DNA from: Actinomycetota bacterium
GTDB taxonomy: Bacteria > Actinomycetota > Actinomycetes > Nanopelagicales > Nanopelagicaceae
Direction: 5' to 3'
Assembly: GCA_009702845.1 (NCBI GenBank)
Contig: WLHG01000053.1
Location: forward strand, 1 to 7,048
DNA: 7,048 nt
Positions 1 through 7,048 of the stretch are shown here, in pieces. The notes below the pieces were generated by a model. It had not been told where the DNA came from. It saw only the letters and a list, made by a program, of their open reading frames with translations, and ran no database searches. Within the stretch, counting starts at the first letter, position 1. Each line of letters starts with the position of its first letter. A program made the translations under genes and the position numbers.

Positions 1-225
1 CTCTTGATTGTTGATGGACCCCCAGGATCTAAGAATCCGAATGCCCGCAAGCCTGCCCTCTCTGAATTAATAGGACGCCTTTCACCCCGTGCAGTGATCG
101 TTATCGATGATGTAAACCGTGATGGAGAGCGTGAGCTTGCCGAAGCTTTCGCAGAGGCGCTTCCTAACCATGTTCTCACCATTTACCCGCATGAAAAAGG
201 TACGGCAGTTATTTCGCCACGATAA
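1..225 (+). CDS. class I SAM-dependent methyltransferase, C-terminal end (partial, 5' cut by window edge)
   Basis: The frame is open from the first base, so this is the last 74-75 residues of a longer protein and the TTG near the edge need not be its start. The segment LIVDGPPG, followed about 15 residues later by a Pro-Ala-Leu stretch and then IVIDDVNRDGERE, fits the late part of a Rossmann-fold methyltransferase of the Methyltransf_24 type. In that family an 'hhhhDGPPG' strand and an 'hhhDDxxRxxE' strand follow the SAM-binding half. The SAM-binding motifs and the substrate are outside the window. The gene stops at TAA 223-225 only 3 nt before the next start codon, so the two methyltransferase genes are probably cotranscribed. 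The family call is reasonable; the substrate is unknown. Confidence 0.7.
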   Translation, partial: LLIVDGPPGSKNPNARKPALSELIGRLSPRAVIVIDDVNRDGERELAEAFAEALPNHVLTIYPHEKGTAVISPR

Positions 226-228
226 ACC

Positions 229-1419
229 ATGGCACCCTCACTAGAAGATGCACTTCATGATGCAAGCACCCGTATTGTTGATACAGCAGCTTTGGTGCGC
301 GTGGTTTTATCTGGATGTCGTCGCAATATGGTTACTGAGTTCGAGCGCATTGATATTCGTCCCGTTGAGATAAAAGGGAAGGTTCTTTTACAAATTAGTC
401 ATAACGATGGTCGCGCAACTACTGTCAAAAACCTTATTCCAGAGCTTCAGGATGTTCTGGCACTGATATCGAGCGGTTATTCCAATATTTTAGTTGACAC
501 CACCAAGGGCTCTATGTCGGTACGTGTTACTAAGAGTGGTGATGCCCAGGTACATTTTGAAAAGAAATCAATGGAGCAAGACCTGAGCCACGATAAGAAG
601 AAAACGCGTCTTTTAGATCCATCTGATCCATTTTTGTTGGAAGTTGGTATAGCCGACCACAAAGGTGCGATTAAGCCATCTAAGCAGGATAAGTACATGC
701 AAGTTGAGGAGTTCTTGCGCCTTTTAGCGCCAACACTTAAAGCGGCAATCGAGGCGGGACAGATACATAAACCAACTAAGGACAAACCACTTTCAATCGT
801 AGATCTTGGATGTGGACATGCCTACTTGACCTTTGCAGCGCATCAATACCTTCACTCAATTGGTATTCCAGTCATGGTAACTGGAATTGATGTTCGTACA
901 GCATCACGTGATCGAAATAATTCAATTGCGCAAAAACTTGGAGTTACTTCAACAATTACATTTAAAGCAGAAGAGATTGCAACAACTTCGGCAGAACATG
1001 CCGATGTGGCGATCGCCTTGCATGCTTGCGATACCGCAACTGATGATGCAATTGCTTGGGCGGTTAACGGCGGGGCTAAACTTTTACTTATTGCGCCATG
1101 CTGTCACCACGATATTCAATCTCAAATGGAAACAAGTCCTGAACCATGGGGCGCTATGACCAAGTTTGGTTTAATGAAAGAGCGTTTGGGTGATTTATTA
1201 ACAGATTCTCTGCGAGCTCAAATTCTACGTATTGCTGGATATCGCGTTGAACTCATTGAATTTATTGGCGGAGAACATACTCCACGTAATCTCATGATTC
1301 GGGCAGTTAAAACAGGGGCATCTGCCGAGGCCATCGATATCCAGAGATATCGGGAGATTTGTAGGCAATGGGCCATTACGCCTGCCCTTGAGAAGAAACT
1401 TCCAACTCTCTTCATCGGT

Positions 1420-1422
<3 letters not shown>
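229..1422 (+). CDS. class I SAM-dependent methyltransferase (Methyltransf_32-like)
   Basis: This 397-residue soluble protein has an N-terminal region of about 145 residues of unknown role, then a methyltransferase fold. The SAM-binding glycine loop is DLGCGHAYLT at residues 192-201. An acidic residue follows at the end of strand 2 (GID, 219-221). ALHACDTATDDA lies at 263-274, APCCHH at 289-294, and HTPRNLMIRA at 350-359. The combination of 'ALHACDTATD' and 'PCCH' is typical of the Methyltransf_32 family, which also includes the eukaryotic GSTCD and METTL25 relatives. The lysine-rich segment before the glycine loop (SKQDKYMQVEEF, 151-162) is also a family feature. The substrate is not established, and RNA or protein are both conceivable. 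The ATG lies 3 nt after the previous stop, with no clear Shine-Dalgarno sequence and no -10 hexamer at the leaderless distance, so translation by coupling is likely. Its TAG stop is reused as part of the argG promoter. Confidence 0.8.
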
Positions 1423-2756
<1,334 letters not shown>

Positions 2757-2757
<1 letters not shown>

Positions 2758-2761
2758 AGGA
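2757..2761 (+). promoter_or_regulatory. ribosome binding site of the FKBP lipoprotein gene
   Basis: AAGGA begins on the last base of the argG TAA stop and lies 5 nt before the ATG at 2767. It supports that start and suggests the isomerase gene is translated from an argG read-through transcript, since a leaderless-type -10 is absent here. Confidence 0.65.
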
Positions 2762-2766
2762 CGGAT

Positions 2767-3258
2767 ATGAAAATTCATAGAAAACTAGCAATCGCAGCGA
2801 TAATTGCGCTATCGATTACATCCCTAACTGCATGCGGAGGAGAAGATAAAGTGTCAGATACAGCAGCGGCAGGACTTCCTTCAGTAACAGGCAATGCAGG
2901 AGAGGCACCAACGATTGCGGCGCCAACTGGAACGCCTCCAACAACTTTACAGACACAAGACGTCATTGCTGGAACGGGCACTGAAGTTCTTGCAACCTCA
3001 ACGCTGACTGTGCATTACACCTTAATGACATGGTCAAAAGGTGAAATCGTTGATTCGTCATGGATGAGAGGACAACCTTCAACTTTCCCGCTCGCTAATG
3101 TAATTCCCGGTTGGCAACAAGGCCTGCCTGGTGCAAAAGTTGGTGGACGACGTTTGCTTGTTATTCCACCTGATCTTGGTTATGGAGCCAGTGGCACTGG
3201 GTCAATTGCTCCGAATGAAACTCTAATCTTCGTAGTCGACATCATTGGTGTTTCATAG
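2767..3258 (+). CDS. FKBP-type peptidyl-prolyl cis-trans isomerase, secreted lipoprotein
   Basis: This protein is predicted to catalyse cis-trans isomerisation of prolyl bonds outside the cytoplasmic membrane. It has a basic N-terminus, a hydrophobic core at residues 7-20, and lipobox LTAC at 20-23, so Cys23 should be lipidated and anchor it to the membrane. A low-complexity Ala/Thr/Pro/Gly linker (about 30-62) leads to a single FKBP domain (about 65-163). Compared with human FKBP12, pocket residues are kept as Tyr84 (Tyr26), Asp96 (Asp37), Phe107 (Phe46), Val112-Ile113, Trp116 (Trp59), Tyr139 (Tyr82) and Phe155 (Phe99). Phe36 is replaced by Val95, and the loop after Tyr139 is one residue shorter. 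The near-complete pocket suggests an active isomerase. It follows argG by 9 nt and is probably cotranscribed with it, with no obvious functional link to arginine synthesis. Confidence 0.92.
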   Translation: MKIHRKLAIAAIIALSITSLTACGGEDKVSDTAAAGLPSVTGNAGEAPTIAAPTGTPPTTLQTQDVIAGTGTEVLATSTLTVHYTLMTWSKGEIVDSSWMRGQPSTFPLANVIPGWQQGLPGAKVGGRRLLVIPPDLGYGASGTGSIAPNETLIFVVDIIGVS

Positions 3259-3259
3259 T

Positions 3260-3296
3260 TTGCCTGTTGTTCATCTTGCCTTGATAGCATTTTGAC
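3260..3296 (+). promoter_or_regulatory. leaderless promoter of the aquaporin-arsC unit
   Basis: TAGCAT at 3285-3290 matches TANNNT and ends 6 nt before the GTG start at 3297, placing the predicted transcription start on the G of GTG. A weak -35 candidate is TTGCCT at 3260-3265, with a longish 19-nt spacer. There is no Shine-Dalgarno sequence before GTG. No convincing dyad for an ArsR-type repressor was seen in this 38-bp gap, so arsenic-responsive control is not evident from the sequence. Confidence 0.55.
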
Positions 3297-3944
3297 GTGA
3301 AGAGACTCCTCAGCGAGTTCCTCGGAACTCTCACTTTAGTTGCCATAGTCGTCGGCTCAGGAATCATGGCAACTGATTTATCACATGATGTGGGTGTTCA
3401 GCTACTCATTAATACGATCTCAACGGTATTTGGGCTTCTTGTCCTAATCCAAATTCTTGGACCGATTAGTGGTGCGCATTTCAACCCAGTCGTAACATTG
3501 GTTGATTTAATTGAAGGCAAGATAAATATTTTGGGCTTTATCCAATATGTCGTGGCTCAGATTCTAGGTGCCATATCTGGCGCCATTCTTGCAAATGCAA
3601 TGTTTGGCCACCCACTTATTGAGAGTGCCACAAAGCTGCGATCGGGTGGCAACCTATATCTTGGCGAAATCGTTGCAACTGCCGGTTTAATTCTGATTAT
3701 CAATCTCTTAATCAAGCAGGAGAAGCTGGCGTTAATTCCGGTGATGGTTGCAGCGTGGATTGGAAGTGCATACTTCTTTACAAGCTCAACCTCATTTGCA
3801 AATCCAGCTGTAACAATCGGGCGAACGCTTTCTGACTCCTTTGCAGGAATTGCTCCCGGATGTGCCCCGCGTTTTATCGCAGCTCAAATTCTCGGCGCCC
3901 TTATAGGTTTGGGCCTAACAAAGGTACTCACTCATGACAAGTAA
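3297..3944 (+). CDS. AqpS-like aquaglyceroporin (MIP family), probable arsenite channel
   Basis: This 215-residue integral membrane protein has six hydrophobic segments and the two half-helix motifs of the major intrinsic protein family: SGAHFNPVVT around residues 58-67 (NPV in place of NPA) and FANPAVTIGR at 167-176. The N-terminus KRLLSEFLGT is typical of MIP proteins and supports the GTG start. In water-selective aquaporins an arginine directly follows the second NPA and forms the selectivity filter. Here that residue is Val172, which implies a wider, less water-specific pore. Known precedent is the AqpS channel of Sinorhizobium meliloti, encoded in its ars operon, which lets arsenite out after ArsC reduces arsenate. 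The arsenate reductase gene overlapping the end of this one makes the same role likely here. Glycerol or another small neutral solute remains possible. The gene is probably transcribed from its own leaderless promoter. Confidence 0.88.
   Translation: MKRLLSEFLGTLTLVAIVVGSGIMATDLSHDVGVQLLINTISTVFGLLVLIQILGPISGAHFNPVVTLVDLIEGKINILGFIQYVVAQILGAISGAILANAMFGHPLIESATKLRSGGNLYLGEIVATAGLILIINLLIKQEKLALIPVMVAAWIGSAYFFTSSTSFANPAVTIGRTLSDSFAGIAPGCAPRFIAAQILGALIGLGLTKVLTHDK
3920..3924 (+). promoter_or_regulatory. ribosome binding site of arsC inside the aquaporin gene
   Basis: AAAGG lies 8 nt before the arsC ATG at 3934, within the last codons of the aquaporin gene. It supports the overlapping start and independent or coupled initiation on the shared mRNA. 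Confidence 0.55.
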
Positions 3945-4344
3945 GCCATCGGTTTTATTCGTATGCGTCCATAACGCTGGCCGTTCTCAAATGGCCTCAG
4001 GTTTTATGCAACACCTAGGTAAAGGCCAGATAGATGTTCTATCGGCTGGCTCTGCACCGAAGGATTCAATAAATCCAATTGCAATTGAGGCGATGGCTGA
4101 ACTCGGCATCGATATCGCCAACAATGTTCCAAAGATATTAACCACCGAAGCCGTGCAAGCTTCCGATGTCGTTATAACTATGGGCTGCGGTGATGCCTGT
4201 CCGTTTTATCCGGGCAAGCGATACGAGGATTGGGTACTCGAAGATCCAGCCGGTCAAGGCATCGAGCCAGTGCGCGTTATTAGAGATGAGATTAAGGCGC
4301 GCGTTGAGGCGCTAATCTCTGAACTGCTTTCACCAAAACTCTAA
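3934..4344 (+). CDS. arsC: arsenate reductase, low-molecular-weight phosphatase type
   Basis: The enzyme reduces arsenate to arsenite in the cytoplasm. The 136 residues form a single LMW protein-tyrosine-phosphatase fold. The P-loop CVHNAGRS occupies residues 11-18, with nucleophile Cys11 and Arg17. Two further cysteines, Cys85 and Cys89, lie in GCGDACPFYPG (84-94). The general-acid aspartate is Asp104 in EDPAGQG (103-109), and the C-terminal helix holds the RDEIKARVE segment. In staphylococcal ArsC, Cys10, Cys82 and Cys89 form a thioredoxin-coupled relay; here the second pair is spaced CX3C rather than CX6C. In actinobacteria related enzymes may use mycothiol and mycoredoxin instead, and the sequence does not decide which. 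The start overlaps the aquaporin gene by 11 nt, which argues for coupled expression and supports the arsenic role over a protein phosphatase role. The stop codon overlaps the stop of the convergent gene. Confidence 0.92.
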   Translation: MTSKPSVLFVCVHNAGRSQMASGFMQHLGKGQIDVLSAGSAPKDSINPIAIEAMAELGIDIANNVPKILTTEAVQASDVVITMGCGDACPFYPGKRYEDWVLEDPAGQGIEPVRVIRDEIKARVEALISELLSPKL

Positions 4345-5405
4345 ATACTTTGTCCGCGCTCTAATTGATGCGGCCAGGCAATCTTTACTCCTAATTTTTC
4401 AGCGGCATTGAGCGCCCAACGAGGATTTCGAATCATTGCCCGCGCAAGGAAAACGGCATCGGCCTCACCGGTTTCAATAATGTACTGAGCCTGTTCGGGC
4501 TCGGTGATTAGACCAACCGCTGCAGTCATGATCGCTGCCTCTGCGCGAATCGCGGCAGCAAATGGAACTTGGAAACCTGGGGTCGCTTTAATAGGTGCAT
4601 TATGAACATTGCCACCGGTGGATACATCAATCAAATCGACACCTAAGGCTTTTAGCTGAGTACATAATTCAATCGAATCAACTAAGTTCCAACCATCATC
4701 AACCCAATCCGTTGCAGAGATGCGCACGAAGAGGGGAGTGCTCACAGGTATAGCTGCGCGTACTGCCTTCACGGTTTCAAGCAAGAAGCGAACTCGGTTT
4801 TCAAAGCTGCCGCCATATTCATCACTTCGGGTATTTGCCAGAGGTGAATAAAACTGGTGCATTAAATAACCGTGAGCGGCATGAATTTCGATGACATCAA
4901 AGCCGACCGCCACGGCACGTTTAGCGGCGGCGACAAAATCATGGGTGAGTTGGTGAATCTCATCAATTGTTAAGGCGCGAGGTTCGGGATAGCCATGGAA
5001 TGCAATAGCCGATGAGGAAACACTCTGCCAACCGCCCTCTTCGGGAGTAGCCATCCTGTGATCATCCCAAGGTCGCATTGTTGCCCCTTTACGACCAGCA
5101 TGAGCTAATTGGATTCCTATTTTCACATTTTGTGAATGCGCAAAATCGATCATTGGCTTAAAAGCCGCTGCATGTGCATCATCGTTAATTGTTGGACAAG
5201 CAATTGATATTCGACCTTCCGGTACAACGCCAGTTGCCTCGACCATAATTAATCCTGGTCCACCAGTTGCAAAGGCGTTCAAATGCGCGCTGTGCCACTC
5301 ACCAACAAAACCATCAGTGGCTGAGTATTGGCACATAGGTGAGACCCACACGCGGTTTTGAAAAGTTACTGAGCCAATGGTTAGGGGATCAAATAATGTG
5401 TTCAT
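4341..5405 (-). CDS. NADH:flavin oxidoreductase, Old Yellow Enzyme family (YqjM-like)
   Basis: This is an FMN-dependent ene-reductase predicted to use NAD(P)H to reduce activated C=C bonds of enones, nitro compounds or similar electrophiles in the cytoplasm. The 354-residue TIM barrel aligns well with Bacillus subtilis YqjM (338 residues). The class-typical Cys25 and Tyr27 are in SPMCQYS (22-28). QLAHAGRK is at 99-106, and the substrate-binding pair is His175/His178 in IHAAHGYL (174-181), with Tyr180. FMN-phosphate region residues include Arg227 and Arg322. The C-terminal LERGQ (349-353) carries Arg350, the counterpart of the arginine finger that YqjM donates to the neighbouring subunit. An insertion of about 15 residues after residue 108 explains the greater length. 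It lies 22 nt downstream of the TSUP gene but has its own leaderless-type -10. The physiological substrate is unknown; an oxidative or electrophile stress role is typical. Confidence 0.93.
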   Translation of the reverse strand: MNTLFDPLTIGSVTFQNRVWVSPMCQYSATDGFVGEWHSAHLNAFATGGPGLIMVEATGVVPEGRISIACPTINDDAHAAAFKPMIDFAHSQNVKIGIQLAHAGRKGATMRPWDDHRMATPEEGGWQSVSSSAIAFHGYPEPRALTIDEIHQLTHDFVAAAKRAVAVGFDVIEIHAAHGYLMHQFYSPLANTRSDEYGGSFENRVRFLLETVKAVRAAIPVSTPLFVRISATDWVDDGWNLVDSIELCTQLKALGVDLIDVSTGGNVHNAPIKATPGFQVPFAAAIRAEAAIMTAAVGLITEPEQAQYIIETGEADAVFLARAMIRNPRWALNAAEKLGVKIAWPHQLERGQSI

Positions 5406-5417
5406 GTGGCAAGTCTA
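5406..5417 (-). promoter_or_regulatory. leaderless promoter -10 of the Old Yellow Enzyme gene
   Basis: On the minus strand TAGACT (5417 down to 5412) is followed by exactly 6 nt and then ATG. The 15-base block through ATG is identical to the argG block at 13 positions. No Shine-Dalgarno sequence is present. A poor -35 candidate TTTTGC (5440 to 5435) lies 17 nt upstream, inside the end of the TSUP gene. Confidence 0.6.
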
Positions 5418-5427
5418 CGTGTTTAAT

Positions 5428-6168
5428 CTAGGAAGCAAAAATGAATTTTGCACCCGCAATGAGTAGAACGAGACCCAAAGCACGTTTTATCCCGGTACTA
5501 GAAAGCCTAGAAATTCCAAAGCGGGTTCCGATGAAAGCACCTAATAGAACTGCAACTACGAAGAGGGGAAGCTCTGCGGGCAGCGATTGAGCTGATTGCA
5601 CATTACCAAGCAAACCTGCAACTGAGTTAACAAAGATAAAACCGGCCACCGTTCCGCTAGCCTGTTTAACACTGACCCAGCCAAGCCAAATTATCAATGG
5701 AGATAAAAAGATTCCACCACCTGTGCCAGTAATTCCAGATAGCAAGCCAACGCATGCACCAATAAACACGGCTAACCCAGAATTAATGCTGCGTTGAGAG
5801 CGATCGACCTGCAAGGCTTGAACCAGGAAACGGACTCCAGAGATAAGTAGAAGTATTCCGATAATAGGTTTATAGATGTGACTGGGCAGATTAATATGCC
5901 CACCGATAAATGCCGCTGGGATTGAACCAATCACTAGATACATAAATAGAAATTTATTGAAGAAGTTACTGCGCATGTAGCGAAAACTTGTATAGGACGA
6001 GACAAAGATATTTAGAGTTAATGCCGTTGGTTTGATTACAAGGGGTGGCAGATCAAATAACGTCATAATGGCGATATAGGCCGATGCCCCAGCATGGCCA
6101 ACTGAGGTATACAAAATCGCGCCAAGAAACAAGCATCCAGCTATTGCGAGTGAATGTACTTCAAACAT
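5428..6168 (-). CDS. TSUP (TauE/SafE) family membrane transporter
   Basis: This 246-residue protein is strongly hydrophobic, with about seven to eight predicted membrane segments arranged as two related halves, as usual in the TauE/SafE family. The repeated family motif is visible as YTSVGHAGASAYIAIMTLF in the first half (residues 20-38) and SGITGTGGGIFLSPLII in the second (144-160), each a Gly-rich break within a helix. Members have been linked to export of sulfite, sulfoacetate or other organosulfur anions; the substrate cannot be read from this sequence. Length is normal for the family. The ATG is supported by a -10 hexamer exactly 6 nt upstream on the minus strand. The gene precedes the Old Yellow Enzyme gene by 22 nt on the same strand, so partial cotranscription is possible, but no shared pathway is evident. 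Confidence 0.88.
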   Translation of the reverse strand: MFEVHSLAIAGCLFLGAILYTSVGHAGASAYIAIMTLFDLPPLVIKPTALTLNIFVSSYTSFRYMRSNFFNKFLFMYLVIGSIPAAFIGGHINLPSHIYKPIIGILLLISGVRFLVQALQVDRSQRSINSGLAVFIGACVGLLSGITGTGGGIFLSPLIIWLGWVSVKQASGTVAGFIFVNSVAGLLGNVQSAQSLPAELPLFVVAVLLGAFIGTRFGISRLSSTGIKRALGLVLLIAGAKFIFAS

Positions 6169-6180
6169 TACAGAATAGTA
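6169..6180 (-). promoter_or_regulatory. leaderless promoter -10 of the TSUP gene
   Basis: On the minus strand TACTAT (6180 down to 6175) matches TANNNT and is followed by 6 nt and then ATG, giving a transcription start on the A of the start codon. No Shine-Dalgarno sequence and no clear -35 box were seen. Confidence 0.55.
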
Positions 6181-6203
6181 CCGAGTAAACTCTCCAGATT
6201 ACC

Positions 6204-6260
6204 TAGACTTGGCAAGATTACGGTATGAAGTAGGCGGCACAAAGTTATAGATTTTTCTCA
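6204..6260 (+). promoter_or_regulatory. probable promoter region of the trigger factor gene
   Basis: Two TANNNT hexamers occur in the divergent gap on this strand: TAGACT at 6204-6209 and TAGATT at 6248-6253, the latter inside TTATAGATT. Either would give a leadered mRNA (about 60 nt or about 16 nt of 5' UTR), which fits the strong Shine-Dalgarno sequence of this gene. No good -35 element accompanies either, so the choice is open. Confidence 0.35.
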
Positions 6261-6262
6261 GT

Positions 6263-6270
6263 GAGGGGGG
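6263..6270 (+). promoter_or_regulatory. strong Shine-Dalgarno sequence of the trigger factor gene
   Basis: GAGGGGGG lies 5 nt before the ATG at 6276. This is the clearest ribosome binding site in the window and contrasts with the leaderless starts of the neighbouring genes. It fixes the trigger factor start. Confidence 0.7.
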
Positions 6271-6275
6271 CGCTA

Positions 6276-7048
6276 ATGAAGAGCATCGTTGAGAATCTAA
6301 CCGTGAGTAGCGTGCACCTGAGTGTTGAAGTTACATTTACAGAGTTCGAGGTTCATATTGCAAAATCCTACGCAAGGGCATCTGCCGGAATAAATGTCCC
6401 AGGTTTTCGTAGAGGAAAAACCCCTGCATCGATAGTTAACATACGAATCGGCCGCCCCAAAGTCATAAGCGAAGCGATTAGATCGGCAATACCAGATTTC
6501 TTTGAGAAAGCTTTAGTTGAGCACGGACTCTTTGCCATTGGACGACCCACATTCAGAGTTGAAAATTATATTGATTATCAACCTCTGACTTTTAGCACAG
6601 AAATAAATATTCGCCCCGCAATCGATTTACCAGATTTTTCAGAGATTTCAGTAACAGTTTCCGATGCATTAGTCAATGAGGAAGATATTAATGAAAAACT
6701 AAAAGAGATCCAATTAAGATATGCCGAGCATGAGTTATCTCAAGGCGTAATACGAGATGATGAATTTCTAGGCTCCGATGCATTTGCCAGCTCAATTTCC
6801 GATTTCAAAACTTTAATTGAGCTTAAGAATGATATTGCTACTAATCTCACGGAGATGAAAAAAGTTGAGCAAGGCGCACAGGCTAGGGATTTAGTATTGG
6901 AAAAATTGATGAGTGATCTAGATATTGCCTTGCCAGAGGATTTGATTGAAAAAGAAGTCAACGAACATCTCGCAAGGGAAAATCGCTCAGAGGATCTCGA
7001 ACATAGAACTGAAGTCGATCTTGAAGTACGTAAATCGTTAAAGTCAGA
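6276..7048 (+). CDS. tig: trigger factor lacking the PPIase domain (partial, 3' cut by window edge)
   Basis: Trigger factor is the ribosome-bound chaperone that meets nascent chains at the exit tunnel. The 257 residues visible begin with a canonical ribosome-binding domain (1 to about 145). The docking signature VPGFRRGKTP is at 41-50, and actinobacterial-style blocks GRPKVISEAI (59-68) and LPDFSEISVTV (118-128) follow. A C-terminal chaperone domain is recognisable from about residue 161 (DDEFLGSDAF, then LIELKNDI, QGAQARDLVLEKLM and LPEDLIEKEV). In ordinary trigger factors about 90 residues of FKBP-like PPIase domain separate these parts. Here only about 10 residues (150-160) do. The frame is continuous, so this is a clean domain loss, not a frameshift. 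Codon use is unlike argG: ATA for 7 of 23 isoleucines, AGA/AGG for 8 of 16 arginines. It could be the sole trigger factor or a divergent second copy. The end of the gene and its downstream neighbours are not visible. Confidence 0.9.
   Translation, partial: MKSIVENLTVSSVHLSVEVTFTEFEVHIAKSYARASAGINVPGFRRGKTPASIVNIRIGRPKVISEAIRSAIPDFFEKALVEHGLFAIGRPTFRVENYIDYQPLTFSTEINIRPAIDLPDFSEISVTVSDALVNEEDINEKLKEIQLRYAEHELSQGVIRDDEFLGSDAFASSISDFKTLIELKNDIATNLTEMKKVEQGAQARDLVLEKLMSDLDIALPEDLIEKEVNEHLARENRSEDLEHRTEVDLEVRKSLKS

Follow-up and report, generated by a model that had tools for sequence, protein, structure and literature searches.

The window, i.e., the whole 7,048-nucleotide stretch of DNA analyzed here, ends inside a gene for a short trigger factor (TF) from which the FKBP-type peptidyl-prolyl isomerase (PPIase) domain is missing. 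The open reading frame, short tig, begins with ATG and runs for 257 codons inside the window; an in-frame GTG at 6261 is an alternative start that would add five codons. The best database match of the encoded protein, P0001 (337 aa; 29 member sequences, 13 contigs), differs from the window protein at a single position, 149 (Y/F), over 257 residues. The features of the locus are:

5428..6168, minus strand: TauE/SafE-type permease (PF01925, 117.9 bits), divergent upstream neighbor of short tig
6263..6269, plus strand: candidate Shine-Dalgarno-like GAGGGGG, read by eye, 6 bases 5' of the short tig ATG
6276..7046, plus strand: short tig, FKBP-less TF, first 257 of about 337 codons, running off the window end
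6276..6611, plus strand: N domain, ribosome-binding, residues 1-112
6402..6425, plus strand: GFRRGKTP ribosome-docking motif, residues 43-50; GFRxGKxP is kept in all 22 short TFs
6612..6755, plus strand: linker strand and helix, residues 113-160 (from alignments), leading to the PPIase head in full-length TF
6755..6756, plus strand: junction where the FKBP/PPIase domain is absent; residues 161-243 of E. coli TF, or 78 residues of P0126, are missing (from alignments)
6756..7046, plus strand: start of the C-terminal substrate-binding cradle domain, residues 161-257, continuing to 337 in P0001

Upstream, short tig adjoins the divergent tauE-type gene; its downstream side lies beyond the window end. 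Three Actinomycetota records were fetched: in Microbacterium and Tsukamurella, tig is followed by two clpP genes, with clpX also present in Tsukamurella, and the Nonomuraea record is unannotated around tig. A scan of 6100-6330 found no promoter or terminator, an Rfam scan at gathering scores returned no match, and a tRNA search found none. The GC content of short tig is 0.399, against 0.443-0.487 in the seven other window genes measured.

In the window fragment, hmmscan matches Trigger_N (PF05697) to residues 1-145 with 109.1 bits, across all 144 profile positions (cut-off 22.2), and Trigger_C (PF05698) to residues 179-233 with 28.4 bits (cut-off 22.7), a match cut by the window end; no FKBP_C appears at E-values up to 0.01. 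Pfam assigns Trigger_N to residues 1-145 of P0001 and Trigger_C, with 63.1 bits, to residues 179-322, and finds no FKBP-like domain, either mid-protein or C-terminal. A scan at E-values up to 1, at which the HMMER filters discard most matches above about 0.1, found no FKBP_C (PF00254) in P0001, P0009, P0037 and P0123, and as a control gave 36.0 and 36.8 bits for FKBP_C, mid-protein, in the full-length relatives P0126 and P0018. In precomputed Pfam labels, the FKBP domain is missing from 22/22 short entries; such a label alone is no test of domain loss because P0111, P0112 and P0116, found in the first search, are full length yet also lack it. Annotation can mislead here: four of the 22 short entries bear the name FKBP-type peptidyl-prolyl isomerase although they have no such domain. 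Against the TIGR00115 equivalog cut-off of 180.2 bits, P0001 scores 182.5, P0089 188.8, P0037 162.7 and P0123 151.1 (four of the 22 short entries), and the 257-aa window fragment scores 144.1 bits.

Alignment with E. coli TF leaves residues 161-243 of the latter unpartnered and places the gap between residues 160 and 161 of P0001, at 6755/6756 in the window. The E. coli head is reported to span residues 150-245 (PMC4626277); as aligned, about 11 residues at the start of the head and 2 at its end fall outside the gap, and the exact place of the junction depends on the alignment because conservation there is poor. P0001 still has the linker leading to the head, and its C-terminal tail, past residue 337, is shorter too than those of the aligned full-length relatives.

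A displaced FKBP domain was considered and rejected: none was seen in P0001, and of the eight window proteins scanned, the single one with an FKBP match is encoded about 3 kb away, at 2767-3258 (plus strand), directly after argG. This gene encodes a stand-alone FKBP-type PPIase (81.5 bits) whose N-terminus, read by eye, has a hydrophobic stretch followed by LTAC and thus resembles a lipoprotein signal; the enzyme would therefore be exported and unable to replace the TF head.

The predicted structure of P0001 (pLDDT 89, with a helix at residues 135-155) aligns with a solved TF over 319 residues. Superposed as a whole, it fits solved TFs loosely, at 5-7 Å, and the best Foldseek match has a TM score of 0.63 by query. 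Sequence and predicted fold match those parts that the short TF has in common with the three-domain TF (Tig; E. coli 1w26, T. maritima 3gty), namely the N domain with GFRxGKxP, the linker helix and the cradle, and the difference lies in the missing FKBP/PPIase head. By sequence, phylogeny and predicted fold, the protein is a TF, but not a canonical three-domain one.

The short form is not peculiar to this window. A profile search built from 18 short TFs, the number present among the best 120 of 216 matches in the first search, scored the 7,999 candidates sharing most words; among the best 120 of its 760 matches, 22 entries of 292-337 aa carry no FKBP_C label and the other 98 have one, so that short forms number at least 22. 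Alignment A3 holds 78 rows, 56 of them full length, from the 185 TF proteins among the matches listed. In a tree built on the columns shared with the short forms, all 22 short rows form one clade (100/100), which groups with 42 full-length TFs (99/98) and sits on a stem of 1.03 changes per site. A second tree, with six long or distant rows left out, recovers the short clade (100/100) and the 64-row group (100/98). In both trees, the connection between 20 short rows and the remainder is flagged as one between long branches. At 33 positions, however, a single residue occupies 22/22 short rows and is shared by fewer than 30% of the 47 full-length rows used for this comparison, which speaks against a mere long-branch artefact. 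The AU test does not separate a short clade inside the 42 full-length TFs from one beside them (p 0.254). On the tree columns, P0011 does not differ from P0012, and some other short pairs are near-copies, so there are fewer independent lineages than 22.

Both remaining domains are nearly as conserved in the short TFs as in full-length relatives, whereas the junction is not. In the cradle domain, conservation is 0.84 in short TFs and 0.85 in full-length TFs; this and the identity comparisons below draw on 42 of the 56 full-length A3 rows. Trimming has gone further in 8/22 short entries, around the linker and the first cradle helix. Six rows (P0011, P0012, P0030, P0034, P0037 and P0039) have lost an additional stretch, reaching E. 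coli residue 265 in P0037, and a pair of 292-aa proteins, P0123 and P0124, shows a larger loss, E. coli residues 135-263 as mapped for P0123. These extra trims of the P0037 group and of P0123/P0124 lie on separate branches, and GFRxGKxP is kept in both.

The first-pass annotation, drawn from the window sequence, had read the gene as a natural two-domain TF, with GFRRGK at residues 43-48, the PPIase domain missing and the junction near 6717-6770. The motif is there (6402-6419), the junction falls within the interval named, and the two-domain reading is now strongly supported by domain scans, family, trees, alignment and predicted fold; the domain search on the full protein and the structure prediction that it had suggested are among the results given above.

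The window ArgG is 90-94% identical to the best 120 relatives listed. Where these matches bear an organism name, it is Actinobacteria/Actinomycetota or Ca. Nanopelagicaceae, and for four of the Ca. Nanopelagicaceae entries the longest contig measures about 1.4 Mb. Judged by ArgG, the window host belongs to the Nanopelagicaceae; the hosts of the other 21 short entries are assigned through the TF tree. A full-length TF of 432 aa, P0126, comes from a named Ca. Nanopelagicaceae member and lies on a contig of 1,406,539 bases; if this contig is taken as complete, a family member with a probably small genome keeps the TF head. The first-pass annotation had offered two origins, a reduced version in a streamlined genome or a specialized paralog. 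Streamlining alone is disfavored because P0126 is full length on its 1.4 Mb contig, and the paralog is the half of that proposal that gains ground, through a contrast of identities. Within the clade, full-length TFs share 63-100% identity with one another (median 0.74, 42 rows); P0001 is 43-50% identical to these 42 proteins (median 0.46), and the 22 short rows together 36-50% (median 0.40). An accessory copy thus fits a slowly evolving ArgG and a strongly diverged TF better than a sole TF does, and accessory paralog status is favored on this comparison of sequences.

It is nevertheless conceivable, if rather unlikely, that the short TF is the only TF of its lineage, a head-less ortholog that has replaced the full-length protein. 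The docking motif and both domains are conserved as in a working TF, and genomes with several motif-bearing TFs are rare: an mBio survey of 2024 reports that among 15,575 genomes, 390 have several TFs, of which 367 keep the motif in one copy and 23 in several, 0.15% of TF-bearing genomes (PMC11559001). The long stem could likewise have arisen if selection relaxed once the only TF had been replaced. Against this stands the same contrast, ArgG at 90-94% and P0001 at just 43-50% identity to full-length TFs of the clade. In GTDB r220 species representatives, two scans with exact peptide patterns, one using 6 and the other 2, found no short TF; this null result weakly suits an accessory gene and argues to the same small extent against a sole TF, but it does not prove absence because the patterns were exact and, with no positive control, full-length TFs also went unmatched.

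The preferred explanation, which we consider probable, is that short tig encodes a natural two-domain TF consisting of the N domain and the cradle, with the PPIase head deleted, which likely acts as a ribosome-docked holdase and is probably an accessory second copy. Its origin would lie in duplication of a Nanopelagicaceae tig; the copy would have lost the head and diverged in a burst before coming under purifying selection, and the product would work as an accessory TF beside the full-length one. From sequence and fold we infer three properties: docking at the 50S exit port by means of the GFRxGKxP loop, which is intact, ATP-independent holding of nascent chains, and the loss of proline isomerization. 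Four of five substrate sites are reported to lie in the TF substrate-binding domain (PMC6166725). In simulations of E. coli TF, the head binds arm 1 in the collapsed protein, and collapsed forms are reported to bind clients more weakly (PMC4626277). With this contact, which closes the cradle, unavailable to it, a head-less TF should therefore hold chains in a cradle that the head does not close.

The role of the PPIase head is described as unsettled: it seems dispensable for chaperone activity, yet is relatively conserved (PMC11559001). Here a whole clade shed the head and conserved both other domains; nature has thus run the deletion experiment, and lineages with still larger removals exist in the P0037 group and P0123/P0124. 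A more specific version of the accessory-copy explanation, plausible but just short of what we would call probable, holds that the short TF is a second ribosome-docking TF beside the full-length protein in Nanopelagicaceae, a specialized nascent-chain holdase that would evade the reported limit on TF dosage by losing the head rather than the N domain, with part of the linker and the first cradle helix lost as well in some lineages. If so, it would break the rule by which additional TF copies abandon ribosome binding, and its coexistence with a full-length TF would put to the test the published view that duplicates persist through loss of that activity.

The natural truncations of TF met in the literature examined retain the ribosome-binding domain only or lack it; the short TF adds a PPIase-less form. 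Among the matches listed in a search of open-licence literature, none describes a natural TF that keeps both the N and C domains and lacks the PPIase domain. An engineered TF lacking the PPIase domain, reportedly the subject of a 2010 study by Gupta, has, going by that study's title, the same domain set; the short TF differs in being natural, divergent and clade-wide. The SurA core is periplasmic and, unlike the short TF, is not known to have a ribosome-binding domain. MPN555/MG_377 of Mycoplasma are described as consisting of the C-terminal domain only (PMC13047044), and TF copies deficient in the N-terminal domain are reported from myxobacteria (PMC11559001); in contrast to both, the short TF has Trigger_N and its motif.

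Chloroplast Tig2, described as the ribosome-binding domain alone, existing beside a full-length form (PMC11731035, PMC5587573), resembles the short TF as a natural truncation that keeps the ribosome-binding domain, but the latter also retains the cradle (Trigger_C). Tig2 is described as lacking chaperone activity and, by the title of the report, contributes to chloroplast ribosome biogenesis (PMC11731035). By this precedent, the short TF might no longer be a folding chaperone and might instead, bound to the ribosome, serve a different purpose, for instance ribosome assembly. The stem of 1.03 changes per site and the further trimming of 8/22 entries around the linker and first cradle helix are in line with such a change of function; against it stands a retained cradle nearly as conserved as that of full-length TFs, and we regard a non-chaperone role as quite improbable. 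An assembly deletion or a decaying pseudogene is so improbable that it can be set aside, since nothing was found in its favor, short tig being somewhat AT-richer than the other genes measured, while both domains are conserved, the reading frame is open in the window, and a loss confined to this assembly, which the first-pass annotation had kept in view, is contradicted by the 21 further database entries that carry it, from several sources and within one clade.

An origin from a phage or plasmid was likewise rejected: three scans of viral contigs gave no relative, and the 11 plasmid and 20 phage records that matched were all below 60% identity. PHROG 26774 matches mainly the N part, the best stretch being residues 1-152 in P0001 and 1-149 in P0123. 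Seventeen of the 20 'phage' records with TF matches come from human faecal samples; the 20 records may, at a guess, contain bacterial DNA.

Elsewhere in the window, upstream of argG, the product of 229-1422 (plus strand) matches Methyltransf_32 with 117.6 bits and, weakly, TRM13 (24 bits, below the cut-off of 26). At 3297-4344 (plus strand), a gene for a MIP/aquaporin-type channel, which starts with GTG and in which NPV and NPA motifs can be read by eye, shares 11 bases with an overlapping gene for an LMWPc/ArsC-type arsenate reductase, a pair that we take to resemble the aqpS-arsC arsenic detoxification genes.
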